DNA from: an uncultured Dysgonomonas sp.
Lineage (GTDB): Bacteria; Bacteroidota; Bacteroidia; Bacteroidales; Dysgonomonadaceae
NCBI RefSeq assembly: GCF_900079725.1
Contig: NZ_LT599032.1
Location: 1 to 60,946 of the forward strand
Direction: 5' to 3'
Length of the DNA stretch: 60,946 bases
Positions 1 through 60,946 of the stretch are shown here, in pieces. The notes under the pieces were generated by a model that saw nothing but the letters and a program-made list of their open reading frames with translations, made no database searches and was not told the DNA's origin. The first letter of the stretch is position 1. Every line of letters starts with the position of its first letter. The translations under genes were made by a program, and so were the position numbers.

Positions 1-1031
1 AAGATGGAATGTAAGATTCTTATTTATACCACACAAGTCGCCTATTTCTTTGAGATAAGCATTTACCTTTTGATTACTCAATACGGGCAGAAGCATCCCG
101 TTAGGCAGCTTGCCTTTATACTTCTCCAAAATCATCTGTGGAATCTTCATCAAGGGAACATTCACGGCTATATCCGTCTTTTGCCGTTTTGTCATTATCG
201 ATAAGTTCCCATCAAATGAAGTACGGATATTGTCTTGAGTAAGGTTCTTTACATCTATGTACGCAAGACCACTGAAACATGAAAACACAAAAATATCCCT
301 TACGTGTTCAAGCCGTTCTGTGCTGAATTTCTTTTTCAGGAGTTTGTCGATTTCCTCTTCGGTCAGATAACCCCGGTCTACTTTCTTGATTTGGATTTTA
401 TAGCTTGCAAACGGGTCGCCCTGTATCAATCCGTTATTTCGGGCAATAAGAATTATGCGTTTGAAAAACTGCATGAACTTCGCCATCGTGTTATGGCTGC
501 ATTTTGCAGTACTCAACAAATACACCTCGAAGTCGTTAATAAACATATTATTAATGGACTTCAAAGCAATATCCGAAAGCCTATACTTGGATTGGATGAA
601 ATTAGCAAGATGCTTCCGGGTGACTTCGTATTTCTGATAAGTGGCAGCCGATTTGGAGATACCGACCAAAGCCTTTACATCATTATTATGCCTGTCGAAT
701 AAATCGAGCAGCATATCGTGACTTTCATTAAAGCCTAAAAATTCATTCTTAATTTTCTCGGAAGTAACGACATCGAACCGTTGCATATCATGGTATATTC
801 GATGTAGAGAAGCCTTAACATCGTCCAGTAAACTGTTCTGCCGTCTGCTCTCAACGGTGCTTCCTACTACCTTATTTGCCTTTACATCCCAATGGTCGGG
901 ATGTAGATAGATTTTCGTATTAAACCGGGATTCATCACCATTGACAGTAATTCTACACATGACGGGGCAATTCCCATCCGCTTTTTTCTTGTCCCTTTTT
1001 AGGAAAAGAGTACTCGGAATGTACTTTTCAT
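1..1031 (-). CDS. int: Tyrosine recombinase/integrase, 3' end cut by window edge, apparent frameshift near start
   Basis: Site-specific integrase of the Bacteroidetes mobile-element type, which would cut and rejoin DNA at the element ends. Reading the minus strand from the in-frame ATG at 960 gives an open frame to base 1, with a SAM-like core-binding region and the start of the catalytic domain (GLAYIDVKNL, where canonical recombinases carry the first catalytic Arg in GLR; IntDOT-type enzymes also lack it). The HxxR and Tyr motifs lie beyond the edge. The usual family start, MKSTFRVLF, begins at the ATG at 1031 but hits a stop after ten codons. One extra T in the TTTT run near 1004-1007 would join it to FLKRDKKKADG and the rest. 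So the gene is either frameshifted, translated from the internal ATG at 960 (losing about 24 residues), or affected by a sequencing error. Family assignment is firm; activity is uncertain. Confidence 0.85.
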
Positions 1032-1050
1032 AAACTCAATTTTTAAATTA

Positions 1051-1058
1051 CAAACGTA
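1051..1058 (-). promoter_or_regulatory. Possible -7 box of the integrase promoter
   Basis: On the minus strand this reads TACGTTTG, a match to the Bacteroidetes TAnnTTTG -7 element, 19 bases before the ATG at 1031. No well-spaced -33 TTTG is obvious. The flanks carry the inverted pair CTCAATTT (1035-1042) and AAATTGAG (1072-1079), which could be a repressor or integrase site. Confidence 0.3.
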
Positions 1059-1131
1059 TTTTAATTATCTCAAATTGAGTTCAATACAGACCGGACAAAT
1101 CAGGACAGCCATCAGCCATTTTCCGACAAAT

Positions 1132-1167
1132 CGTACCCCCTATGGGGAAATTCGCTTTGGGGGTACG
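1132..1167. repeat. 9-bp perfect inverted repeat upstream of int
   Basis: CGTACCCCC at 1132-1140 pairs perfectly with GGGGGTACG at 1159-1167 around an 18-base loop. It lies about 100 bases upstream of the integrase start in otherwise gene-free DNA (1032-1533). Such GC-rich repeats next to an integrase gene are plausible arm-type integrase sites or a replication/regulatory hairpin. The role is inferred only from position. Confidence 0.5.
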
Positions 1168-1223
1168 AAAAGTGTCTTTTCGGGGCTATTTTTTACTTTT
1201 ACACCCAGACAAAAAGAAATAAA

Positions 1224-1260
1224 AAACCGCTCAAATCTTTGAATTTGAACGGTTTGTCTG
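1224..1260 (+). terminator. Hairpin with T-rich tail
   Basis: AAACCG-C-TCAAAT pairs with ATTTGA-A-CGGTTT (one mismatch) around a six-base loop and is followed by a T-rich stretch on the plus strand (GTCTGTTTTTTG). No plus-strand gene ends just before it, so it may insulate the integrase region or be part of the element-end structure. Confidence 0.4.
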
Positions 1261-1290
1261 TTTTTTGTCGCCTTTTGTCTTAGGCTTTCA

Positions 1291-1303
1291 GCGGAGAGAG
1301 AGG
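1291..1303 (-). other. Possible attachment core derived from a tRNA-Ser 3' end
   Basis: The minus strand reads CCTCTCTCTCCGC, which from memory equals the 3' terminus of Bacteroidetes tRNA-Ser genes. The rest of a tRNA is not present on the 5' side. A bare 3' core beside an integrase is what remains at one end of an element integrated into a tRNA gene. The stretch is purine-rich, so a chance match is possible, and no second copy was found in the window. Confidence 0.3.
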
Positions 1304-1533
1304 TTGGTGAACCTTTCTTTCTATGTCTTACTATACAGTGTTTTATAATTTCAAAGAAGCTGTCGGTTACGAATTAGCAACGCTTTTTTTACAGCATTTT
1401 AAGCAGCTATTGTCTATGAATTGTCTGCTTCATCTCTAGATTCAAAGATAGCAAAAAAAGTAATATTTATCCACTTCTATTTCAATCTTTATTTAGCACC
1501 TTTTCACCTCAAAAATATTAATTAGAGCATATA

Positions 1534-2283
1534 CTATCTATTACTATCAAGAATTTTAAGACAATATTTTAAACCTTTCAGCTCTCCTCTTAATTCATTT
1601 CGGTTTTCTAATGTATCATCAAAATTAATCATCCTATTTTCAATAGATTCTATTCTATCAATAATCTGTATTCGTACTTCATTAAACGCAATATCAGCAT
1701 TTAGAATAAGACCTTTAATAGGTTCTCTATTTTCTATTAACAAACTTAATTGCTTGTAATATTCGTCTTTCAAATTCTTGAGATTTTGCGGATCATGCAA
1801 TAATTCTATTGTTAAATTGAAGAGTTGCCTCATCACCTCTTCCGGCAAAGTATCTAATTCTTTCCTTGCTGTATTTCGTCCTCGAATTCCACTATATCGG
1901 GAAAAATTACAATAAAAATTATCTATATCATTGTTAATATCTATAGTTACGTGCTTAGAATCTGTAAAAAGATATAATTTACAGGCTTTTATGCTGTATT
2001 TAAAGTAATACTCTCCATTTTCTGAAAAAGATTCACTCAATTTACGAATTGTACTTGTATAGTATGAATCGAATATTTCGGGAATGATACGTTTCACCTT
2101 CACATATTCACTAGCTAAAGTTACTTCTGATTTATATTCCTCACTATAACTAAGTTCAATATTGGGAGCGTATTCCCAATCCTCATTTATAGATACATAG
2201 AGGTACTTATTGACAAGTTCTAATGTATCCCCTCTTCTGATATAGGGAGAGATGCTTTTTATAAGGTAACATTTATCTTTCAT
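1534..2283 (-). CDS. Hypothetical protein, about 249 aa
   Basis: I do not recognise this protein. The ATG at 2283 (MKDKCYLIK) is preferred over a TTG codon four codons upstream. It is soluble, with no signal peptide or membrane segment. The first half is rich in Tyr and Asp/Asn and mixed strand-like; the C-terminal 70 residues are charged and probably helical (IDRIESIENRM followed by LENRNELRGELKGLK), suggesting a coiled coil. The gene stands alone between the integrase region and a decayed gene, and is AT-rich, as is usual for mobile-element cargo. A role in element maintenance or defence is possible, but nothing in the sequence shows it. Confidence 0.6.
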   Translation of the reverse strand: MKDKCYLIKSISPYIRRGDTLELVNKYLYVSINEDWEYAPNIELSYSEEYKSEVTLASEYVKVKRIIPEIFDSYYTSTIRKLSESFSENGEYYFKYSIKACKLYLFTDSKHVTIDINNDIDNFYCNFSRYSGIRGRNTARKELDTLPEEVMRQLFNLTIELLHDPQNLKNLKDEYYKQLSLLIENREPIKGLILNADIAFNEVRIQIIDRIESIENRMINFDDTLENRNELRGELKGLKYCLKILDSNR

Positions 2284-2427
2284 AGCACACTGCAATATTT
2301 TAATCTTTAAGAGTACAAAGAATTGAAAAAAAGATGATTGAATATTTATTCAGTATAACTTATTTTAGTGGCTTTGACCGTGTTTACATAATTGACAAAT
2401 AATTTTATTATTATCAGCCGTAGCCAA

Positions 2428-2866
2428 TTATTCATTCGTGATTATAGAAAATTCGTTTCCCGTTCTCTTTAAAAGTAAATCGGTTGCACCAAGTAATGAT
2501 AGTAACTCCGAACTATTAGCCAATTTATTCTTCTCTATCCCTGGCTGAACAACATATATATGAAACTCAATATCGCAATAATTAGAAAGCAACATATTTT
2601 GGATTATAAGTAATTCATCGTCTCCACCTTTCTCGTATCTTGATGGATTTCCTTGTGCTATCCGGTTGCTATTCCTGCGGTTCATGTGGTTCAACAAATC
2701 CATTCATCGAACGAAACTCATAGCCTAGAAAGTCTTCGCCTATATACTTTTTAAGGATGCCTTTTTCTTTACCGATATAGTAGCTCTTTTTGTTTTTTCC
2801 GACTGGAATAGAAATCTTGACGGAAAAATCAATATATACGTGTTCGTCTGGGAATAAACTATACAT
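2428..2866 (-). pseudogene. Decayed gene in two overlapping frames
   Basis: Two short minus-strand frames overlap: 2669-2866 (65 codons, start MYSLFPDEHVYIDF) and 2428-2703 (91 codons, best part NRIAQGNPSRYEKGG onward). The second reads like the end of a longer protein (IYVVQPGIEKNKL, then LLSLLGATDLLL) and lacks a convincing start of its own. The simplest reading is one reading frame broken near 2670-2700, or a remnant of a larger gene. I cannot name the family. The alternative is two genuine tiny overlapping genes. Confidence 0.35.
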
Positions 2867-3165
2867 AATTAGATTTTAGATTGTTACACCATAAAAATAA
2901 TCAAAACTATTATAAATATAGAGATTTACAAACGGAATTATCAACATGTTAATAGAGTTTCTGTAGACTTTTCTAATTAAAAAACGAATGAGATTTGACC
3001 ATCTTAGAAGAAAATTATATCTAAAATAAGACGAATAGAAATTGTACACGTTCGTTCAGCAATTTCCAATTGGTAAGAAACATCCATTTTTAATTATATT
3101 TGAGGTCTATATATTGAGAGTGAATAGAACTGTATGATAATTTAAAAAATTATCTGTTATTATTA
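2867..3165. other. AT-rich intergenic stretch
   Basis: No convincing reading frame. The only structure seen is a short AT-rich hairpin, GATAATTT/AAATTATC near 3136-3154, just beyond the stop of the Omp85-like gene on the minus strand. It may act as a weak terminator. Confidence 0.4.
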
Positions 3166-4407
3166 CTAAAAATATTCTCCCAATGTAAAATATGGACCAC
3201 AATAATCACGGCTTACGGCGTAGTCTAAAGAAATATTAGTTCCGGACTCTCTATCAACCTTAATTCGAAGCCCCCCTCCTGCTCCAAGGTTCCAATTGGA
3301 AAATAGTTTACTTTTTGGGCCATTCAAACTATTGATGTTAACAAATAAAACAAATCCGAGAAGTCCATCTCTAGTAATATCCCTCCTATACTCCGCTTCT
3401 GAATAAAATAAAGACTTTGATCGGAATCTCCCTTGCTGAAACCCTCGACCTGAACTATTGAAACTATCCCATCCGATGGATGGCAGATCAAAATAAGGAG
3501 GGCTGGAATTAAATGTCGTCCAAAAATAACTCCATAATGCAATTAGATTTTGATTTCTCGAAGAATTACGTAATCTGTAATATTTCCGCACATCAAAATA
3601 TAAAGAATGCCACCAACGGTCACTACCCAAGAATTTTAAATTATTTCTATACTCTAAATTTATATAATCACCTTTCGACGGATTAATAGAATTTCCTCGC
3701 GTATCATATAGAAGGTTAAAGTTTATGCCGGAAGAAATACTTCGTACATAGTTTTCAGTCCCATAATGATAGTTTGTGTATTCTGCGAGCGTCTTATCTG
3801 AAGAATCCGTATGAACATTTGAGTGTACATCTAAATTATAACCTAAGCCAACGAGTAAGCCGGGAGAAACCCGCCGTAAAAAATGTTGATAAATACGCAG
3901 ATAAGACCTATCTACGAGTAATTTATTCTCATAAGAATTTGATTTTCCTAGTCCCCAGGTATACTCCGGGTAGTTATAGATCCTCATATCGCCACGTAGA
4001 GCCCACGTATTTTGTTTTAACCAGATATAAGAACGAACTGAAATGCCATATCTATTTTCAAAATCGATATATGGTTCAAGCCAAACTTCAGATTGGTTGG
4101 TATTCTTTCGATTTCCTAAATAAAAACTTGCGGATAGTGATGTTACTAGGATATTTCCACCACCAGGGACTTCAGTTGTAAATGGCAAAACAGAAAAATT
4201 AAATTTCCTGTCCGTTGTATCCTTAGCCTCCTGCTTTTTTATATCAAATAAGCCCTCGATGACATCAAAAACATCTTTCTTTCTGAGTGTATCTAACTTA
4301 TTGTCAACAGCTGTTGAATCCACAGGAATCTGTGCCTGTAAATCGAAAGAGAAAATCCCGGAATATACCAAGATGGTACTTATTATTTTAATATATTGAG
4401 ATCTCAT
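3166..4407 (-). CDS. Outer-membrane beta-barrel protein, Omp85/surface-antigen type
   Basis: A 413-residue outer-membrane protein. A signal peptide (residues 1-25, ending ...FDLQAQ) is followed by a short linker and a barrel of alternating aromatic strands. The motif GRGFQQGRFR (around residue 330) resembles the conserved V/L-R-G-[FY] plus GRYR segment of the BamA/TamA surface-antigen barrel, and YSEAEYRRDI follows as in that family. There are no room for POTRA domains, so it is a short Omp85 relative, not BamA itself. It is the last gene of a minus-strand block with lipid A enzymes, so a role in placing or exporting envelope components is likely. Substrate unknown. Confidence 0.7.
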   Translation of the reverse strand: MRSQYIKIISTILVYSGIFSFDLQAQIPVDSTAVDNKLDTLRKKDVFDVIEGLFDIKKQEAKDTTDRKFNFSVLPFTTEVPGGGNILVTSLSASFYLGNRKNTNQSEVWLEPYIDFENRYGISVRSYIWLKQNTWALRGDMRIYNYPEYTWGLGKSNSYENKLLVDRSYLRIYQHFLRRVSPGLLVGLGYNLDVHSNVHTDSSDKTLAEYTNYHYGTENYVRSISSGINFNLLYDTRGNSINPSKGDYINLEYRNNLKFLGSDRWWHSLYFDVRKYYRLRNSSRNQNLIALWSYFWTTFNSSPPYFDLPSIGWDSFNSSGRGFQQGRFRSKSLFYSEAEYRRDITRDGLLGFVLFVNINSLNGPKSKLFSNWNLGAGGGLRIKVDRESGTNISLDYAVSRDYCGPYFTLGEYF

Positions 4408-4508
4408 TTGAAATAGGTTACATTATACGTAATATGATTTTAAACAAAAAGTTAATCATTTAATTATAGTTTACTAAATATATAAACTCTGCGGGCTGTG
4501 CCATATTA

Positions 4509-4616
4509 TCATTCGTCGTCGTCACTAAATACTCTTAAGAAAACTAACAGAATAATTAGCCAGGCAATTAATAGCAATATTATTGCTATTAATGGTATTA
4601 AAAAAAAGTACATCAT
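4509..4616 (-). CDS. Small single-pass membrane peptide, 35 aa
   Basis: A short open frame begins with two consecutive ATG codons at 4616, four bases after the stop of the acyltransferase gene, and ends at 4509. The product is almost entirely hydrophobic (IPLIAIILLLIAWLIILLVF, then LRV) with a charged tail SDDDE, that is, one transmembrane helix with an acidic end. Tight spacing suggests translational coupling to the acyltransferase. Small hydrophobic peptides beside envelope enzymes often modulate them; this role is inference. It could be spurious, but its start position and composition argue against that. Confidence 0.55.
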   Translation of the reverse strand: MMYFFLIPLIAIILLLIAWLIILLVFLRVFSDDDE

Positions 4617-4620
4617 CTTT

Positions 4621-5490
4621 TTATTTTTTCCATCGTTTATGTGTCCATAACCAGCCGTATGGCTCTTGATTGATATTTTCAGCTAGTAAGTTTATGTATC
4701 TTAGAGATATTTCCCCTTCATTCATAGACTCCGTTTCAGAACATATAGGCATACATCTTACTTTATAATTTCCTTTCGATAGTTGTTGGATATGTAAATA
4801 AATTACAGATGATCGACTAATTCGTGACAGCTTTTCCATACCTGAAAAAACATATGTCTCCTGGTTCAGGAAATCGAATTTGTATTTGTCATCTTTTATT
4901 CGGGGACATTGGTCTGCCAGAAAAAAGTAAACGGCAGGTGATGACTTTTGAGTCAGGATGTGGCGCACAATTGATTTATGAGATATCAGTTTTACGCCAA
5001 AACGGGATCGAATTTTGATCATCAGCCTGTTTATTATTATTGACCGTAGAGGCTTATATACTGCATACATATTGTAGGGAAGTTTGCAGGCTATAAAATT
5101 AGGCATCTCCCAATTAGCACAATGCCCCAGACAGACAATAACGTTTCGTCCTGTATTTATATACCTGTCTATAAGTTCCAGGTTTTCAAAAATTATTTTC
5201 TTATCAAGTTCTTTTGCAGGGATGGATATGCTTTTTATGATTTCAGCAAAATAGGCAGTAAAACACGTATAAAATTTTTTCATTATACAGTGAATCTCCC
5301 CATACGATTTATCGGGAAAGGAGCGTGCCATGTTTTGGATTACCACAGCCTTCCTGTAACCAATAATATTGTAAATAACAAAAAAAGCGACGGAAGCCAT
5401 TGCATACAGGAATACCATAGGTATTAGGCTCACGGTATAAGCAATAACATAAATACCTTTATAGATAATCATTTGCAATATTTGTTTCAT
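4621..5490 (-). CDS. Lipid A biosynthesis acyltransferase, LpxL/HtrB family
   Basis: A 289-residue inner-membrane acyltransferase that would add a secondary acyl chain to lipid A. It shows an N-terminal membrane helix (residues 8-42), the family HxxxxWE catalytic motif as GHCANWEM (about residue 122), then the Lys-Pro segment VYKPLRS. The C-terminal GWLWTHKRWK matches the usual Y-x-W-x-H-[KR]-R-[WF] ending. Length fits the family (about 290-310). It is downstream of a PagL-like lipid A deacylase gene and four bases upstream of a small membrane peptide, so together they may swap acyl chains. It may be an accessory paralogue, not the housekeeping LpxL. Confidence 0.85.
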   Translation of the reverse strand: MKQILQMIIYKGIYVIAYTVSLIPMVFLYAMASVAFFVIYNIIGYRKAVVIQNMARSFPDKSYGEIHCIMKKFYTCFTAYFAEIIKSISIPAKELDKKIIFENLELIDRYINTGRNVIVCLGHCANWEMPNFIACKLPYNMYAVYKPLRSIIINRLMIKIRSRFGVKLISHKSIVRHILTQKSSPAVYFFLADQCPRIKDDKYKFDFLNQETYVFSGMEKLSRISRSSVIYLHIQQLSKGNYKVRCMPICSETESMNEGEISLRYINLLAENINQEPYGWLWTHKRWKK

Positions 5491-5693
5491 TTTTTAATCA
5501 GTAATGGGATTTAGTAATCCAAAATCGCTAAGCTATATAGCGGATGGATTGATAATAATTGATTTTAAATAATACAACCTCTTATTTTCTCAGCTAATAT
5601 TTTCTGAAAGAATGAGTTTAAATTGACAGGAGCTCATCGTAAATTTATTTTAAGCTTCATAATAAAGCGGATTGTTTGCTTTAAGCAGAGTTT

Positions 5694-6854
5694 CTACTTG
5701 TTAATCGTATATCCTAATGACCATTCTATAAAATCAGCTTTGCCCATATGGGCTTTGATTGAAAGGCCGGTATTCAGATTCTTATACACATAATACCTGA
5801 TCCCCGCGCGCAGGAAGAATCTGTTTATCTCTCCATTGAAGTTCTGTTTGTGAATATAACAGCCGATGTTACCATTCAGAATCAGGCGTTCATTCAATAT
5901 ATGGACAAGATAAAAAGAGGGGCCACCGGAAAATATGGAACTTATTCTTCCTGCTTTATCGTCAGCAATCTCTTTTTTATTGCCGGATGCAGCATAAAAA
6001 ATATCCAAGCCTCCACCGATTCTCCATTTATGAGATATGTGCCTGCTTGCATAAAAACCAAGAGAAATTTTAAGATATCGCTTGCTTAGGTCTTCGTGAA
6101 GTTGCTTAAATCCCATTCCATAATTAAAATGATACATCCACTTTCTGCTATAGGATTTTATAGGAAGATTTTTGTGAACCGGTATATCTTTCTGAGGCTG
6201 GTAACTCAGCGATAAGGATAAGGGCATGAGGTTTATTCCTTTATTCGGTAATGCCAGCGCACCATTTGAAAAATGATGGAATGACAACCCCATTCCCATT
6301 TTCCAGTTGGGATGCAGTTTATATTGTACCCTGAACCCGAAGCCAATGTAAACATTATCTTCAGAGCCGATAACCTTATTGGTGGGATTCTTTACTTTAT
6401 CAAACGGATTAAAATCTCCGGATAAACCCAAGGCTATACGGTAATCGTATGACCATTTACTATTCAGCTCATGCTTTAGGGGTACTTGTACAAACCCGTA
6501 TAGAGTATATGGATTGCCGATTGATGATTTATTCAATGTCGCCAAATACAAACCTATTCCATAGACTGGATTGTTATAAAGCTGGTTGTATTTATCATTC
6601 GTACCTAATTGTTTCCAACCGATTCTTAGATGAATACCCTGGTAATAAGCATTTTTATAAGCAATGCTTCCCACACCCTTTTGTTTCACGATTCCTCCAT
6701 TGTCTAACTCCATCTCATAAATAACAGGATTTTTAACCTGTTTGCTTTTGATAGAGTCAGCCTGCGCAAAACAATCAGCGGATAGTACCGCTGTAAAAAG
6801 GCACAAAAGATTAATATACATTCGATTTTTCGAATGAAAACAAAATGGATTCAT
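5694..6854 (-). CDS. Acyloxyacyl hydrolase / lipid A deacylase, PagL-like
   Basis: A 386-residue outer-membrane protein. The stretch FHHFSNGALALPNKGINL (about residues 195-212) matches the PagL active-site block: His and Ser of HxSN, then the PN-x-G that follows. PagL removes a 3-O-acyl chain from lipid A in the outer membrane. A signal peptide ends at ...DCFAQ; the second Met (MYINLL, residue 12) is a likely alternative start. The protein is about twice the length of Pseudomonas PagL, with further beta strands in the C-terminal half (YLKISLGFYA onward), as in the longer Bacteroidetes acyloxyacyl hydrolases. It lies directly downstream of a LytS/LytTR two-component system, suggesting induced lipid A remodelling. 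Confidence 0.75.
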   Translation of the reverse strand: MNPFCFHSKNRMYINLLCLFTAVLSADCFAQADSIKSKQVKNPVIYEMELDNGGIVKQKGVGSIAYKNAYYQGIHLRIGWKQLGTNDKYNQLYNNPVYGIGLYLATLNKSSIGNPYTLYGFVQVPLKHELNSKWSYDYRIALGLSGDFNPFDKVKNPTNKVIGSEDNVYIGFGFRVQYKLHPNWKMGMGLSFHHFSNGALALPNKGINLMPLSLSLSYQPQKDIPVHKNLPIKSYSRKWMYHFNYGMGFKQLHEDLSKRYLKISLGFYASRHISHKWRIGGGLDIFYAASGNKKEIADDKAGRISSIFSGGPSFYLVHILNERLILNGNIGCYIHKQNFNGEINRFFLRAGIRYYVYKNLNTGLSIKAHMGKADFIEWSLGYTINK

Positions 6855-6905
6855 AAATGATATTTAGATTATCTAAACAGAGATAAAGGGTATATAAATA
6901 GCATT

Positions 6906-7661
6906 TTAGCTATCTAACCATATTTTTATTTCCGACACCCGCTCCCTGCTTACAATCACCTCCTCTTCCGGAGCCGGGAACAAATAAAGCTTCAGACGAT
7001 TTCCAAAGTACACGTGTATATTTTTTATACATTTTCGGGAAATAATAAGTTGGCGGTTAATCCGAATAAAGAGGTGAGGATTGATTTCTTTTTCCAGATA
7101 ATCCAGAGTAGATGAGATAACGAACTTTTTATCTGCCGTAACAAGGTATGTTATTTTGTTTGACAAGTGGAAATAGGCTATATCTGTTTCAGGAACAGAT
7201 AATAACTGGTCACGCCATTCTACCAGAAAATTAGCCTTATACACAGGTTGCTTTTGGGATACTTTCCGGAGGATATCCTCTATGTCAGGGACTGGAGAAA
7301 CAGGGTGATATTGTCTATACCTGGCCAGACTTTTTTCAATATCATCAAGGGCAATCGGTTTGAGTAAATAATCAATGCCATTGGCTTTAAAAGCTTTTAT
7401 GGCATATTCATCATAAGCTGTCGTAAATATTACGGGCTTTGTGATTTTGAATGCCGAAAATATATCAAAACTCAGACCGTCAGATAACTGAATATCCATA
7501 AAATACAGATCAGGCTCATCATTAGAGGTTAACCATTCCAGCGTTTCTTTAACTGTTTGTAAAAGAGCCACTATTTCTATATCTTCCCGCACTTTCCCTA
7601 TCAGCCTTTTCAGGCGATTGGCTGTTAACGGTTCATCTTCTATAATTACTGCTTTTATCAT
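6906..7661 (-). CDS. Response regulator, LytTR family
   Basis: Receiver domain followed by a LytTR DNA-binding domain (about 251 residues). Acidic pocket IIEDE, phospho-accepting Asp in LYFMDIQL, switch Thr in IFTTAYDEYA and Lys in YLLKPI are all present. The LytTR part starts at about residue 150 and includes FIRINRQLIISRKCI. The ATG at 7661 (MIKAVIIEDEP) is preferred over the TTG at 7670. It begins five bases after the stop of the histidine kinase gene, so the two are co-translated. The likely targets are the neighbouring envelope genes on the same strand; LytTR operators were not located. Confidence 0.9.
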   Translation of the reverse strand: MIKAVIIEDEPLTANRLKRLIGKVREDIEIVALLQTVKETLEWLTSNDEPDLYFMDIQLSDGLSFDIFSAFKITKPVIFTTAYDEYAIKAFKANGIDYLLKPIALDDIEKSLARYRQYHPVSPVPDIEDILRKVSQKQPVYKANFLVEWRDQLLSVPETDIAYFHLSNKITYLVTADKKFVISSTLDYLEKEINPHLFIRINRQLIISRKCIKNIHVYFGNRLKLYLFPAPEEEVIVSRERVSEIKIWLDS

Positions 7662-7666
7662 GTTAA

Positions 7667-8683
7667 TCAATCTAATAATGGAACTTTAACAAGGAAAGTA
7701 TGCTCACTGTGTTCTATCTTTATAGATTTCTTACTTAGAAGATTATATCTATAGGATATATTGCGAAGACCGATTCCGGTACTATCCACAGGATTAATAA
7801 TGGGATTGACATTATTTCTTATAACGATAAAATTATCTTCGGTGAAAATCTCTATCTTTAATGGATTTTGCCTGCTTATCGAATTGTGCTTAATGGCATT
7901 CTCTACTAATAATTGCATCGTGGCCGTAGCTATTCCTTTTTGCATGAGGTCCTCGGGGATATCAACCGTTACGATGAGGCTTTCCTGATATCTCATCTTA
8001 TAAAGGAAGAGATAGGAGTTGATAAAATCCAATTCATCATGTAATGGAACAATATGCAACTCTTCATCTTTTAGTACATGGCGGTAAATAATAGACAGCC
8101 GTTGTACATATTCGACTGCCAACTGTGGATCTTCTTCAATCAGGGAAGCCAATGTACTGAAATTATTAAATAGGAAATGCGGATTTATTTGCCTTTTCAA
8201 ATGTTCAAGTTCTGCCTGGGCAACCTTTTTTTCATATTTTGCAGCCCTGATTGTAGCTTCATTCCATTGTATAAAAAATGATCCGGCTGTAAATATTGTC
8301 GATAATAGCAGGGATAAAATAACTCCTGTTGCAAAAGATTGCCTGAATGCGGTCGTATCTGTAAACAGATAGGGCATTAACAATTTCAAGATAAAGAATA
8401 TAAGGCTTACCAAAACGATTTGAACAGAGAGCTGGACTAAAATTCGCTTTACTATCGAAGAGCGCCATGGGAAATATTCATCCAGTTTTTTTGTAATAAT
8501 AAATCCCGACTCCATGATCAGTATCACCCCTAGCCAGGTAACGAATAATTCTCCTGACATTTCGATAAATAAGCTGGGAGTCAATTCATAATCCCATGGA
8601 TTGATGAAAAGCAGAATCAGATAAAATACTATTCCAATGATAAAATATCCGATAAACTTAAATCCTATATTTTTTAATATCAT
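7667..8683 (-). CDS. Sensor histidine kinase, LytS-like
   Basis: A 338-residue inner-membrane kinase with four predicted membrane segments in residues 1-150 and no large external sensor domain. The cytoplasmic part shows the His_kinase H box QINPHFLFNN (around residue 168), the N box LLVENAIKHN and the G box STGIGLRNI, all intact. It pairs with the LytTR regulator just downstream. Lacking an obvious ligand-binding domain, it may sense membrane state through its helices, which would suit a block of lipid A and efflux genes; that is inference. Confidence 0.9.
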   Translation of the reverse strand: MILKNIGFKFIGYFIIGIVFYLILLFINPWDYELTPSLFIEMSGELFVTWLGVILIMESGFIITKKLDEYFPWRSSIVKRILVQLSVQIVLVSLIFFILKLLMPYLFTDTTAFRQSFATGVILSLLLSTIFTAGSFFIQWNEATIRAAKYEKKVAQAELEHLKRQINPHFLFNNFSTLASLIEEDPQLAVEYVQRLSIIYRHVLKDEELHIVPLHDELDFINSYLFLYKMRYQESLIVTVDIPEDLMQKGIATATMQLLVENAIKHNSISRQNPLKIEIFTEDNFIVIRNNVNPIINPVDSTGIGLRNISYRYNLLSKKSIKIEHSEHTFLVKVPLLD

Positions 8684-8743
8684 AACAGTTACGAATGTAG
8701 AAATTATTATTGACCCGGACGTGATAAGGCGGTGACAATTACA

Positions 8744-9163
8744 TCATCCATCTGTTTTTCGGGTCCACGTCTGGGTCTGGTAGAACATCCCGATATACCC
8801 CCGGACTTTCAGTTTGCCTTTTTCCAGCCAGATACTGCATTTATAGGTTTTCCCTTCCGATGGATCATAAATTTTACCACCTTCCCATTTCGCATTGTTC
8901 TGTTTAAAATCCATTAACATAAGCAGGCCGATAAGTGTTCTGGTGCGTTTGGATTTATCGGGATTCTCATGGTCTATAAGCGGTTTTCCATTCGTATCAT
9001 TGGCATTCTTCAACCAGACAATCTTTCCATTGAGCTTATCTCCCGACTGGTAAATCTCTACAACGGCCTCGCCGTCCTCTGTCATCCATTTACCTGTTAT
9101 GTCTTGGGCATAAGCCAAGGATGATATAAACAAAAGCACCAGGCTTAAAAATAAATTTTTCAT
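8744..9163 (-). CDS. DUF2147 secreted protein
   Basis: A 139-residue periplasmic protein with a signal peptide (ending ...SLAYAQ) and the DUF2147 pattern: ITGKWMTEDGEAVVEIY near the start, GKIVWLKN in the middle and IGLLMLMDF / KWEGGKIYDP later. The function of DUF2147 is unknown; the fold is thought to be a small lipocalin-like barrel. It sits 60 bases upstream of the histidine kinase gene and 19 bases after the lipoprotein gene, so all three may share a transcript. Confidence 0.8.
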   Translation of the reverse strand: MKNLFLSLVLLFISSLAYAQDITGKWMTEDGEAVVEIYQSGDKLNGKIVWLKNANDTNGKPLIDHENPDKSKRTRTLIGLLMLMDFKQNNAKWEGGKIYDPSEGKTYKCSIWLEKGKLKVRGYIGMFYQTQTWTRKTDG

Positions 9164-9182
9164 GTTATATTGTTTTTGTAAA

Positions 9183-9692
9183 TTATTGTAACTGTTTTAT
9201 TTCATTTAACCTGATATTACCTTTTTCTGATTTGTCAATAATAACAGCAAAATTGGGTCTTATGGTATAGGTTTGTTTTTGGCCAACCTTTACTTCATAA
9301 GTCAATAGAATTTCACCCTTTTCGTCTTTCTGTAAACTTACAGGATAAATTTCTGTCTGCCTGTCTGTTTCCGGTAGCACAACAGCCAATACATTTTGCT
9401 TGGAAAAATCAATAACGGTAGGCTTTCCATCATTTCCCATGTGTGCTGCCGTTCCAAAAATTTCATCAAACTGTTCCTGTGTTTCTATTTTAGGATTCTC
9501 CAATTTTGTTACAGTGTTATTTACGAAGTAATTTTTAGCTAAAGTAAAATCCACATCTTTGGCATTTAACACAGATCCTGTTGGTTTTACAGCCTGTTTC
9601 AAGGTGTTCTCCTTTTCTGGTTTTTGGGTATTTTGACACGCTATAAAAGAAAATCCTGCAATTGTTAATAGTATTACGTTTCTTTTTGTCAT
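9183..9692 (-). CDS. Lipoprotein of unknown function
   Basis: A 169-residue lipoprotein with a lipobox-like FSFIAC after a hydrophobic signal (Cys at residue 19), then a polar linker and a compact domain. The sequence EQFDEIFGTAAHMG and DFSKQNVLAVVLPETDR resembles META/HslJ-like or protease-inhibitor-like small domains, but I cannot assign a family. It lies 41 bases after the TolC-type channel gene, on the same strand, and may be an accessory of the pump or of the envelope response. Confidence 0.65.
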   Translation of the reverse strand: MTKRNVILLTIAGFSFIACQNTQKPEKENTLKQAVKPTGSVLNAKDVDFTLAKNYFVNNTVTKLENPKIETQEQFDEIFGTAAHMGNDGKPTVIDFSKQNVLAVVLPETDRQTEIYPVSLQKDEKGEILLTYEVKVGQKQTYTIRPNFAVIIDKSEKGNIRLNEIKQLQ

Positions 9693-9733
9693 TTTTTTAT
9701 TATTATGGTAGTTATTGAATGAATGATTCCGGT

Positions 9734-11110
9734 TTATCGTATAATGCCAAGTGCCTTTTTCTTAGCAGCTAATGCGATATAAGCATCATAAACAGCTTTA
9801 TTATACGCATTATTGGCTTGTATAAGGTTAAACTGTCCGTCTAGTACATCCTGATAACGACCGATTCCTTTTTTATAACGTTCATTGACCAACTCCAAGC
9901 TTTTTTCTGCTGCTTGAACGATATCCTTGTTTATACGTATTTTGGAAAAGGATGCCATAAAATCTCCGTCTGCATTTTTATATTCCAGCAAAGCCCTGCT
10001 GGCTAGTTGTTCCTCTGCAATTTTTAATTCCTGTAATGCAATAAACGACTGTTTGGCTCTACGGTCATGCTTAAATCCATTGAAAATAGGAATATTCAGT
10101 TGTATGCCGACAAAAAAGCTTTGGGGCCAATCGTATTGACGGAACTTAAAGTTATCCGATTGAGCCTGTATCTGATATTGACTGATAAAATCCAGAGAAG
10201 GCAGCCTTCTGCTTTTGTCCAGATCAATCTGTTTTTTTGCAAGGCTCTGATGGGATATATTCTGCCTGATATCCGGACGGTCTGAAAAGGAAGGAATGGA
10301 TTGTCCCGCCAATATTTGTCCCGATAGGTAGTCTTCATCAATGGCATCAATTAAGATCAATTCACTAGCCAGGGAAATCCCCATTAAGTCTTTCAGGTAA
10401 TTCATCGCCTGTATAATCTGGTTATCCACCATAAATAAGTTGGATTTTTGGCCTTGTACGTTGATATAAACATTCAGTGTATCGGAGACTAATACGACTC
10501 CATTTTTATATAGAACCCGGGTGTCGTTCAAGGTTTGTTCCGCTCTTGAAATGGCTCTCTCAACCAGTTCTTTATTGAGTTCAGCCAACAGTACATTATA
10601 ATATGCTTTGCGTATTTCATCAGCCAGTTCCCATTTTGCAACTTCCCTATTGGCTTTTGACAGTTCCGTATTGAGTTTGGAGAGTTTTATGCCTTCATTC
10701 AATTCGGGATTGAATAGGGGAAGATGAAGGTCGATAATACCATTAAAGTGGTTTTTCGATGATGCGTTGACGCTCATCATCTCGTTGTTGTTAACGGCCA
10801 GTTCTCCCGTAGGCGAAATCCCTACTTTTGGAAAATAAAAAACAGTCGGTTTGATATTGCGGACATAAGAGGTTGTCGCATTAACCTGGGGATAACGGTC
10901 TGCCTGGATTTCCTTCGTTGCATATTGTGATTTCAATGTCGATAGCTCCGTGGCTTTGATCGTCCTGTTTTGGGATAAGCCTAAATCGACAGCCTGTTCT
11001 ATAGATAAGGGGATGACTAAATCTTCCTTCGCCGCATTCATTTGGGCTTTTAGCTGTATACTGCCAAACAGGAGTATAAGAATGATAAATATTGCTTTAT
11101 TCCGTCTCAT
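9734..11110 (-). CDS. TolC-family outer-membrane efflux channel
   Basis: A 458-residue channel: signal peptide (ending ...IQLKAQ), then two copies of the TolC repeat of long helices and short barrel strands (for example LSQNRTIKATELSTLKSQ in the first half and NERYKKGIGRYQDVLDGQ in the second). It would form the outer-membrane exit of the tripartite pump encoded just upstream. Its start overlaps the pump gene by 14 bases, indicating an operon. The substrate cannot be read from sequence. Confidence 0.9.
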   Translation of the reverse strand: MRRNKAIFIILILLFGSIQLKAQMNAAKEDLVIPLSIEQAVDLGLSQNRTIKATELSTLKSQYATKEIQADRYPQVNATTSYVRNIKPTVFYFPKVGISPTGELAVNNNEMMSVNASSKNHFNGIIDLHLPLFNPELNEGIKLSKLNTELSKANREVAKWELADEIRKAYYNVLLAELNKELVERAISRAEQTLNDTRVLYKNGVVLVSDTLNVYINVQGQKSNLFMVDNQIIQAMNYLKDLMGISLASELILIDAIDEDYLSGQILAGQSIPSFSDRPDIRQNISHQSLAKKQIDLDKSRRLPSLDFISQYQIQAQSDNFKFRQYDWPQSFFVGIQLNIPIFNGFKHDRRAKQSFIALQELKIAEEQLASRALLEYKNADGDFMASFSKIRINKDIVQAAEKSLELVNERYKKGIGRYQDVLDGQFNLIQANNAYNKAVYDAYIALAAKKKALGIIR

Positions 11111-14100
11111 TTCCTTTTCTTTTTCTTGTTTTTTGTATCAATTTTGTAATGCCATAGTGAACTACCGGAACCAGTACCAATGTAAGGAACATGGAACTCG
11201 TAAGCCCTCCGATAAGTACCCATGCCAGACTGCTGATCATCTCAGCTGAGGCTCCCTTTGACAGGGCGAGTGGCAACATCCCGATCACCATCGCGAGTGT
11301 GGTCATCAGAATCGGTCTTAACCGGGTTTTTCCCGCATCGATCAATGCTTCATGCAAAGGTTCACCTTCGGCTAACCTGTCATTGGCCCTATCGACTAAA
11401 AGGATTGCATTCTTTGCAACAAGCCCCATCATCATGATCAATCCGAATATGGAAAAAATATTCATGGATCTCCCTGCCAGTGCTAAAGCGAGAATGGAAC
11501 CTCCCGCTCCCACAGGTATGGAAAACAGTACCACAAAGGGGTAAGCCCAATTGTTATACAGGGCAACCATGATCAAATAAATCAGGATCAATGACATGAT
11601 CAAAGCAACAGCAAGGCTTCCAAAAGCATCATCCTGCATATCCAGGTCTCCTTCGTACGAAAGAAACACCGAAGATGGCAAAGGATTACTTTTTACCATG
11701 GCTTTGATGTCTTCCCCGACATCGCCTGTCGGCCTGCCGGCAACTTTAGCCATCAGCATAACGGAAGATTGCTTATTACGTCTTTCCAACACGGAAGGTG
11801 CTGTGGAGAGTTTCACTTCTGCAAATTGCTTTAAATATACGGATTGTCCCGAGCTGTTGACAAACGGGAAATTTTCCAGATCGGAGATGTTAGCCCTGTC
11901 CTTCTCCCGTAATGAGATTTGCATATCTATATCTGTGCCATCCTTACTGAATTTCATATCATCGGAACCATTTATCGCAATACGCAAAGCACTGCTGATT
12001 CCTTCAACCGTCAGGCCCAAGTCTCCTAGTTTCTTTCTGTCTATGTTTACCTGAAGTGACGGTTTTGATTCTTCCACGGACAGCTTTGGGGTCACAATTC
12101 CATCGATCTTCCTTACATCGTCCAATAACCGACGTGCCGTAGAAATAACGGAGTCTCTGTTCTGTCCATATAACAAAAGCTGTATCGGTGCGGCATTGGT
12201 CCCGAATAATCCGACTGTGGACACATCGACTTTTACCCCGGACTCTAATAAAGCAATCCGCTTTAATTCCCTGCTGATTTGAGAAAGGCTTTTTTTCCGG
12301 TCTTTTGCCTCTACTAAGGAAATATTTATGCTGGCAACATTACCGCCCTTGTTTTCGTTAAATCCGTCGCTCTGATAACCGACCAAAGTGAACTGCTTTG
12401 TTACCTCAGGAACTTTTTTAATCCGTTTTTCTATAGATTCAACTATTCTGTCCATCTCATTGAGCCGTGTTCCGGGAGGTGCGGTTATCAATAAGGAAAG
12501 CTCTCCTTTGTCGGCAGTCGGCACAAACTCACTACCGACATATCCGGTAAACATCAAACTGAGAGATGCTATAAGAAAAGCACCGCAAATACCAATCGTT
12601 TTCCATTTGTTTTTTAAAGCCCAATCTAAAACCCGTTCATATAACCTTGTCAAAGAATCAATTTGTTTTTCAAAGAAAAGAGCAAATCTGGAAAAGATGC
12701 TTTTTCCATCCAGGTGCGTCAGTTTTGAAAAACGGGAAGAGATCATTGGGGTAAGCGTGAAAGAAACCATTAAACTGGACAATGTGGAAATAACGATTAC
12801 CAATGAGAACTCCTTCACCAGGCTACCTACCAGCCCCGGTACAAAAGCGAGTGGGAGAAAGACAACCACATCCACCAGGGTAATAGACATGGCGGCAAAA
12901 CCAATCTCGGTACGTCCGTCCAGTGAGGCTTTCATCCTGTCGGAGCCCATTTCCAAATGGCGATAGATATTTTCCAATACCACGATTGAATCATCCACAA
13001 GGATTCCTATCACCAGTGACATGGCCAGTAAAGTCATCAGATTCAATGAGTAATCCAGGGTAAACATCATGATAAAGGCGACAAGTAAAGACGTGGGTAT
13101 CGCAATTAGTACTGTTACGGCATTGCGCAAACTATGCAGGAAGACGAGCATGACTAAAGCCACCAGAGCAACCGCTACAAAGAAGTCGAAATATACCGAA
13201 TGAGCAGCTTTGAGTGTAAACTCCGAAGAATCCTGAATAACTGAAAACTTTAAGCCGACATCGCTGTATAGTGATTCCAGCTTGGTAAGATGTTCTCTTA
13301 CCAGTTCCGAGGCTTCTACGGCATTAGCTCCGGTTTGTTTATCCACAAGCAGACCTATCGAATTCTCTCCGTTTATGCGGTTCACGACTGACAAATCTTT
13401 CTTGCCTTCTTTTATGTCGGCAACATCTTTTACATAAATTACACTTCCGTCAGATAGTATCCTGACAGGCTGCATCCTTAACTGGTCAAAATCCCTTACT
13501 TTGCCGGTTGTACGTACATCAAATTCCCCGTCAGCAGATTTAACTGCTCCGATAGGTATTTCCACATTACTACGCCCAATGGCTTCGGTCAGTTCATCGA
13601 TGCCGATACCATATGCTTTCAGTTTCTCCAGGTTTACCGATACTTTTACTTCCCGGGGAGATCCACCCAAAAGAGTAACCCGTCCCACATTCCTGATTTG
13701 TGAAATCCCCTGCCTGATCTGTTTATCCAGCAATTCATATAATTGCTCTTCCGGGATATTGGCCGTAGTGCCGATCCTTAGTACAGGTTCTGCATTTATA
13801 CTGTAACTTTCCAATGTCGGAGATTTTACTGCCGCAGGAAGCTCTGGGAGTATTTTGTTGACAGCCCGCTGAACATCCTGCATTGCTTTTTCAGGATCTG
13901 CATCGGCTATGAATTCAATCGAAATAACTGAAGAGTTTTCCGCTGAATAGGTACTTACCTTTTTTATTTTATTGACTCCGGAAATCGCATCTTCCAGTTT
14001 TTTTGATACCGTATTTTCTATTTCCGAAGGTGATCCTCCGGGATAGACGGCAGTAATCGTAATCACAGGGGTGGCCAATTCAGGAAGTAACTCATAACGC

Positions 14101-14195
14101 AGCTTGCTGTATCCTAAGATACCCAAACCGGCAATGATAAGATAAAATACGATAAATAATATGGGGCGTTTAATTGCCAATTCTGTAATTTTCAT
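11097..14195 (-). CDS. RND efflux pump inner-membrane transporter, HAE1/AcrB type
   Basis: A 1032-residue proton-driven pump, normal length for the family. It begins MKITELAIKRPILFIVFYL, has a large periplasmic loop after helix 1, GILVDDSIVVLENIYRHLE in helix 4 (the DD proton-relay pair), and the second-half counterpart GLVAKNAILLVDRANDRL. Twelve membrane helices can be counted. The carboxylate pair supports proton coupling, and the lack of metal-binding signatures favours the hydrophobe/multidrug subgroup (HAE) over heavy-metal pumps. It overlaps the adaptor gene by four bases (ATGA) and the channel gene by 14. No dedicated TetR-type regulator is adjacent. Confidence 0.93.
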   Translation of the reverse strand: MKITELAIKRPILFIVFYLIIAGLGILGYSKLRYELLPELATPVITITAVYPGGSPSEIENTVSKKLEDAISGVNKIKKVSTYSAENSSVISIEFIADADPEKAMQDVQRAVNKILPELPAAVKSPTLESYSINAEPVLRIGTTANIPEEQLYELLDKQIRQGISQIRNVGRVTLLGGSPREVKVSVNLEKLKAYGIGIDELTEAIGRSNVEIPIGAVKSADGEFDVRTTGKVRDFDQLRMQPVRILSDGSVIYVKDVADIKEGKKDLSVVNRINGENSIGLLVDKQTGANAVEASELVREHLTKLESLYSDVGLKFSVIQDSSEFTLKAAHSVYFDFFVAVALVALVMLVFLHSLRNAVTVLIAIPTSLLVAFIMMFTLDYSLNLMTLLAMSLVIGILVDDSIVVLENIYRHLEMGSDRMKASLDGRTEIGFAAMSITLVDVVVFLPLAFVPGLVGSLVKEFSLVIVISTLSSLMVSFTLTPMISSRFSKLTHLDGKSIFSRFALFFEKQIDSLTRLYERVLDWALKNKWKTIGICGAFLIASLSLMFTGYVGSEFVPTADKGELSLLITAPPGTRLNEMDRIVESIEKRIKKVPEVTKQFTLVGYQSDGFNENKGGNVASINISLVEAKDRKKSLSQISRELKRIALLESGVKVDVSTVGLFGTNAAPIQLLLYGQNRDSVISTARRLLDDVRKIDGIVTPKLSVEESKPSLQVNIDRKKLGDLGLTVEGISSALRIAINGSDDMKFSKDGTDIDMQISLREKDRANISDLENFPFVNSSGQSVYLKQFAEVKLSTAPSVLERRNKQSSVMLMAKVAGRPTGDVGEDIKAMVKSNPLPSSVFLSYEGDLDMQDDAFGSLAVALIMSLILIYLIMVALYNNWAYPFVVLFSIPVGAGGSILALALAGRSMNIFSIFGLIMMMGLVAKNAILLVDRANDRLAEGEPLHEALIDAGKTRLRPILMTTLAMVIGMLPLALSKGASAEMISSLAWVLIGGLTSSMFLTLVLVPVVHYGITKLIQKTRKRKGNETE

Positions 14196-15286
14196 TTTGA
14201 TCCCGTTTGGTTTTGTGTATCCGATTTATAATCTACGATCTTTAAGTTTTCTAAAACAAGGCCTTCGTTTATATTGGATTGTCCTTTAAACACGACAGTA
14301 TCTCCGGCTGCTAATCCTGATAGGATTTCAACCTGATCTTCAAATTCTCGCCCTGTTTTGATAGTGCGGCGGATAGTCCTACCTGCCTCTTGTACCAACC
14401 AGACGTAATTGTCGCGGATAGCGGTTCGGGGAATAATAAGCGTAGAAACTGCCTGAGTATCTTCTGTCTTAATATTAGCTGTCATTCCGCCCATCAGAGT
14501 AATACCATGCTGGTCATTCTTCACTTTGATTAATATAGGAAAGGACTTAGCCTGATTAGCTGTGGGAATAATTGCGGAGACAATCCCTACGAAAATATGT
14601 TGAGGATATGCGTCTATTGTAAAATTCACCTGCTGTCCTTTATGTATCCGGGGTATTTCCTTTTCCGGAACATTAAAGCGGATTTCAAGTTCATTCAGGG
14701 GAACAATTACTGCAATCGGACTACCCGGAGATAAAATATCTCCCGCATTCACAGATTTTCCGGCTATAATTCCACCGACCGGTGCATGTATTACACTCCG
14801 GTCCAATTCCGACTGTGATATTCGTAATTGCTTTTCAGCGGTTTCCAGTGCATGCCGGGCGGTTTCCAGCTCTACGCCTGTTGCATTATTTTTTTTATGT
14901 AGCTCCAGATAGCGTTGATAATCCTCCTTTGCTTTTTTATAATCAATCTGATGAATCTGATGAGAGGATTTTTTCATGTCATTATTAAGGATGGCGATCA
15001 CCTGGCCTTTCTTGACTGTACTGCCATTTTGGATATTCAGTTTTACGACTCTTCCATCGGTCTCTGAAACAACATTGACCATACCCGACACTTCTACAGT
15101 TCCGGGATATGAAACTGTATTTGTAAAATCAGACTTTTTGACTACAATGGCTTCTACTGCAAAAGGAATCGATTCTTTTTCGGCCTGTATTTCTTTTTCA
15201 GCGTTTTCTTTATTACTGAAAAGCTTAAATAAGATCAAACCGACTAATAACAAGACTCCAAGTATCAAATAAAGTTTTTTTCGCAT
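14192..15286 (-). CDS. RND periplasmic adaptor (membrane fusion protein)
   Basis: A 364-residue adaptor. An N-terminal membrane anchor (residues 4-22) is followed by a lipoyl-like half motif (VVKLNIQNGSTVKKGQVIA), a short helical hairpin (HQIDYKKAKEDYQRYLEL and ELETARHALETAEKQLR), the second lipoyl half (VIHAPVGGIIAG) and a beta-barrel domain. It links the pump to the TolC-type channel. First gene of the efflux operon. Confidence 0.9.
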   Translation of the reverse strand: MRKKLYLILGVLLLVGLILFKLFSNKENAEKEIQAEKESIPFAVEAIVVKKSDFTNTVSYPGTVEVSGMVNVVSETDGRVVKLNIQNGSTVKKGQVIAILNNDMKKSSHQIHQIDYKKAKEDYQRYLELHKKNNATGVELETARHALETAEKQLRISQSELDRSVIHAPVGGIIAGKSVNAGDILSPGSPIAVIVPLNELEIRFNVPEKEIPRIHKGQQVNFTIDAYPQHIFVGIVSAIIPTANQAKSFPILIKVKNDQHGITLMGGMTANIKTEDTQAVSTLIIPRTAIRDNYVWLVQEAGRTIRRTIKTGREFEDQVEILSGLAAGDTVVFKGQSNINEGLVLENLKIVDYKSDTQNQTGSK

Positions 15287-15308
15287 AATCGTTTTGTTTT
15301 TTTCGCCT

Positions 15309-15316
15309 CAAAATTA
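15309..15316 (-). promoter_or_regulatory. Possible -7 box for the efflux operon
   Basis: On the minus strand this reads TAATTTTG, matching TAnnTTTG, 22 bases before the adaptor ATG. No clear -33 TTTG is visible at standard spacing. The rest of the 334-base gap 15287-15620 contains no convincing gene; a 60-codon minus-strand frame there has no family features. Confidence 0.35.
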
Positions 15317-15620
15317 AGGCATCCTATCATGGGGTTAATAGGAAAAAAAAACGAATCGTAATTATTCAGGGTTGAACCGTTATATAGTGATCTGAACTGA
15401 TTTTTGAATCGAATTTCTATGGAATACTGAAAAAACATAGCTGTCACACATCAAAAAAAACAGCTTAAATGACTCTAACACACTTTAGATGCGCTTTTTG
15501 TCAGTTCAGACAAATAAGATGGAATGCAGTTAATATATATAGTAAATTTACCAGTAAAGGAGGCGGAAGAAGGCCGTAGAATCAATAATTAGATGGTATA
15601 AATTAATAAAATGAATAATT

Positions 15621-16232
15621 ATGAACATTGTAATCAAGCAACTCAGGAAACAGGATTTTAACAGAGCCCGGGAATTTGCCATTGAAGGCATGCATTTATC
15701 CTGGTATGCCACAAATGGAATTGAGCTTTATTTGTATAGTAAGTATTTTTGGTATTTAGAAATAACGAAGGCTACCAAAGCTATTGGAGCCTATATGGAT
15801 GACCGGTTAGTCGGTGTTTTACTGGCTGACATGAAAGATGAACCTAAAATTTTCACATCCGCCTTTTATAATGCTTTTATAAAAGTAGTTATCTTCTTTA
15901 TAAACCTATTCTACAAAAATGCATCCAGTGTTTACGATAAGGCTAACATACAAATGCTTAAAGAATTTAAAGAAAGTAATAACCCTGATGGAGAGATTAA
16001 TTATTTCGCCGTTGATCCCGATATTAAAGGAAAAGGAATAGGCACATTATTATTAAACGAATTGGAAAAATATGCGAAAGGAAAACTAATTTATCTGTAT
16101 ACAGATTCAGGCTCGACTTACCAATTCTATCAACATCGTGGATTTAAAGAAGCTGTAACACGGAGTATAATATTAGAAATACATAAAAGAGAGATTCCTT
16201 TAAACTGTTTCTTATTCTGTAAATTGTTCTAA
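15621..16232 (+). CDS. GNAT-family N-acetyltransferase
   Basis: A 203-residue acetyltransferase transferring acetyl from acetyl-CoA to an unknown amine. The acetyl-CoA-binding motif is VDPDIKGKGIGTLLL (about residues 131-145, R/Q-x-x-G-x-G/A pattern as K-G-K-G-I-G), and YQFYQHRGFKEA gives the usual C-terminal Tyr-Gly-Phe segment. The insertion FFINLFYKNASSVYDKAN is as in GNATs of Gram-positive and Bacteroidetes resistance loci. It stands alone between the efflux operon and rteC. Confidence 0.85.
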   Translation: MNIVIKQLRKQDFNRAREFAIEGMHLSWYATNGIELYLYSKYFWYLEITKATKAIGAYMDDRLVGVLLADMKDEPKIFTSAFYNAFIKVVIFFINLFYKNASSVYDKANIQMLKEFKESNNPDGEINYFAVDPDIKGKGIGTLLLNELEKYAKGKLIYLYTDSGSTYQFYQHRGFKEAVTRSIILEIHKREIPLNCFLFCKLF

Positions 16233-16488
16233 TTGTTGTGAATCCTAAATAACGATATCATCTTATGTATGTGATATACCACTTTAGTCTATTTCTTGTT
16301 TAAAGATAGAGGGGCTGTAAAATAAATAGAATTAATACGTCTTAGTAAAAGATAAGATGATTTAAGAATCTAATAAAGTGGGTATATTTTTAGACCTAAA
16401 AAAAATAATTCTGCGAAAAAATATATTAGGGTATATCCTTTCTTTATGATCAAAGGTATATAAATTATTCAACATTGAATAAAATACT

Positions 16489-17337
16489 ATGGAACAATTT
16501 ATTCGTAATATCAAAGAGAATATCAACAAAGAAATTCAGCTTATAGAACGAGAAGAAAGTAATATCTTTCAAAAATCTATCAGTATTATTTCTCTTTTAG
16601 AGTCTACATTTGATAAATTAAAAGATTTCGTATCAAATTACTCTTTCGAATCTCAATCTGAAGAAATTACCTTTTTCAAAGAGACAAAACCTCAACTATT
16701 TAGTATATTAATTTATCATCGGAAGATATATAATCTCGAAATGAGAATGCCTACAGGTAGTCATATAGATAAAAAAAATTATCTGGAAGGGATGCTTGCA
16801 CGAATTAAATACTTCTTCGATACAAATGCAGACTTTTACCAATATTATCGCTCAGGGAGTACACACCTTGATCGGTATTATTTTTTAAGGGGGAAACCTG
16901 ATATTCAGCTAATCTTAGATTGTTTCTACTTTGAAAGAGATAGTCGATTCTCTACAAGTTTTGATTTCAAAGTGGCAAAAATGATTGCTAATGAAAGGCT
17001 GACTGTTTACATCAACAACAAATTAATTAATATCAAACAACTAGAGAACAATATCCCTGAATTATTAAACTTACCTAAATCGAAACTTACCTGGACAGCT
17101 AAAAAAGCAGAACTTGTTGAACAAATTTATGCTTGGGATAGTACAGGATGTTTTAATAACGGCAACACAAATATAAAAGAACTGGCAGAATATATAGAAA
17201 CGGTATTCAATATCAACTTAGGCGATTTCTATCACACTTTTCTTGAAATTCGGGAACGAAAAGGGAGCCGCACTTTGTTTTTAGATAAATTGATTAAGTA
17301 TTTAGACGAAAGAATGGATGGGTTGGACAATAAATGA
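16489..17337 (+). CDS. rteC: RteC, regulator of conjugative transposon excision
   Basis: A 282-residue protein matching RteC of CTnDOT-type elements: helical N-terminal half, the YYRSGSTHLDRYYFLRGKPD block (about residues 120-140) and a C-terminal winged-helix-like region (AKKAELVEQIYAWDSTGC). In CTnDOT RteC is a DNA-binding activator of the excision operon in response to RteAB. Here rteA, rteB and tetQ are absent upstream, so what triggers it is unclear. The genes it would control, two xis2-like genes, lie about 1.1 kb downstream on the same strand. Confidence 0.88.
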   Translation: MEQFIRNIKENINKEIQLIEREESNIFQKSISIISLLESTFDKLKDFVSNYSFESQSEEITFFKETKPQLFSILIYHRKIYNLEMRMPTGSHIDKKNYLEGMLARIKYFFDTNADFYQYYRSGSTHLDRYYFLRGKPDIQLILDCFYFERDSRFSTSFDFKVAKMIANERLTVYINNKLINIKQLENNIPELLNLPKSKLTWTAKKAELVEQIYAWDSTGCFNNGNTNIKELAEYIETVFNINLGDFYHTFLEIRERKGSRTLFLDKLIKYLDERMDGLDNK

Positions 17338-17379
17338 ATCGAAAGAATGGCTTATATTTGTATTAGTAAAAAGAAAAAC

Positions 17380-17400
17380 AGAAGTATTCTGAATACTTCT
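17380..17400 (+). terminator. Hairpin downstream of rteC
   Basis: AGAAGTATTC and GAATACTTCT form a perfect inverted pair 43 bases after the rteC stop. It lacks a following T run, so it may act as an RNA 3' end or processing site more than as a classical terminator. Confidence 0.4.
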
Positions 17401-17434
17401 TGACATATATAACATAACGTTCACGTAAACGTCT

Positions 17435-17595
17435 CGCTGTGGAAACTGGTAATTTTTGGAAGGACGAGACGAAATGTGCAATGTTCATGCTATGCGAAAG
17501 TATAGTGTGGACTTGCTTGTTTCGTCCTTCGGGTATACCAGTACCTCATAGCGGAACAATGCAAGCTCCACACTTCTTTTTTGTATATTGCACAT
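17435..17595 (+). ncRNA. Structured RNA-like element with two interleaved helix sets; candidate attenuator
   Basis: Five paired segments are visible. Set 1: CGCTGTG...CTGGTA (17435-17451) with TACCAG...CATAGCG (17536-17553), and GAAGGACGA (17459-17467) with TCGTCCTTC (17522-17530). Set 2: ATGTGCAAT (17474-17482) with ATTGCACAT (17587-17595), and GTGTGGACTTGC (17505-17516) with GCAAGCTCCACAC (17561-17573, one bulge). A GAAA tetraloop hairpin, CTATGC-GAAA-GTATAG, sits at 17490-17505. The two sets cross, so they either form a pseudoknot or compete. The set-2 hairpin is followed by TTCTTTTTT, terminator-like, and the next gene starts at 17613. This fits an attenuator or riboswitch-like leader; a mobile-element remnant is the alternative. 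I know no matching family. Confidence 0.5.
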
Positions 17596-17612
17596 CTTAA
17601 AATATTTTGACT

Positions 17613-18146
17613 ATGAGAAAAATAAGATTATATATTGCAGCATCCATTGATGGATATATTGCTGGTCCAGATGGGGAATTAGATTGGCTCACTGATTATC
17701 CAATTACTCCGGAACTAAATTACGGTTACGAAGATTTTTTCGAATCTATTGATACGGTAATTATGGGTGGACGTACATATCGAGATATCCTTAATATGGA
17801 TGTAGTATATCCCTATAAGGATAAAAATTCCTATATAATTACACGAAATGCCATAAATACTCCTAAAGAAGATATCATTTATATAACCAATAATATCGAA
17901 GATAATATATCTGAATTAAAGAAAAGAGAAGGAAAAGATATTTGGCTTGTTGGTGGTGGAGAAATCGTTTCTCTATTCTTAAATCAGAATTGGATTGACG
18001 AAATGATAATTACCTATATTCCTATTTTATTGGGAGAAGGAATTCGTCTTTTTCCGAATAAAACGAAAGAATCTAAGTGGTCCTTAATTCAATCTCAGGC
18101 ATTCAAAAATGGTGTAGTACAAACTAGATACCAAGTTCAGAAATAA
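17613..18146 (+). CDS. Dihydrofolate reductase family protein (RibD C-terminal-like)
   Basis: A 177-residue enzyme of the RibD_C/DHFR-like fold, using NADPH. Start MRKIRLYIAASIDGYIAG is the family signature; the ATG at 17613 is preferred over a TTG two codons earlier. Later motifs are VIMGGRTYRDIL (about residue 50), DIWLVGGGEIV (NADPH-binding GG) and IPILLGEGIRLFP. The substrate is unknown; most members of this group are not true folate enzymes. It is preceded by the structured RNA-like element and followed by a strong terminator, so it is a single-gene unit inside the transposon regulatory region. Confidence 0.88.
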   Translation: MRKIRLYIAASIDGYIAGPDGELDWLTDYPITPELNYGYEDFFESIDTVIMGGRTYRDILNMDVVYPYKDKNSYIITRNAINTPKEDIIYITNNIEDNISELKKREGKDIWLVGGGEIVSLFLNQNWIDEMIITYIPILLGEGIRLFPNKTKESKWSLIQSQAFKNGVVQTRYQVQK

Positions 18147-18176
18147 TAAGGCATGTAAAAATACAGCTAAATAGAT

Positions 18177-18217
18177 AAAATAATACCCAAGCTAAACCCT
18201 AGTTTGGGTATTATTTT
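18177..18217 (+). terminator. Rho-independent terminator after the DHFR-family gene
   Basis: AAAATAATACCCAA (18177-18190) pairs with TTGGGTATTATTTT (18204-18217), a 14-bp perfect stem, followed by more T on the plus strand and preceded by A on the other, so it can work in both directions. Confidence 0.85.
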
Positions 18218-18288
18218 TCACCTATATTGGGCATTAAAAGTTATATTTTAGCCTATAAAAAATGGTCTTTACATATTATAAATCTGAC

Positions 18289-18390
18289 TCCCAAGATTGA
18301 ATTAAGGGACTCTATTGTATTAATCAGAAAAACACATCTAACACTCAATTCATTATAACTATTTTCAGAAATAGTTGTCCCATCTTGGGA
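18289..18390 (+). promoter_or_regulatory. Inverted TCCCAAGAT sites upstream of the xis-like genes
   Basis: TCCCAAGAT at 18289-18297 is repeated as its exact reverse complement ATCTTGGGA at 18382-18390, the latter inside a compact palindrome TCCCA-TCT-TGGGA (18378-18390), 50 bases before the first xis-like ATG. In CTnDOT, RteC binds inverted half-sites upstream of the xis2c promoter, so these are candidate RteC sites. Sequence identity with CTnDOT sites is not claimed. Confidence 0.4.
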
Positions 18391-18440
18391 TAATTACATA
18401 TCCGAATATCAGACTTTTGTATCAAACAACAAGTGAAAAT

Positions 18441-18803
18441 ATGGAAGTTATAACATTTGATTCGGATGCATATAAAGAGTTGATCAATAAACTTGATGCT
18501 ATTGCAAGATATATTAAAGAACGGGATGTTCCTAATCAATCAAAAGAGCTGGATGAGGTTTGGGTGGATAGCTACGAGGTCTGTACATTCCTTCGAATCA
18601 GCGAACGCACTTTACAACGTTTACGATCCAACAGCCTGATATCATATTCCGTATTATCAGGAAAAACTTACTACACCATTGGCGAGATAAAACGCATACT
18701 TCAGGAACGCTTGATCAAATCAGGAGAAGAAGCTTTAAACGATCTGATCAATAGCCACAAACAATATCTCGAACGCAGAAAAAGAAATAAACCTAAAAAG
18801 TAA
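18441..18803 (+). CDS. Helix-turn-helix excision factor, Xis2c-like
   Basis: A 120-residue basic DNA-binding protein. Start at the ATG at 18441 (MEVITFDSDAYKEL); the open frame extends further upstream but lacks sense there. A MerR/excisionase-type helix-turn-helix lies in WVDSYEVCTFLRISERTLQRL (about residues 43-63), followed by the wing YYTIGEIKRIL and a Lys/Arg-rich tail. In CTnDOT, xis2c and xis2d are paired small HTH genes needed for excision; order, size and position after rteC match here. Four bases separate it from the next gene. Confidence 0.8.
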   Translation: MEVITFDSDAYKELINKLDAIARYIKERDVPNQSKELDEVWVDSYEVCTFLRISERTLQRLRSNSLISYSVLSGKTYYTIGEIKRILQERLIKSGEEALNDLINSHKQYLERRKRNKPKK

Positions 18804-18807
18804 GGTT

Positions 18808-19170
18808 ATGATGATAGATGACGAAATATTCGAATCAAATATCAAAGGCTTAGCCAGACTCCTCAAGCGTATCGATGAGAAGGTTGATAAGCTATTGGTT
18901 ACAGAGAACAATAATGCTCTGGAAGAGCGACTATTCGATAATCAGGATTTGTGCCTCTTTCTCAAGGTTACTCCCCGGACATTACAGCGATATCGCAATC
19001 TAGGATTACTACCTTTTAAAACAATTTGTAAGCGAAACTATTACCGGGAATCAGATGTGAAAATATTTGTCAATCAGTATTTCGGAGGAAAAGATAAGCT
19101 TACTGATAAAGATAAATGGCAAAAAAAAGACTCTTCAATGAATGATAAACAGCTAGGTTCTATAGATTAA
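18808..19170 (+). CDS. Helix-turn-helix excision factor, Xis2d-like
   Basis: A second 120-residue HTH protein, paralogous in layout to its neighbour: an acidic/helical N terminus (IDEKVDKLL), the HTH in DLCLFLKVTPRTLQRYRNLG (about residues 50-69), and the wing YYRESDVKIFV. It matches Xis2d-type proteins that cooperate with Xis2c in excision and in activating mob and tra genes in CTnDOT. The usual orf3 and exc genes do not follow; the next gene is an unrelated 566-residue protein. Confidence 0.8.
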   Translation: MMIDDEIFESNIKGLARLLKRIDEKVDKLLVTENNNALEERLFDNQDLCLFLKVTPRTLQRYRNLGLLPFKTICKRNYYRESDVKIFVNQYFGGKDKLTDKDKWQKKDSSMNDKQLGSID

Positions 19171-19244
19171 TATTAATAATATTTCAGATGCTTTTTATTA
19201 TCTTTAGGGAAAAGATAAAGTACTAGTTATTTATATAAATTGAT

Positions 19245-20945
19245 ATGGAATATATAGTATACCCAATAGAATTTCATCATATTTTTGATGAGGAACCACT
19301 ATCCACTGAAGAGTATTTAAAGGGATTAGATAAAGTAGATTTGATTTTAATGACACTTCACCTGATTGGAATAGATAATAAAGACTCCTATTCTTTAGAG
19401 TATACTAACTTCCTTAAAATGTTTTTCCAAGATTTTCCTGATAGTAAGCAACTTCAGGACATAGACAAAAGAATAAAAAAGCTAAAGCAAACTAGTAATT
19501 TACAAAATAATCCAGACATAATCTTTACTCTGATAGAACCGAGAGCAGCTCTATTATTCCTAAAAGATATAATTCTTCTGCCAACAGGGAAAAAAGAAGT
19601 AAAAACAGAAAATGATCATATAAACTTTTTGAAAGCATATTTATCTCAAGTAGAACAGGTCCAAAAATATAAAAACAATCTGCTTAAGAGTATTCCTGAA
19701 TTTGAAAATCCATTGTGTAAAGATGCAAGAATTCGTTTTGCTGGTGATTTATTACAAATGGGATTGTCTGATTATAATTTTTATGACATCTTAATGACGC
19801 AACAGATGAAAGTTTTAATGCTAGATGATTTCATCAAAGAAAAGCCACAATTAAGTAATATAATTAAGCTTTTCTATGCATCAAAAAATATAGAATCTAT
19901 TTTTGATCATCTCTTGAATCTTAGGATTGTAAGAGTGTATGAAGAGAATAAATTTAAAGAAGGACAAATAAGTCTTTACAAAAGGGATTATGTCAATCAT
20001 GATAATCTATTTAATCGTATATCTACATATTTCGATAGTATATGTATTGATGTAAACAATCCATCTGAAGCAGAAAAAAAACTTGAAGATTTAAATGATT
20101 TCACATGCTACAAACAATATCCTGTACTAAAATTAAATAACGATCATTACTCAATTATATCTCGATACTTTTTTACTCTTAATATATATGATGGATTATT
20201 TATAAGCTTACTACAAATAAGCCAGAAGACTGGAGAAAAAGATATACAGAGATTAATTAAGAGTGAATTTTCTGAAGAATATATGTTCTATAAAGTTATG
20301 AATAGGCTACTATTTAATGCAAAAAATATAAACATAAGTGGTAGAACTTTTTATGATTTAAATGACAATGGACGACCTGATTATTATGTTAGGAATAAAA
20401 AAAGAGCACTCTTATTTGAATACAAAGATATATTAATGAATAAATCAACTCGAAATTCTCAAAGTTTTTCTGATATAGAAAATTTCTTTAAAACTAGGCT
20501 AAATGAAACAAAGGGTATTCCTCAAATAATTAAAAATGTAAAAGATATTCTACTCCAAGATTTTAAACTTGACAAAGGATATAATGAAAAAAACATTGAA
20601 ATTTATCCTTTCTTAATTACTCAAGATAGACTTTATTCAGTACATGGAACAAATTATATTTTAAATGACTTCTTTCAACAAAGAATAGATAATGACAATT
20701 TCTTAGCACTGAAAAAATCTCATATAAGGCCTTTAACCGTTATTGATATTGACTTTCTCCTAATATTATCATTAGAACTGAAACATAATTTAAAAAGATT
20801 TCTCGATTTAATTCATTCATATCACATATATTGTTCTAATAAAGACAGATTTATCTCTTTTCGAAATTATATTTTAAATAGTAGAAAAATAACTCTTAAT
20901 CGGATTGATGAAAAAGATTTGATTAGACATTATTTTAATAGATAG
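19245..20945 (+). CDS. Unrecognised 566-aa protein with PD-(D/E)XK-like motif
   Basis: I do not recognise the family. It is cytoplasmic, AT-rich and helical in its first two thirds. Near residues 375-393 the run GRPDYYVRNKKRALLFEYKD has the spacing of a PD-(D/E)XK nuclease core: PD, a hydrophobic strand, then E-Y-K. Together with a helical N-terminal half this resembles Bacteroidetes restriction or abortive-infection nucleases. It occupies the position after xis2c/xis2d where CTnDOT carries orf3 and exc (a topoisomerase). It is followed convergently, 41 bases on, by the methylase-helicase gene. Nuclease activity and a defence role are inferred from one motif and position. Confidence 0.6.
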   Translation: MEYIVYPIEFHHIFDEEPLSTEEYLKGLDKVDLILMTLHLIGIDNKDSYSLEYTNFLKMFFQDFPDSKQLQDIDKRIKKLKQTSNLQNNPDIIFTLIEPRAALLFLKDIILLPTGKKEVKTENDHINFLKAYLSQVEQVQKYKNNLLKSIPEFENPLCKDARIRFAGDLLQMGLSDYNFYDILMTQQMKVLMLDDFIKEKPQLSNIIKLFYASKNIESIFDHLLNLRIVRVYEENKFKEGQISLYKRDYVNHDNLFNRISTYFDSICIDVNNPSEAEKKLEDLNDFTCYKQYPVLKLNNDHYSIISRYFFTLNIYDGLFISLLQISQKTGEKDIQRLIKSEFSEEYMFYKVMNRLLFNAKNINISGRTFYDLNDNGRPDYYVRNKKRALLFEYKDILMNKSTRNSQSFSDIENFFKTRLNETKGIPQIIKNVKDILLQDFKLDKGYNEKNIEIYPFLITQDRLYSVHGTNYILNDFFQQRIDNDNFLALKKSHIRPLTVIDIDFLLILSLELKHNLKRFLDLIHSYHIYCSNKDRFISFRNYILNSRKITLNRIDEKDLIRHYFNR

Positions 20946-20986
20946 ATAGAGAATATACTATATTTTCTATCTATCCAAACAATATC

Positions 20987-23900
20987 TTATCTTCTCATTT
21001 TGGGATAGATGGTATCCTCTACTTGTTGAGAACTAATCAATATCCGATCTCGATTTGCATCAATGATCTCCTTAATACTCATGGGCTGTCCCGAACGAAC
21101 ATCATTTATAGATTCTTTCGGTGTGGATGGTATAGATGATAATTGATTACTTTCTTTAGGCTCATCCTTTGTTGTCAAAGTCAATTGAATCTGTCGATCC
21201 AAGGCTGTCAATTGAGTCTTGAGGTCTTTTAATTCCGGCTCTTTCTTATAAGTGGAATCAATCACCTGTTTGAGGATAGGAAGATCTTTAGACAGTCTCT
21301 CATTATCAGCTTGATACTTCTCTATCAATTTAGGAACACGTTCCAAAGCATTTAGAAAATTCATAGCCGCCAGTTTCGGATCAGTAGCTATATGTCCATT
21401 GTTGTAGTTGTATTTTATACCACCCTCCCCTTCTATAAAGAATCGGTTATCTTTAAAGATAGAACCTTCTTTCTGGCTATCTTCTGTTTTCACAAGCAAT
21501 TTGAAATCATAAAGTGTTCCGATCGTAAAATACTCATTATTGGTGCGGGCATTATCTGATAACTGGTTTAGCTTTTCTCCGACAATTTTAGGATCGGAAG
21601 AATTTATCCCTTCCAGCTTTACGGGATTTAATTTGTTCCCCTCCTTATCTGTCTGAACACGACTATTAAAAGAATCCCAATCCTTTGTCATGCGGTTTAT
21701 CATTTGTGTGTTTCCTTCAATTGTTCTTGTACTATCCTCGAATTTGAAAGTAGCCGATGATTTACTCTTGACAAATGCTTTCTTCTCACTCTCCATTGCA
21801 TTGATCTTCTTTTCTAGTTTGGCTTTTTCCAATAAATCGGTATTACCGGAAAGAATAGCTACATACTCAGAGAAATTCATTCCCGAACTTTCGTCCATAC
21901 TACCTTCGTCAATGGTCCGGCTACCCAAACTATTATTCTTTAGCTGATTGATAAATGTCTGTTTATTCTGCAAAAGATTGAATTTATAAGAATCAAGACT
22001 TTTCTCAACTGCATAGATCAGTACATCCACCTTATTATCAGCATAAAGCTTGGCAATCTCATTTCCTTTACGGATTGCACGCCCATCCCGCTGTTGCAGG
22101 TCTGATGGTCTCCAAGGTGTATCCAAATGATGAATAGCAACAGCTCTTTGTTGAGCATTGACTCCTGTTCCCAACATGGAAGTAGAACCAAACAATACAC
22201 GGATACGCCCTTCATTCATTCCTTCAATCATAGCTTTACGGGCATTGTCTGTTTTGGCTTCCTGAATAAAGCGTATTTCATGGGCAGGAATACCATGATC
22301 TTCTACAAGCTTGCGTTTAATTTCCGAATAAGGATTCCACTCATTGGGTTTGTATGTGCCTAAATCAGAGAAAACAAATTGCGTTCCTTTATTGGATGCG
22401 TACTTGTTGTAGTACTCGGCTATCTTAGCTGCACAATGAGATGCTTTGTTATCAACATGATCTCCATAAGCCTGATTGATCATCCGCATATCCAGAGACA
22501 TCTTACGGGCATAATCTGTTGCTATCAGCATTTTTGCTTTCTCTTCTTTCTCTGTCAATGGTGCACGACCCAGTAATGTGGCATCGCCCGTCTTGGCAAA
22601 CTCCATCAGCTTTTGAATAAATATCCCCTGTTGTGGTGTCGGTGGAATATTATACAGGATCTCATTCTTCTCGGGTCGGTCTATTCCGATATCCCGTGCA
22701 GTTCTGAAATCTGTTATCTCGGCATAGAAGTTTGCTAATTCAGGAACTTTGATGAAATAGCGGAAACGTTCTTTCTGTACGATCTGGTTGGTAACCGAAA
22801 ATTCATAGTCTGTTGTTTTCTTGGCATAGATGGCTGCCCATGCATCAAAGGAATTGATACCCTGTGTCTCCAATTCTTTGGGTCGAAGATATTTGAACAA
22901 CAGGTATAACTCTGTCAGGGAATTAGAGATCGTTGTACCCGATAGAAATGTTGCTCCTAAATCTTTACCTGTACGCTCTTGTATAGTGCGTACAGCAAAT
23001 AGCATATTCAAAGCCCGTTGGCTGCCTTCAGGATTACCCAATCCGGCAACACGGTCATGCCGGGTTGTAAAAGTCAGGTTCTTAAACTGGTGGCTCTCAT
23101 CTACGAATAAATGATCAATTCCCATCATTTTAAAATCTACAACATCATCTGTACGGTTCTTTATCGTATCAGCGAGTACACTGAGCTTTACTTCCAGATT
23201 TTGTTTCCTCACTTCCAATCCGCGTAACATGCGTTTGGATGCTGATTTACCTTCTATTTGTTCTATAACCCGAAGATTCTCTTCTACTGAATCGAGTTCC
23301 GTGCGGAATATCTTCTGCTGCATTTCCGAAGATTGTGGAAGTTTTCCGAATTGGTCGTGCGTAAGGATAATAGCATCCCAGTTATTGTTTTTTATATCAT
23401 TGAAAATCTTCACACGCTTACTCGGTGTAAAGTCTTCCTTGCCGGGATAGAGTATCTTCGCACTCGGATATGCTGTTCTGAAGGTATGGGCTATTTCATG
23501 TACATTAGCTTTCAATCCTAGTATCATCGGCTTATTCGCTAATCCTAATCGTTTCATTTCATAAGCTGCAATACACATAATTAGGGTCTTTCCACCGCCG
23601 ACTTCGTGATCGGCTATACCTCCACCTATCAATTTCTGCATCCAGATACAGTCTTTTTGGCTTGGGTACAGATCAACGATACCCAATGCTTTCAGGTCAA
23701 GGTCTGGGAATGTCTGGTGCGATCCATCGTATTCGGGACGTACATAACAATTGAATTTCTTATTATACAGATCAGCCAGCTTGTTCTGAAATTCAGGCGA
23801 CTGTTCATTGAGCCAGTCGGTAAAACCGTTTCGTATCTCATCTATCTTGGAGTTGGCTAATTGTATTGCTTCGGGATCAGCAACTTTTACACTTTTACGC

Positions 23901-26365
23901 TCTCCGTTCTCATCCAATACTTCGATTGTTTTGGTAATATTCGGAGTTGTATTCAGTAACCCATGTTTCATCAGATGAATACCTGTAAAAAGCTGTTTCT
24001 CACTCTGCACGGCAAACTTTTCATTGATGATCAGGTTACTGCGTTCCGCACTGACAGTAAAATCATCACGGGAGGCATAATACTCTATATTTACATTGGT
24101 TTCAAAGAGTGTGCCGGCATAATCGCGGTAGATCTGCATCGGTATCCATCGTTCTCCGAAATTAAAGTCGAGTTCTACATAACGTATCGGTTCCGGCGTA
24201 GCTTCTTCTAAGGTCTTAAGGGATACCTGTGATACCTGATCAAGCGGATGGTTTATAAGATAATCTCTGACCTGTTCCGCTTTTTCAATTACATTTCCTG
24301 CAATAAACTTATCCCGGATCTCATAGTTCTGTAGCATCGGATTGAAATAGATTTGTCCTTCCAGCTCCTTTAATACATCGTCTTTAGCTTTGTTATCAAG
24401 TATAGAGAGCATATAGTCCAGATTGATCTTTCCATATTTATTCAGGGATGCAACTAAGGCTTCACGGGAAGTCTCAGCATGTTTGATCTCATCCGGGTTA
24501 AATGTTACAGGCCTGTCGAATATATCCGCTTTTTGAAGTTTCCCGTCTATTCTGCGTTCCAAAGCAAGGATAGCAGTTCCAGATGCATCCATTTTGATAA
24601 TATCCAGATTCTTCTTATCATTCAGATTACCATACAATCTAAAAAAGGAATCATAAGAGGTATTCAGGCTTTTACGTAAAGCAGTCTCTTCTTCCAGATT
24701 CTTTGCTTCATAATCATATAGCTTATGATAAGTATCCCTTAATTGAACATACATTCCAACTTTGGATTGTTGTATTGTCGGAAGGTCTAACGGTTGAAAC
24801 ATGGCATCGTTTCGATAGCGTTCTTTCAGATAACCGATCTGCCCGTTATCTTTTACCAGTGAATTTTGTTTGTGGTATTCTTCGAGTGCACCTGAAAAGG
24901 GGCGAAGGTCCATCGATAACTTTGGTTTCTCCTCTTTGGATACTTTTTCTGTATGCTCTCGTGCTTGCGGCTTCAGTTCTTTGTTATTGGAGAACAGGCT
25001 AAGTTGTACAGGTTTTTGATTAGGTGGAGGAGTGCGTTTCTTTCGGCTGGGTTTAATTTGTGTTCGTTCTTCTTCACTTAATCCGAATAAATCATACAAG
25101 GACATTACGGGTTGAGAAGTATTAAGCTCAATTACTTTGGGCTTTTCTTCTGCTTTTTGATTGATAGCGGATGTAGGTGTATTGTTTCCTGATCTTTGAC
25201 CTTGTCCTGAATGTTGGAGGTATAAGTCCAAATTAAGATGCGTAGAGAAATCAGATTTTAGCATTTTCTTTAAATCCGAAGAGATTCCCTCCATTCCTCC
25301 CTCATGCAGAAATACCTGTGCCGGTTTTCCATAAGGATCGGTATCGTTATATCCTTTGGTATGAATAATACGGTGTAAGTTCTCAAAACTGCTGTTGATG
25401 GTTATTCCCGTTGAAAGGTTATACGTTGTCAGAAATTTCTTTTCTCTGAGAGTTGGTTCCTGTTTCTGTGTATTCTTTTGCAGGATGATTAAATCACTGC
25501 CGACTTCTGTTCCTGCATTTTCAACAAATAGATTATTCGGAAGACGAATGGCGGAGATGAGATTGGTATTGTCCATTAGCCATTGCCGTACTTCCTTGTT
25601 ATTGGCAGAGTTCAATACTCCCTGAGAGGTAACAAATGCCAGAATCCCACCTTCACGCAATGTTTCAACTCCTTTAATGAAGAAATAGTTATGGATAGCC
25701 CGTGTAGAATCCCTATGCAACCTGTCTGTCTTCATAAATGCAGCATCAAATACACTCATCTCCCCGAAAGGGATATTGGAGCTAACAACATCAAAGTAGT
25801 TATTATAACGGCTCTCAATTGTCTCAAAACCTTCGATGTGGATATGTTCATTATCTCTGTCATTAACATATGAGAGAACCTTTCCTGTAATCAGATCTTT
25901 TTCAAAATTGATCTTTTCACTATCTCTAGGCAGATCAAAGGCATTTGAAAACTCACCCATGCCTGCTGACGGATCTAAGAGGCGGGTTATAGGAATCTCG
26001 TTTCCTTTGAAAATATCCGATATGGTTTGTACAACTTCAGAAGGCGTATAAAATGCGGTCAGTATCGAATTCTTGATACTACAGATATAACCTTTGTATT
26101 CCTGTTCTGTTGCTGTATTTTCCCGAATAGTTCGATGTAATTCGGCAACCAGAGGGAATAGGTCTAATTCTGATTTAGGCCAGGATACGGTATCCATCAG
26201 GCTATTGGCAGGATTAAGCACGCACTTGAGTCCTCCGAATCCTGAATATTGCCGAAGAATTTCTTTTTGATCTTCACTGGCCGATAGATTCTCTTTTTCG
26301 AGTTTAAAGACCAGCTTAATAGCTTCGATATTGGCTCTTAGATGAGCTTTCTTATTATAGCTCAT
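20987..26365 (-). CDS. Giant N6-adenine methylase/SNF2-type helicase protein of conjugative elements
   Basis: A 1792-residue protein fusing two enzymes. The N-terminal part has a SAM-binding motif [15 protein letters not shown] (about residue 128) and NIPFG (about 192) in place of NPPY, the amino-methylase motif IV. The middle has a superfamily 2 helicase: Walker A GGGKT (about 920), DESH box in [12 protein letters not shown] (about 1085), [13 protein letters not shown] and motif [14 protein letters not shown] (about 1420). A charged coiled coil ends it. Such methylase-helicase fusions are common on plasmids and conjugative transposons and are thought to protect incoming DNA (compare DarB of phage P1); that role is inferred. 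Its start overlaps the DUF1896 gene by 11 bases. Confidence 0.85.
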
Positions 26366-26792
26366 GTTCGTCCTCCCACATATCGATTAGTCCAACCAGG
26401 TCCGTATAAAGCCTGTTGTATTCCGCTGAATAGGCAAACTCATCATGTAATGCATATTCTGTAAAGACTTCTTCACAGTATGGGAGCAATGACATGGTCT
26501 TTTGGAAAACCTCGCTTTCGGGGATATAGGAGAATTCTTCAAAGAGGATATTGCGGATTGTATCGAATTTAGAGAACAGCAATTCTGAATACAGAGCTTT
26601 ACAAGCCATTTCTTCGGCTCTGTCATGTGAAGAACCTTCTTTTATGGCATTGGAATAGGTTTCGGCTGCCATATCAGCTCTGTTTTTAATTAACTGTGGG
26701 TCATTTGTTTTATCAGGATGGCTTTCCTGAAGGTATGAAAGGAGCAGCAGCCCGTAATAGGACAGCTCCTGCCTGTTATGTTTTGATTTCAT
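26355..26792 (-). CDS. DUF1896 protein
   Basis: A 145-residue, acidic, helical protein. [22 protein letters not shown] at the start and an acidic end ([14 protein letters not shown]) match DUF1896, found almost only in Bacteroidetes conjugative elements beside the methylase-helicase gene. Function unknown. It overlaps the next gene by 11 bases, so the two are translated together. Its leader on the minus strand contains a long stem closed by AAATTAGTGGAGG/CCTCCACTAATTT. Confidence 0.8.
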
Positions 26793-26800
26793 AATTGGAA

Positions 26801-26907
26801 AAATTAGTGGAGGTAGATCGACCTTTTAAAATGGTAGGTAAATGGAATCCGGCTTATAAAAGCAGAACGGCTCCCGGGTTTTCCGTCCCGAGAGCCTCCA
26901 CTAATTT
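26801..26907 (-). promoter_or_regulatory. Hairpin leader upstream of the DUF1896 gene
   Basis: AAATTAGTGGAGG (26801-26813) is the exact reverse complement of CCTCCACTAATTT (26895-26907), a 13-bp outer stem. Inside it, GGCTCCCGGG (26869-26878) pairs with CCCGAGAGCC (26887-26896) with one mismatch, overlapping the outer stem by two bases so the two compete. The outer stem touches the start of DUF1896. The gap 26908-27052 beyond it shows no gene. Confidence 0.5.
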
Positions 26908-27052
26908 CTCAATGTTACAAGCCAACCGGAGTATCTCCCGATACAAAGGCTGCTTATGAATGTAAAATTGTAGAAATGAGTGGTAAATATACTCAATTAT
27001 ATGAATGGGACTATTCTGCTTTATTAAAAGAGATGGTATGTTCTAATTTAGA

Positions 27053-28444
27053 TTACATCCGTCTTCCTCTTGTCTGTTGTTGGGATTCTTCCTGTTCCTG
27101 TTTATTCTCTTCTTTCTCTTTCTGCTTCTCGCTTGGAGCCGTCTGACCTTGTTCCAGTGTTTTTTTTACCTTTCTGGTGGCCTCATTGGTCTTCCCTTCG
27201 GAATTAACGGCAACCTGTACTTTATGTCTGTCATCTGGTTTGACCAAGCCCTGTTCCAGAGCTTTCTTATAATCTGTCGCAAACATAAAATTGGTTTTAC
27301 CGTCTTCGGGCTTCCATGTAATATAACCGTTATAGTTTTTACCGTTGCGATCAGTCAGACCGCTTACATAAACGGTTTTTCCTTCATTCAGGCTCGCCTG
27401 CTGATCTTCGGTCAGTTCTTTCTTGCGGAAAGTCTTTGGAGCTTCATTCTGGCTTTCTGATTGGTGTTGGGACTGGCTTTGCCTGGGATTATTACCAAAA
27501 TGTATTTCAAGGCTTCTTCTGTCGGCATTAACCTGAACTGTACCACTGAACAGGGTATCTTTCTTAGATTTCATATTTTCTAAGTATATACCTTTTCCTT
27601 CTGCTAAATCTTTCTGCTGTTCTTCACTGAGTTTTACTCCTTTGAATTCATCCGGTATCTTTACCCTGTCGGCACGAAGGGCAACCAGCTCATTGGTCAG
27701 CTTATCAATAGAGACAAAAGCTTGCATTTTCATGCCTTCCTTGGGTTCGATCTCAATCAGTCGTCCGGCATTACCTGTCTGGCGAAGGTTGTCTTTATCT
27801 TCTTTGGTGAATGTTGCTCCCATAAAGGGAAAGTTTAGTTCAGGAGCATTACGCATATTATGAATTCGTAGTTTGAGGTTACCGTCAGCATCTTCTCTAA
27901 ATGACAGACGGGCATCACTATACACGGATTCGCCTAGTGCTTCTGTTTTGATGGTTACAAGAACCGGTGACTTTTGCCAGTTAAGCATTGGCTCAAGGCT
28001 TCCAGATTTCTCCAATTTTTCCTTGGTGATACCGAGCTGAGCCAATTGATCCCAGTTGATACGGGATTCGTCTAATGCCTGATATTCTTTCGGAGCAAAT
28101 GCTTCGGGTAATACTTTGTATGCGTCTAATGCTTCTTTATTGGATGGATTATTCGGATCTTTCAGCATCTCTTTGAGAACAGGTGTAATACTCTCAAACA
28201 ACTCCATCGGAATTTTAAAGAAATGGAAATGTGTAGGATCTTTGCTCTGGCTCAGGAAGTTTTTGAAGAAGTTCTCTAATACATCGGCATTCTTGTCGAT
28301 CTTAAGGAAGGCTGGTTCATTCTCTTTGCTTGGTTTAACGGATTTAGGTGTTCCGTCTTCATTGATACCGCTGACTACATTCAGGTTATTTGTGTCTTTT
28401 TCTGTGACCAGCAGAATTTCTTGGTCGTTTACTTGTTCATTCAT
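27053..28444 (-). CDS. DUF4099/DUF3945 protein of conjugative elements
   Basis: A 463-residue hydrophilic protein with DUF4099-like sequence in the middle (FPFMGATFTKEDKDNLRQTG) and repeated DUF3945-type units later: GVKLSEEQQKDLAEGKGIYL and ELTEDQQASLNEGKTVYV, each followed by a glycine-containing beta segment. The C terminus is Gln/Glu/Lys-rich and low complexity. Such proteins accompany the methylase-helicase in Bacteroidetes mobile elements; the function is unknown. A 38-base hairpin starts 8 bases before its ATG on the minus strand. Confidence 0.8.
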   Translation of the reverse strand: MNEQVNDQEILLVTEKDTNNLNVVSGINEDGTPKSVKPSKENEPAFLKIDKNADVLENFFKNFLSQSKDPTHFHFFKIPMELFESITPVLKEMLKDPNNPSNKEALDAYKVLPEAFAPKEYQALDESRINWDQLAQLGITKEKLEKSGSLEPMLNWQKSPVLVTIKTEALGESVYSDARLSFREDADGNLKLRIHNMRNAPELNFPFMGATFTKEDKDNLRQTGNAGRLIEIEPKEGMKMQAFVSIDKLTNELVALRADRVKIPDEFKGVKLSEEQQKDLAEGKGIYLENMKSKKDTLFSGTVQVNADRRSLEIHFGNNPRQSQSQHQSESQNEAPKTFRKKELTEDQQASLNEGKTVYVSGLTDRNGKNYNGYITWKPEDGKTNFMFATDYKKALEQGLVKPDDRHKVQVAVNSEGKTNEATRKVKKTLEQGQTAPSEKQKEKEENKQEQEESQQQTRGRRM

Positions 28445-28451
28445 ACAATCA

Positions 28452-28489
28452 AAATTAGTGGTGCATCAATAGTAATGCTTCACTAATTT
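28452..28489 (-). promoter_or_regulatory. CACTAATTT hairpin just before the DUF3945 gene
   Basis: AAATTAGTG (28452-28460) pairs with CACTAATTT (28481-28489), with inner GCAT/ATGC (28463-28466 with 28475-28478). The same nonamers close the DUF1896 leader hairpin and one copy recurs upstream of traE. It may control translation or bind a regulator. Confidence 0.5.
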
Positions 28490-28674
28490 AGATTGAATAG
28501 ATCTGTATATAATTGATTATAAAAGAACTGTCATCTAATGACATCTGGTGTCATCGTTTGTCAGACAAAATATTTGAAAAATGGTTTTTATGTTTTATTC
28601 AAAATTACAGACAATATTAATTTGAAAGTTATATCTTTATAACAGAATCATTTGTATTATATATTGAAGAATAC

Positions 28675-29751
28675 ATGACTTTAAAAAATCTATTAATATC
28701 AAATACACCTAGAGAAGAATCTGGAAGTGACACTGCAAGAAAATATTCCTTCCAAAATGATGTTTCTTTATTCCTTTTAATAAGCAGGTTTCATTTAGAT
28801 GAAAATAATTATGTATTCTTGTTCGATTTTCACGATGACTTAGCTGTTTTGGATAATAATGAGAATCCATCTGAAATTGATTTTTTTCAAATTAAGAGTA
28901 AGGATAGGGGAAATTGGACTACAGCTAATTTAATAAAGAAAGAGAAAAAAGATAATTTATCTTTAGTAGGTAAATTATATTCTAATAAAATTAAATTCAG
29001 AGAATATGTTCGTTCTTTGAATATTATATCAAATGCAACTTTTAATGTAAAATTAGCTGAACCGAAAAAAAACTCTATTCTATTGGAGAAAATTCGATTA
29101 TTTAACCTATCAAAAAGCGAAATAACTAAAATTGAAAAGGTTTTAAAAGAAGAATTTAAAATAGAGAATGTTTCTGACTTTAAGGATTTAACAATATTAG
29201 AGGTTACTAAGGTTAGTAATAAAGATAGTATGTCTCATTTAGTTGGTTATTTAGGAGAATTAATTCACTCTATAAACCCTAATAGTAATGTAAATTCAGC
29301 TTTGGCATATAGACAAATTTCGAATGAGATTAAAAGAAAGGCAGAACAAAAAACATCTAATAAGTCTATTTCTACATTTGAAGACATAATAGGGATTAAA
29401 GGTATCTCAAAATTAGATTTTTTAACCCTACTCAAAAATGCAGGTTTATATAAGAGTACAGAGACTGAGTGGGCTGAAATTGTTCAACTAATAGCTCCTT
29501 ATTTTAATTTTCAAGAAATAAAGAAACTGAAGTTGGAATGGAATAATTTAGCAGCTAAAGAAATCACATTATCCAATAATTTAGCCTTTCTACAACTTAA
29601 TAAAAAAATTAGTGAAAAAATAGAGAATATTGAAATGGGTGATTTAAATCTAAAACAAATAGTAGATAAAATATATGCAGAAATAATAAATACAGATCTT
29701 TTTGAGGAGTTTTTTGTGAAAGCAATCATTATAAAAAAACTATATGAATAA
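28675..29751 (+). CDS. DUF4297/Cap4-type nuclease, Lamassu LmuA-like
   Basis: A 358-residue protein. The N-terminal 95 residues fit the DUF4297/Cap4 dsDNA nuclease of the PD-(D/E)XK fold: ARKYSFQNDVSLFLLISRF, then FDFHDDLAVLD and, after a short gap, IDFFQIKSKDRGNW, where Asp-Asp and Q-x-K are the metal-binding and catalytic residues. The C-terminal two thirds are helical and unassigned. It is followed 47 bases later by an SMC-like ATPase gene, which is the pairing of Lamassu systems (LmuA effector, LmuB sensor). The pair is much more AT-rich than the flanking transposon genes, suggesting a recently acquired defence module. Confidence 0.72.
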   Translation: MTLKNLLISNTPREESGSDTARKYSFQNDVSLFLLISRFHLDENNYVFLFDFHDDLAVLDNNENPSEIDFFQIKSKDRGNWTTANLIKKEKKDNLSLVGKLYSNKIKFREYVRSLNIISNATFNVKLAEPKKNSILLEKIRLFNLSKSEITKIEKVLKEEFKIENVSDFKDLTILEVTKVSNKDSMSHLVGYLGELIHSINPNSNVNSALAYRQISNEIKRKAEQKTSNKSISTFEDIIGIKGISKLDFLTLLKNAGLYKSTETEWAEIVQLIAPYFNFQEIKKLKLEWNNLAAKEITLSNNLAFLQLNKKISEKIENIEMGDLNLKQIVDKIYAEIINTDLFEEFFVKAIIIKKLYE

Positions 29752-29798
29752 GAAGAGTAATTATAAGCAGCTAATTAGAAACTTAAGAGAACGAAAAG

Positions 29799-31502
29799 AT
29801 GACAGAGTCGAAAAAATTATATATATCGGAAATAATCCTCATCTCAAGAAAAAAGGAAACAGCACGAAGAATTAAATTTGATCCAGAAAGAACAATAATT
29901 ACAGGTACAAATCACACAGGGAAATCCTCTCTTCTAAAATCTATATACTGGACATTTGGGGCTGAACCAATATTTAATAAACGTTTTAAAGAAGATAATA
30001 TTTTATCTCTTGTTAAATTTGAATTAAATAATGTTCCCTATGAAATTATAAGAGATGGAAGGCAGATCGCTGTTTTTGATTATAACGGAAATTTAATTCA
30101 TAAAAGTCAATCAATTACTAATGATTTAGCTCCATTTCTTTCAAAGTTATTTAATTTTTATCCTCTTTTTCCTAAGCAGGACGGAACATTTATTATTCCT
30201 CCTCCTGCATATTTATTTCTTCCATTCTATATTGATCAAGATAAAAGTTGGTCTAACACATGGGTATCTTTCAATAATCTAAATTTAATTAAAGGATATA
30301 AAAAATTAGTAATTAATTATCATTCTGGATTTTTACCCAATGAATATTATAATTTAAATAAAGAAAAAGAAATCTTTTTACAAAAGCAGAGTGAACTAGA
30401 GAAAGAATATAATATGACATCTAAGATATTAACTGATATTTCAGAAAAACTATCAGATGCAACATTCAATATTGATATTAATACATTCAAAGATGAAATA
30501 AAAAAGTTATTAGTTGAGTATGAAATATTAAAAACAAAAGAGGATAAATTAAAGAATGTATTGTTAGATCTACACCATTTAAAAATGATGTATGAGGTTC
30601 AAATAGATCTAATCACTAACGCCATATTAGAATCAAATAAAGACCTATCTTTTGCTACTAATGTTTTAGAAGAACATATTGACTGTCCAATGTGCGGAAC
30701 ACATTTTGAGAATTCTTTTTTAGAAAGATTTGAGATTGCACAAGATGAAGAAAAGAGTAGAGATTTATTATTAGATATGAAATCTGAGTTAAAGGATATT
30801 GAGTCTCGAATATCTAAAGAAGCAGACAAGCTTAATTCAAATACAGTTGAATTATCTAAAATTAATGAATTATTAGAATCTAAACAAGGAAATATAAAAC
30901 TCAAAGATGTTATAGAAAGTAATGGCAGAAATCAGGTAAAGCAAATCTTTGATGAGAGAAAAAGTGACTTAATATATGAAATTACTGTCATAAAAGAAGA
31001 ACTAGTTGAATTAGAAAAAAATATAAAGAAATTTAAAGATCGAAAACGAAAACAGGAATTAGATTCGTTTTACAGTTCGAAGATGTCATCTTTCATCAGA
31101 AAGCTTGATATTTATACACTTTCTGATGATTCTTACTCTACATTTAATAAACAAATAGATAATTTAGAAACAGGAAGTTCAAAACCAAGAGTATTGATGG
31201 CATATTATTTTGCTTTTTTACACCTAATACAGGAATATTCAACAACCTGTTTCTGTCCAATCATAATAGATTCTCCTAATCAACAAGATCAAGACGAATT
31301 CCATTTAGATAAAATTTATTCATTTATTAATGCAAATCAACCTACTAATTCCCAAATGATTATAGGCGCAGCAGAAGTCTTTGAGAATGAATTAGAAGGA
31401 CACAAAATTATATTAACAGAAAAATTTGCTCTTTTAAATGAACAAGAATATCCAGCAGCAATTGCAGAAGTTAGCAATAAATTATTCCTTCTTTATGATT
31501 AA
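29799..31502 (+). CDS. SMC/Rad50-like ATPase with zinc hook, Lamassu LmuB-like
   Basis: A 567-residue ABC-type ATPase. Walker A is GTNHTGKSSLL (about residues 36-46); a long coiled coil (about 185-440) is interrupted by the Rad50-type hook CPMCG (about residue 299); the signature-like GSSKPRVLMAYYF (about 457) and Walker B CPIIIDSPNQQDQDE (about 487) complete the ATPase. Such proteins sense phage DNA ends or structures and release a partner nuclease in Lamassu and related ABC-3C systems. No separate LmuC gene is present between the two genes, so this is a two-gene form. It ends 12 bases from the convergent mobC gene. Confidence 0.75.
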   Translation: MTESKKLYISEIILISRKKETARRIKFDPERTIITGTNHTGKSSLLKSIYWTFGAEPIFNKRFKEDNILSLVKFELNNVPYEIIRDGRQIAVFDYNGNLIHKSQSITNDLAPFLSKLFNFYPLFPKQDGTFIIPPPAYLFLPFYIDQDKSWSNTWVSFNNLNLIKGYKKLVINYHSGFLPNEYYNLNKEKEIFLQKQSELEKEYNMTSKILTDISEKLSDATFNIDINTFKDEIKKLLVEYEILKTKEDKLKNVLLDLHHLKMMYEVQIDLITNAILESNKDLSFATNVLEEHIDCPMCGTHFENSFLERFEIAQDEEKSRDLLLDMKSELKDIESRISKEADKLNSNTVELSKINELLESKQGNIKLKDVIESNGRNQVKQIFDERKSDLIYEITVIKEELVELEKNIKKFKDRKRKQELDSFYSSKMSSFIRKLDIYTLSDDSYSTFNKQIDNLETGSSKPRVLMAYYFAFLHLIQEYSTTCFCPIIIDSPNQQDQDEFHLDKIYSFINANQPTNSQMIIGAAEVFENELEGHKIILTEKFALLNEQEYPAAIAEVSNKLFLLYD

Positions 31503-31514
31503 AGAAATTATTAT

Positions 31515-33515
31515 TCACTTCTTTAACAATTTGCTCAACTCAGGATCTTTTATAATCCGTTCCATTTCCACCTCGACAATATTAGCTATATCTTTTTTGA
31601 TGTCGTAATAATTATTTTCGATGACCTCTTTCATAGGTTTATTATAAACCTCTTGAAAATCCCAAATAACAGGTATCTGTTCGAATTTCTTAGTTTCAGC
31701 AGATACTTTTTCGGTATCCACAACAATCTGAGCATGAAACATTTTTTGCTCGATTCGTTCTTCAAAATTATCAGAAACAGAGCCGACAAACATCCCTTGT
31801 GTGAGAGTTGAGATTTTAGATGCCGGAATTAAAGCATCTAATTGTGTATTGATCGTAGTTGATTTATCTTGCTTGTTGATGGTCATAGACTGTCGTTTCT
31901 GTAATACCTTTCCAAAACGATCCGACAGATTCTTAGCAGTGTCACCAACAACCTGTCCAGAAAAGATATTTCCAACTGTATTCATTACAACATCCGCTTC
32001 TTCACGTCCATAATCACGAGTTAATTGTGATATATCCTGAAACCCAAGACAGACAGCGACTTTGTTACTTCGAGCAGTTGCAATCAGATTATCCAATCCA
32101 CGAAAATATATTGTCGGTAACTCATCAATAATAACAGATGATTTAAGTAAGCCTTTCTTATTGATTAACTTCACAATACGAGAATTATACAAGCCCAAAG
32201 CTGCACCATAAATATTTTGCCTGTCGGGATTATTCCCTACACATAGTATTTTAGGTGCATCGGGATTATTGATATCCAATGTAAAATCATTACCCGACAT
32301 TACCCAATACAGCTGTGGGGAAATCATTCTTGATAATGGTATTTTAGCACTAGCAATCTGCCCCTGCAACTGTTCTTGGGCATTGCCATGCCACGCATCC
32401 ATAAAGGGGGAAAGGTAATTTTCCAACTGTGAATAGGATGTGAGAATAGGAAATATTTCTTTGTACGGTTTATTCAGAAACTCAATAGCATGAGGAAAAG
32501 TACAATATTTACCATTGTCATATAACTTTAGATACCAAATAATTGCTGCAAGTAAAATAATTGGCGACTCTACAAAGAAATCACCCTGTTTCTGAATCCA
32601 TGTTTTATTGAGGTTCAACATAATTGTATAGGCTGATTCATAAGCATCTGATATGTCGGTCATAAATGTGGGAGCAATAGGATTGCAACGGTGACTGCGC
32701 TCGGGGTTATCGAAATTGATAACGTAAAACTGAGGATCAACACTGTATCGGTCTGCATACTGCAGCATCTTATTGTAAGCAATAGTAGACAAATCGGGGT
32801 ATTTGAAATCATAACAATATAAAGCAAAACCCTTGCTAATCTGTTGGTCTATATAATTATTGACTACAGCAAAAGATTTTCCGCTACCGGGAGTTCCCAA
32901 TACAATAGTTGCCCGAAACGGATTGACCACATTAATCCAACCTTTGTGTTGTTTCTTTTGATACTGAAATAAGGTAGGCAGATTAACCGAATATTCATTT
33001 TCCATAAGCTTTGTTTCCTGCATAAAACTTTCGTTCTCCATATTGAAAACATCATCCATTAGATTCGTTTTCAATAATCGACTCATCCATAAACCTCCCA
33101 TTAACAAGAGGATATAGCCGATTGTCAATGTAAATATATACAAAGCGGTATTGGCAGCTAATGGAAGGGGCAAAATTAATACCCACCAATTGAGAAAAAA
33201 GAAGATAAATCCAAAGAACAAGAATACATATATTTTATACCATGTTATTTTTTCCTCTTTCACTCCCTTTGTTCCTAAACAAGATAGAGCTAAGAACACA
33301 ACAGCAAACAACTTTGTCCAAAGAATATGGGAGAACAACCCTGCTCTATTCTGAAAGTTGAGTAGTATTCTGTCTACTACTCCAATATTAATTCCACCAT
33401 CCGATATCGCTTGGTAACAAAACCAGTAAATATGGATAACCACAAATAAAATACTAATGGCTCGCATAAATTCCATTACTTTGGCGAGTCCCCTCAAATC
33501 ATCTTCGTTCTGCAT
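31515..33515 (-). CDS. mobC: MobC, type IV coupling protein
   Basis: A 666-residue VirD4/TraG-family ATPase that brings the relaxase-DNA complex to the mating channel. Four membrane helices lie in residues 12-145. Walker A is GTPGSGKSFAV (about 205), Walker B IIDELPTIYF (about 465), and the conserved Q of LGFQDISQL follows (about 495). Lengths and sequence match MobC of Bacteroides conjugative transposons. It is transcribed away from mobB, from which it is separated by the inserted lipoprotein gene. Confidence 0.9.
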   Translation of the reverse strand: MQNEDDLRGLAKVMEFMRAISILFVVIHIYWFCYQAISDGGINIGVVDRILLNFQNRAGLFSHILWTKLFAVVFLALSCLGTKGVKEEKITWYKIYVFLFFGFIFFFLNWWVLILPLPLAANTALYIFTLTIGYILLLMGGLWMSRLLKTNLMDDVFNMENESFMQETKLMENEYSVNLPTLFQYQKKQHKGWINVVNPFRATIVLGTPGSGKSFAVVNNYIDQQISKGFALYCYDFKYPDLSTIAYNKMLQYADRYSVDPQFYVINFDNPERSHRCNPIAPTFMTDISDAYESAYTIMLNLNKTWIQKQGDFFVESPIILLAAIIWYLKLYDNGKYCTFPHAIEFLNKPYKEIFPILTSYSQLENYLSPFMDAWHGNAQEQLQGQIASAKIPLSRMISPQLYWVMSGNDFTLDINNPDAPKILCVGNNPDRQNIYGAALGLYNSRIVKLINKKGLLKSSVIIDELPTIYFRGLDNLIATARSNKVAVCLGFQDISQLTRDYGREEADVVMNTVGNIFSGQVVGDTAKNLSDRFGKVLQKRQSMTINKQDKSTTINTQLDALIPASKISTLTQGMFVGSVSDNFEERIEQKMFHAQIVVDTEKVSAETKKFEQIPVIWDFQEVYNKPMKEVIENNYYDIKKDIANIVEVEMERIIKDPELSKLLKK

Positions 33516-33693
33516 AATCTCTATTTTTGAATTTTGATTTCAAAAATATGACCATTGACAATTGAGTGAGTAGACATTCCGCTGCCAATATCGGACAATC
33601 ACTTTTGATATACTGAATATTTATCAAATATTCTATTCTACCCGAATAAAGAAGTTGTATTTTTGTATTCTCAATTATGAACTATTCTAATAC

Positions 33694-33858
33694 ATGATGG
33701 AAAAAATATTCAATAGATATCTTCGACTCCATAAGATTGCCTTTCTTCGAAAATGGTTTCTTGATAAAAATAAGAGAACAGAATACTCCAAAAATAGAAG
33801 TTTTGTTTACGAAGCGAATTTCATCCAATATATAGAGCATATCCAAACTAACTCATGA
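33694..33858 (+). CDS. Small basic protein, 54 aa
   Basis: An open frame with two ATG codons (33694 and 33697) encodes a 54-residue basic protein (MEKIFNRYLRLHKIAFLRKW at the start, IQYIEHIQTNS at the end). A TATTTTTG sequence (TAnnTTTG type) near 33657-33665 could be its -7 box. No family is recognised. It lies between mobC and the BACON lipoprotein gene and could be co-transcribed with the latter. Confidence 0.4.
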   Translation: MMEKIFNRYLRLHKIAFLRKWFLDKNKRTEYSKNRSFVYEANFIQYIEHIQTNS

Positions 33859-33939
33859 TAAATTCCTATTGCAAGAATTTACATTCGATAAACAAGCTTA
33901 ACTCGACCAGAAAAATAAAATCTAAATAGTATCTTAATT

Positions 33940-35487
33940 ATGAAAAATATACTACTACTATCCGTACTATTCATGTTCTCCTTTGTTGCTTGTGATGATA
34001 AAAATGATGATGGAGATTTCTATATTAAATTTGATAAGAAGGAAGTAAAGTTAAACGCAATAGAAGGTACATCTGAAATAATCGAAATTTCTTCCAGTTC
34101 TACCTGGAGTCTGGATACAGAACTTCCTGACTGGATTGGTCTCAGTGATTTTGTGGGAGATGAATCGCCGATGAGTATTACTATTACCGCAAACAGAAAC
34201 GATAATATGGAAAAGAGAGAAGCTACTCTGATTTTTCATAATAGCGATGATATTAAGCAGTCAATAAAAATCATTCAACTAGGTTTAGCTGATTCTGATC
34301 CCTTTATAGAACTAAGCGAAAAAAGTATGGATCTACCTATTGACGGAGCTGCTAAATCTATCGATCTTACCACGAATGTGTCTTGGGAAATAACCTCTGT
34401 TCCAACATGGTTGGTGATATCCTCTAAATCAGGAGATAAATCAACCCGAATCACTATCGGTGCAGAAGAAAATGACCAAATAAAAGCAAGAGAAGCGACA
34501 CTCACTTTTAGCTCTAAAGATGGGAAAGTAAAAGGTCAGTTAAGTATTTATCAGACTGGACGGGAAGATATTATACAGAGTCCCTTTCTTCCTATTTTTC
34601 ACTATTCCATATTTTCTAACACCAACAATGGGCATTATAATGTAACTACAGAAAATCTTTTCGTTAACGCAACTCTTCGAGATAAAATATATCTCGGAAA
34701 TCTGATGGAAAACAAAACTGAAATTTATCCGAGTTTTCCTATACCTACCGGGTATACATTCAATCCTATTAGTGCTATTACAACTCAGGTAGTTAATCCT
34801 ACAAGTAGAACTTTTGTTCCATCATTTCAAGAACAAGAAGCCTTTGGTCAAGAGGCTACCGCAAATCCTCCTCGTGAAAATGCAAGCCTTACACATGACT
34901 ACTTTAATCCGACCAGCTATCCTACTCACCGTGTACTTTACTCCATCGGATGGGCCAATATGGGAATTGCTTTGGATAAGATTGTATCGGGGGTATCATA
35001 TAAAGAACAAGAGATGACTAAGAAAAATGGAATGATCTTCTCTTTCAAACATACACTATTTACGTTTGTAATGGATTATCCTCAAAAATTAATCAAAGAA
35101 GAACTAAGGGATGCAGATAAAGGAAAAAATCTGTCATATATTAATTATATGGAATATGGCAAAGTGGGATTACTAATAGTCGAATCGGATGCCAAATATG
35201 ACCGTATGAGAGATGCAGTACGAAGTGTATTGATAGGAGAAGAGAATAGCATACATCAAGCAGAATTTGATGCTTTGATAGAGGCTGCTGACATCAGCTA
35301 TGTTTATTTCAATAATAAGAATGAAGTGCAGCTCAACAAAAATAAAAAGGATGCAATCAAAGCTTATAAAACTGCCCTTTCCAACAAAAAAGACAAGGAA
35401 AATATTTATCCGATTGGTTTTACATTGCAAAATTTCGGAAATCACACAGCTGATAAAATAATATATTCATTCGATGCCCTGAAATAA
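33940..35487 (+). CDS. Lipoprotein with two BACON domains and a cytolysin-like (CDC-like) core
   Basis: A 515-residue lipoprotein: lipobox FSFVAC (Cys 18), two BACON domains (about 30-115 and 120-206, each with the W-x-l-...-P-x-W pattern and ending I-Y/I-Q-x-G), then about 300 residues that align by eye with the cholesterol-dependent cytolysin fold: FVNATLRDKIYLGNL, FSFKHTLFTFVMDYP, YMEYGKVGLLIVESD and, near the end, IYPIGFTLQNFGNHTAD. Domain 4 with its undecapeptide is absent, the BACON pair being at the other end. CDC-like proteins of Bacteroidetes form pores, some against competing bacteria; this role is inferred. It is inserted between mobC and mobB and has its own terminator. Confidence 0.65.
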   Translation: MKNILLLSVLFMFSFVACDDKNDDGDFYIKFDKKEVKLNAIEGTSEIIEISSSSTWSLDTELPDWIGLSDFVGDESPMSITITANRNDNMEKREATLIFHNSDDIKQSIKIIQLGLADSDPFIELSEKSMDLPIDGAAKSIDLTTNVSWEITSVPTWLVISSKSGDKSTRITIGAEENDQIKAREATLTFSSKDGKVKGQLSIYQTGREDIIQSPFLPIFHYSIFSNTNNGHYNVTTENLFVNATLRDKIYLGNLMENKTEIYPSFPIPTGYTFNPISAITTQVVNPTSRTFVPSFQEQEAFGQEATANPPRENASLTHDYFNPTSYPTHRVLYSIGWANMGIALDKIVSGVSYKEQEMTKKNGMIFSFKHTLFTFVMDYPQKLIKEELRDADKGKNLSYINYMEYGKVGLLIVESDAKYDRMRDAVRSVLIGEENSIHQAEFDALIEAADISYVYFNNKNEVQLNKNKKDAIKAYKTALSNKKDKENIYPIGFTLQNFGNHTADKIIYSFDALK

Positions 35488-35506
35488 ATAAATTTTACAA
35501 TAAAAG

Positions 35507-35534
35507 AAATCCCTGACTAAAACTCAGGGATTTT
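35507..35534. terminator. Bidirectional terminator between lipoprotein and mobB
   Basis: AAATCCCTGA (35507-35516) pairs perfectly with TCAGGGATTT (35524-35533), flanked by A and T runs, lying between the converging ends of the lipoprotein and mobB genes. Confidence 0.85.
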
Positions 35535-36809
35535 CTATAATCCTCGTTTGCGTCTTTTTTCTTCTATCTTCATTCTACGAGTAAAAGCCTCTTCAGCATA
35601 GTCTGTCCCATGCTGTTCCAATAAAGAAAGATCTATTGTCGAATCTTCCTGTCTATTATTGTATTCGGTGTTTTCGGTAAAGCTGTCTATTAGATTATCA
35701 GCATTAGATCCTTTCGTTGTATTGTCTGTTGGATTTATGATAAGCGGAGGTGTATTTGTAGTATCACTCTTAAATAATTCATTAAAAATGTTAGCAGAAA
35801 ACTCTTTCCCCATTTTAGAGCCATTGAATACACATCTGCTCTGATGATCTATAAAAGTTGCACCATAAATACGACCTTCTGTATTTTCCCGAAATACCAC
35901 ATTGATATTATTTTTAGCCAAGTCATTCACAAAAGTCTGCTTATCGGTATAGTTACCTATTGCCGAACCAACAATCAATTTCGGGGATTCAAATACCTTG
36001 TGTTCTTTCATATACTTAGTTGAATACTCCAATCGGCTTTGTAATGCATCATATCCTACACTTTTGCCGATAACAGACGCTTTGATAGGATTCCCAACCT
36101 TTTCATTTTTCTTATCTATAGCTGAATATACCAATCCTGAATAATTCTTACCCTTTGCCTCTCCCTTGACTTCCTCTACTGTTACTCCATAAAGGGATAA
36201 TAAAGCACGGAATTCATTTACCGATTGGAAACGATAATTTTTAATGAGAGATTTTGAGATGCTAGAGATTTGTTTCTTTATATCTCCCGATTGATAATCT
36301 ACCCGCTTTAGTGTTGGTAGCTCTTCGGATTGTTTTTTCTTCTTCTCTGCAGGATGCAGATTATAAAATTTTTCCAATTCACGGGTAATATCTTTAGAGC
36401 GTCTCTTTTCAAAAGAGTCATCGACCTTTTTACCATTTTCGTCTATATTGATTGTCACGATATGAATATGTTTTCGGTCTAAATCTTCGTGCTTATAAAC
36501 GATATAGGGTTGATTTCCATAACCTAACTTTTGCATATAGGTTTGAGCAATTTCACGATACATCTCATCACAGACAACGTCATCGGGATGTGGATTGATT
36601 GATATATGTGAAACTGTTTTCTCTGTATTCTGGTTGGCATTCAGGTATGGGGCAAATGATTGGTTTGCCAGATACATACTCAGTGATCCATCTTTATTCA
36701 ATATGATCCTATTGCTAAAAAGGACCTCCGCCTGTTGCTCTTTTACCTTCTCCTGATTATATAATAAAGCCCCTTGCAATGAACTTCCCTTACTTATTTT
36801 TGCAACCAT
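35535..36809 (-). CDS. mobB: MobB relaxase
   Basis: A 424-residue MobP-type relaxase that nicks oriT and stays bound to the transferred strand. The nucleophile region is at the start (LQGALLYNQEKV, with a conserved Tyr), and the metal-binding three-His signature HEDLDRKHIHIV is at about residues 103-114. The C-terminal half is charged and lower in complexity. Its start overlaps the mobA gene by 16 bases. It matches relaxases of Bacteroides conjugative transposons (often named MobB). Confidence 0.88.
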   Translation of the reverse strand: MVAKISKGSSLQGALLYNQEKVKEQQAEVLFSNRIILNKDGSLSMYLANQSFAPYLNANQNTEKTVSHISINPHPDDVVCDEMYREIAQTYMQKLGYGNQPYIVYKHEDLDRKHIHIVTINIDENGKKVDDSFEKRRSKDITRELEKFYNLHPAEKKKKQSEELPTLKRVDYQSGDIKKQISSISKSLIKNYRFQSVNEFRALLSLYGVTVEEVKGEAKGKNYSGLVYSAIDKKNEKVGNPIKASVIGKSVGYDALQSRLEYSTKYMKEHKVFESPKLIVGSAIGNYTDKQTFVNDLAKNNINVVFRENTEGRIYGATFIDHQSRCVFNGSKMGKEFSANIFNELFKSDTTNTPPLIINPTDNTTKGSNADNLIDSFTENTEYNNRQEDSTIDLSLLEQHGTDYAEEAFTRRMKIEEKRRKRGL

Positions 36810-37237
36810 AGATGGCTATATCTCTGTTCAAATTCATCTGTCAGGTCCATCATCTGTTTTTGTAAAGTGACCAATTCAAGTGTTACTTTTTCCAGTTTAT
36901 AGAGAAAAGCCAACGCCTTTTTCTCCGCAAAATTCGATTTTAAAGCTTTCACTATTTGATTATAATTTGTCCCGATAGCACGATACTGTCCAAAAAAAGT
37001 TGTCAAACGCATATAATAATCCTGTACTCCTTTGTCAATCTTGACCACCTTAATCGGTCTATTAAAGATGCATGAGGTTATAAAATGCGCTTTTACACTT
37101 TCTCCCGATTGCTCAAACATGGATAAAAAACGGTTATTATCGACATTATTCAAATAGATAACATATCTATTTTTTGCAGGATCATTTTTAGGATTCCGTC
37201 CTCCTTTTCGCTTGTTTAATTGATTATCTGGTACCAT
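36794..37237 (-). CDS. mobA: MobA, relaxosome accessory protein
   Basis: A 147-residue basic protein of the MobC/ribbon-helix-helix accessory type: MVPDNQLNKRKGGRNPKNDP, then RYVIYLNNVDNNRFLSMFEQ (RHH-like) and a helical C terminus with VKALKSNFAEKKALAFLYKLE. The ATG at 37237 is used because the upstream extension runs into the oriT-like repeats. It would bind beside the nick site and help MobB. Overlap with mobB indicates an operon. Confidence 0.85.
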   Translation of the reverse strand: MVPDNQLNKRKGGRNPKNDPAKNRYVIYLNNVDNNRFLSMFEQSGESVKAHFITSCIFNRPIKVVKIDKGVQDYYMRLTTFFGQYRAIGTNYNQIVKALKSNFAEKKALAFLYKLEKVTLELVTLQKQMMDLTDEFEQRYSHLWLQK

Positions 37238-37288
37238 AATTATATAAAGATTTAATAAATAAAAATCATGACTTCGGAGTGATTTTCT

Positions 37289-37427
37289 CCCCTGGAAGGG
37301 GCAAGGGTTTTGAGGCACGGAAATTTATTTCGAGTGCTTCAAAACACACCTTGCTGTATTCTGACGAATACCAAAATCCATCCTCCGATGGATTGCATAA
37401 AAAGCTAATTTCGGAAACGGGATTAGC
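37289..37427. other. oriT: Candidate origin of transfer (oriT)
   Basis: Just upstream of mobA lies a hairpin cluster: CCCCT/AGGGG (37289-37301); a 12-bp repeat GTTTTGAGGCAC (37307-37318) with GTGCTTCAAAAC (37334-37345, one G-T pair); AATCCATC/GATGGATT (37375-37394); and GCTAATTTCG-GAAA-CGGGATTAGC (37404-37427). Repeats next to mobA are the usual place for oriT in Bacteroides elements. The exact nick base cannot be read. Confidence 0.65.
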
Positions 37428-37689
37428 CTGATTCAAAACAGGAAGATTATCATTACGCTACAAAGGTAGAGTCCATTAATCGAAAGGTTATCATTTGTTT
37501 ATCGGACAAAAGATGACAGCAGATGTCATTAGATGACAGTTCCTTTCAAACCTTATCAATCTGCCTGTTTTCAGTGTTCTTTTGTGTGAATCAATTATTG
37601 AATTAGTGAGTTCGGGTATTCAGAAATTCTTTCAGAAAAGAAATACTGAGTTGATTTTATACTGAATGGTAGAAGGAGATCACTAAGTT

Positions 37690-37780
37690 CTGAATGATGT
37701 CAATCATCATTGACTTGATGATTGAGAGGATGGCTTCTTTAACACATGAGTTACTGAACTCATGACTTTATAGAGTCAAT
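37690..37780. repeat. Cluster of short palindromes upstream of traA
   Basis: The gap 37428-37917 holds no gene but several perfect stem-loops: TCAATCATCA/TGATGATTGA (37700-37725), CATGAGTT-ACTG-AACTCATG (37745-37764), TGACT/AGTCA (37763-37778), then weaker ones such as GGAATT-ACTG-AACTCC. ACTGAACTC recurs. They could be a partition site for the ParA-like TraA, binding sites for the tra operon regulator, or part of oriT. Confidence 0.5.
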
Positions 37781-37917
37781 CCCTATAGAAGGAATTACTG
37801 AACTCCTCAATCAGAGCATTACTTACAGAACAGCATAATGAGTGAATAGCTGAATGAACTCTCTGATTCCTGATTGACAGAATAAATTATAGAATTACTT
37901 ATTTTAAACAGTATCAT

Positions 37918-38691
37918 ATGAAAGGAAAAACATTATTTATTGCTATCTCCACTCAGAAGGGAGGAGCAGGAAAAACTGCATTGACTGTATTACTATCCAG
38001 TTATCTGCATTATTCACGAGGTTACAATGTTGCTGTTGTAGATTGTGATTATCCGCAATACAGCATCAATGGAATGAGATTGAGGGATAAGCAGTCTGTA
38101 ACGGAAGATCCGTATTACAAATCTCTCTTTTACAAACAATGCAAAAGCCTGAATAAAAAGGCTTATCCGATTGAAGTTAGCAGAACACCTGAAGCCCTTG
38201 AAACAGCAGAGCGGATTATCAAGGATTCGGAAGTTCCGTTGGATTTTATCTTCTTCGATCTGCCCGGAACAATGAATGCCAAAGGGGTATTAAGTACCCT
38301 TGCTCAAATGGATCATATATTTACTCCGATAACAGCGGATCGTATGGTTCTGGAAAGTTCACTGGAATATGCCGGACTGATCAATGAGCAGATCATAACC
38401 ACAGGTAAAGGAAATATCAAAAACCTATATCTCTTATGGAATATAGTCGATGGACGGGAAAGTAATCATCTGTATAGTGTCTATGAGCAGGTCATAGCAG
38501 AACTGGGACTACAGGTTATGAAATCTTTTGTTCCCGATGCCAAACGCTTCCGTCATGAGATAACAACAGAGCATAAACCAATCTTTCGTTCAACGTTACT
38601 CCCTGTAGACAAAAGACTGATTAAGGGAAGTAATCTGGATCAGGTAGCCGATGAGTTCCTGTCTATCGTGAAGGGAGGTGCTAATGGCTAA
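37918..38691 (+). CDS. traA: TraA, ParA-family ATPase
   Basis: A 257-residue ParA/MinD ATPase. The deviant Walker A is KGGAGKTAL (residues 16-24, preceded by AISTQ), the switch I region is VVDCDYPQ and Walker B is FIFFDLPGT (about 115). The first gene of the transfer operon in CTnDOT-type elements is a ParA homologue named TraA. It overlaps the next gene by eight bases. Its role may be element maintenance or positioning of the mating machine. Confidence 0.9.
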   Translation: MKGKTLFIAISTQKGGAGKTALTVLLSSYLHYSRGYNVAVVDCDYPQYSINGMRLRDKQSVTEDPYYKSLFYKQCKSLNKKAYPIEVSRTPEALETAERIIKDSEVPLDFIFFDLPGTMNAKGVLSTLAQMDHIFTPITADRMVLESSLEYAGLINEQIITTGKGNIKNLYLLWNIVDGRESNHLYSVYEQVIAELGLQVMKSFVPDAKRFRHEITTEHKPIFRSTLLPVDKRLIKGSNLDQVADEFLSIVKGGANG

Positions 38692-39088
38692 CAAAGAGAA
38701 AGAATATGAAATTGATGAAGATTTCCTGCTGGCATCTATCGGAGATCACAAAGAAGGGAAACCACCTCTAAAAAAAGAAGAAGCTATAGCTGATGACGAA
38801 CCTGTGAAACCCAAAGACAGCAGTGCGAACAGCAAACGGAATAAACGAAATAGTAATACGGAAGATTATGAAGAGCTCTTTTTATGCCGCAATGAGATAC
38901 GCCAGCGACAAGGGGTATATATCAGTCAATCGGTACACCAGACTATTATGCAGATTGTAAAACAGATTGCAGGAAATGATGTGTCCGTTGGCGGATACAT
39001 AGACAATGTATTGAAACATCATCTTGGAAAATACAAGGATGAGATAAACTTTCTGTATAAACAAGACCGAACCAATTTAATAGATTAA
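38684..39088 (+). CDS. traB: TraB-like DUF3408 protein
   Basis: A 134-residue basic protein starting MANKEKEYEIDEDFLLASI (ATG at 38684, overlapping traA). A disordered Lys/Ser/Asn-rich linker precedes a compact C-terminal DUF3408 domain (RQGVYISQSVHQTIMQIVKQ, then VGGYIDNVLKHHLGKYKDEI), a ribbon-helix-helix-like DNA-binding fold that follows ParA genes in these elements and may be its partner. Confidence 0.8.
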   Translation: MANKEKEYEIDEDFLLASIGDHKEGKPPLKKEEAIADDEPVKPKDSSANSKRNKRNSNTEDYEELFLCRNEIRQRQGVYISQSVHQTIMQIVKQIAGNDVSVGGYIDNVLKHHLGKYKDEINFLYKQDRTNLID

Positions 39089-39091
39089 GCA

Positions 39092-39754
39092 ATGGTCGAA
39101 TTACTAATTATTCTCTGTATTGCGGGGATTATCCTGATTAAATTATCGGATTATAAAATAACCATAAAAAAGAATTCTTCCGACTCAGAATCAGTAGATA
39201 AAGAACCTCAAAAGAAAGGGAAAAGAGTCGGACGGGTTGGTAAAAGCATGCCCGATCTCAGACAAATGATGACATTGAATGACAGTTCCTTAGAATCAGA
39301 TAATTCAGTAAAAAAAGAACATATATTTGATCTGTCAAAGGATGAAAGCGAGCCTGATCCGAAGGACTTAGTCATAGATGCCGACCCGACAGAAACAGTA
39401 GTTGATGATGAAGAGGAAGATGAAATTGCTGCTTATACAGGTGGAGAAGTCTATACAGCCGGAGGGATGGATTATGAGGTAATGATGAATACTGTAGGAG
39501 TTATCAACAGTAAAGCCGCCACCAAAGAAGAGGAACAAGAGGCTGGTCAGGTTTTATATGATAACCGGGATACAGAACTGGTCGATAAGATGGTTTCTGC
39601 AAAGAAAGAATTGTCTGTCAGAATAACATCGCTCATCGGACTCCGTCTTCAACAACATGCCGAAGAAAATCCGGAGTATGTTGAATCAGGTCTTGCTTCT
39701 CATCTGAATGAATCGGATGAATACAGGAATTTTAAAGCAGACGATTATTTCTAA
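39092..39754 (+). CDS. traD: TraD-like conjugal transfer protein
   Basis: A 220-residue protein with an N-terminal membrane helix (VELLIILCIAGIILIKL), an acidic disordered region (DDEEEDEIAAYTG) and a conserved helical C terminus (DTELVDKMVSAKKELSVRI). It sits between traB and traE, as the DUF4122 TraD protein does in CTnDOT. The role is unknown. It lacks a coupling-protein ATPase and is unrelated to the F-plasmid TraD. Confidence 0.7.
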   Translation: MVELLIILCIAGIILIKLSDYKITIKKNSSDSESVDKEPQKKGKRVGRVGKSMPDLRQMMTLNDSSLESDNSVKKEHIFDLSKDESEPDPKDLVIDADPTETVVDDEEEDEIAAYTGGEVYTAGGMDYEVMMNTVGVINSKAATKEEEQEAGQVLYDNRDTELVDKMVSAKKELSVRITSLIGLRLQQHAEENPEYVESGLASHLNESDEYRNFKADDYF

Positions 39755-39826
39755 GTTCAGATAATAACTATTTTACGAAAGGAGGTTGCTCATGAAGTAA
39801 TATATTGTAGAATATCTTTAAGAAAA

Positions 39827-39898
39827 CGGTCTGTGACCGCCACTAATTTCCAACGTTACAAGTTTAACCCGCTATGGGGACTATCCACTCCCCATAGC
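39827..39898 (+). promoter_or_regulatory. Hairpin leader upstream of traE
   Basis: CGGTC-TGT-GACCG (39827-39839) is followed by CACTAATTTC (39841-39850) and CAACGTTACAAG, then by a perfect stem GCTATGGGGA/TCCCCATAGC (39871-39898) ending 14 bases before the traE ATG. CACTAATTT and a downstream GTTACAAG are shared with the DUF1896 leader region (26899-26921, plus strand). Confidence 0.5.
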
Positions 39899-39912
39899 TT
39901 AACATCAATTTT

Positions 39913-40212
39913 ATGTACAAAAAAGTTTCATTTTTTGTAGCCATGCTAATGGCTGCATCAGCCTCTGTATTTGCCCAAGGGAACGGTATGCAGGGTATCA
40001 CCGATGCGACAAATATGGTGACATCTTACTTTGATCCGGCTACTAAACTGATCTATGCTATCGGTGCTGTTGTGGGACTCATCGGAGGAGTAAAGGTGTA
40101 CTCCAAATTCAGCTCCGGTGATCCCGATACGTCTAAGACTGCCGCTTCCTGGTTCGGGGCATGTATCTTCCTGATCGTTGCTGCAACTATCCTCCGCTCA
40201 TTCTTTTTGTAG
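39913..40212 (+). CDS. traE: TraE (DUF4134)
   Basis: A 99-residue membrane protein with a signal-like first helix (ending ...SVFAQ), then ITDATNMVTSYFDPATKLIYAIG, a glycine-rich membrane helix (AVVGLIGGVKVYSKF) and a final helix after SGDPDTSKTAASWFGAC. This is the DUF4134 TraE of CTnDOT-type systems, comparable in size and layout to VirB2 pilins and VirB3-like parts, so a structural element of the channel. Confidence 0.88.
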   Translation: MYKKVSFFVAMLMAASASVFAQGNGMQGITDATNMVTSYFDPATKLIYAIGAVVGLIGGVKVYSKFSSGDPDTSKTAASWFGACIFLIVAATILRSFFL

Positions 40213-40253
40213 GGGGCACAGACCTCTTATTAATCTATTAATAACGAGAAAGA

Positions 40254-40590
40254 ATGGCAGAATATTCAATTAACAAAGGAATCGGTAAACCGGCTGAATT
40301 TCGAGGACTCAAAAGTCAGTACCTCTTCATTTTCGCTGGTGGACTGACTCTTAGGTGTATTTATTGTCTTTGTGATCATGTATATGATCGGTATTAGTCA
40401 GGTTATCTGTATCGGTTTTGGTGTTATCACTGCCGGAACATTGGTCTGGGCTACATTTCATCTGAATGATAAATACGGAGAACACGGGCTTATGAAATTG
40501 CAGGCCATCCGTAATCATCCCAGATATATTATCAACCGCAGACGGATAATCCAACTGATTGCCCGAGTAAAAAGAAAGGAGGCTGTATGA
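40254..40590 (+). pseudogene. traF: TraF (DUF4133) with frameshift
   Basis: From ATG at 40254 the frame reads MAEYSINKGIGKPAEFRGLK and QYLFIFAGGL, the conserved DUF4133 start, then breaks near 40346-40353 (ACTCTTAGGTG). The rest of the family sequence continues one base out of register: VFIVFVIMYMIGIS, then NDKYGEHGLMKLQ and HPRYIINRRR, to the stop at 40590. Removing one T from CTCTTAGG, or adding two bases, restores one reading frame of about 112 codons. TraF is a VirB3-like membrane part and normally required for conjugation, so the element is transfer-defective, or this is a sequence error. The end overlaps traG. Confidence 0.75.
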
Positions 40591-41984
40591 GAAATACACT
40601 AAAAGCGACAACACTCGAAAGCAAGTTCCCCATACTGGCAGTAGAACACGACTGTATCCTGAGTAAAGATGCGGACATTACGGTCGCCTACAAGGTTGAA
40701 CTTCCTGAACTGTTTACCGTAACAAGTGCAGAATATGAATCGATCCATGCAGCCTGGGCAAAAGCCATTAAGGTATTGCCTAACTACTCAGTGATTCATA
40801 AACAGGACTGGTTTATTGAAGAGGACTATACGCCCGAACTGAATAAGGAAGACATCAGTTTTCTGTCCCGCAGTTTTGAACGTCATTTTAATGAACGTCC
40901 ATTTCTGAATCATACATCCTACCTGTTTCTGACCAAGACGACCAAAGAACGTGCACGCCAGCAAAGCAATTTCAATGCTTTAACCCGTGGCTTTATCGTT
41001 CCTAAAGAAATGCAGGATCGGGAAACAGCTCAGAAGTTTCTGGAATCGGTCGAACAGTTTGAACGGATCATTAATGACAGTGGATTTATCAGGCTGGTAC
41101 GATTAACTACCGATCAGATTGTAGGAACAGCAGATCAGGCAGGCATTATCGAAAAGTATTTCTCCTTATCTCAGGAAGATACCACCTGCCTGAAAGATAT
41201 GGATCTGGCAGCAGGTGAAATGAAGATCGGAGATAAACGCTTATGTCTGCACACACTATCCGATGCGGAAGATCTACCCGGTAAAGTGGAAACGGATAGC
41301 CGCCATGAAAGGCTGTCTACCGACCGAAGCGACTGCCGCCTATCTTTTGCTGCTCCCATCGGAGTATTACTGACCTGTAACCACATTGTCAATCAGTATA
41401 TCTTTATTGATGACCATGGGGCAAACTTAAAGCAGTTTGAAAAGCAAGCCCGTAATATGCACTCCCTATCCCGATACAGTCGTTCCAATCAAATTAATAA
41501 GCAGTGGATCGAAGAATACCTCAATGATGCTCACAGCTTTGGCTTGATTTCTGTTCGTTGTCATGTCAATGTGATGGCATGGAGTGAGGACAAAGAAGAC
41601 CTTTCCCGAATCAAAAACGATGTAGGCAGTCAGTTAGCTCTTATGGAGTGTAAACCACGGCATAATACTGTTGATACACCGACTTTGTTCTGGGCAGGGA
41701 TTCCGGGTAATCAGGGTGATTTTCCTTTTGAAGAAAGCTTTTACTCTTTTATCGAACAGGCTTTGTGCTTCTTTGTGGAAGAAACAAACTACAAGAGTTC
41801 ACCTTCGCCTTTCGGTATTAAGATGGTAGACAGGGTAACAGGTAAGCCGCTTCATGTGGATATATCCGACCTGCCCATGAAAAAAGGTATCATCACGAAT
41901 CGTAATAAGTTTGTGTTAGGTCCATCCGGTAGTGGAAAGTCTTTCTTTATGAACCACCTTGTCAGACAATACTGGGAACAGGGT
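40587..41984 (+). CDS. traG: TraG (VirB4-like ATPase), exon 1 of 3
   Basis: The first 466 codons of TraG, the VirB4-type ATPase that powers the channel. It contains the N-terminal conserved domain and Walker A GPSGSGKSFF (about residues 449-458), followed by MNHLVRQYWEQG at which group II intron 1 interrupts. Reading on into the intron adds only five residues before a stop (42003-42005). Splicing exons 40587-41984, 44365-44991 and 47392-47856 gives an uninterrupted 829-codon protein, the normal TraG length. The start overlaps the traF end by four bases. Confidence 0.9.
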
Positions 41985-42587
41985 GTGCGACGAGAAGTTG
42001 CATAAGTAATTGTTTAACAACAAGATTAAACCTATTGTTTCGTCAATAGTAGCCTAAGGATACGTGCATTATGAGTAATTGTTTTGTACGAAGCTATCCT
42101 GAGAAAGTAACCCTTCCGAAAGGAGGAGTCGGAACCGTGAGGGAAAGACAACGAGCGTAAGCATTATATGCTCTGGGGGCGAGGCTGAATGGTATGGCTA
42201 ACAAATGTGAACTGTCAATAAACATCGTTACGAAAAGAACAAGCTAAAGAATGCTGATAAGCTTGAACCAAAAGGTACGCAGCCAGGATAATCCTCTCCC
42301 TTGTGGGATTACACGAATATGAGAGCTGCCGGTGGATAGACAGAGCCTAACCCGTTCGTGTTACTTATGCAGAACTCGGAAAACCCGTACTTCTCCTATT
42401 TACTTAGGAAAGTGAGCCGTAAGGCAAGCTGATAGAGGTGCGGATATGGGATAGTAGAAAAAGCGAATGCCACTTTGTAATGAAGTGGATAGAGGTTTAA
42501 ACGTTACCTCACACGAAAGTGGGCAGACTTCTACATAAGGTAATTCTTTACAAGAAACTTTTAGAACTTTTTAAAGTAGAAAAGCAA

Positions 42588-44270
42588 ATGAACGAAAGTA
42601 AAACATCGTGTGCATCAACTGACCGAACAAAATCAATCGCATGGGAATCCATTGAATGGAATAAGTGTGAACGTGAGGTTAAGAAGCTACAAGCACGTAT
42701 TGTAAAGGCTCAAAAGGAAAGTAAACACAATAAGGTGAAAGCCTTACAGTGGGTGCTTACTCACTCTTTTTATGCTAAAGCATTGGCTGTAAAAAGAGTG
42801 TCTTCTAATAAAGGAAAAGCTACGGCTGGGGTAGATGGTAAAATTTTGAATACCCCAATAGCCAAGGCAAATGCGATTACTGAATTGAAAAGACGGGGAT
42901 ATTCTCCGCAACCATTAAGAAGAGTACATATTAAAAAGAGTAATGGAAAACTACGCCCGTTAGGAATTCCAACAATGAAAGACAGAGCAATGCAAGCATT
43001 ATATCTCATGGCATTAGACCCTGTGGCTGAAACAACTGCTGATAACCATTCGTATGGTTTCCGCAAAGGAAGAAGCACGCAGGATGCTATGAAACAATGT
43101 TTTATTGATTTGGCAAAAGATTATTGTCCTAAGTGGATATTGGAAGGAGATATAAAAGGTTGTTTTGACCATATCAGCCATGAATGGCTTCTGGAAAATA
43201 TCCCAATGGATAAGGTTATGCTAAAGAAATGGTTAAAAGCAGGATTTGTCTTTAATAAAATGTTGTTCCCGACAGACGAGGGTACGCCACAAGGTGGTAT
43301 CATATCTCCAACACTTGCTAATATGACCTTAGATGGTCTACAAGAACTACTTGCACAGAAGTATAAAGCAAGAAGAATCAAAGGTGAAAGGAATAAAAAA
43401 TATCACCCAAAGGTCAATCTTGTTCGATATGCTGATGACTTCATCATAACAAGCGAAGACAGAAGTGTATTGGAATCTGAAATCATGCCATTATTAAAAG
43501 AGTTTCTCGCAGTAAGGGGACTTACCCTATCTGAAGAGAAAACGAAGATTACTCATATTGATGATGGTTTTGATTTTCTTGGATTCAACTTCAGAAAGTA
43601 TAACGGAACAATGCTTGTGAGACCATCAAAAGAAAAGGTAAAAGTCTTTTTGGATAAGGTTCGACATATTATTGAAACAAATAAAATGGCGAAACAAGAG
43701 ACAATTATAAGACTTTTAAACCCGATGCTTATAGGTTGGGCTAACTATTATAAATATAGTATAGCATCAGAAATATTCGGTAGAGCAGATTTTGAAATTT
43801 TCAGAAAACTATGGAGGTGGTCGAAAAGACGACATAATGCTAAAGGAAAATATTGGGTTGCCAATAAATACTATCATAGGGTAAATGGTAGAAGCTGGAC
43901 TTTTTCAGTAAGTGATAGTCGTAAAAAGAATGGTGAGTACTTCTCGTTAAAGCGACTAACCAATACAAAAACAGAATCCTATGTGAAGATTAGATCAGAG
44001 GCTAATCCATATGACTCAGAGTGGGCTGAATATTTTGATAAAAGAGAAACTTATCAGATGCTCAACACCCTTAAAGGCAGAAGGTCACTCCTATATATCT
44101 GGGAAAAACAAAACCGTATTTGTCCAATTTGCGAGAATTTAATAAACAGAGAGAAAGAATGGAGTATCATGGAACAAACCATAGAAAACCATATCAAAAG
44201 AACTCTAGTACATGATAGTTGTCGCAGAAGTGTATTACTTAAAAATAGAAGAAATGAGCCGGTTTCATAA
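42588..44270 (+). CDS. Group II intron-encoded protein 1: reverse transcriptase/maturase
   Basis: A 560-residue intron protein; ATG at 42588 (MNESKTSCASTD) is preferred over an upstream in-frame codon. The N-terminal RT0 region is followed by RT motifs GIPTMKDRAMQALY, GFRKGRSTQDA, GDIKGCFDHIS, GTPQGGIISPTLANM and the active-site YADD in LVRYADDFIIT (about residue 285). Maturase domain X follows (IIRLLNPMLIGWANYYKY). A C-terminal HNH-like zinc segment has CPICENL and LVHDSCRR, but the usual His-His of HNH between them is missing. It acts in splicing and mobility of intron 1. Confidence 0.93.
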   Translation: MNESKTSCASTDRTKSIAWESIEWNKCEREVKKLQARIVKAQKESKHNKVKALQWVLTHSFYAKALAVKRVSSNKGKATAGVDGKILNTPIAKANAITELKRRGYSPQPLRRVHIKKSNGKLRPLGIPTMKDRAMQALYLMALDPVAETTADNHSYGFRKGRSTQDAMKQCFIDLAKDYCPKWILEGDIKGCFDHISHEWLLENIPMDKVMLKKWLKAGFVFNKMLFPTDEGTPQGGIISPTLANMTLDGLQELLAQKYKARRIKGERNKKYHPKVNLVRYADDFIITSEDRSVLESEIMPLLKEFLAVRGLTLSEEKTKITHIDDGFDFLGFNFRKYNGTMLVRPSKEKVKVFLDKVRHIIETNKMAKQETIIRLLNPMLIGWANYYKYSIASEIFGRADFEIFRKLWRWSKRRHNAKGKYWVANKYYHRVNGRSWTFSVSDSRKKNGEYFSLKRLTNTKTESYVKIRSEANPYDSEWAEYFDKRETYQMLNTLKGRRSLLYIWEKQNRICPICENLINREKEWSIMEQTIENHIKRTLVHDSCRRSVLLKNRRNEPVS

Positions 44271-44289
44271 TAGAAATTTTGAATTGCTT

Positions 44290-44323
44290 GAGCCGTATGA
44301 GGGGAAACTCTCACGTACGGTTC
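44290..44323 (+). ncRNA. Domain V of group II intron 1
   Basis: A 34-base helix: GAGCCGTATGAG / CTCTCACGTACGGTTC with a GAAA tetraloop and the AGC triad at its base. It starts 19 bases after the reverse transcriptase stop. It is the catalytic core of the ribozyme. The following sequence to 44364 forms domain VI with a branch-point region. Confidence 0.85.
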
Positions 44324-44364
44324 TTAGAGGGGAAAGGGGCAGTAATGCCCCCGACCTACTCGAC

Positions 44365-44991
44365 ACGCACATCGTGCTTGTGGATACGGGGAACTCCTAT
44401 CAGGGACTTTGCAATTTCATCAACCGTCGTACCAATGGAGAAGATGGAGTGTATTTTACATATACGGAAAAAAATCCCATCTCATTTAATCCATTTTATA
44501 CCGACGATGGGGTCTTTGATATCGAGAAAAGAGAAAGCATCAAAACCCTGATAATGACTTTATGGAAGCGGGATAATGAACCTCCCACACGTTCGGAAGA
44601 GGTAGCTCTTTCCAATGCCGTGAGCTTGTATATAGAACGTATCAAAATAGACGAATCTGTTCTGCCGTCGTTCAATACCTTCTACGAGTTTGTCAAATTG
44701 GACTATGCTGCTATCCTCGATGCCAAACGGGTACGGGAGAAAGATTTTGACTTAGCCAACTTCCTCAATGTGCTTGAACCCTATTATAAGGGTGGTGAAT
44801 ATGATTTCCTGTTGAACTCTGAAAAACAACTCGATTTACTATCTAAACGATTCATTGTCTTTGAAATAGATGCGATTAAGGATCACAAAATATTGTTTCC
44901 TATCGTAACGATTATCATTATGGAAGTTTTCATCAATAAAATGCGTCGCTTACAGGGAATCAGAAAGATGATATTGATTGAAGAAGCATGG
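44365..44991 (+). CDS. traG: TraG exon 2 of 3
   Basis: The middle 209 codons of TraG: THIVLVDTGNSYQGLC at its start, then YTEKNPISFNPF, PPTRSEEVALSNAV and the Walker B motif KMILIEEAW at its end. It is bounded by group II introns 1 and 2. On its own it has no start codon. It completes the VirB4 ATPase domain begun in exon 1. Confidence 0.88.
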
Positions 44992-45617
44992 CTGTGACAT
45001 GTAAGTCTTGTGAGTGATTGTTCAACAGCTATTACTAGCGAGTAATAATCTGATTGAACCTGTTGTTTCGTCAACAGTAGCCTAGGGCACGTGCGATAGT
45101 AAGTAATGAATTCGTATGAGAGCTGTCCTGACAATGAAGCCCTTCCGAAAGGAGGAGTCTGAACCGTGAGGGGATGACAACGAGTGTAAGCATTATACGC
45201 TCTGGGAGCTAGGCTGAATGGTATGAATAATGTAATGTGAACCGTTGATAAACGTCGTAACTTCGAATGAGCCGCTAATGATGCTGGGCTCTAACCCAAA
45301 AGGGATGCAGTCGGCTAACCTTCTCCACGCTAAGGTTACACGAACATAAGCACTGCCGGCGGATAGACGGATTCTAACCCATTCATTTGTCACTTATAGG
45401 GAACATGGTAAGCCCGTATTTCTCCTACCATTGGTAGGTAAGCCGACCGTAAGGAACGCCGAATGGGATGCGGGTATAGGAATGTGGAAAAAGCGAATGC
45501 CATTCTGTAATGGGATGGATAGAGGTTGAAACATCGCCTCACACGAAAGTGGGCAGACTTCCGCAAGGTGACTTTTTTACAAGAAACTTTTAGAACTTAT
45601 TTAAAGAAGAAAAGCAA

Positions 45618-47300
45618 ATGAACGACATTAAAACATCGTGTGCATCTACTGACCAACAGTGGAACACTTGGCTCGATATTGATTGGGACAAGTGCCAAAT
45701 TGCGGTTGATAAGCTACAGGCGCGTATTGTAAAAGCTCAGAAAGAAGGCAGATACGGCAGAGTGAAAGCTTTGCAGTGGACGCTGACGCATTCGTTTTAT
45801 GCCAAAGCATTGGCTGTAAAACGTGTTACATCTAATAAAGGCAGTCGAACTGCGGGAGTAGATCGTGCAACATGGTCAACTCCAAATGCTAAATTTCAGG
45901 CAATCAGTGATCTGAAAAGACGAGGGTACACTCCCCAACCGCTAAGACGGATACATATTAAAAAGAGTAATGGAAAATTAAGACCTCTTGGTATTCCTAC
46001 AATGAAGGACAGAGCAATGCAAGCATTATATCTGCTGGCATTAGAGCCTGTTGCTGAAACCACGGCAGACAGTAATTCTTACGGATTCCGTAAAGGAAGA
46101 AGTACTGCTGATGCAAGAGAACAATGTTTCTGTGTATTGGCAAAGAGAACCTCTCCCGAATGGATTATGGAAGGAGATATTAAAGGATGCTTTGACCATA
46201 TCAGCCATGACTGGCTCATCAACAATATTCCAATGGATAAGCTGATGTTAAAGAAATGGCTTAAATGTGGCTTTGTGTTCAATAAAGAACTGTTTCCGAC
46301 AAACGAAGGAACACCTCAAGGGGGGATTATTTCTCCAACTCTGGCTAATATGACTTTGGATGGATTGCAAGTTATGCTTGCAAAGAAGTATCATAAAAAG
46401 TTCGTAAACAGAACAACAACCTATTATCCAAAAGTTCATTTGGTACGTTATGCAGACGATTTTATCATCACAGGCAGAACCAAAGAAGCTTTGGAAGAAA
46501 TCAAACCATTGGTAGTAGAGTTTCTTCAAGAAAGAGGGCTTACCCTCTCAGAAGAAAAGACGAAGATGACTCACATAAGCGAAGGCTTTGATTTTCTTGG
46601 GTATAACATCCGTAAATACGATAATGGTAAACTTCTGATCAAACCATCTAAGGAAGGTCTAAAGAAATTCATGAAGAAAATCCGAGGAATTATTGATTCC
46701 AACAAGGGCAGTAAACAAGAATCTCTTATACGGCTAATGAATCCTGTAATCGTAGGTTGGGTAAATTACTACAAAAACTGTGTAGCATCGGACACCTTCA
46801 GAAAAGCTGATTACTTGATATACGAAAAGTTGCAGCAATGGGCAAGAAGAAGGCATCCCAAGAAAGGAAGAACTTGGGTTTCGGACAGGTATTTTACAAG
46901 AATCAAAAACAGAAACTGGTGCTTTGTAGCGAATTTCAAGAAGAAAGGAAAAGATGACAGGATCGTCCTTAAACGCTTGTATGATACAAAGATCACTCGC
47001 TATGTGAAAGTGAAAGCCGAATCGAATCCATTTGACCCTGAATGGGATACTTACTTCAAAAAGAGAAAAGAGTACAAAATGCTCAAAAATCTCAATGATA
47101 CAAAGCCCTTGCTGTATCTATGGAAAAAGCAAAAAGGAATATGTCCTTTATGTGGAGAGCCAATTGACATAGATGATTCTTGGGGTACTACTGAAAAGAA
47201 AACCACCCCGGAAAAGCAGAATTATTTAGTGCATGATAGCTGTCGCAGAAAGAATGACCAATTAAAAAGATGTAACAATGAGCTGGTTTCTAGTAAATAG
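45618..47300 (+). CDS. Group II intron-encoded protein 2: reverse transcriptase/maturase
   Basis: A 560-residue paralogue of the intron 1 protein, starting MNDIKTSCASTD. It contains the same RT motifs (GIPTMKDRAMQALY, GFRKGRSTADA, GDIKGCFDHIS, GTPQGGIISPTLANM, YADD in LVRYADDFIIT), domain X (LIRLMNPVIVGWVNYYKN) and a C-terminal zinc segment, CPLCGEPIDIDD with LVHDSCRRK, again without the HNH His-His pair. Most RT-core positions are identical between the two proteins by eye, but the ends differ, so these are two separate introns and not a recent duplication of one copy. Confidence 0.93.
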   Translation: MNDIKTSCASTDQQWNTWLDIDWDKCQIAVDKLQARIVKAQKEGRYGRVKALQWTLTHSFYAKALAVKRVTSNKGSRTAGVDRATWSTPNAKFQAISDLKRRGYTPQPLRRIHIKKSNGKLRPLGIPTMKDRAMQALYLLALEPVAETTADSNSYGFRKGRSTADAREQCFCVLAKRTSPEWIMEGDIKGCFDHISHDWLINNIPMDKLMLKKWLKCGFVFNKELFPTNEGTPQGGIISPTLANMTLDGLQVMLAKKYHKKFVNRTTTYYPKVHLVRYADDFIITGRTKEALEEIKPLVVEFLQERGLTLSEEKTKMTHISEGFDFLGYNIRKYDNGKLLIKPSKEGLKKFMKKIRGIIDSNKGSKQESLIRLMNPVIVGWVNYYKNCVASDTFRKADYLIYEKLQQWARRRHPKKGRTWVSDRYFTRIKNRNWCFVANFKKKGKDDRIVLKRLYDTKITRYVKVKAESNPFDPEWDTYFKKRKEYKMLKNLNDTKPLLYLWKKQKGICPLCGEPIDIDDSWGTTEKKTTPEKQNYLVHDSCRRKNDQLKRCNNELVSSK

Positions 47301-47316
47301 AAATTTTAAGTTGCTT

Positions 47317-47350
47317 GAGCCGTATGAAGGGAAACTTTCACGTACGGTTC
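47317..47350 (+). ncRNA. Domain V of group II intron 2
   Basis: The same 34-base fold as in intron 1, with two compensatory-looking changes (GAAGG/CTTTC in place of GAGGG/CTCTC next to the GAAA loop), which keeps the stem paired. It starts 16 bases after the reverse transcriptase stop. Confidence 0.85.
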
Positions 47351-47391
47351 TTAGAGGGGAAAGCTCCCGAAAGGGAGCTGACCTACTCGGC

Positions 47392-47856
47392 AAAGCTTTG
47401 TCTTCCCCGAATATGGCTGAGTACTTAAAGTATTTGTATAAAACGGTTCGTAAATTCTTCGGTGAAGCGATTGTTGTGACACAGGAAGTAGACGATATTA
47501 TTTCATCCCCGATTGTAAAAGAAGCTATCATCAATAACTCCGATTGTAAAATACTGCTCGACCAGCGAAAATATATGAACAAGTTCGATTCGATACAGGC
47601 GTTACTAGGTTTGACCGAGAAAGAAAAAGCTCAGATACTCTCCATCAATATGTCTAACAATCCGAGTCGGATTTACAAGGAAGTATGGATCGGACTGGGT
47701 GGTATGCAATCGGCAGTCTATGCCACAGAAGTTAGCCCGTCCGAGTATTACACCTATACCACTGAAGAAACAGAGAAGCTACAGGTACAGAGGCTATCGG
47801 AAAAGCTAGGCGGAGATATCGAGCAGGCTATTAAGCTAATCACTTCTGATAAGTAG
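47392..47856 (+). CDS. traG: TraG exon 3 of 3
   Basis: The last 154 codons of TraG: KALSSPNMAEYLKYLYKTVR, the conserved FGEAIVVTQEVDDIISSP, KILLDQRKYMNKF and a C-terminal helical region ending at 47856. The open frame extends upstream into intron 2 but only this part is TraG. Splicing of both introns is required to join it to the Walker A and B parts. Confidence 0.88.
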   Translation, partial: KALSSPNMAEYLKYLYKTVRKFFGEAIVVTQEVDDIISSPIVKEAIINNSDCKILLDQRKYMNKFDSIQALLGLTEKEKAQILSINMSNNPSRIYKEVWIGLGGMQSAVYATEVSPSEYYTYTTEETEKLQVQRLSEKLGGDIEQAIKLITSDK

Positions 47857-47917
47857 ATCCAGCAGTCTGGCTTATCAATCATTTTTTAATTAATCTCAAA
47901 CATAAAAATTAAATTAT

Positions 47918-48880
47918 ATGAAAAAGTTCTTTTTTCTGACAGCCATTACTGTCTCTCTATTCAGTTTCAACAGTTGCAGTAACGATGATGATCCGGTAGC
48001 TCCAACAGGTGGAGATGCCGTCCTAAAGATTCAGGCAGGCATCTCGGCAATAGATGTTATCAGTACAAAGGCATCCGTTGTATCCGCATTTCCTGAAGGA
48101 ACCAATATCGGTTTGTTTGTTACATCGGGTAGCCTTGGGGATAACAATAATTCGTACAAAGAAAATGACAATGCGGTCTCTGTTTTCAGACAGGGAATCT
48201 GGTATCAAACACCCGAGATCAGGCTAACAGGAGATAATGCCACTGTCTATGCTTATTATCCATACAGTAGTAACAATACCGATGGCAGATCTATTTTTGT
48301 GGATCACGCTACCCAACAGGATTATATGTATGGAACACATACTCCGGGACAAGCTGCCATCAACAAGGATAATCCGGACGTAGCACTAACGATGAAGCAT
48401 GCAATGGCTTTGATCCAGTTTAATATCAGTAAGTTCAATTATCCATGGTCTGGAAAACTTACCCGTATTGAAATAGCCAATGCCGATAAGAAAACGATAA
48501 TATACAACGAAGGGACAATGGATATCTCAACCGGTATTATCAAGAATACGGAAGGAAAGAATAGACCTGCTACTATGCAAACTTATTCGGATGTTCATCC
48601 GCTTTTGACTATTCCTGAAAAACCATTTCAATCGGAAGCTGACTTTCTGAAAGTCTTTGTTCTACCTGTAAGTTCAACAGGTACTGAAGGAGATGTTGTT
48701 TTTAAGTTTACGATCGATGAACGGATCTATACATGGAAAGTTCCTGCAAAAACGGCTTGGAAAGGTGGAACTAAAAACACCTATACGGTAACAATAAGCG
48801 GTTCGAGCCTGAAGATCGGGAATGTAAATATTTCGGATTGGACAGGCGGTATTTCGGCAAACCTAATCATTACCGACTAA
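47918..48880 (+). CDS. Fimbrillin-family lipoprotein
   Basis: A 320-residue lipoprotein: lipobox FNSCSNDDD, then a fimbrillin-like fold (ALTMKHAMALIQFNISKF, FVLPVSSTG and the C-terminal WKGGTKNTYTVTIS, where a strand before NxYT is typical of FimA/Mfa/fimbrillin proteins). It lies between traG and traI, where many Bacteroidetes transposons carry an adhesin-like gene, and may support cell-cell contact in mating. A short mature N-terminal region could be used for strand exchange. Confidence 0.75.
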   Translation: MKKFFFLTAITVSLFSFNSCSNDDDPVAPTGGDAVLKIQAGISAIDVISTKASVVSAFPEGTNIGLFVTSGSLGDNNNSYKENDNAVSVFRQGIWYQTPEIRLTGDNATVYAYYPYSSNNTDGRSIFVDHATQQDYMYGTHTPGQAAINKDNPDVALTMKHAMALIQFNISKFNYPWSGKLTRIEIANADKKTIIYNEGTMDISTGIIKNTEGKNRPATMQTYSDVHPLLTIPEKPFQSEADFLKVFVLPVSSTGTEGDVVFKFTIDERIYTWKVPAKTAWKGGTKNTYTVTISGSSLKIGNVNISDWTGGISANLIITD

Positions 48881-48973
48881 TCTCATACAAAGAGTAAGGG
48901 CACAGACTCTTGTACTCTTACTCTATCTCTTCTCTCCTATTTATACAATTTACATCATTAAAACTTATTCGAT

Positions 48974-49603
48974 ATGAAATCAAAAATCTTCATGTTGTGT
49001 ATAAGCCTTGTGCTTTTCACTTCAAATATATCCGCTCAATGGACTGTCTGGGATCCGAGCAATTTTACTCAGAGCATTGTCAATACCAGTAAGCAGATCG
49101 TGCAGACCTCTTCGACTGCCAGTAATATGGTCAAAAATTTTCAGGAAGTTCAAAAGGTGTACAATCAGGGTAAACAGTACTACGATGCACTCAAAGCCGT
49201 AAACGGATTAGTAAAAGATGCCAAGAAGGTACAAAGAACCATACTGATGGTCGGTGAAATATCCGACATCTATGTACACAGCTTTCAAAAGATGCTTTCT
49301 GATCCCAATTACTCTATTGAAGAGCTTAATGCGATAGCCAATGGCTATACCCGTTTGTTAGAGCAAAGCAATGACGTACTGACCGAATTAAAAGGAGTGG
49401 TTAATATCAGTACCCTCTCTCTTTCCGATAAAGACCGAATCGATGTGGTGAATTCCTGTTATGATGCAATGACTGATTACCGGAATCTGGTTCGATATTA
49501 TACAAACAAGAATATCGGAGTTTCTTACTTGCGTGCCAAGAAGAAAGGAGAAACAGCTCGGGTAAATGCTTTATACGGTAATCCATCAGATCGTTATTGG
49601 TAA
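48974..49603 (+). CDS. traI: TraI (DUF4141)
   Basis: A 209-residue secreted helical protein of the DUF4141 type: signal peptide (ending ...NISAQ), WTVWDPSNFTQSIVNTSKQI, then long helices (KVYNQGKQYYDALKAVNGLV). In position and layout it is like VirB5-type minor pilus proteins. Sequence matches TraI of CTnDOT-type elements, which is not the F-plasmid relaxase of the same name. Confidence 0.88.
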   Translation: MKSKIFMLCISLVLFTSNISAQWTVWDPSNFTQSIVNTSKQIVQTSSTASNMVKNFQEVQKVYNQGKQYYDALKAVNGLVKDAKKVQRTILMVGEISDIYVHSFQKMLSDPNYSIEELNAIANGYTRLLEQSNDVLTELKGVVNISTLSLSDKDRIDVVNSCYDAMTDYRNLVRYYTNKNIGVSYLRAKKKGETARVNALYGNPSDRYW

Positions 49604-49623
49604 AATCCTAAATAAGAAGAAAT

Positions 49624-50616
49624 ATGGATTTTGATCAATTTCATCAAACCCTGCGAACGCTGTATGATCAGATGATGCCCTTATGTGGTAATATGATCGG
49701 TATCGCCAAAGGAATAGCAGGACTGGGAGCTTTGTTCTATGTGGCATACCGTGTATGGCAATCCCTGTCACGGGCTGAACCTATCGATGTTTATCCTCTT
49801 CTTCGTCCTTTTGCAATCGGTCTGTGTATCATGTTCTTTCCATCTGTGGTACTTGGAACAATCAACAGTATTATGAGTCCTGTGGTACAGGGGACAAACG
49901 GAATGCTTCAATCCGAAACACTGGATATGCAAAAATATGCGGAGATAAAAGACAAGCTGGAATACGAAGCCATGAGGCGTAATCCGGAAACTGCTTACTT
50001 GGTAGATAACGGGATCTTTGAAGAGAAGCTGGACCAGTTAGGTATTACCGATGTAGGTGAGATAGCAGGGATGTATATTGAACGGGGACTATATCAGACC
50101 AAGAAGTGGATACGTGAAGCTTTTCGGGAGATACTTGAAATTGTCTTTAAAGCAGCAGCATTGATTATTGATGTGATACGCACATTCTTTCTGATTGTCC
50201 TTTCTATTCTCGGTCCACTGGCTTTTGCTATTTCTGTCTGGGATGGTTTTCAATCGACACTCACACAATGGATCACACGGTATATTTCGGTTTACTTGTG
50301 GCTGCCTGTTTCCGATCTGTTCAGTACGATACTGGCAAGGCTTCAGTCCTTAATGCTCCAATCTGATATAGAACGTATGCAGACCGATCCGAATTTTTCT
50401 CTGGATAGTTCGGATGCCATTTACATAGTCTTCCTCATTATCGGGATTGTCGGATACTTCACGATACCGACTGTTGCCGGATGGATTATTTCGGCAGGTG
50501 GTATGGGCAATTTCGGGAAGAATGTAAACAATACAGCTACCAAAGCAGGAGCAATGGTGGGTGGTGTCGGAGGTGCTGCCGCCGGAAATATTACAGGTAG
50601 ACTGAAAGGGCGGTAG
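49624..50616 (+). CDS. traJ: TraJ, VirB6-like membrane protein
   Basis: A 330-residue protein with about six membrane helices (for example residues 20-38, 50-75, 178-205, 258-285) and a glycine/alanine-rich end (GGVGGAAAGNITGRLKGR). Sequences such as IVLSILGPLAFAISVWDGF and TRYISVYLWLPVSDLF are the conserved TraJ core. It would form the inner-membrane part of the channel. Confidence 0.88.
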   Translation: MDFDQFHQTLRTLYDQMMPLCGNMIGIAKGIAGLGALFYVAYRVWQSLSRAEPIDVYPLLRPFAIGLCIMFFPSVVLGTINSIMSPVVQGTNGMLQSETLDMQKYAEIKDKLEYEAMRRNPETAYLVDNGIFEEKLDQLGITDVGEIAGMYIERGLYQTKKWIREAFREILEIVFKAAALIIDVIRTFFLIVLSILGPLAFAISVWDGFQSTLTQWITRYISVYLWLPVSDLFSTILARLQSLMLQSDIERMQTDPNFSLDSSDAIYIVFLIIGIVGYFTIPTVAGWIISAGGMGNFGKNVNNTATKAGAMVGGVGGAAAGNITGRLKGR

Positions 50617-50648
50617 TTATTATTTCCAATTATTAAATCAAAAAATCA

Positions 50649-51272
50649 ATGGAATTTAAATCATTAAAAAATATCGAATCGAGCTTTAAGCAGCTCCGCA
50701 TCTTCGGCATTATCTTTCTCTGTTTGTGTGCTGCTGTTACAGCTTATTCCGTTTGGAGTGCCTATAATTTTGCAGAAGCACAACGCCAGAAAATATATGT
50801 GTTGGATAACGGAAAATCTTTGATGCTAGCTCTTTCACAGGATTTGTCACAAAACCGTCCTGTGGAGGCACGTGAGCATGTCAGGCGTTTTCATGAACTG
50901 TTCTTTACCCTGTCTCCCGATAAGTCGGCTATTGAAAGTAATATCGCGAGAGCCTTACAGCTTTCGGATAAATCGGCTTTCAACTACTACAAAGACTTAT
51001 CGGAAAAAGGATATTACAATCGAATCATCTCGGGAAATATAAACCAGACCATCCAGATAGACAGTGTCAACTGTAACCTCGATGTCTATCCGTATCAGGT
51101 AGCAACCTATGCCCGTCAGATGATAATCAGAGAAAGTAATATCACGGAACGAAGCCTTGTGACGACCTGTAAACTACTGAACTCTGTCCGATCGGAGAAT
51201 AATCCTCATGGTTTTACGATTGAGGCTTTTGAGATCAGGGAGAATAAAGATTTAAGGGTTCTTGACCGATAA
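50649..51272 (+). CDS. traK: TraK, VirB8-like protein
   Basis: A 207-residue protein with one N-terminal membrane helix (residues 16-36) and a periplasmic domain with VEAREHVRRFHELFFTLSPD and the conserved YNRIISGNINQTI. This is TraK of the CTnDOT system, an inner-membrane anchor for channel assembly. It is followed 13 bases later by traL. Confidence 0.88.
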   Translation: MEFKSLKNIESSFKQLRIFGIIFLCLCAAVTAYSVWSAYNFAEAQRQKIYVLDNGKSLMLALSQDLSQNRPVEAREHVRRFHELFFTLSPDKSAIESNIARALQLSDKSAFNYYKDLSEKGYYNRIISGNINQTIQIDSVNCNLDVYPYQVATYARQMIIRESNITERSLVTTCKLLNSVRSENNPHGFTIEAFEIRENKDLRVLDR

Positions 51273-51285
51273 CACACCAGGCTTT

Positions 51286-51609
51286 ATGAAAGAGAGAATA
51301 AAAGAACTGGGTTACTGGCTGGAAGACAAGCTAAAGGACCTCTGTGGAGAGATCACTCCCGATAAGCGACTGACTGTAATTATTATCATGCTTTTACTCT
51401 TTACTATCCTGAATCTGTATTTCACATTTACTGCCATCAGCAATTGGGGAAAGCAGCAGGAACGAAAGGAACAATTGAAGATTGAGCATATCAAGCAGTT
51501 GGAGCTGGAAAAATCAAAGTTTCGGGAATGGGATTTTGATTATCAGGAAACTGAACCGGAAATACCGGATAGTACTAACAATAGAATAAACAAATCATAT
51601 GGCGGATAA
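51286..51609 (+). CDS. traL: TraL
   Basis: A 107-residue protein; ATG at 51286 (MKERIKELGYWLEDKL) is preferred over a TTG eight codons upstream that overlaps traK. One membrane helix (VIIIMLLLFTILNLYFTF) is followed by a charged helix. It overlaps traM by 11 bases. It matches DUF3989 TraL-type small membrane proteins of Bacteroides transposons. Confidence 0.78.
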   Translation: MKERIKELGYWLEDKLKDLCGEITPDKRLTVIIIMLLLFTILNLYFTFTAISNWGKQQERKEQLKIEHIKQLELEKSKFREWDFDYQETEPEIPDSTNNRINKSYGG

Positions 51610-52885
51610 ACCAAAACTAAGTGAAGAGCAAAAACAAAAGCTAAAGAAATATGCGATTTACGCATTGATGGCGATTGTTTGTGCAGGATGTATTTGGCTG
51701 ATTATCTCTCCATCGGAGAAAGAAAAAGCCAAAGAGCAGATAGGTATGGGCTTCAATGCCGATATACCTGATCCAAAGAAGGATGGGATTATTGGAGACA
51801 AGAAAGATGCCTACGAACAGGAACAGATGCAGGAACGGCAAAAAGAAAGGATGCAATCCTTACAGGGCTATGCTGATATACTGGAGAATTCAAAAAGTGA
51901 ACGGGTGACTATCAATCTGGATGATGAACCTCAACAAGCAGTAAAGAAAGAAAAAGTACCAATCAATAATTCGGTATCTGCCTACAGGGATATCAATCGT
52001 ACACTGGGTAATTTCTATGAAAAGCCAAAGAACGATCCAGAGAAGGAAGAGATGAAAAAGAAACTGATGGAACTGGAAGCCAAAATGCTGGAAAAGGAAA
52101 ATACCAAAAGTACAATTGAAGAACAATTGGAATTAATGGAAAAATCCTATGAAATGGCGGCCAAGTATATGCCACAGGCACAATCCGATCCTTCTTCAAA
52201 CAATTCGAATTCTTTGAAAAGTAAGATTGATAATTATGGGAAAGACGGTTCATCTAAAAATGGAAAGTCAACAGTCAGTCCTATCCATCAGATACAAAAG
52301 AATACGGTTTCATCACTGGCTCAGAAGACAAGTAATGAAGAGCTGTTCCAAATGTATGACCAACCCCGAAACGCAGGGTTTAATACAATGGGTGGTGAGG
52401 CTGGTATTTCGATAAAGAATACCATCTCTGCGGTTATCCATGATGACCAGACAGTTGTTGACGGTCAAACAACCCGTTTGCGATTGACTGAACCATTGAT
52501 GGCAGGAACAATCCTTATTCCTGAAAATACAATCCTGACAGGAGTAGCTAAGATACAGGGTGAACGGTTGGATATACAAATATCCTCGATAGAATATCAG
52601 GAGACAATTATCCCTGTAGAGATGGTAACCTACGATAGTGACGGACAAAAAGGTATTCATATACCGGGATCATTGGAAATGAATGCTGCTAAAGAGATTA
52701 TAGCCAATATGGGAAATAGTGTGGGAACAAGCTTTACCATGACACAGAGTGCAGGGGCACAGCTGAGTTCCGATTTGAGCAAAGGTGCTATACAGGGTTT
52801 GTCAGCTTATATGCAGAAGAAAATCAGACAGGTTAAAGTAACTCTCAAATCAGGCTATCGAGTAATGCTGATGCCTAAACAATGA
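51599..52885 (+). CDS. traM: TraM, VirB10-like protein
   Basis: A 428-residue protein: cytoplasmic start, one membrane helix (YALMAIVCAGCIWLIIS, about residues 20-36), a long charged linker and a C-terminal periplasmic beta domain (about 280-428, ISAVIHDDQTVVDGQTTRLRL, then GMNAAKE-like segment). This is the conjugative transposon TraM, spanning the envelope like VirB10. Start ATG 51599 overlaps traL. Confidence 0.88.
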   Translation: MADKPKLSEEQKQKLKKYAIYALMAIVCAGCIWLIISPSEKEKAKEQIGMGFNADIPDPKKDGIIGDKKDAYEQEQMQERQKERMQSLQGYADILENSKSERVTINLDDEPQQAVKKEKVPINNSVSAYRDINRTLGNFYEKPKNDPEKEEMKKKLMELEAKMLEKENTKSTIEEQLELMEKSYEMAAKYMPQAQSDPSSNNSNSLKSKIDNYGKDGSSKNGKSTVSPIHQIQKNTVSSLAQKTSNEELFQMYDQPRNAGFNTMGGEAGISIKNTISAVIHDDQTVVDGQTTRLRLTEPLMAGTILIPENTILTGVAKIQGERLDIQISSIEYQETIIPVEMVTYDSDGQKGIHIPGSLEMNAAKEIIANMGNSVGTSFTMTQSAGAQLSSDLSKGAIQGLSAYMQKKIRQVKVTLKSGYRVMLMPKQ

Positions 52886-52936
52886 AAAGTTAGAACTGAA
52901 TAAAAACAAGTATTTATTAATCAAAGAAATAGAACA

Positions 52937-53902
52937 ATGAAGAAATATATTATTGCATTTGTATGGATGCTTACCGTCATCACAGTCAATGCACAAACAG
53001 TAGAAACGACCAAAGAGATGCAGGAAGATCTGCAACAGATACTAAAACCAACTTATGGGGATTATTACGAAGGACTGAGTAAGAAAATTACTTTTGATAG
53101 GATGATCCCTCCTTATGGCTTGGAAGTGACTTTCGAGAAAACCGTGCATATTATCTTTCCTGCATCGATTCGCTATGTGGACTTAGGTTCGAGTAATATC
53201 ATTGCAGGAAAAGCGGGAAGTTCAGAAAATATCTTACGGGTTAAAGCCGCAATCCGTCAGTTTGAGTCAGAGACCAATATGGCTGTGATAACAGAAGAAG
53301 GTAGTTATTATACCTTCAATATTAAATATGCTGATGAGCCTGAAAAGCTAAACATTGAGATGAAAGACTTTATGCACGATGGTATAACAACCAATCGTCC
53401 AAATAACAGCATGGAGATCTATCTCAAAGAGTTGGGCAGTGAGTCTCCCCGTTTGGTATATTTAATCAACCGAGCTATTTACAACAGTGATAAACGATTG
53501 GTTAAGCATATCGGCAGTAAACGTTTCGGAGTTCAGTATTTATTGAAAGGGATTTACTCACATAACAACCAACTATACCTGCATACCTCTATCAAAAACT
53601 CCTCCAATGTAACCTTTGATATTGATTTTGTGCGGATGAAAATTGTAGATCGCAAAGTTGCCAAACAGACAGCTATTCAGGAAACGGTTATTTATCCGCT
53701 TCGGGCTTACAATTTTATTTCTTCTGTAGGAGGAAACAGCACGGAACGAACTGTTTTTACCATTGATAAGGTAACGATTCCCAATGATAAGCAACTGGTA
53801 ATCGAATTATTTGAAAAGAACGGCGGACGTAACCAGTCATTTGTCATTGAAAATGAAGACTTGCTAAGAGCGGAAGAGATTAACGAGCTAAAAATTAAGT
53901 AA
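52937..53902 (+). CDS. traN: TraN (DUF4138), VirB9-like
   Basis: A 321-residue secreted protein with a signal peptide (ending ...TVNAQ) and the DUF4138 signature: FEKTVHIIFPASIRYVDLG (about residue 65), NIIAGKAGSSENILRVKAA and a C-terminal domain with TFDIDFVRMKIVDRKVAKQT. It is part of the outer-membrane-side ring together with TraM and TraO. One base separates it from traO. Confidence 0.9.
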   Translation: MKKYIIAFVWMLTVITVNAQTVETTKEMQEDLQQILKPTYGDYYEGLSKKITFDRMIPPYGLEVTFEKTVHIIFPASIRYVDLGSSNIIAGKAGSSENILRVKAAIRQFESETNMAVITEEGSYYTFNIKYADEPEKLNIEMKDFMHDGITTNRPNNSMEIYLKELGSESPRLVYLINRAIYNSDKRLVKHIGSKRFGVQYLLKGIYSHNNQLYLHTSIKNSSNVTFDIDFVRMKIVDRKVAKQTAIQETVIYPLRAYNFISSVGGNSTERTVFTIDKVTIPNDKQLVIELFEKNGGRNQSFVIENEDLLRAEEINELKIK

Positions 53903-53903
53903 A

Positions 53904-54479
53904 ATGAAACGGATACTTCTATTATTAACCCTGAGCCTTGTCCTGATCGGGCAAGCTCAGGCTCAACGTTACTTACCGGGACAGAAAGGTGTTCAGGTAA
54001 CAGGAGGTTTTGTGGATGGCTTTAACTTGAAGAATCAAGATGGTCAGGCTTTCTTCGGTGGTATTGCCTTCTCTACTTATACGAAAAATGGCAATCGCTG
54101 GGTATTTGGTGCTGAGTATCTACAGAAGAGACATGAATACAAGAACATTTTAATTCCGGGATCACAGATAACTGCTGAAGGTGGGTATTATTACAAGTTC
54201 TTATCTGATCCGTCCAAGACTATATTCTTTTCTGTCGGAGCTTCTGCTATGGCAGGCTACGAAACAATTAATTGGGGAAAGGAACTGCTTTTTGATGGAG
54301 CAACTATCACTACAGAAGATAATTTCTTATACGGTGGAGCAGTTAGTTTTGAGATAGAAACTTACCTGACAGATAAGCTTGTATTACTTCTCAATGCCCG
54401 GGAACGGATATTGCTCGGTTCGGATATCAACAAGTGCCATACGCAAGTAGGTGTAGGAATTAAGTTTATTATCAATTAG
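53904..54479 (+). CDS. traO: TraO
   Basis: A 191-residue outer-membrane barrel-like protein: signal peptide (ending ...IGQAQAQ), then RYLPGQKGVQVTGGFVDGF and beta strands with GAEYLQKRHEY and the C-terminal TQVGVGIKFIIN. It matches conjugal transfer TraO. It converges with and overlaps the minus-strand YciI gene by four bases. Confidence 0.88.
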   Translation: MKRILLLLTLSLVLIGQAQAQRYLPGQKGVQVTGGFVDGFNLKNQDGQAFFGGIAFSTYTKNGNRWVFGAEYLQKRHEYKNILIPGSQITAEGGYYYKFLSDPSKTIFFSVGASAMAGYETINWGKELLFDGATITTEDNFLYGGAVSFEIETYLTDKLVLLLNARERILLGSDINKCHTQVGVGIKFIIN

Positions 54480-54760
54480 AGAAATCGGTCAAAACCGTCA
54501 GCGTATTTGGTCGGAAGAAATTCGATAATATCATATGTGGCTACTTTATTGATATAAAAAGGATCGGACTTCATAATCTCTAAAGCAAGTTCTTTGGTTG
54601 CTGCTCTGCATAGGATAACACCTCCGGTACGGGGTTCTTGTCTTCCTGAAGCAATGAAATGACCTTCTTTATAATTTATATCCAGGTAAGTGCGGTGCAT
54701 ACCCAGGTATTTTTCAACCTCGCTGAGTGGTTTCTGATAGGTTAGAACGAAAATAAACAT
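54476..54760 (-). CDS. YciI-like protein
   Basis: A 94-residue ferredoxin-like fold protein of the YCII family (start MFIFVLTYQKPLSEVEKYL, then HRTYLDINYKEGHFIASGRQ and DPFYINKVATYDIIEF). The family His and Asp of H-x-x-Y/F-L and DPF are present; the reaction is unknown. The ATG at 54760 is preferred to a TTG three codons upstream. It is in reverse orientation inside the tra operon, at the place where CTnDOT has the primase traP, and is probably an insertion. Confidence 0.8.
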   Translation of the reverse strand: MFIFVLTYQKPLSEVEKYLGMHRTYLDINYKEGHFIASGRQEPRTGGVILCRAATKELALEIMKSDPFYINKVATYDIIEFLPTKYADGFDRFL

Positions 54761-54801
54761 AACATTCAAATTTGAAACAAAAGTAAAAAATAGAAATCAA
54801 T

Positions 54802-55224
54802 ATGAGAAAAATAGCATCATATATAATATACACGATACTGATTGCATGTATCGCATGTGCCTGTAGCGACGATATTGATATTCGCCAAAACTATGAATTC
54901 AAGGTTACTCACTTGCCTGTTCCGAAAAAACTAAAGGTTGGAGAGACAGCTGAAATCCGCTGCCAGTTGGAACGATCCGGCAGATACGACAATGCGAAGT
55001 ATTATCTACGGTATTTTCAACCGGATGGGAAGGGTGAGCTAAGAATGGATGATGGAACGGTATTTCTACCGAATGATAGTTATGCGCTGACTAAGGAAAC
55101 GTTTCGGTTGTACTATACTTCTAAATCGGAGGATCAGGCAGTAATAGATATTTATTTCTGGGATTCTTTTGGTAATAGTCAGGTTCTTAGCTTTTCTTTT
55201 AACAATGACAATTCGGAGGAATAG
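54802..55224 (+). CDS. traQ: TraQ (DUF3872)
   Basis: A 140-residue lipoprotein: hydrophobic signal with lipobox-like ACIACACSDD, then IRQNYEFKVTHLPVPKKLKVG and YFQPDGKGELRMDDGTVF, ending in an Ig-like beta fold. This is DUF3872, TraQ of CTnDOT-type transposons. traP is absent before it. It is the last recognised transfer gene. Confidence 0.85.
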   Translation: MRKIASYIIYTILIACIACACSDDIDIRQNYEFKVTHLPVPKKLKVGETAEIRCQLERSGRYDNAKYYLRYFQPDGKGELRMDDGTVFLPNDSYALTKETFRLYYTSKSEDQAVIDIYFWDSFGNSQVLSFSFNNDNSEE

Positions 55225-55226
55225 TT

Positions 55227-55334
55227 ATGATGACAATGATGGTTATTTCATATGTGTTCAGCTGGATAAGTATTATTTATTCGTTGGTGACGGCTCCGAG
55301 TGATATAGAGTTGTGGGGCAAAGAAATGGAATAG
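55227..55334 (+). CDS. Small membrane protein, 35 aa, after traQ
   Basis: Two bases after the traQ stop an open frame starts (ATG at 55227, MMTMMVISYVFSWISIIYSL, ending PSDIELWGKEME). It has one hydrophobic helix and a polar tail. Its tight spacing to traQ and placement just before a strong terminator make it a likely real last gene of the operon. Confidence 0.55.
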   Translation: MMTMMVISYVFSWISIIYSLVTAPSDIELWGKEME

Positions 55335-55356
55335 TTGCTGTATCTAAAAAATAAAG

Positions 55357-55390
55357 AAAGCTGGAGAATCTAAATTCTCTGGCTTTTTTT
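55357..55390 (+). terminator. Terminator of the tra operon
   Basis: AAAGC-TG-GAGAAT pairs with ATTCTC-TG-GCTTT around CTAA and is followed by a run of seven or more T. It lies 22 bases after the small ORF behind traQ. Confidence 0.88.
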
Positions 55391-55427
55391 GTATTTTTAT
55401 TACAAATAACAATTAGATGAGTTCAAG

Positions 55428-55994
55428 ATGAATTGGATAAATGTCTTTGAAAATATAGGCTTCTTTACAGTTGGTGCCACAGGTATTTCTGGAATTATTA
55501 TTTATCTGTTTAAAAAGATATTTGAGCAACAGATATCCTTATATAAAGAAAAAAGTATTTACCGCTTTTCTAAAGTATATACAGATAGGCTTGATATCAT
55601 ACGTGAAGTATATCGGAGATTAGTAAAAGCGGAATACTCCATTGAAATTCTCATGAGGCCTATTACTATTGGAGAAAGAAAATCAGAAGAAGAGTTGGAA
55701 AATGAAGCTTATCGTGACTACACTTCTTTATTTCAATATTACCAAGAAAATGAAATAATTTTTGAAGATGATACTATTACCCTTATAAATGATATTAAAA
55801 ATCGGTTTGATAAGGTTTGGAAATCCTATAATTCCATGAAATTTATGGAAACAGCAAGAGGCAGTGAGCCTTGGGCCAAATCAATAGAAAACTCGATCTC
55901 TGTATATGAAGAGGAAATAATCAATGAAATTCCAAAATTAAAAAAGCTCCTGAAAAAGCAATTCCAGAAAGAGTTTGATTTATTACAGGCGTAA
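55428..55994 (+). CDS. Membrane-anchored helical protein of unknown function
   Basis: A 188-residue protein. The N terminus has one membrane helix (FFTVGATGISGIIIYLF, about residues 11-27) followed by a charged helical cytoplasmic part (QQISLYKEKSIYRFSKVYTD and IPKLKKLLKKQFQKEFDLL). I do not recognise a family. It lies ten bases upstream of a zinc-ribbon/ParB-like gene and near AbiH, so it may be part of a three-gene defence module; that is inferred from position. Confidence 0.6.
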   Translation: MNWINVFENIGFFTVGATGISGIIIYLFKKIFEQQISLYKEKSIYRFSKVYTDRLDIIREVYRRLVKAEYSIEILMRPITIGERKSEEELENEAYRDYTSLFQYYQENEIIFEDDTITLINDIKNRFDKVWKSYNSMKFMETARGSEPWAKSIENSISVYEEEIINEIPKLKKLLKKQFQKEFDLLQA

Positions 55995-56004
55995 TTGAAT
56001 ATTT

Positions 56005-56586
56005 ATGAGTATGCTAAGCAAGGGAGGAAAAGGATATTGCATAATGTGTGCAGAAATCATCCCTCAGAATATAGATGATGTTTTTTGTGATAATTGTAGA
56101 AGTCAATATCATTACCCTATAAATAAAGGCTGCTATTGTCATATCTGTGGACAAAAAGGGTTGTTTAGTCACTTTTACCCCATCTGTATGGAATGTAAAG
56201 GACTCGACAGAGAAGGGTTGGATGCAAAGAGTGATATTTACAGGAAATGGCTAGCGAAATATAGTCTAGCTCCTATTGATAACTTAAAGCCATTATGGAC
56301 CTGTATACCTGAGAAAAACGATACTGTATATAATGCAGATATAATAAAACTAATAGAAGTAACCAATTTAGGAAAAAGCTTTGATTTGAATAATATTTTC
56401 AAGGATGATGTCCGAAGTAATAGCCGAATTCTGAATATCTTGGAAAGATGGAATAGAAAGTTATATGTTGATCCTCCCACAATAATAAGAAATAACGACT
56501 CTTATATATTTAAGGATGGTCGCCACCGAACCATTGCAGCTTATCACTTACAAATTAAAACAATACCAGTGTTCTTAAAAAAGTAA
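56005..56586 (+). CDS. Zinc-ribbon plus ParB/Srx-like domain protein
   Basis: A 193-residue protein. The first 75 residues hold two Cys-pair zinc ribbons: CIMC with CDNC, and CHIC with CMEC. The C-terminal part carries the ParB/sulfiredoxin-type motif DGRHRTIAAYH (about residues 172-182) after VDPPTIIRNNDSYIF, the nucleotide-binding G-x-H-R-x-x-A box. ParB-like proteins of this kind bind or hydrolyse CTP or act as nucleases. The combination with zinc ribbons is unusual. Its role is not known. Confidence 0.65.
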   Translation: MSMLSKGGKGYCIMCAEIIPQNIDDVFCDNCRSQYHYPINKGCYCHICGQKGLFSHFYPICMECKGLDREGLDAKSDIYRKWLAKYSLAPIDNLKPLWTCIPEKNDTVYNADIIKLIEVTNLGKSFDLNNIFKDDVRSNSRILNILERWNRKLYVDPPTIIRNNDSYIFKDGRHRTIAAYHLQIKTIPVFLKK

Positions 56587-56619
56587 TTGCATTTTACCTT
56601 TTATATTTAAAATTTAAGC

Positions 56620-57915
56620 ATGAATAGAATTATAATTATTGGTAATGGTTTTGACAAGGCTCATAATCTTAGAACTGGATACATTGATTTTATAGACGAT
56701 TATTGGAGTAATTTTACCAATGAAATACGGGATATAATTGGGGAACAATATGGTATGGATACAATGATTAGACCTTACTCTGATAGTTGTGTCAGTCTTG
56801 AAAAAAAGACCAAGAGTGATGTAATGCAGAATAAGTCTCTTTTTTATTGTGAAAAAGAAAATCCGTACAACGAATTACTTAGTCATATTGAAGAGTATAA
56901 TAAAGTATTTTCCCAAAAGCATGTTTCACTAAATTTTAAAAATAAATTCTTTGAATATATATCCAATCAATGTTCATTAACAAGCTGGTTGGATATCGAA
57001 AACGAATATTATGATGCATTAAAAAGACTTCTTCTGGAAGAAAGTTCTATAAAGCGAAACGAAAAGATTATTGAGTTAAACAAAGAATTTGAGTCCATTC
57101 AAGACCTTTTGGAAAAACACCTAGTGAATGTAACTGAGAATGTAGAAATAGAGAAACATCAATCTATACAAGAAGCCTTCTCAAGTGTTATAGAATTTGA
57201 TGACATTGCTACTTGTAAACAGACTGAGTTTGTCGATTCGATATTCTCCGATATGTATCGTTTCGATAATTTAATGAATTTTGAACAAGATAAAGAAACA
57301 GATCCTCAATACAATATATGCAGTACTGTAGATGAAGAACGAATGTACTTTGTTGAAAAAAAATTAAAAAATCAGAACTTTAAAGAAGAATATTGTATGC
57401 CTTATACATTAATTCTAAACTTCAACTATACAAAAACAGCTGAAAGACTATATACAAACGAAGAAATGAATTACAAGGTCATCAATATCCATGGAGAACT
57501 TCAAAATCAAAATAATCAAATTATCTTTGGATATGGTGATGAGTTAGATGACGATTATCAGAAAATAGAAAAATTGCAGGATAATGATTTTTTAGAGAAT
57601 ATCAAATCTATAAAATACCATAAAACAAGAAATTACAGAGATTTATTGGAATTTATAAAATCTGGAATTTATCAAGTATTTGTCATGGGACACTCTTGTG
57701 GGAATTCGGATCGGACCCTACTTAATACTCTGTTTGAACACAATAATTGCGCTTCAGTAAAAGTATACTATAGACAATATCCAGATGGTTCTGACGACTA
57801 TAGTAATTTGATAAGGAATATTTCACGGAATTTCAATAATAAACCTCAAATGCGAGACATAGTTGTAAATTGGGAGAATTGCTCACCACTGGTTCCGTAC
57901 AAAAAGTATAATTAG
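56620..57915 (+). CDS. AbiH-family abortive infection protein
   Basis: A 431-residue protein with the AbiH signature. It starts IIIIGNGFDKAHNLRTGYIDF (family GNGFD-x-x-H-x-x-x-T-x-Y), has LILNFNYTKTAERLY (about residue 268), INIHGELQN and FVMGHSCGNSDRTLL. AbiH stops phage multiplication in Lactococcus; the mechanism is not settled, although the GNGFD and NFNYT/HG pattern suggests a SIR2-like NAD-binding fold. It follows the ParB-like gene by 33 bases and precedes the ars operon. Confidence 0.85.
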   Translation: MNRIIIIGNGFDKAHNLRTGYIDFIDDYWSNFTNEIRDIIGEQYGMDTMIRPYSDSCVSLEKKTKSDVMQNKSLFYCEKENPYNELLSHIEEYNKVFSQKHVSLNFKNKFFEYISNQCSLTSWLDIENEYYDALKRLLLEESSIKRNEKIIELNKEFESIQDLLEKHLVNVTENVEIEKHQSIQEAFSSVIEFDDIATCKQTEFVDSIFSDMYRFDNLMNFEQDKETDPQYNICSTVDEERMYFVEKKLKNQNFKEEYCMPYTLILNFNYTKTAERLYTNEEMNYKVINIHGELQNQNNQIIFGYGDELDDDYQKIEKLQDNDFLENIKSIKYHKTRNYRDLLEFIKSGIYQVFVMGHSCGNSDRTLLNTLFEHNNCASVKVYYRQYPDGSDDYSNLIRNISRNFNNKPQMRDIVVNWENCSPLVPYKKYN

Positions 57916-57996
57916 ATTATTATATTTTAATACTTTAGTTCATTAAGGGCTTTTATAACTGTCCCTCTCTTATAAAAACTTTCTAGATAAAAATCA

Positions 57997-58039
57997 TTCG
58001 TAATTTTGCGAATAAAATAATGTTCGTATATTTGCGAAC
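57997..58039 (+). promoter_or_regulatory. ars promoter with two ArsR-type operators
   Basis: TTCG-8-CGAA palindromes occur at 57997-58012 (spacer TAATTTTG) and 58022-58039 (GTTCG-TATATTTG-CGAAC). TATATTTG is a TAnnTTTG -7 box, and TTTTG of the first palindrome is 18 bases upstream, acting as the -33 box. The promoter elements lie inside the operators, so ArsR binding would block both. Confidence 0.8.
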
Positions 58040-58056
58040 AATAAATATAAATAGCT

Positions 58057-58377
58057 ATGTCAAAGAAAGAATTAACAGCCGATCAGGAACAATTAGCACG
58101 CTTTGCTAAAGCACTGGGACATCCTATTCGTATTGCCATACTTGAAATGCTTGCCAATCAATCATGTTGCTATCATGGCGACATGTCAGAGATATTACCA
58201 ATAGCCAAAAGTACGCTGTCACAGCATTTGAATGAGTTAAAAGACGCAGGATTAATCCAAGGGACAATTACATTGCCTACTGTAAAATATTGTATCAACA
58301 ACGAGAACTGGAATAAAGCCAAAGAATTGTTTGGTGGCTTTTTTACTCAGTTACAGAATACAGACGAAAATTGCTGA
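58057..58377 (+). CDS. arsR: ArsR-family arsenic-responsive repressor
   Basis: A 106-residue winged-helix repressor: KALGHPIRIAILEMLANQSCCYHG at the start of the DNA-binding region, recognition helix in AKSTLSQHLNELKDAGLI. A Cys pair (SCC, about residue 39) and the final Cys are candidate arsenite ligands. It should bind the TTCG/CGAA operators upstream (57997-58039) and before arsC (58866-58881). Seven bases separate it from the GNAT gene. Confidence 0.9.
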   Translation: MSKKELTADQEQLARFAKALGHPIRIAILEMLANQSCCYHGDMSEILPIAKSTLSQHLNELKDAGLIQGTITLPTVKYCINNENWNKAKELFGGFFTQLQNTDENC

Positions 58378-58384
58378 TATAATT

Positions 58385-58846
58385 ATGGACATCAGGTTTG
58401 CGACTAAAAAAGATATCCCCGCTATTAAAGAACTGTTCCGTTCAACTATCCTTTCAGTCAATTTGAAAGATTATACTTCCGAACAGGTCGAATGTTGGGC
58501 TGCAAGAGGAAAGGATGCGAGTATATGGGAAGAGTGGATAAATGAGCAATATTTTATACTTGCTGAGAAGAATAATATAATATTAGGATTTGCTGCCCTA
58601 AAATTATCAGGGTATTTAAACTCCATGTTTGTTCATAAAGACTATCAGGGAAAGGGCATTGCAACATTCTTACTTAAAAAGATTGAAGAATATGCACGGT
58701 TGAAAGATATTTCAGAAATAACTGCTGATGTCAGTATTACAGCCGAACCTTTCTTCTCAAAAAAAGGCTATGTTATTTTGGAACAACAGACCGTTTGCAT
58801 TGGTATTTCCATGACAAACTATAAAATGTCAAAAATTTTATCCTGA
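58385..58846 (+). CDS. GNAT-family N-acetyltransferase in the ars operon (ArsN-like)
   Basis: A 153-residue acetyltransferase starting MDIRFATKKDIPAIKELF (ATG at 58385). The acetyl-CoA motif VHKDYQGKGIATFLL is at about residues 78-92, and AEPFFSKKGYVI gives the usual C-terminal segment. ArsN-type GNATs in ars operons acetylate organoarsenicals such as phosphinothricin analogues; that assignment is from context. The upstream in-frame extension overlaps arsR and is unlikely to be used. Confidence 0.75.
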   Translation: MDIRFATKKDIPAIKELFRSTILSVNLKDYTSEQVECWAARGKDASIWEEWINEQYFILAEKNNIILGFAALKLSGYLNSMFVHKDYQGKGIATFLLKKIEEYARLKDISEITADVSITAEPFFSKKGYVILEQQTVCIGISMTNYKMSKILS

Positions 58847-58865
58847 TATTTTTTTAAGATATACA

Positions 58866-58881
58866 TTCGTTATTCTACGAA
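58866..58881 (+). promoter_or_regulatory. Third ArsR-type operator, before arsC
   Basis: TTCGT-TATTCT-ACGAA, the same TTCG...CGAA pattern with the same 16-base length as the arsR operators, sits 38 bases upstream of arsC. It may allow a second regulated promoter inside the cluster. Confidence 0.65.
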
Positions 58882-58919
58882 ATAGGAACTGTTAGTATAA
58901 ATACGAAATTATAAACAAT

Positions 58920-59345
58920 ATGAGAATTTTAATTCTGTGTACAGGAAATAGTTGCCGCAGCCAGATGGCACATGGATTTTTACAATCATTCGATCCTTCA
59001 TTGTCTGTTTATTCCGCAGGGACAAAAGCAAGCGGAAAGGTAAACCCAAAGGCAATAGAAGTCATGCAGGATGCAGGTGTAGATATTTCACACCATACAT
59101 CCGATAGTGTGGAGCAATATATGAATGATAAATGGGATTATGTGATAACCGTTTGCGGTGGTGCAAATGAAAGCTGTCCTGCATTCTCGGGAAAAGTAAA
59201 GAACCGTCTGCATATCGGTTTTGATGATCCGTCCGAAGCTACGGGAACACCCGAATTTATTCAATCCGAGTATATTAGGGTAAGGGATGAAATCAAAATA
59301 GCATTTTATGAATTATACACCGATAAGATAAAAGGTCATGAGTAA
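58920..59345 (+). CDS. arsC: Arsenate reductase, thioredoxin-coupled LMW-PTP type
   Basis: A 141-residue enzyme. The P-loop [11 protein letters not shown] holds the nucleophilic Cys 8 and Arg 14; CGGANESCP provides the relay Cys pair (about residues 80 and 87). This is the Staphylococcus-type ArsC that reduces arsenate to arsenite with thioredoxin. Other parts ([26 protein letters not shown]) also match. It overlaps the ACR3 gene by eight bases. Confidence 0.93.
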
Positions 59346-60372
59346 AAAGAAAATGAGTTTCTTAGATAAGAACTTAACACTTTGGATATTCCTTGCGATG
59401 GCTATCGGTGTAGGATTGGGGTATTTTATCCCGTCTTTCAGCAGCTACATAGATTCCATGTCGAGCGGAACAACAAACATTCCTCTGGCAATCGGTCTAA
59501 TCCTGATGATGTACCCGCCATTGGCAAAAGTAGATTACAAACAACTGCCGAAAGTTTTCAAGAATGTCAGAATACTGACTGTCTCGTTAGTCCTGAATTG
59601 GATTATCGGACCTGCCCTAATGTTCTTACTTGCCATTCTCTTTTTACACGATTATCCCGAATACATGGTGGGGGTTATCCTGATAGGTCTTGCACGGTGT
59701 ATTGCAATGGTGCTTGTATGGAATGATCTGGCAGAAGGTAATACAGAATACGGTGCGGGACTTGTCGCCCTGAATAGTATTTTTCAGGTATTTTTTTACA
59801 GTTTTTATGCGTGGATATTTGTAACAAAACTTCCTCCCTTGTTCGGTTTTGAGGGTACAATCGTGGATATATCCATAGGTACAATAGCCGAAACAGTAGC
59901 TATCTATTTGGGTATTCCTTTCCTGATAGGTATTCTAAGCCGATTGATATTAGTTAAAATAAAAGGGGAACAATGGTATAAAGAAAAATTTATTCCTACA
60001 ATCTCTCCAATTACTTTAATCGCCTTACTATTTACCATAGTATTAATGTTTAGTCTCAAAGGAGGACTGATCGTACAAATACCATTAGATGTAGTGCGTA
60101 TAGCAATACCATTATTAATCTATTTTGTAGTGATGTTCTTCCTCAGCTTCTTTGCAGGAAAATTAATGGGGGCGTCTTACGATAAAAATGCTTCGATAGC
60201 TTTTACAGCCACAGGTAACAACTTTGAACTGGCTATTGCTGTTGCTATTGGTGTCTTCGGCTTGCATAGCGGACAGGCTTTTGCAGGCGTAGTAGGCCCA
60301 TTGGTGGAAGTTCCTGTACTTATCCTGTTGGTAAACATTGCCTTTTGGCTAAAAAAGAAATATTATAAATAA
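59338..60372 (+). CDS. arsB: ACR3-type arsenite efflux permease
   Basis: A 344-residue membrane protein with ten helices, matching ACR3 (not the ArsB antiporter fold, although often named arsB). The conserved Cys is in [16 protein letters not shown] (about residue 124), and the conserved [10 protein letters not shown] and [19 protein letters not shown] segments follow. It pumps arsenite made by ArsC. It overlaps arsC by eight bases. Confidence 0.92.
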
Positions 60373-60393
60373 AATAACTACAATACTTTTAAT

Positions 60394-60946
60394 ATGAACA
60401 CGAACGAAGAAAAGAAAGCTTTGGTAAAACAAAGATATAGTGAATTGGCTTTGAATAGTGATGCTTTAAAATCCGGTTGCTGTTGTGGAACGAACCCTGC
60501 AACTCCTTCAAAAAAAGTCTTTACAATTATGAGCGAAGACTACAGCGGGCTTAAAGGATATGAAGCCGATGCGGATTTGGGTGTAGGCTGTGGATTACCT
60601 ACTGAGTATGCAGGTATTAAAGAGGGTAATACCGTTTTGGATTTGGGCTCAGGTGCGGGCAACGACTGTTTTATAGCCCGAGCAGAAGTCGGAGAAACAG
60701 GGAGAGTAATCGGTATTGACTTTTCTCCACAAATGATAGACAGAGCACGTAAGAACGCCACAAAGCGGGGCTATACTAATGTGGAATTTATTGAAGGTGA
60801 TATTGAGAATATGCTTTTACCTAACAATTTCATTGATGTAGTAGTCAGTAATTGTGTTTTGAATCTTTTGCCTGAAAAGGATAGGATATTTAAAGAAATA
60901 CACCGGGTATTGAAAAAAGGAGGTCATTTTTGTATCTCTGATGTTG
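60394..60946 (+). CDS. arsM: Arsenite methyltransferase, 3' end beyond window
   Basis: The first 184 residues of a SAM-dependent arsenite methyltransferase. A Cys-rich start (GCCCGTN, residues 28-34) precedes YSGLKGYEADADLGVGCGLPT; the Cys of GVGCGLP, C-terminal partners beyond the edge, and the SAM motif VLDLGSGAGNDCFIA are typical of ArsM. Cys in SNCVLNL (about 153) is a further arsenite ligand. It starts 21 bases after the ACR3 gene and is cut by the window edge. Confidence 0.92.
   Translation, partial: MNTNEEKKALVKQRYSELALNSDALKSGCCCGTNPATPSKKVFTIMSEDYSGLKGYEADADLGVGCGLPTEYAGIKEGNTVLDLGSGAGNDCFIARAEVGETGRVIGIDFSPQMIDRARKNATKRGYTNVEFIEGDIENMLLPNNFIDVVVSNCVLNLLPEKDRIFKEIHRVLKKGGHFCISDV

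What the first reader, a model, noticed from the sequence alone, without database searches (positions are those of the whole stretch)
41985..47391. Two different group II introns split one essential gene, traG, at its two ATPase motifs
Both introns lie inside the VirB4-like traG. Intron 1 sits after the Walker A region (GPSGSGKS... EQG) and intron 2 directly after the Walker B motif (ILIEEAW). Removing 41985-44364 and 44992-47391 rejoins 466, 209 and 154 codons into a full-length TraG of 829 residues. Conjugation then depends on two splicing events, which could act as a brake on transfer. The two maturases are similar but not identical, so cross-splicing is possible.
Basis: partly seen in the sequence, partly recalled or inferred. 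Interest (0 to 1): 0.85.

Follow-up and report, generated by a model that had tools for sequence, protein, structure and literature searches.

The report
Mobile introns swapping a transfer-gene segment
Two self-splicing mobile introns interrupt a DNA-transfer gene of a Dysgonomonas-type bacterium; the identical two introns and the stretch of gene between them recur in three different transfer elements of the same genome, and one intron belongs to a lineage whose usually fixed first letter and its contact partner near the end have both changed.

Summary
Two complete group II introns with open maturase genes (41985-44364, 44992-47391) split a Bacteroidota ICE traG/virB4 into 466, 209 and 154 codons, 14 codons after Walker A and directly after Walker B. 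The genome is Dysgonomonas-type. Tools add two things. (1) It holds four traG copies: all have intron 1, three have intron 2. Both introns and the 627-nt exon between them are 100% identical in three ICEs whose exon 1 is only 69-89% and exon 3 70-92% identical. In the window, exons 1 and 3 belong to one lineage and exon 2 to another: the intron-bounded block was exchanged, most simply by recombination inside the identical introns. (2) Intron 2 belongs to a Bacteroidales lineage, mostly at the Walker-B codons, that starts with C instead of G1 and ends GC instead of AY. The first and penultimate nucleotides, known to touch, changed together: among 65 introns with both ends read, G/A 52, C/G 11, U/G 1, G/C 1 (two more C/G found separately). 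Splicing was not measured. "Brake on transfer" is untested, though an Ll.LtrB precedent exists.

The parts
40587..41984 (+). traG/virB4 exon 1 (466 codons), DUF3875 domain and start of the P-loop domain; Walker A codons at 41919-41942 (recalled motif)
   Evidence: Pfam PF12991 and PF19044 profile 1-58; lineage alpha
41979..41984 (+). IBS1 of intron 1 (CAGGGT)
   Evidence: covariation with EBS1 over 35 distinct pairs
41985..44364 (+). Group II intron 1, canonical ends GUGCG...AC; 5 identical copies in the genome
   Evidence: Rfam; copies
42298..42303 (+). EBS1 of intron 1 (CCCTTG)
42519..44270 (+). Intron 1 maturase/reverse transcriptase (RVT_N, RVT_1, GIIM)
44365..44991 (+). traG exon 2 (209 codons), beta-lineage sequence, 100% identical in three ICEs; Walker B codons at 44968-44991 (recalled motif)
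   Evidence: PF19044 profile 57-260
44978..44983 (+). IBS2 of intron 2 (TTGAAG)
44986..44991 (+). IBS1 of intron 2 (GCATGG, codons Ala-Trp)
44992..47391 (+). Group II intron 2; first nucleotide C (44992), penultimate G (47390), last C (47391); 3 identical copies in the genome
45261..45266 (+). EBS2 of intron 2 (CTTCGA)
45325..45330 (+). EBS1 of intron 2 (CCACGC)
45618..47300 (+). Intron 2 maturase/reverse transcriptase; nearest solved relative by sequence 6me0_C
47392..47856 (+). traG exon 3 (154 codons and stop), alpha lineage
   Evidence: PF19044 profile 261-411

Best explanation
Two mobile group II introns, whose maturases are nearest to that of T.el4h among solved structures, have each homed into codons near a conserved ATPase motif in the virB4/traG of Bacteroidota ICEs. 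Each recognises 5'-exon codons by EBS-IBS pairing and should be removed by splicing, so the gene can work; shown by sequence are the ends, the pairings and the mobility, while splicing is inferred. In this genome both introns are freshly spread (identical copies in diverged ICEs). Because two identical 2.4-kb introns then flank exon 2 in several ICEs, they serve as homology anchors: recombination within them swapped the 627-nt exon 2 from a B-like ICE into ICEs A (the window) and C, leaving exons 1 and 3 untouched (inferred from the mosaic). Intron 2 belongs to a single Bacteroidales lineage in which G1 became C and the penultimate A became G. I infer that C1 and the penultimate G keep the first-penultimate contact of the second splicing step in a Watson-Crick form.
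For: Intron 1 is identical over 2380 positions in 5 of 5 copies and intron 2 over 2400 in 3 of 3. Exon 2 is 100% identical in A, B and C; exon 1 is 68.8-88.7% and exon 3 70.3-92.2% among them. Exon trees of 12 rows: exons 1 and 3 of A go with intron-free alpha traG L139 (0.962; 0.684), exon 2 with B, C and G058 (0.946); B's own exons 1 and 3 also go with G058 (0.999; 0.954), so B fits as donor. Identity drops within 3 nt upstream of intron 1 and 5 nt downstream of intron 2. In 3 of 3 same-genome pairs with a site-2 intron, introns are 97.8-100% identical but the 300 nt of upstream exon only 52-66%, so homing alone did not drag exon along. Ectopic copies carry the same ends: intron 1 at 3773159 and a C1 intron in L196, whose uninterrupted homologues L160 and L156 line up by eye without a gap. 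First/penultimate states of 65 introns with both ends read by script: G/A 52, C/G 11, U/G 1, G/C 1; two more C/G copies are L196 and L241. The C1 group plus the U1 copy is one clade, 100/98, nested among G1 introns. Of 245 ribozyme columns at least 95% conserved in the others, 15 changed in the C1 group, among them both partners (chance of both about 0.0035 by my arithmetic, not corrected for the tree). EBS1-IBS1 mean score 4.67 against a maximum of 2.89 in 2000 shuffles. In RmInt1, a G at the penultimate position is among the worst substitutions for step two (PMC4238363 section 7).
Against: No RNA evidence: splicing, lariats and a functional TraG are not shown. The C1 and penultimate-G changes have one origin in this sample, so the covariation is one event plus one U1 copy and one separate G/C case (L221, a MAG contig that begins at the intron, so its first base cannot be checked against an exon). 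Exon 3 placement of A with L139 is weak (0.684), and so is C's placement (0.854 and 0.632). B and C share other similar tracts (98.2% over 2.0 kb, 94.0% over 2.8 kb), so for C wider ICE recombination is not excluded. Intron 2's EBS1 has one A-C mismatch to its site, and intron 1's EBS2 could not be placed. Recombination in the introns and homing with co-conversion leave the same scar. No HNH domain was reported by Pfam for either maturase. A published survey found no preference of group II introns for conserved sites (PMC2814812, abstract).
Confidence: 0.72

Rival explanations
1. Intron 2 homed into an ICE that already had intron 1, and the repair copied donor exon 2 along with it (5' exon co-conversion ending in the shared intron 1).
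For: Copy D has intron 1 only, the expected intermediate; fewer events are needed; direction donor to recipient follows automatically; the 3' edge is sharp.
Against: Three of three same-genome site-2 pairs show no upstream co-conversion, though none of those has intron 1 as a homology anchor; intron 1 insertions show no upstream identity beyond 3 nt between A, B and C.
Confidence: 0.25
2. A composite lariat (5' end of intron 1, exon 2 inside, 3' end of intron 2) retrohomed as one unit.
For: The identical block is exactly the two introns plus exon 2.
Against: Such an insertion would leave the recipient's own exon 2 behind; exon 3 follows intron 2 directly in A, B and C.
Confidence: 0.03
3. Intron 2 has a two-nucleotide 5' extension (CU before GUGAC), as in fungal rRNA introns and C.te.I1, rather than a G1 to C change.
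For: GUG occurs two bases in; introns with 5' shifts exist (PMC4424553 passages).
Against: Relatives L187 and L193 read GTGTGACATG, gap-free with CTGTGACATG; EBS1 and EBS2 place the exon edge before C; a plasmid copy reads CTGCGAC, that is C1 followed by UGYG; the penultimate A to G change is explained only by the gap-free reading.
Confidence: 0.07
4. The introns are a kept brake on conjugation.
For: Ll.LtrB restrains conjugation of its host plasmid (PMC6003770 abstract); all four traG copies in this genome carry at least one intron.
Against: A fifth copy of intron 1 lies outside traG, opposite in strand to the frame it interrupts; more than 40 of the traG matches listed for 101 relatives are in frames of 817 codons or more, that is intron-free.
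Confidence: 0.15

Closest known systems
T.el4h group II intron RNP (maturase 6me0_C; intron name recalled)
   Same: Its maturase is the best PDB match of the intron 2 maturase, E 1.3e-189 over residues 5-519
   Different: Intron 2 starts with C and ends GC and lives in ICE virB4 genes of Bacteroidota. T.el4h's own ends were not examined here
RmInt1 (penultimate C)
   Same: Mobile intron with a non-consensus penultimate nucleotide (PMC4238363 passages and section 7)
   Different: The passages read describe a changed 3' end only; here the first nucleotide changed too
Ll.LtrB in the relaxase gene of pRS01
   Same: Group II intron splitting a conjugation gene (PMC6003770 abstract and section titles)
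   Different: One intron, relaxase not VirB4; no exchanged exon is mentioned in what I saw
Yeast cox1 introns aI1/aI2 with exon co-conversion (recalled, no call)
   Same: Adjacent mobile group II introns whose movement can alter neighbouring exon sequence
   Different: Mitochondrial; here the tract stops at the outer intron ends and lies in bacterial ICEs

Membership tests
Bacterial group II intron (intron 1) | Ribozyme core D1-D4 and D5-D6 | tested here: met
   RF02012 and RF00029 full-length matches
Bacterial group II intron (intron 1) | 5' GUGYG and 3' AY | tested here: met
   GTGCG...GAC in 5 of 5 copies
Bacterial group II intron (intron 2) | Ribozyme core D1-D4 and D5-D6 | tested here: met
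   RF02012 and RF00029 full-length matches
Bacterial group II intron (intron 2) | 5' GUGYG consensus | tested here: not met
   CUGUG; G1 is C. A consensus feature, not a strict definition; the other features keep it in the family
Bacterial group II intron (intron 2) | 3' AY consensus | tested here: not met
   ends GC
Bacterial group II intron (both) | Maturase with RT and X (GIIM) domains in one open frame | tested here: met
Bacterial group II intron (both) | DNA endonuclease (HNH) domain | tested here: inconclusive
   none among Pfam matches at E 0.001; a C-terminal cysteine-bearing tail is present
Bacterial group II intron (both) | EBS-IBS pairing with the flanking exon | tested here: met
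   EBS1 for both, EBS2 for intron 2; intron 1 EBS2 unresolved
Bacterial group II intron (both) | Splicing in the cell | not testable with these tools
   no RNA data
Bacteroidota ICE TraG/VirB4 | P-loop_TraG domain | tested here: met
   three pieces cover profile 1-411 of 413

The most novel reading that the evidence does not exclude
Intron 2 represents a natural, mobile lineage in which the first-penultimate contact of group II introns was rewired from G1.A to C1-G (with a U1.G variant), and adjacent introns make a conjugation ATPase gene modular, so that its central ATPase exon is exchanged between diverged ICEs as an intron-bounded cassette.
Probability: 0.55. Interest if true: 0.82.

Novelty: new variant of a known kind. 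Interest (0 to 1): 0.7.

Why it matters
The contact between the first and penultimate intron nucleotides is described as non-Watson-Crick (PMC4238363 passages), and boundary contacts of this sort have a parallel in spliceosomal introns (PMC4424553 passages). A mobile lineage carrying C1 and penultimate G is a ready natural double mutant with which to test it. The intron-bounded exon exchange would be a bacterial case of introns shaping a host gene by recombination in contemporary mobile elements. Together they account for the arrangement without needing a regulatory purpose.

Tried and rejected
Composite-lariat insertion: rejected, no second exon 2. Two-base 5' extension of intron 2: first considered (note), then rejected after reading relatives. 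Plain inheritance of both introns with the ICEs: rejected, introns 100% identical while exons 1 and 3 differ by 8-31%. Whole-ICE recombination: A shares no other near-identical tract with B, C or D in the stretches compared (best other match 85.6% over 1451 bases, A against C); B and C do share tracts of 98.2% over 2.0 kb and 94.0% over 2.8 kb. A pattern scan for the C1 start in 395 class genomes found 0 of 395; it was too specific, since it also missed the window's own intron, so it says nothing about frequency. Viral contigs gave 11 maturase relatives, not analysed. My first 3'-end expression missed most ends and was replaced; 13 of 78 introns still lack a scripted 3' end there. Of those 13, ten print an end CGAC or CGAT and one (L196) CGGC; L213 and L229 have none. 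L188 was left out as truncated. The 78 count the window's intron 1 twice (traG and ectopic copy); the 65 with both ends fall to 52 when identical ribozymes are merged. In one search one of four cross-species pairs (L161, L162) has 99.0% identical upstream exon, probably the same ICE; the other three have 56-71%.

Literature: searches (open-licence PMC only). In the listings and passages I saw, none reported a natural C1 group II intron, introns in Bacteroidota traG, or an exon exchanged between two bacterial introns; one passage does report a group II intron inserted with ErmF in CTnDOT-like elements (PMC6907783). Chanfreau and Jacquier 1993 and Li et al. 2011 were not read and are known to me by recall or citation.
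Full report
Setting. The window is the start of a single-contig 5.22-Mb genome. Around traG lie relaxase, MobC, coupling protein and tra genes of the Bacteroides conjugative-transposon kind.

Rfam matches both ribozymes. The three exon pieces hit profile positions 1-58, 57-260 and 261-411 of the 413-position TraG P-loop family, and intron-free traG genes of relatives run straight through both joins. Intron 1 reads GTGCG...CGAC; five copies share all 2380 bases and their flanks diverge at those ends. Copy D in the same genome lacks intron 2 and shows the empty site GCATGG^AAAGC, which fixes intron 2 as 44992-47391. Intron 1 lies 14 codons after the Walker A codons and intron 2 directly after the Walker B codons (motifs recalled; sequence).

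Copies in the genome. Intron 1 occurs five times and intron 2 three times. The TraG profile finds 11 pieces, which make four traG genes: A (window), B (2.85 Mb) and C (5.18 Mb) have both introns; D (2.92 Mb) has intron 1 only. The fifth intron 1 lies at 3773159-3775538, between two frames on the opposite strand that look like halves of one gene (that gene was not put through a family search). In 298 relatives searched by DNA, the best intron 1 match outside this genome is 71-73% identical, and intron 2 has full-length matches of 90% and 86%.

The exchanged exon. Among A, B and C, exon 1 is 68.8-88.7% identical and exon 3 70.3-92.2%, yet both introns and the 627-nt exon 2 are 100% identical; D's exon 2 is 88.5%. 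The window's exon 2 is 91.1% identical to intron-free G058 but 74.8% to L139, whereas its exons 1 and 3 are closest to L139 (75.3% and 74.7%). Trees of 12 rows agree: exons 1 and 3 with L139 (0.962; 0.684), exon 2 with B, C and G058 (0.946); B's exons 1 and 3 group with G058 (0.999; 0.954), so B looks like the donor. The block's edges are sharp: mismatches appear at -1 (A against B), at -4 (A against C) and at +6. Three pairs of site-2 copies in one genome each (Bacteroides ndongoniae, B. mediterraneensis, Phocaeicola vulgatus) have introns 100, 100 and 97.8% identical with upstream exons only 58.9, 66.0 and 51.8%, so homing itself did not carry the upstream exon there. Recombination inside two identical flanking introns is therefore the simplest cause; homing with co-conversion into intron 1 remains possible. 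A shares no other near-identical tract with B, C or D in the stretches compared; B and C do share others, so the case is cleaner for A than for C.

Homing to the ATPase codons. A genome scan with the intron 2 maturase found 373 relatives and kept the best 80, giving 76 loci. Of the 76, 34 contain traG sequence; in 17 distinct traG genes the intron sits at exactly the intron 2 position (L196 shares its traG with L158). They span Dysgonomonas, Bacteroides, Phocaeicola, Parabacteroides, Sphingobacterium, Chryseobacterium, Flavobacterium, Dyadobacter, Pedobacter and one MAG, and four are traG relatives only 24-27% identical in exon 1. One locus (L179) has its intron at the intron 1 position, four (L172-L175) at codon 308 of exon 1, and in 11 the intron lies outside the matched traG joins. 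EBS1 was located by covariation: mean score 4.67 of 6 over 35 distinct pairs, next-best column 2.81, maximum of 2000 shuffles 2.89; EBS2 3.59 over 52 pairs against 2.56. For intron 2 EBS1 is CCACGC and EBS2 CTTCGA; across relatives the variable third base of the Ala codon falls where EBS1 meets it with a pair, a wobble or a mismatch. Against a general rule, a published survey found no preference of group II introns for conserved sites (PMC2814812, abstract).

The ends of intron 2. Of 78 introns with a read 5' end, 65 begin with G, 12 with C and 1 with U. Of 65 with both ends read by script, first/penultimate is G/A in 52, C/G in 11, U/G in 1 (L161) and G/C in 1 (L221). L196 and a P. vulgatus plasmid copy, L241, add two C/G introns, 13 in all. 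The C1 group with L161 is one clade (100/98) whose sister L163 and outer groups are G1, so the switch happened once in this sample. The ectopic copy L196 shows that C and GC belong to the intron: homologues L160 and L156 line up by eye through its site without a gap. Relatives L187 and L193 start GTGTGACATG and align gap-free with CTGTGACATG, against a two-base extension. In the ribozyme, 15 of 245 columns that are at least 95% conserved elsewhere changed in the C1 group, and both contact partners are among them. The contact is described as non-Watson-Crick and as acting between or in the later steps (PMC4238363 and PMC3669008 passages); in RmInt1 a penultimate G was among the most damaging substitutions (PMC4238363 section 7). 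I infer that C1 pairs with the penultimate G.

Mechanism, step by step. Shown by sequence: complete introns, open maturase frames, exon pairing, precise insertion in many genes, a mosaic exon 2, changed ends. Inferred: splicing restores TraG; recombination in the introns swapped exon 2; the C1-G pair replaces the usual contact. Not shown: any effect on transfer. Ll.LtrB does restrain its plasmid's conjugation (PMC6003770 abstract), so a brake is possible as a side effect.

Verdict. The finding is real and its coordinates exact. The introns are members of a known kind; the exchanged intron-bounded exon and the C1/penultimate-G lineage are the new parts.

Noticed in passing
L242:1-2418 (OY726052.1): A 2418-bp circular 'plasmid' record of Phocaeicola massiliensis is a whole group II intron closed on itself with two extra G between its ends: an intron DNA circle, a collapsed tandem array or an assembly artefact.
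   Followed up: partly
L145-L153, L172-L175, L140-L144: traG is interrupted or broken at further positions: exon-2 residue about 173, exon-2 residue about 48, and exon-1 codon 308; several pieces end at contig ends, as repeated introns would cause.
   Followed up: partly
L221, L213: A separate maturase clade; L221 has G first and C penultimate, like RmInt1's reported 3' end. L213's 3' end is not held.
   Followed up: no
L161:4294-6694: Parabacteroides distasonis copy of the intron 2 lineage starts with U while keeping penultimate G.
   Followed up: partly
47918-48880: A fimbrillin-like (Mfa_like_1) gene sits directly after traG, before the next tra genes.
   Followed up: no
28675-31502 and 56620-57915: A Cap4-type nuclease gene beside a weak SMC-like match, and an AbiH-type gene: possible phage-defence cargo.
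   Followed up: no
58331-60372: Acetyltransferase and SBF-type transporter genes near the window's end; my guess is an arsenic-resistance cluster, untested.
   Followed up: no
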